Shown one piece after another: positions 1 to 13,029 of a DNA stretch of 13,029 nt; positions within the stretch are counted from its first letter, which is position 1; the number at the start of each line of letters is the position of its first letter. The notes beneath the pieces are model-generated. The model made no database searches and was not told where the DNA came from. It saw only the letters and a program-made list of their open reading frames with translations. The DNA is from Bacteriovoracaceae bacterium UBA2428 (GTDB lineage: Bacteria; Bdellovibrionota; UBA2428). A program made the translations under genes and the position numbers. Location: assembly GCA_002343545.1 (NCBI GenBank), contig DDRA01000072.1, forward strand, positions 29,945 through 42,973, written 5' to 3'.

Positions 1-1
1 A

Positions 2-2326
2 TTCGTATCGCGCTGGCTTCAGCGCTTCGGCATCGGGACGCCGCCGCCGGAGTCGGCGCCGCGCGAAGCGCCCGCCATGATGTCGGCCCGTCGGGGCGAC
101 GAAGAAGGCGCCTACCCCCGGACGTCGACGCCCAGCCGCGAAGGAAAACTGCTCGCCCGCACGGAGCCCGTGCTCGAAGTCCTGCGCACGGCGATCGCCC
201 CGCTCCTCGACAAGTCGAGCCTCCTGCGTCCGCAGGCGGTGACCGAACTCTTCGAGGCCTACGGCGCGAGCCTCCGCTTCGAAGCCGCCTACGAGCTGAT
301 TCGTGGCGGAGAACTCGATCTGCGGCAGCGCCCGACGAAGGAACGCGTCCTCGAAAAGACGCTCGAATGGGTCGAACGCGAAGGCGGCGGTCCGTTGCGC
401 GACTGGTTGCGCGAAGAATTCACGCGCGAACGCCCGGCCGAGATCACGGCGGCCCGCCCGCAGATCCTCACGATGTGGCTTAAGGGACTCGAGTTGAGGG
501 GGCCCGTGGCGCCCGAGGAGCGCGCGACGGTGCTCGCGCAACTGCGCAAGCTTTGGATCGCCTACCCGAAGCTCGATCACGCGCGACTCATCCGCGAGAC
601 GGCAGAGCGGATCGGCATCTCGCGGGATTTCAAAGCCCCCACCCTGCCCGACATGACCGTGGAAGAGCTCCTGCTCAAGACGCAAGCCCACGTGCGCGAC
701 ATCGACGGCATCCTGGCGCGCAAGACGATCCAGCGCGTGCTCGAGCTGCCGGCCATCACCCTTTCCCGTGATCGCCACTGGGAGGCGCTGCAGCTCCACA
801 TCCGGGTGCTGCGGATTCTCGATCAACGTCCGCTCATTCCGCCCATCTTGCGCGCCTACACCGAGCGGGGACGTTTCTTGAAGTACGTGCCCGGGGAAGA
901 AGCCCGGGAATTTTACGGACGCATTCTCGATATCGCGCGGCACACCTGGACCTACGACGACTCCGCGAAGGCCTCGGCCCTGCTCGACATCCTCCTCGAA
1001 AAGTCGCCGAAGGACCGGCCGCGCACCCCCGACGGCCAGTTCGCCATGGCGCTCTACATCCGGGCGCGCATCGCGGAGCAGGCCGGCAAGGTTCCCGAGG
1101 CCATCGCGGCGATCGACCGGGCCCTCGAGGTGAAGAAGGCCCTCCCGCAGGAGAACGCGGCCGACCTCGCTTTCCGGCGTTTCCTGCTCTATTTCGACCA
1201 GGCTCAGAAGGGCGCGCGCTCGCCCGCCGAAACGCTCGACGCGCTCGAGACCACGAAGAGCCAGAACCTGACGGCCTTCGATCGCTCCCGTTACCATTTC
1301 TGGGCGGCGCGCGTCGCCGAGCTCGCCAAGAAGGGCGAAGAGACCAAGAACCAGTTCCGTCTCGCTTACCGAGCCGATCCGAATTCTTTTTACAGCAACC
1401 TCGCCGGCCTCGAGCTGCTCCGCCTGAAGGACAAGCCGAAGGACTGGGAGATCGGCTTCGACGGCGAGATCTCTCGCCCCGAAATCGAAGCGCTCGTCGA
1501 GAAGGCGTCGGGCCGCAAGATCTACTCGGCCCTCGCGCGCGTCTGGCAGTTCGCGCGCGTCGCCGACAAGGCGGGAGTTTCCCGCGCCCTCCCCGAGCTG
1601 GGTCGCGAAGCGGCCGACGAAATCGCGAACGCGAAGCTCTCGTCGAGGGAACGCCGGCAGATCTCCCGCGCCGTGGTCTGGTTGCGCCGCGCGGTCGGCG
1701 ACGCCTACGGTAGCCTACGGACCGCCGAGGTGGCGCGGACGAGTCTCGGGAGCGACTTCGGTCCCGAGGACTTCGCTTCCCTCTACCCTCTCCCGTACTG
1801 GCCCAGCATCCAGGCGGAAGCCGCCACGAACGGCATCGATCCCTGGCTCGTGGCTTCCCTCATCCGGCAGGAAAGCGCCTTCGATCCCGAAGCTCGCTCG
1901 CCGGCCAACGCCCTGGGGTTGATGCAGATGATCCCGCCCGTCGCGCAGGCCGAGGCAAAGAGCCTGGGGCTCGAGGATTTTCATCCCGAGCACCTTTACG
2001 AGCCGGCGACGGCGTTGCGGCTGGGAACCTACCACTTGGGCGGGCTCGTGAAGGGCTTCGATTCGTCCTGGATCTCTTCGATCGCTTCGTACAACGCGGG
2101 TCGCCCGCCGGTGCTAAAGTGGTTGGGCTACTATAAGGACGGCGACGCTTTGGCCTTCGTCGAGCGCATTTCCTACCAGGAAACGCGCAACTACGTGCGA
2201 TCCATCCTGAGGAACTACATCAATTACCAGCGGATCTACGGCAAGGGCGACCTCGCCGTGTCGAACCTCGTCCGACTGCCCGCGCCACCGAAAGAAGCCC
2301 CGCAAGAACCCTTCGTGACGCGTTAG
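2..2326 (+). CDS. slt: Soluble lytic murein transglycosylase (Slt family), 5' end open
   Basis: Cleaves the glycan strands of peptidoglycan in the periplasm, forming 1,6-anhydro-muramyl ends. The C-terminal third is a clear goose-lysozyme-like SLT domain: the catalytic glutamate lies in IRQESAFDP (Glu599 counted from the ATG at 77), followed by ALGLMQMIPP and ASYNAGRPPVLKW. The preceding ~400 residues are alpha-helical with TPR-like repeats (for example around residues 330-480), as expected for the superhelical part of Slt70-type enzymes. The first in-frame ATG pair is at 77, but it has no Shine-Dalgarno and the protein from there has no signal peptide. The frame is open upstream to the window edge, so I annotate a 5'-partial gene whose start and export signal probably lie upstream. 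It ends 28 bases before the hem genes. Function is confident; the start is not. Confidence 0.88.
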   Translation, partial: FVSRWLQRFGIGTPPPESAPREAPAMMSARRGDEEGAYPRTSTPSREGKLLARTEPVLEVLRTAIAPLLDKSSLLRPQAVTELFEAYGASLRFEAAYELIRGGELDLRQRPTKERVLEKTLEWVEREGGGPLRDWLREEFTRERPAEITAARPQILTMWLKGLELRGPVAPEERATVLAQLRKLWIAYPKLDHARLIRETAERIGISRDFKAPTLPDMTVEELLLKTQAHVRDIDGILARKTIQRVLELPAITLSRDRHWEALQLHIRVLRILDQRPLIPPILRAYTERGRFLKYVPGEEAREFYGRILDIARHTWTYDDSAKASALLDILLEKSPKDRPRTPDGQFAMALYIRARIAEQAGKVPEAIAAIDRALEVKKALPQENAADLAFRRFLLYFDQAQKGARSPAETLDALETTKSQNLTAFDRSRYHFWAARVAELAKKGEETKNQFRLAYRADPNSFYSNLAGLELLRLKDKPKDWEIGFDGEISRPEIEALVEKASGRKIYSALARVWQFARVADKAGVSRALPELGREAADEIANAKLSSRERRQISRAVVWLRRAVGDAYGSLRTAEVARTSLGSDFGPEDFASLYPLPYWPSIQAEAATNGIDPWLVASLIRQESAFDPEARSPANALGLMQMIPPVAQAEAKSLGLEDFHPEHLYEPATALRLGTYHLGGLVKGFDSSWISSIASYNAGRPPVLKWLGYYKDGDALAFVERISYQETRNYVRSILRNYINYQRIYGKGDLAVSNLVRLPAPPKEAPQEPFVTR

Positions 2327-2354
2327 CTTCGAGCTGCTACGCTCGGTCGCGCTT

Positions 2355-3905
2355 ATGGGAACGGATCGTCTCGTCATCGCCGCTCGCCGCTCGGATTTGG
2401 CGCGCTACCAAGCGTACCGCGTCGGCGAGGCCTTGATGTCCAAGCACCCCGGATTGAAGGTCGAGTACGCGTTCCGCGAATCGCTGGGCGACAAGAACCA
2501 GCACGATCCGCTTTGGAAGATGCCCGAGCGCGGGGTCTTTACCGAGGACTTCGTCGAGGACCTCGAAACGGGTCGCTGCGATCTCGTCGTTCACTCCTGG
2601 AAAGATCTGCCGGTCGCCGAGCGCGTCGGCACCGAGATCATCGCCACGCTGCCTCGCGCGGACGTGCGGGATCTCCTGCTCCTGAAGCCGGCGCGCTTCG
2701 AGGACGTGCGGGCGGGCCGGGCTCCCTTCGAGATCCTTTCGTCTTCTCCCCGCCGCGCTTATAATTTGGCGAGCGCCCTGCCCCGCCTCCTGCCCGGGGT
2801 CTCCGAGCGCTCCCCGGACTTTCGCTCCATCCGCGGGAACATCCCCACGCGGCTCGAAAAATTCCTCGGCGACGACGCCGCGGTCGGGCTCGTACTCGCG
2901 AAGGCCGCCTTGGATCGCCTGCTCACCGCGCCCGAAGGGGAATTCGCGGAGCTGCAGGCGCGCCTGCGTGCTTCCTTGCGCGGCCTGCGCTTCGTCGTTC
3001 TGCCGGTCGCGCTGGACCCGCCGGCCGCGGCCCAGGGTGCGCTCGCCGTGGAAGCCAAGCGCGGCCGCGCCGAGCTGCGCGCGCTTTGGGACGGCCTCCA
3101 TTGCGCGGACACCTTCGAGTGCGTGCAGGAAGAGCGCCGCATCCTCGCGAGCCACGGCGGCGGCTGCCACCAGAAGATCGGCGTGCACGTGGCGAAGCTG
3201 CGCGGGCACCGCTTCGAAGTTTTGAAGGGCCTGACCGAAGCCGGCGTGCGCCTGGACGAGCGGCGCTTGGAGCGCAAGATCTCGTTCGAGGCGCCCACGG
3301 GTTGGTCCGAGGTGTTTCCGCGCCCCGACGAGCGGTCGGGCTTCGGCTTTGAGCGTCGCCCGCTCGAAGCGCCGAAGGCCGGCGAAGCGGAAGCGCTCTA
3401 CGTCTCGAAGGCCGAGGCCTGGAGGCCCGAGCTCGCGTCGGCGGAACAGGTCGTCTGGACGGCGGGGCTCGAAACCTGGACGAAGCTCGTCGCGCGCGGG
3501 GTCTTCGTTTCGGGATCCGACGAAGGGCTCGGTGAGCGGCTTCCGCTTCTGCCGTGGCGCCCCGAGCTCGCCTGGCGCAAGCTGAGCCACGCCGAAGCGC
3601 CTTCCCGTTCGGAGCTGCCTCTGCGCGCGACTTACTCGCTCCTTCCGGTGGGCACCGTGCCCGAGCTCGCGTCGCGCCGCTTTTTCTTTTGGGCGAGCGC
3701 TTCTTTGTTCGAGCGAGCGCGCGCCGCGAACCCGACGCTCGCCGCGCGCGGCGTTCACGCTTGCGGCCCCGGGCACACGGCCGACGCCCTCGCGGCGGCC
3801 GGGGTTTCGGCGGATCGATTGTGGATTTGTCTCGGTTACGAGGATTGGTCGAAGGAACTCGGACTGGAAGCGGACTCGCGGCGCGAGACCGCCTCCGTGC
3901 CCTGA
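2355..3905 (+). CDS. hemC: Hydroxymethylbilane synthase fused to a compact uroporphyrinogen-III synthase-like domain
   Basis: Residues 1 to about 315 are porphobilinogen deaminase, which polymerises four porphobilinogens into hydroxymethylbilane in the cytoplasm. The key residues are present: Arg11-Arg12 in ARRSDLA, Asp84 in HSWKDLP, Arg133-Arg134 in SSPRR, Arg160 and Arg166 in IRGNIPTR, and Cys271 in GGGCHQKIG, the attachment site of the dipyrromethane cofactor. Residues ~345-516 resemble the later part of HemD, which cyclises the product to uroporphyrinogen III: VVWTAGLETW, then a TYSLLPVG segment, then the ACGPGHTADALAAAG motif near residue 470. This HemD part is about 170 residues, against the usual ~250, and the first lobe looks reduced. 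HemC-HemD fusions have precedent in Leptospira. No Shine-Dalgarno is visible before the ATG. It lies 28 bases after slt and 18 bases before hemE. Confidence 0.88.
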   Translation: MGTDRLVIAARRSDLARYQAYRVGEALMSKHPGLKVEYAFRESLGDKNQHDPLWKMPERGVFTEDFVEDLETGRCDLVVHSWKDLPVAERVGTEIIATLPRADVRDLLLLKPARFEDVRAGRAPFEILSSSPRRAYNLASALPRLLPGVSERSPDFRSIRGNIPTRLEKFLGDDAAVGLVLAKAALDRLLTAPEGEFAELQARLRASLRGLRFVVLPVALDPPAAAQGALAVEAKRGRAELRALWDGLHCADTFECVQEERRILASHGGGCHQKIGVHVAKLRGHRFEVLKGLTEAGVRLDERRLERKISFEAPTGWSEVFPRPDERSGFGFERRPLEAPKAGEAEALYVSKAEAWRPELASAEQVVWTAGLETWTKLVARGVFVSGSDEGLGERLPLLPWRPELAWRKLSHAEAPSRSELPLRATYSLLPVGTVPELASRRFFFWASASLFERARAANPTLAARGVHACGPGHTADALAAAGVSADRLWICLGYEDWSKELGLEADSRRETASVP

Positions 3906-3923
3906 GGATCATGTAGGAGAATG

Positions 3924-4952
3924 ATGGAAGACACGAAGTTTTCGAAGGCCCTTTCCCGTCGGGTTCAGAACGTTCCGCCGATCTGGTTCATGCGCCAGGC
4001 GGGTCGTTACCACGCGCATTACCGCGCGATCCGCGAGAAGCACAGCTTCATGGACCTCTGCAAAGTTCCCGAGCTCGCGACCGAAGTCACGATGGGGCCT
4101 ATCCAAGACTTCGACTTCGACGCCGCGATCCTCTTCAGCGACATCCTCTTTCCGCTCGAAGGCTTCGGCATGGGGCTCGAGTACACGGACGAGGGTCCTC
4201 GCCTCGGCTGGCATCTGCGCGCGGCCGAGGATCTGAAGCGCCTGCGCCCGACCGCGGACGTCGTCGCCTCGCTCGCTTTCCAGGCCGCCGCCCTCCGCCA
4301 GATCCGCGAGCGTCTGCCGCGCGAGAAGGCGCTGCTCGGATTCGTGGGCGGTCCCTGGACGCTCTTCTCCTACGCCGTGCAGGGGCGCCACGAAGGTGGC
4401 CTGCTGGAAGCCAAGCGCCGTCTCAATCTCTTCGCGAGTTTCGCCGAGCACCTCGTTCCCGTCCTCGAGGCGAACATCCGGCTCCAGCTCGACGCGGGCG
4501 CGGACATCGTCATGATCTTCGACACGGCGGCCGGCGAGCTGAGCTCGGAAGCCTTTCGTGAGCGCATCGTTCCGGTGCTGCGCGGTCTCGCCGATCGCTT
4601 TCCGGGGCGTCTCGGTTACTACTCGCGCGGCACGGGTCCCGATCACCTTCGCGACGAGCGAGTTTTGCTGGCCCCCTGGGCCGGGATGGGAGTCGACCAT
4701 CGGTGGGCGATGGGGTCCGCGCTCGGACTTCGCCGCGAGGGTTTTATCCAAGGCAACTTCGACCAGACGCTCCTGCACATGGAGCCCGCGGACTTCGAAG
4801 CCGAGCTGCTCAAGTGGCTCGCGCCCCTGGAGCGCTTGGGCGCCGCGGGACGCGCGGGTTGGGTCTGCGGACTCGGTCACGGCGTCTTGCCGAAGACGCC
4901 GGAGCGCAACGTAAAACGCTTCGTCGAGATCGTGCGCGAACGTCTCGCCTAA
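3924..4952 (+). CDS. hemE: Uroporphyrinogen decarboxylase
   Basis: Decarboxylates the four acetate side chains of uroporphyrinogen III to give coproporphyrinogen III in the cytoplasm, with no cofactor. The 342-residue product has normal family length. It carries the signature FMRQAGRYHAHYRAIR (Arg24, Arg28), the catalytic aspartate in ILFSDIL (Asp73), the GPWTLFSYAVQG substrate loop (Tyr150) and the C-terminal GLGHGVLPKTPERNV (His319). Two ATGs lie in tandem at 3921 and 3924. AGGAG at 3915-3919 is one base from the first and four from the second, so I chose the second. It follows hemC-hemD by 18 bases and precedes the oxidase by 10 bases, so co-transcription is likely. No unusual residue was seen. 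Confidence 0.96.
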   Translation: MEDTKFSKALSRRVQNVPPIWFMRQAGRYHAHYRAIREKHSFMDLCKVPELATEVTMGPIQDFDFDAAILFSDILFPLEGFGMGLEYTDEGPRLGWHLRAAEDLKRLRPTADVVASLAFQAAALRQIRERLPREKALLGFVGGPWTLFSYAVQGRHEGGLLEAKRRLNLFASFAEHLVPVLEANIRLQLDAGADIVMIFDTAAGELSSEAFRERIVPVLRGLADRFPGRLGYYSRGTGPDHLRDERVLLAPWAGMGVDHRWAMGSALGLRREGFIQGNFDQTLLHMEPADFEAELLKWLAPLERLGAAGRAGWVCGLGHGVLPKTPERNVKRFVEIVRERLA

Positions 4953-4962
4953 GGCGAAGCCG

Positions 4963-6198
4963 ATGACGAAGGTTTCTCCGCGCAAGGTCCGCGTGATCGG
5001 CGCGGGATTTTCGGGGCTGCTCGCGGCCCATTACTTGCGGAATCGCGGCTTCGAGGTCGAAGTCTTCGAGGCCGAGGCGCGTTCGGGCGGGCTGCTGCAG
5101 ACGCATCGCCTGCCTTGGGGGCTCGCCGAGACGGCCGCGAACGGATTCCTCGCGAACCTCGAGATCGAGTCGGTGGCCGACGCGGTCGGCTGCGAGCTCG
5201 AGCCCGCGCGCCGCGCGAGCCGACGGCGCTTCTTCTTTCGCGCGGGTCGTGCGCGGCAGTGGCCTTTTCGTTTTTTCGAAGGCGTCGGCGTGATCGTTCG
5301 GCTTTTCTTCGCGTGGATCTTCCGCTTTCTCGCGCCGATCGAAGGCGAGAGCGTGGCGACCTGGGGGCGTCGCGTCGGCGGACCCGCTTTCGTGCGCTGG
5401 TTGCTGGCGCCCGCGCTGTCGGGCATCTACGCGGCGGCGCCCGAAAGACTGTCGGCGCCGCTCCTGCTCCGGCGCTTCTTCGGACAGAAGTTCAAGGCCC
5501 CCAAGCGGGGTCGCTTGCGCGGTCTCGTCGCGCCCCGCCACGGCATGGGAGATTTCGTCGCGAAGCTCGAGGCTTCGCTTCGCGCCCGTGACGTCGCGTT
5601 TCGCTTCGGCCGCGGCGTCACGGCGGCGGAGGCCCAAGGCTGGGCCGCCGCGGGCGGCGTCGTTTGGGCCGTACCGCTGCCCGCCGCGGTCGACGCGCTG
5701 ACGACCTTGTCGCCCGTCCTGGCCGCGGCCCTCGGACGCGTCGGCCGCATCGGTCTCGTGAGCGTGACCGCGTTCTTCGACCCCCGCCCCTCGGACCTGC
5801 GCGGCTTCGGCTGCCTCTTTCCCCGGGGCGAGGGCGTGGTCGCGCTCGGCGCGCTCTTCAACGCCGAGATCTTCGAAGGTCGCGGGGAGCTTCGCTCGGA
5901 GACTTGGATCTACTCCCACGCCGACGTTCCGCGCGACGACGCGATCGTCGTGGAGCAGCTCGCCGCGGATCGCCTTCGGCTCGGCGGCGCGACGAAGGCC
6001 GCGCCCCTCGGCGTGCGGGTCCAACGCTGGCCCTTCGCGCTGCCCGTTTACGACGAAGCCTTGGCGGCCGCGCTCGCGCGCCCGGAGTGGGCGAGTCTTG
6101 AGCGCGCGGGGCATTATTTTGTCGGAAACTATCGGGGTTCGCTCGGGCTCTCCCGCCTCATCGGCGCCGTTCGTGCTACCGTGGAAGCTATCGCATGA
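4963..6198 (+). CDS. hemY: FAD-dependent protoporphyrinogen oxidase (HemY/HemG type)
   Basis: Oxidises protoporphyrinogen IX to protoporphyrin IX, or coproporphyrinogen in the coproporphyrin-dependent route. Seen: an N-terminal Rossmann dinucleotide fold with GAGFSG at residues 13-18 and the ribose-binding acid at the end of the second strand (VEVFEAE). Further on are the family GGLLQTHRLPWGLAE region, a hydrophobic aromatic segment around residues 98-125 that could sit against the membrane, and the C-terminal FAD/substrate motif VGNYRGSLGLSRLIGAV. At 411 residues it is somewhat shorter than the usual ~450-480. The family normally passes electrons to O2, which suggests aerobic haem synthesis. 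The start has AAGG at 4951-4954 eight bases upstream. Its TGA overlaps the hemH ATG in an ATGA junction, so translation is probably coupled. Confidence 0.9.
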   Translation: MTKVSPRKVRVIGAGFSGLLAAHYLRNRGFEVEVFEAEARSGGLLQTHRLPWGLAETAANGFLANLEIESVADAVGCELEPARRASRRRFFFRAGRARQWPFRFFEGVGVIVRLFFAWIFRFLAPIEGESVATWGRRVGGPAFVRWLLAPALSGIYAAAPERLSAPLLLRRFFGQKFKAPKRGRLRGLVAPRHGMGDFVAKLEASLRARDVAFRFGRGVTAAEAQGWAAAGGVVWAVPLPAAVDALTTLSPVLAAALGRVGRIGLVSVTAFFDPRPSDLRGFGCLFPRGEGVVALGALFNAEIFEGRGELRSETWIYSHADVPRDDAIVVEQLAADRLRLGGATKAAPLGVRVQRWPFALPVYDEALAAALARPEWASLERAGHYFVGNYRGSLGLSRLIGAVRATVEAIA

Positions 6199-7220
6199 AG
6201 ACGGCCTTGCTGCTCGTGAACCTGGGGACCCCGGCCTCGACCAAAACGCGTGACGTCCGCGCTTACCTGCGGGAGTTCCTCTCGGATCCCTACGTCCTGG
6301 ACATTCCGGCCCTCGCGCGCTGGCTGCTACTGAATTTCGTGATTTTGCCATTGCGCCCCCGGCGTTCGGGCAAGCTCTACCAGAAGATCTGGACCGAGCG
6401 CGGCTCTCCCCTCTTGTTTCATTCCGAGGACCTTCGCGATAAGGTCGCTTCCATCCTGGGACCGAAGACGCCGGTGCGCTTGGCGATGCGCTACGGCGAG
6501 CCCGCCTTCGCGAAGGTGCTCTCCGAGCTGCAGGCCGAAGGCGTCGAGCGCCTGCTCGTCTTTCCGCTTTATCCGCAGTACGCGCTTTCTTCGACCGAGA
6601 CGGCGAAGGCGCGCGTGCTCGAAGTTTTGGGCGAGCTCGGATGGCAGCCCAAGCTCCAGTGGCTCGCGCCCTTCCATTCCGAGCCCGAGTACATCGAATG
6701 CCTCGCGCGCAGTTTCCGCGAAGGCCTTTCGGCCGAAGGCTTCTCGCACGTTCTCTTCGGGTTTCACGGTTTGCCCGAACGGCACGTCAAGAAGACCGAC
6801 CCCACCGGGCAGCACTGTCTCAAGTCGCCCAGCTGTTGCGACGTCGCCTGCGGCGCGAACAAAGATTGCTACCGCGCCCAGTGCTTTTCCACGGCCCGCC
6901 TGCTCGCCCAGCGACTCGGGTTGCGCCCGGCGCAATACACCGTGGCCTTCCAATCGCGGCTCGGGCGGGATCCTTGGATCAAACCCTATATGGAGGAAGT
7001 CGTGCGGGATCTCGGCAAAGATAAGGTCAAGAATCTCGTCGCCATCTGTCCGGCCTTCACGGCGGATTGCCTGGAGACTTTGGAAGAGACGAAGTTACAG
7101 ATCGGCGGGGAGTTCTTGAAGGCGGGCGGCACCCGCTTCGATTACGTGCCGTGCTTGAACTCGCGCGACGACTGGGCCGCCTTCCTGGCTTCGAAGGCGA
7201 CCCGTATGATGCAAGACTAA
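6195..7220 (+). CDS. hemH: Ferrochelatase with an internal cysteine-rich (probable [2Fe-2S]) insert
   Basis: Inserts Fe2+ into protoporphyrin IX, the last step of protohaem synthesis, at the inner face of the cytoplasmic membrane. Family motifs are clear: LLVNLGTP at the N-terminus, FPLYPQYALSST in the middle, the metal-binding FGFHGLPERH (His191) and AFTADCLETLEE (Glu294). Between His191 and the conserved STARLLAQRLGL helix is an insert with six cysteines (208, 214, 215, 219, 225, 230), absent from the E. coli enzyme. A ferrochelatase class with four cysteines in an internal segment of about 20 residues binding [2Fe-2S], as in Myxococcus xanthus, is known and this looks like a member. It is translationally coupled to the oxidase by a 4-base overlap and is the last gene of the operon. 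It converges with the next gene with only 12 bases between stops. Confidence 0.95.
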   Translation: MKTALLLVNLGTPASTKTRDVRAYLREFLSDPYVLDIPALARWLLLNFVILPLRPRRSGKLYQKIWTERGSPLLFHSEDLRDKVASILGPKTPVRLAMRYGEPAFAKVLSELQAEGVERLLVFPLYPQYALSSTETAKARVLEVLGELGWQPKLQWLAPFHSEPEYIECLARSFREGLSAEGFSHVLFGFHGLPERHVKKTDPTGQHCLKSPSCCDVACGANKDCYRAQCFSTARLLAQRLGLRPAQYTVAFQSRLGRDPWIKPYMEEVVRDLGKDKVKNLVAICPAFTADCLETLEETKLQIGGEFLKAGGTRFDYVPCLNSRDDWAAFLASKATRMMQD

Positions 7221-7232
7221 GAACGCGGGCCG

Positions 7233-7652
7233 CTACTTCTCGAGGCGACACTCGATCGGGGCGTCGTCCTTCGAAACGCAGGTCACCGACACTTCGGTCG
7301 ATTGGGTCAGCTGGCGGGAGTCGTCGCCGTTGTAGTATTCCGCGGTCACGACGACCGTGGCTTTGTACTTGGCCGTCGCCGTGACGGACGGGGCGTCGCA
7401 AGGCAAGCTCGCTTCGACGCTGTCTTCCTTGGCGCTCACGAGACGGAGCACGATCTGAGTGTCGACGCTCGAATTGCTCGACGTCAGGGAAGCGATCGCT
7501 TCGTCGACCACTCGCTTGAGGGCGGAACCCTCGCGCGCGATTTCGTTTTCGACCACTTGGGTCGCGGCGGCTTCGAAGTCCGCGGGGCCGGCCGCAGCCC
7601 GGAGGGTCGACATCACGAGGGTCGTGAGCAAGGCGAAACGAAGCGATGGCAT
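7233..7652 (-). CDS. Small exported protein of unknown function
   Basis: A 139-residue protein I do not recognise. It begins with a plausible Sec signal peptide (MPSLRFALLTTLVMSTLRAAA, cleavage likely after residue 21). The mature part has a helical, charged segment (residues ~25-56) and then a beta-rich, Ser/Thr/Val-rich part with three cysteines (85, 125, 135), suitable for a periplasmic disulphide. The start is supported by AAAGGAG at 7668-7662, nine bases upstream. Residues 28-52 share the pattern AAA, then N-E, R, G-S, V and A at identical spacing with residues 51-75 of the exported protein encoded next to it on the same strand, suggesting diverged paralogues. It ends facing hemH with no terminator visible between them. 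It is probably a real gene because it has a signal peptide, a ribosome site and a coherent composition. Confidence 0.72.
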   Translation of the reverse strand: MPSLRFALLTTLVMSTLRAAAGPADFEAAATQVVENEIAREGSALKRVVDEAIASLTSSNSSVDTQIVLRLVSAKEDSVEASLPCDAPSVTATAKYKATVVVTAEYYNGDDSRQLTQSTEVSVTCVSKDDAPIECRLEK

Positions 7653-7750
7653 GGCGAGAGTCTCCTTTGATCGTGGCGCGACTTTGCGCCGTCGACCTTA
7701 AAGCAAGAGCGAGACCCGCCCGTCGAGACCCGTATTTTCAGGATTTTATC

Positions 7751-7782
7751 AAGAAAAGGGGTGTTCACGGCGTGAACACCCC
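7751..7782 (-). terminator. Rho-independent terminator of the exported-protein gene at 7798-8241
   Basis: A perfect 11-base-pair inverted repeat (7758-7768 with 7772-7782) encloses a 3-base loop. Read on the minus strand, the hairpin is followed directly by TTTTCTT and lies 15 bases after the TGA of the upstream minus-strand gene. On the plus strand the stem is followed by GC-rich sequence, so it should act only on minus-strand transcripts. It separates the two exported-protein genes, so the gene at 7233-7652 presumably has its own promoter. Confidence 0.88.
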
Positions 7783-7797
7783 CGCGCGCAAAGGGGC

Positions 7798-8241
7798 TCA
7801 GGGAATGAGGAAGTTCAGGTCGACCTGGTTGCCGGCCGAGCAGGCGGAGTTCGAGCAGCTGACCGCGAAGCCGAGCAGCGGCTTCACTTGCGAGCCCTCG
7901 GTGTGCGATTCCTTCACGCTGACGACGGCCAGGAAGTGGCGGGTCGCCGAGCCTTCTTCGCCGACTTCGACGACGCGCACGGCGGTTCCGAGAAAGCGTC
8001 CGCCCGCGCCTTCGCGCGCTTTCGCCACGAGGGCCGCGATGGGGGAACCCTTGCGGCGGGTCTCGTTCAGGGCGAAGTCCTTGGCCGCGGCCGCGACTTT
8101 CGGCGGCGTCGGCGGGGGGACCGAACGGGGATCGTTTACGTTCGCCTCCGAACGCGGCTCCGCTTCGGACGGAAGCGGCGGGTTCGCGAGGGCAAGCGTC
8201 GAAGCGAGGGAAACGGCGAGCGTCACGGCGCGAATAAGCAA
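7798..8241 (-). CDS. Small exported protein of unknown function, probable paralogue of its neighbour
   Basis: A 147-residue protein I do not recognise. From the TTG start it opens with a textbook signal peptide (MLIRAVTLAVSLASTLALA, cleavage after the ALA at 17-19). A proline-rich linker (residues ~20-48) and a C-terminal domain with two nearby cysteines (129 and 134) follow. The frame also has an ATG at 8280, but that ATG overlaps a TAGAAT box and lacks a ribosome site, and using it would put 13 extra residues before the signal peptide. AAGGAGG at 8252-8246 lies four bases before the TTG, which decides the start. Residues 51-75 resemble residues 28-52 of the exported protein at 7233-7652 (AAA, N-E, R, G-S, V, A in register). 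A strong terminator follows the stop, so the gene is likely monocistronic. Periplasmic location is inferred; the function is unknown. Confidence 0.72.
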   Translation of the reverse strand: MLIRAVTLAVSLASTLALANPPLPSEAEPRSEANVNDPRSVPPPTPPKVAAAAKDFALNETRRKGSPIAALVAKAREGAGGRFLGTAVRVVEVGEEGSATRHFLAVVSVKESHTEGSQVKPLLGFAVSCSNSACSAGNQVDLNFLIP

Positions 8242-8245
8242 GTGG

Positions 8246-8252
8246 CCTCCTT
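8246..8252 (-). promoter_or_regulatory. Ribosome binding site selecting a TTG start
   Basis: The minus strand reads AAGGAGG here, full complementarity to the anti-Shine-Dalgarno, four bases before TTG at 8241. It lies inside the frame that the alternative ATG at 8280 would translate, which argues that translation starts at the TTG. Confidence 0.7.
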
Positions 8253-8398
8253 GGCGTCGGGTAGTAGGGACTGGTCTCATTCTAATCGGAACGGAAGCGC
8301 CCGCGGCGGCTTCCGCGCGGCAGAGATTTGACGAGCGGCACGGTCCGTGGCTCTTACAATATCGCTAGGGTTCCTCGACGGGATTGGGAGTCATCGAT
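8253..8398. promoter_or_regulatory. Divergent promoter region between two exported-protein genes
   Basis: The spacer between oppositely directed genes holds promoter-like elements. On the minus strand TAGAAT (8284-8279) is suitably placed to start a short leader for the gene at 7798-8241, but no good -35 is seen. On the plus strand TACAAT (8355-8360) is a good -10; a TTGACG lies upstream at 8328-8333, but the 21-base spacing is longer than ideal. GGGAG at 8386-8390 is the ribosome site for the plus-strand gene. Promoter assignments are by eye only. Confidence 0.4.
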
Positions 8399-9118
8399 AT
8401 GCACGCCAAGCTTCGCGTTCTTCTCTTCGCGACGTTTTTTCACGGCGCGATCCTCGCGGGCCCCGTCTGTCGCACCGAAGCGATTCGTTTGGAGTCGGCC
8501 TCGGGAAGCGGAGAGACGCTGAGGTTGAGTTTCCCGTCGTCCGGCGCGACGTCGGCTTCGGCTCCGCCCGCGCTCGTCTTTCAGGATACCGAGGGTCGGC
8601 CGCAGGCGACGGCGCGCTTGGGCATGAACGGCGTCGCGGTGTACGACGACGGCAACGAGACGAACCCCGCGGTCGTCTACGAGTGGAAGCAAGGAGCCGG
8701 CGGAAAGTGGATCCCCACGGAAAACGTGCTCGATCGGAGCCGGCCGAGTCGGCGCTTCCTCCGAGAGTCGCCCCCCCTCGGCTTCTTTTCGAAGGACTCG
8801 CGCGAGATGCCGCTCTTTTCGTTGAGCCGGAGCGCGGTGGAAGGCGCCGATCACTTTACGGTGAAGCCCGCTTTCGAGGCGAAGACCCAAGTCTCCTTCA
8901 CTTTCGACGGCGAGCGCGGAGGCTTTCGCGTGACCGAAACCCCGGCCGACCCGAAGGATCCCGAACGCAAAGCGAGGGTCTACCTCGTGAAGGACAACTG
9001 CTTCGAGGAGATCACGGACGCGGTGAGCGAAGGCACGCCGCCGAAGGCCAAAGCGCTTCCGGGGGATCCGAAGGGAGCGAGCCACCGGCGTGTCTCGACC
9101 CCCCAGCCTAAAAAGTAA
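8399..9118 (+). CDS. Exported protein of unknown function
   Basis: A 239-residue protein I do not recognise. The N-terminus is a signal peptide (MHAKLRVLLFATFFHGAILA, cleavage near residue 20-21). There is no proper lipobox, since the first cysteine (Cys24) is preceded by GPV. The mature part is polar with beta-type segments (ALVFQDTEGRP, AVVYEWKQG, QVSFTFDGERGGFRVTE, ARVYLVKDNCFEEI), only two cysteines (24 and 201) and a Pro/Lys-rich tail, which suits a small secreted or periplasmic beta-rich protein. A longer frame begins at TTG 8384. I chose ATG 8399 because GGGAG sits eight bases upstream of it and the signal peptide starts cleanly there. It converges with the second hemC-like gene with 6 bases between stops and has no visible terminator. 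No functional clue beyond export. Confidence 0.68.
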   Translation: MHAKLRVLLFATFFHGAILAGPVCRTEAIRLESASGSGETLRLSFPSSGATSASAPPALVFQDTEGRPQATARLGMNGVAVYDDGNETNPAVVYEWKQGAGGKWIPTENVLDRSRPSRRFLRESPPLGFFSKDSREMPLFSLSRSAVEGADHFTVKPAFEAKTQVSFTFDGERGGFRVTETPADPKDPERKARVYLVKDNCFEEITDAVSEGTPPKAKALPGDPKGASHRRVSTPQPKK

Positions 9119-9124
9119 CTCGCG

Positions 9125-10339
9125 TCAGTATTCGACGCGGAACGGAAGGAACTTGCGCGCGCCCTTCGACAGGATGCCGGTGAAGGCCTTGTCGGCGAGC
9201 GACTCGGGCTTGCAGCGGCTCGTGCCGATCTCGCGGTGGCGGATAAGCTCGCCCGACTGCGGATCGCCTAGCACGGTGTCGAGGATCCAAGGATCCTGCG
9301 TTCCCTTGCGGTGGGCGAAGGCGCCCACGGGCGCTTCGCGCGAGCCACCGATCTTCTGCAGGAAAGCGCGCTCGCAGCGGCTGGCCCACGAAGCCTCGGA
9401 GTCTTCGACGTAGCGAAGCTTCGCGATGAGGTCGGCGTCGTCGGCGCGGCAAACGACGGCCACGATGCCCTGGCACGCGGCCGGCACCATGAAGTCGGAT
9501 TGGAGCGCGACGTAGAAGCGCGGCGAAAGGTTCAATCGACGCAGGCTCGCCCACGACAGGATGACCGCGTCGAGGTTGTCCTCTTCGAGTCGCTCCAGGC
9601 GCGAGGGGATGTCGCCGCGGATCGGGACGATTTCGATGTCCGGACGCAGCGTCTTGATCTGCATGATCCGGCGTTTCGAAGTCGTCGCGACGCGCGCGCG
9701 CGTCGGGAGTTCCTGGATGGCGCCGTAGGTCGAGCGCGTTACCATCGCGTCGCGGGGGTCTTCGCGCTTGAGCGTCGAAACGAGCGCGAGGCCCTCGGGC
9801 AGGTTGAGCGGCACGTCCTTCATGTTCTGAACGACGATGTCGATCTTCTTGCCGACGAGCTGTTGGTAGAGCTCGCGCGAATAGGTGTGAAAGCCGATGG
9901 GCGCGGAACTCGAGGTCTTGTCGGATTTGACGAGCGGCGACTCGAAACCTTGCCACGTCAGCGTGTCTTGGTTGTGCCGGCCCAGGTAGACGCGGTTGAA
10001 CTCTTCGTTCATGACGCGACCGAGGCTCGTGTTCCACGAGCCGACGATGTAGTCGCCGCGATTGAAGACGGGGCCCGAGGGCTGCTTCTTCGCGTCGTTA
10101 CGCTTGTCGTCGTCGCCGCGACGGATCGGGAAAGTGCCGATGAACTCCATCGCGAACGCCGCGGGCGACGGCTTGGCCGCCGCCGCTTTCGCCTTCGGAG
10201 CCGGAGCTTCCTTGGCGACGGGCGCTTTGGCCGCGGCCGGCTTTACGGCCGCTTTGGCTTTGCTTCCCTTGGCACCGGCGCCAGACTTGGCGGGGGCGCT
10301 TCCGGGTTTTCGGGCGTTCGACTTTTTCTTGGCTGCCAT
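9125..10339 (-). CDS. Hydroxymethylbilane synthase-like protein lacking the cofactor cysteine, with a Lys/Ala-rich N-terminal tail
   Basis: A 404-residue HemC homologue. Residues ~96-404 follow the family end to end: QNMKDVPLNLPEGL (Asp175 at the catalytic aspartate position), TTSKRRIMQI, IRGDIPSRLERL (Arg241 and Arg247) and PAACQGIVAVV. However, the loop that should carry the dipyrromethane cofactor reads IGGSREAPVGAF, with Ser333 (codon TCG) where GGC is expected. The N-terminal motif normally containing Arg11 reads VGSWNTSLGR, with Trp at the arginine. HS of the usual HSMKDVP is QN. Residues 1-60 form a Lys/Ala/Pro-rich, histone-H1-like tail. The ATG has GGAGG 11 bases upstream; GTG at 10357 is the alternative. 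The gene overlaps hemA by 97 bases. It occupies the classical hemC position after hemA, while a complete-looking HemC is encoded at 2355. It may be a pseudoenzyme or have another role; orthodox catalysis looks unlikely. Confidence 0.88.
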   Translation of the reverse strand: MAAKKKSNARKPGSAPAKSGAGAKGSKAKAAVKPAAAKAPVAKEAPAPKAKAAAAKPSPAAFAMEFIGTFPIRRGDDDKRNDAKKQPSGPVFNRGDYIVGSWNTSLGRVMNEEFNRVYLGRHNQDTLTWQGFESPLVKSDKTSSSAPIGFHTYSRELYQQLVGKKIDIVVQNMKDVPLNLPEGLALVSTLKREDPRDAMVTRSTYGAIQELPTRARVATTSKRRIMQIKTLRPDIEIVPIRGDIPSRLERLEEDNLDAVILSWASLRRLNLSPRFYVALQSDFMVPAACQGIVAVVCRADDADLIAKLRYVEDSEASWASRCERAFLQKIGGSREAPVGAFAHRKGTQDPWILDTVLGDPQSGELIRHREIGTSRCKPESLADKAFTGILSKGARKFLPFRVEY

Positions 10340-11592
10340 TCGGCCGCTTGCCTCCACGCACGCAACAACACCTCCAGAACCTGTCGCGCCGGGACGTCGT
10401 CGAGAGCGTCCAATTCACGCACGAGGAGATGCATCATCTTTGAATTGATGGTGCGGGATAAATAGTCGATTTCTGAATTTTTTTCCAGGTTTTTTTCTGT
10501 GAGTTCGTGGAGACGGAGGGCCTCCACGCAGCGGTAGAGTTCACCGACGAGGGGGCCCCGGGCGCGGACTTCGAAACTCCGAGCGAATTCCCGAACTTCC
10601 TCTTCGACGATGCGGTCCGAAGCTTCGGCCCAGGACTGCCGACGGGCTTCGTTCTCGCGGATGCGCGTGCTGAACTCGTCGACGTTTCGAACGTAAAACT
10701 GCGAAAAGCCGTGGATCTTCTCGTCGACGTTGCGGGGCAGGCCGAGATCCAAAATAACGCGGGGGCCGCGTCGCCCCTGCCCCTTCGTCGCGCGTTCGGC
10801 CCGCAGAGCCTCGAGCCGAAGGATCGCGGATTCGGCCGACGTCGCGGCGACCACGATGTCGTGGCGCCAGACTTCGGCGTGTCGATTCGCGAAGGGAGCG
10901 ATCTCGCATTCGGCCGCGAGGGGATGGGCGGCCAGGCGATCGGGGCTGCGGTTCGACCACGTGATACGGGAGAGCCCGAGTTTGCGCAGGCGCACGAGGG
11001 CCTGCTCGGCCATCGAGCCCGCGCCCAGCACCAAAGCGGATTTGTCTTCGAGGCTTTCGAAAACCTCGAGGAGCCCGTCGACGGCGACGTGCGCGACGCT
11101 GATCGTGCCTTCGCCCAGTTTCGTCTCGCTGCGGATGCGCTTGGCGACGCGAAGCGCGAACTGAGAAATGGAATCCAGGGGCCCGTGCAAAACCCCGATC
11201 TTGCGGGCGAACTCAGTGGCGTCGCGCATTTGCCCCGTGATCTGCGTTTCGCCCAGAACTTCGCTCTCGAGGCTCGCCGTCACGCGTACGAGCCGGTCGA
11301 GCACGGCGGAACCCTCGACGAGCGTCGCGCGACCGAGGTCGGCCCCCGTGGCCCGACTCCAGGCCAGGCGCAGCGACTCCGTGGGAATCCCGAAGGAGTA
11401 GAGCTCCACGCGGTGGCAGGTTCCCAGGTAGAAGAGCCCGGCGTCGGCTTCGTTCGACTCGGCCAAAGCGCGCCGCCACTCCTTGAGGAGGGCTTCGATC
11501 CGTTCCGGCGCGAGGTGCGCGCCTTCGCGCGCTTCCACCGCGTGGCCATCCCGGGCGCTCAGGCTAAGGCAGCTCAGTCCGTCGAGTCGCAT
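10243..11592 (-). CDS. hemA: Glutamyl-tRNA reductase (divergent)
   Basis: Reduces glutamyl-tRNA(Glu) to glutamate-1-semialdehyde with NADPH, the first committed step of the C5 haem pathway. The nucleophilic cysteine is present in LGTCHRVELYS (Cys59), followed by LESEVLGETQITGQM, the NADPH-binding VLGAGSMAEQALVRL (residues ~188-202), and LDLGLPRNVD near 281-290. A helical C-terminal dimerisation region follows. Departures from the family: the N-terminal GINHKTAP-type motif is replaced by SLSARDGHAVEARE, the conserved histidine equivalent to E. coli His99 aligns with Arg100, and NR after the cysteine is HR. The last ~30 residues are a Pro/Lys tail outside the conserved domain, encoded in the overlap with the hemC-like gene. 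The ATG lies three bases after the stop of the hemX-like gene and has no clear ribosome site, so translational coupling is likely. At 449 residues it is slightly longer than usual. Confidence 0.93.
   Translation of the reverse strand: MRLDGLSCLSLSARDGHAVEAREGAHLAPERIEALLKEWRRALAESNEADAGLFYLGTCHRVELYSFGIPTESLRLAWSRATGADLGRATLVEGSAVLDRLVRVTASLESEVLGETQITGQMRDATEFARKIGVLHGPLDSISQFALRVAKRIRSETKLGEGTISVAHVAVDGLLEVFESLEDKSALVLGAGSMAEQALVRLRKLGLSRITWSNRSPDRLAAHPLAAECEIAPFANRHAEVWRHDIVVAATSAESAILRLEALRAERATKGQGRRGPRVILDLGLPRNVDEKIHGFSQFYVRNVDEFSTRIRENEARRQSWAEASDRIVEEEVREFARSFEVRARGPLVGELYRCVEALRLHELTEKNLEKNSEIDYLSRTINSKMMHLLVRELDALDDVPARQVLEVLLRAWRQAAEWQPRKSRTPENPEAPPPSLAPVPREAKPKRP
10351..10355 (-). 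promoter_or_regulatory. Ribosome binding site of the second hemC-like gene
   Basis: The minus strand reads GGAGG, 11 bases before the ATG at 10339. It also overlaps the GTG at 10357, which makes GTG unlikely as the start. The site lies inside the hemA coding sequence, so ribosomes translating hemA pass over it and the two genes may be coupled. Confidence 0.55.
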
Positions 11593-11595
11593 CGT

Positions 11596-12354
11596 CTACC
11601 GGACGAACCACCGAAGGGGTTCGTGAATGCGCGAGACGTCGAAGCTCATGAGCAGCGAGAAGCCGATCAGGAAGACTCCCGACAGCGTGAGGTAGGCCGT
11701 GTAGAGGGTACGGCCCCGGCCTTCGAGCCACTGGGTCATTTTGTAGCTCGCCCCCAGGGTCATCGCGAGAATGATCGAGATCAGGATCTTGGGGTCGCGA
11801 ACCCATTCGACGCCCCAGCGCAGGCTCGCCGTGACGAGGGCCAGGCCGATGCCGAAGATCCAGCTCATGACGGCGTAACGAAGCGCACCTTCGCAAACGC
11901 GGCCGATCGATTCGAGGGGCGGCAAGGTCAGCCGCTCCAGACGCAACGTGCGACGCGCCCAGCTGCTCTTGCGGAGCGAGGATTCCTTCAAAACCCAAGC
12001 GAGCGCGGCGCCCCAGTGCACGGCGACCATGCCGACGCCCGCGGCCAGGATCCCCGCGTGCAAGAGCGTGAGCGCGCGCAGGGTTTCTTCGGTCACGGTC
12101 CAGTTCTTGGGCTCGGTGCCGGCCCACGAGAGCAGCCAGTAGGTCAGCCAGGCCCCGATCAAGAAGCTGAGGGCCCAGCTTTGGGCGCGTTTGAAGCGCT
12201 CGTCGCGGGTGCCGCTGCGCAACAGGGCGATGACGAGGGCCATGCCCCAAAGGATCGCCCCGAAGGCCGAAGCCAGGACCCCGCGACCCGAAACGGCGTC
12301 GAGCACCCAGGGGAGCAGGAAGATCAGCCAAAGCTCAAGCGAATGAAGGCTCAT
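11596..12354 (-). CDS. hemX: HemX/CcsA-like multi-pass membrane protein
   Basis: A 252-residue integral membrane protein with about seven or eight hydrophobic segments (near residues 5-20, 27-45, 60-78, 96-121, 158-178, 189-207 and 216-238). It resembles the HemX/CcsA cytochrome c-assembly family: LLHAGILAAGVGMVAVHWGAALAWVLKE gives conserved histidines His99 and His113, and LPPLESIGRVCEGALRYAV is followed by WGVEWVRDPKI. That last segment corresponds to the WGxxWxWDPKE core of CcsA, but the second tryptophan of the WD pair and the terminal Glu are replaced, as fits a HemX-type protein rather than a c-type cytochrome synthetase. The ATG at 12354 has AAGGGG four bases upstream; the frame extends further upstream only as antisense of trxA. 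HemX next to hemA is a recurrent arrangement, and in Bacillus subtilis HemX lowers GluTR abundance. A similar role here is inferred. Confidence 0.82.
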   Translation of the reverse strand: MSLHSLELWLIFLLPWVLDAVSGRGVLASAFGAILWGMALVIALLRSGTRDERFKRAQSWALSFLIGAWLTYWLLSWAGTEPKNWTVTEETLRALTLLHAGILAAGVGMVAVHWGAALAWVLKESSLRKSSWARRTLRLERLTLPPLESIGRVCEGALRYAVMSWIFGIGLALVTASLRWGVEWVRDPKILISIILAMTLGASYKMTQWLEGRGRTLYTAYLTLSGVFLIGFSLLMSFDVSRIHEPLRWFVR

Positions 12355-12411
12355 TTTGCCCCTTCTTCCTACACCTTGTCGGGCCCGGCGAATAGGATTA
12401 GCGTAAGGGTT
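12355..12411. promoter_or_regulatory. Divergent promoter region, hemX-hemA operon versus trxA-hslO
   Basis: This 57-base spacer must serve both directions. Toward trxA, TAGGAT (12393-12398) is a fair -10 with only a weak -35 (TACACC, 17 bases upstream). Toward hemX, TTGGGA (12420-12415) and TCCTAT (17 bases on) form a weak pair whose -35 would lie inside the first codons of trxA. Ribosome sites are AAGGGG (12364-12359, minus) and AAGGG just before the trxA ATG (plus). No operator-like palindrome is obvious. Confidence 0.35.
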
Positions 12412-12735
12412 ATGTCCCAACTTCAAGCCGTTTCCGACGATTCCTTTGACAATGACGTGATCAACTCGAAAGTCCCCGTGCTCGTGGACTTCTGGGCGAC
12501 CTGGTGCAGCCCGTGCCGCGCCCTCTCGCCCAAACTCGAGGAAGTTTCCAAGAGTTACGAAGGCAAGATGAAGTTCGTGAAGATGGATGTCGACGCGAAC
12601 GTGCAGACGCCGGCCAAGTTCGGCATCCGCGGGATTCCCACGTTGATCGTCTTCAAGGACGGCAAGATGGTCGATCAGCTCGTCGGGAACCACCCGAAAG
12701 AAGTCATCGAAGACCTCGTTAAAAAAGTCCTCTAG
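12412..12735 (+). CDS. trxA: Thioredoxin
   Basis: A small cytoplasmic dithiol oxidoreductase. The 107-residue product is a single complete thioredoxin fold: the buried Asp26 in VLVDFWATW, the redox-active WCSPC (Cys32 and Cys35, numbering identical to E. coli thioredoxin), and the cis-proline in GIRGIPTLIVF (Pro76). The active site has Ser33 instead of the usual glycine of WCGPC. The start is the ATG at 12412, where the conserved protein begins. The frame is open far upstream, but that stretch is the antisense of hemX and hemA. It is followed eight bases later by hslO on the same strand, so the two are probably co-transcribed, a sensible pairing of a redox protein with a redox-controlled chaperone. 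Confidence 0.97.
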   Translation: MSQLQAVSDDSFDNDVINSKVPVLVDFWATWCSPCRALSPKLEEVSKSYEGKMKFVKMDVDANVQTPAKFGIRGIPTLIVFKDGKMVDQLVGNHPKEVIEDLVKKVL

Positions 12736-12743
12736 GCTTTTCC

Positions 12744-13029
12744 ATGGAGTCGCGTCCCGGCGGGTATCTCCGCAAGGTCCTGAGCTCGGACGGCAACGTC
12801 GTGGTCGTCTCCGTCGACGCGACGGGGGTCGCCGAAGAGCTTTTGGCTCGCCAGGGCTTGATGCCTCCCTCGATGCTTCACCTCGGGCAAGCGTGCCTCG
12901 GCGCGCTTTTGCTGCAAGGCTTGAGCGACGCGAGCGACAACCAGAAGGTCGAGCTTCAGTGGAGCGTGGAGGGCCCCTTCGGGAATCTCTACGCGGAAGT
13001 CCTCGGTACGGGCCGCGTCCGCGGCATGA
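12744..13029 (+). CDS. hslO: Redox-regulated chaperone Hsp33, 3' end cut by the window
   Basis: Only the first 95 residues are in the window. They match the N-terminal substrate-binding domain of Hsp33: RKVLSSDGNVVVVSVDATG at the start, a helical segment with LHLGQACLGALLLQGL, then the strand pattern VELQWSVEGPFGNLYAEVLGTGRVRG that is typical of the family. Hsp33 is a cytoplasmic holdase activated by oxidation of a C-terminal zinc-binding cysteine pair (CxC and CxxC), which would lie outside the window, so I cannot confirm it. The ATG is eight bases after the trxA stop. Operon context with thioredoxin supports the call. Confidence 0.85.
   Translation, partial: MESRPGGYLRKVLSSDGNVVVVSVDATGVAEELLARQGLMPPSMLHLGQACLGALLLQGLSDASDNQKVELQWSVEGPFGNLYAEVLGTGRVRGM

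Follow-up and report, generated by a model that had tools for sequence, protein, structure and literature searches.

The window, i.e. the whole 13,029-nucleotide stretch analysed here, encodes on its minus strand (9125..10339) a 404-residue protein, HemCx, that resembles hydroxymethylbilane synthase (HMBS; HemC, porphobilinogen deaminase) and belongs to a separate family without the cofactor cysteine. Judged from sequence, HemCx is very probably non-catalytic as an HMBS. Our best explanation, held with a little better than even confidence, is that it is a dedicated HMBS-derived pseudoenzyme, which probably now serves haem synthesis as a helper or sensor.

The hemCx frame is open from an ATG at 10339, preceded by a Shine-Dalgarno-like GGAGG (10351..10355, minus strand) that the letters place 11 nt 5' of this codon; the same frame is also open upstream, from a GTG at 10357. 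The preliminary description of this DNA was right to call the frame at 9125-10339 intact, provided that it is read on the minus strand, as the plus-strand reading is interrupted by a stop. The product matches Pfam PF01379 with 158 bits. Codons 1-64 (10148..10339) encode a basic tail, rich in Lys, Ala and Pro, nearly acid-free, with a net charge of +14 and predicted with low confidence in the model (m73569d5adcfb). They are followed by a linker specific to the family (codons 65-92, 10064..10147; [DE]FIGxFPxR..KK.D.KK...GPVF). For codons 93-404 (9128..10063), the predicted model and fold comparison indicate the three-domain HMBS fold, so that the fold signatures reported earlier do appear to persist. 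Within the family, conservation is highest in domain 3 (codons 310-401, 9137..9412), which contains the invariant Cys322 and Cys376.

The extent of the family was delimited by a search of ~5.8 billion proteins, in which scores were computed for the 7,999 candidates with the most words in common; 185 had E < 0.001 and the best 120 of these 185 were used. The family comprises 67 relatives with E-values of 1e-93 or better and 46-100% identity, the next match being an ordinary HMBS at 1e-41. Two entries, P0001 and P0002, are the window's own hemCx, the latter with a later start, hence the 68-row alignment represents 67 different proteins. A profile search with a cut-off of 1e-20 added four fragments and found no intermediates, its next match standing at 1e-43. 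The family is carried by all four genomes of the UBA2428-type class, sampled as one per genus (590-616 bits). Among the 364 other genomes of the phylum, with up to five candidates scored in each, the best score was 155 bits, the level of an ordinary HMBS. Four named loci were matched. Three belong to the family, all metagenome-assembled genomes labelled Bacteriovorax stolpii, bacterium and Bacteriovoracaceae bacterium, and are the same contigs as those of class genomes G001, G003 and G002; the fourth, L014, was rejected as a member, being an ordinary HMBS (36% identical) from a Rhodospirillales metagenome-assembled genome. The source given for one family protein is Bdellovibrionota.

The cofactor loop was aligned by phmmer against solved HMBS and by MAFFT with the HemC of E. 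coli K-12, retrieved under its accession. Both place G331-G332-S333-R334 of HemCx (9338..9349, minus strand) opposite E239-G240-G241-C242 of E. coli without gaps. The loop had been described as GGS, with serine in place of the cofactor cysteine: Ser333 is indeed encoded by TCG and the cysteine is absent, but the serine lies one residue off, opposite Gly241, and the residue at the cysteine position is Arg334. The two other residues singled out at that stage are confirmed by MAFFT, with Trp102 (10034..10036) in the column of Arg11, the first catalytic arginine, and Asp175 (9815..9817) in that of the catalytic Asp84, where 51 of the 68 family rows have Asp. Primer anchoring by Cys242/Cys261 and catalysis involving Asp84/Asp99 are the roles given for HMBS in PMC8561815. 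Without the cysteine, the dipyrromethane primer would be neither held nor pulled past the catalytic aspartate.

The idea that both Ser and Trp would be conserved among relatives did not hold. Serine occurs in 9/68 rows in column 333 and in 5/68 in column 334, and the Arg11 column contains R in 35 rows, F in 12 and W in two, which are both entries of the window's gene. With serine in 9/68 rows and Trp confined to the window's hemCx, these letters were not the target of selection. Relatives with a cysteine in the column of residue 242 had been named as a refutation. This cysteine is present in 53/53 canonical HMBS among the matches listed and in 0/68 family rows; it is also missing from the four additional fragments, and one row (P0064) has a cysteine elsewhere within the loop. 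As far as the alignments tell, the conserved trait is the absence of the cofactor cysteine, rather than Ser or Trp.

Erosion of the active site extends beyond this residue. Family rows retain 2-10 of the 13 residues of the catalytic signature, HemCx itself seven. The 53 canonical HMBS among the matches listed retain 13 (46 proteins), 12 (one) or 11 (six, in which R11 and S13 are gapped). Mostly kept in the family are R131 (67/68), R176 (66), R155 (64), K83 (61), R132 (56) and D84 (51); mostly or largely lost are S81 (kept in 2/68), R149 (8), F62 (13), S13 (14), H80 (21) and R11 (35). Five of the six arginines R11, R131, R132, R149, R155 and R176 are present in HemCx, from which R11 alone has gone. 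Set against HMBS, HemCx thus has the predicted fold and the Asp84 equivalent, and lacks the cofactor cysteine and the complete arginine set.

The family has nevertheless remained under strong constraint. Cross-genus identities were compared over the four genomes, or over three in the case of HemE and HemCD, with the hemCx tail excluded. They reach 54-59% for hemCx, 52% for the HMBS part of HemCD and 52-55% for HemE, with 39-47% for HemH, 31-42% for HemA, 31-37% for HemY and 59-68% for the neighbouring thioredoxin. A copy devoid of the cysteine is therefore as constrained as the live enzymes, which argues that hemCx has a function. Columns that are at least 95% conserved number 46/92 in domain 3 of the family versus 4/92 in canonical HMBS, 4/98 versus 13/98 in domain 1 and 27/100 versus 17/100 in domain 2. 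Since domain 2 is part of the active-site cleft and is still conserved, the cleft was not simply abandoned.

The gene hemA, coding for glutamyl-tRNA reductase (10243..11592, minus strand), shares 97 nt of its 3' end (10243-10339) with hemCx. In three genera the hemCx ATG lies inside the end of hemA, by 97, 91 and 55 nt; in the fourth, the letters place it 3 nt after that end, the genes abutting. In the window, L011 and L012, trx is followed by ccsX-hemA-hemCx, convergent with hemH-hemY-hemE-hemCD-SLT, with hemCx and hemCD 3.5-5.2 kb apart (ccsX is a working label for a membrane-protein-like gene without any family match in a Pfam/NCBIfam-type profile search). The order is the same at L013 as far as the contig extends, into hemE; this contig end can explain the single PF01379 match in that 66%-complete genome. 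The convergence of hemA-hemCx with hemH-Y-E-(CD) is thus found in all four genera, within contig reach. In the other classes, hemA, placed by tblastn, adjoins the HMBS gene in 23 of the 26 fetched loci; of the three exceptions, two are of HemCD type and one is at the edge of its contig. HemA was found in nine of 16 selected HemCD-type genomes, beside HemCD in 9/9. In this phylum, the slot behind hemA is thus the usual one for hemC, and in the UBA2428-type class it is, on sequence evidence, occupied by a pseudoenzyme. Three small ORFs lie between hemH and hemCx in the window (7233-7652 and 7798-8280 on the minus strand, 8384-9118 on the plus strand); they have no Pfam match and, by tblastn at 1e-3, no counterpart in L011-L013, and are possibly a lineage-specific insertion between the two haem gene groups.

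The second HMBS of the window, HemCD (2355..3905, plus strand), combines an HMBS domain with a C-terminal extension of ~210 residues. It has all 13 signature residues, including the cofactor cysteine Cys271 (3165..3167, plus strand) in a GGGC loop, and an intact second HMBS of this kind is present in three of the four class genomes. Bdellovibrio bacteriovorus and further named Bdellovibrio are represented among its listed homologues, and the loop motif G-[GA]-x-C occurs in 120 of the 120 HemCD homologues listed, the window's own entry P0128 included. PF01379 was found in 283 of 368 phylum genomes, with one match in 275 and two in eight, namely three of the class and G216, G253, G293, G348 and G367; most matches listed for the phylum are frames of ~420-590 residues, i.e. 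the size of HemCD. The occurrence of HemCD relatives in cultured Bdellovibrio and the single match in 275/283 genomes suggest that HemCD suffices for haem. For HemCD, the fold comparison covered residues 1-307. The extension (3300-3905, plus strand) has no Pfam match, and neither hmmsearch nor hhalign matched it to E. coli HemD; HEM4 was above cut-off in none of the four class genomes. On size and position only, the extension is probably HemD, the uroporphyrinogen III synthase. The family-wide loss of the essential cysteine, the presence of an intact paralogue in 3/4 class genomes, the retained synteny and the strong constraint together uphold, at the level of sequence, the initial proposal that the classical hemC position holds a conserved pseudoenzyme.

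Profile matches identify hemE (3921-4952), a hemY-like gene (4963-6198) and hemH (6195-7220), all on the plus strand. Each of the four class genomes has one copy of HemA and a HemL candidate whose score (501-516 bits) is just below the cut-off of 527; HemB was found in three. In the window's genome, HemB (PF00490) is matched in three separate pieces (G000:C172:28778-30047), with one match each in two relatives; the split reflects an assembly error or a broken gene. In other families (L063-L067), HemCD is accompanied by short HemA homologues, with frames of 301-347 residues. These have TCQR or TCLR replacing TCNR and no GExQI motif, and may be degenerate or remodelled.

The origin of hemCx was addressed with a tree of 50 rows, including 18 of the 68 family rows. 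The family forms one clade (100/100) with a stem length of 1.53, HemCD a separate branch (100/95). The family groups with canonical HMBS and not with HemCD, with moderate support (92/76). An origin from HemCD was rejected as the tree favours canonical HMBS, but the support is only 92/76 and the stem is 1.53.

A role for HemCx within the tetrapyrrole pathway is fairly probable. The protein would no longer be able to anchor the dipyrromethane primer as HMBS is known to do and, with several substrate-handling residues gone from the family, would not polymerise porphobilinogen, a task that the nearby HemCD would perform. The cleft may still bind a pathway molecule (porphobilinogen, a bilane/porphyrinogen or haem): the retained arginines suggest that carboxylate-rich pyrroles could be accommodated, and a porphobilinogen- or tetrapyrrole-binding regulator is plausible given that the R131, R155 and R176 columns (Arg223, Arg247 and Arg268 in HemCx) are mostly retained. 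The rewriting of domain 3 suggests a protein partner, to which domain 3, linker and tail would bind once the ligand is in place. The RKGTQDPWI / REIGTSRCKPESLA surface of HemCx would be the expected interface with HemA or HemCD. HemA is the likeliest single target, a tentative choice that has somewhat less than an even chance, made because hemA overlaps or abuts hemCx and because its product performs the first committed step, at the entry to the pathway; the basic tail could then target tRNA or the HemA.tRNA complex, and the outcome would be feedback on pathway entry. The adjacency lends this weak support, as the hemA-hemC order is ancestral and ordinary elsewhere in the phylum, and may reflect inheritance, not function. 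HemA also evolves fast (31-42% identity), which would not be expected if it had a tightly conserved surface for a partner. A TCHR motif in the four class HemAs was considered as a sign of coupling and discarded, as the motif varies phylum-wide (TCNR, TCQR and TCLR across L059-L067). In a bolder version, which we think rather unlikely, the whole class would have converted the ancestral hemA-linked HMBS into a ligand sensor docking on HemA or its tRNA complex, catalysis having passed to HemCD. The cleft would read an intermediate or haem and the rewritten domain 3 would dock, aided by the basic tail.

Other functions fit parts of these observations. HemCx could be a non-catalytic partner of HemCD (or HemE), aiding substrate channelling or product release, as the conserved neighbourhood with hemCD, hemE, hemY and hemH, the rewritten domain 3 and a constraint similar to that of HemCD and HemE would suggest. 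However, HemCD-type genes occur elsewhere in the phylum in genomes without the HemCx family, and hemCx sits behind hemA and convergent with hemCD. We consider this function unlikely. The tail raises the alternative of a nucleic-acid-linked regulator of transcription or translation, slightly less probable still, in which the Lys/Ala-rich segment would bind nucleic acid (DNA or RNA) and a tetrapyrrole would be sensed by the HMBS cleft. The linker was found in 61 of the 68 rows; 43 of these 61 have a tail of at least 30 residues, all net positive (median +13). Pfam HC2 is matched by 2/68 rows (best E 0.00035) and an NCBIfam histone H1-like profile by 1/68. The sequence and length of the tail are however variable, profile searches of the family rows found no DNA-binding domain, and 18/61 called proteins begin less than 30 residues before the linker, which may be due to gene-calling error or true absence.

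An active HMBS, using a free primer or one anchored by Cys322, Cys376 or Cys289, is very improbable. The first two cysteines are found in 68/68 family rows and the third in 62/68, domain 2 conservation persists, and residual or altered chemistry is possible because R131, R176, R155, K83, R132 and D84 are mostly kept and, of the six arginines, HemCx lacks R11 only. Yet R149 is lost in 60/68 rows and S81 in 66/68, D84 is changed in 17/68, Cys322 also occurs in 6/53 canonical HMBS with the normal cysteine (among the matches listed), and a complete HMBS exists elsewhere in three of the four genomes. That hemCx is a decaying duplicate or an assembly artefact is scarcely credible: the window's assembly is 74% complete and in 185 contigs, but the frames are intact, with synteny and 54-59% identity across four genera, and the 67 proteins come from several sources. 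Local decay or sequencing error was rejected on the equal loss of the cysteine in these 67 proteins and the synteny in four genera.

Compared with E. coli HemC (1pda), the family thus lacks the cofactor cysteine and most copies of R149 and S81, and has a rewritten domain 3 and an additional basic tail and linker. The Bdellovibrio-type HemCD (window 2355-3905; B. bacteriovorus P0212) shares superfamily and gene cluster with HemCx and, unlike it, retains the catalytic residues on its separate branch of the tree. A functional parallel, proposed without any claim of homology for the HMBS-derived HemCx, is the non-catalytic plant GluTR-binding protein, described as binding haem and controlling glutamyl-tRNA reductase (PMC6597238). 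Among the papers listed in searches of the open-licence PMC literature, there was no report of an HMBS pseudoenzyme and nothing relevant on a hemC paralogue in Bdellovibrio, on C242S or on an inactive PBGD paralogue; one paper applies 'pseudoenzyme' to a TrpC-TrpF protein. In the window, the hemC equivalog model TIGR00212 (cut-off 164) accepts HemCx, which has no cofactor cysteine (192.8 bits), and rejects the intact HemCD (149.2 bits), so that the name hemC would go to the wrong gene in an automatic annotation.

HMBS is commonly viewed as an enzyme with a single function. If the sensor reading is true, HemCx would be, to our knowledge, the first HMBS-derived sensor. A class-wide family with the HMBS fold, strongly constrained without its cofactor anchor, would point to an unrecognised control of haem synthesis.
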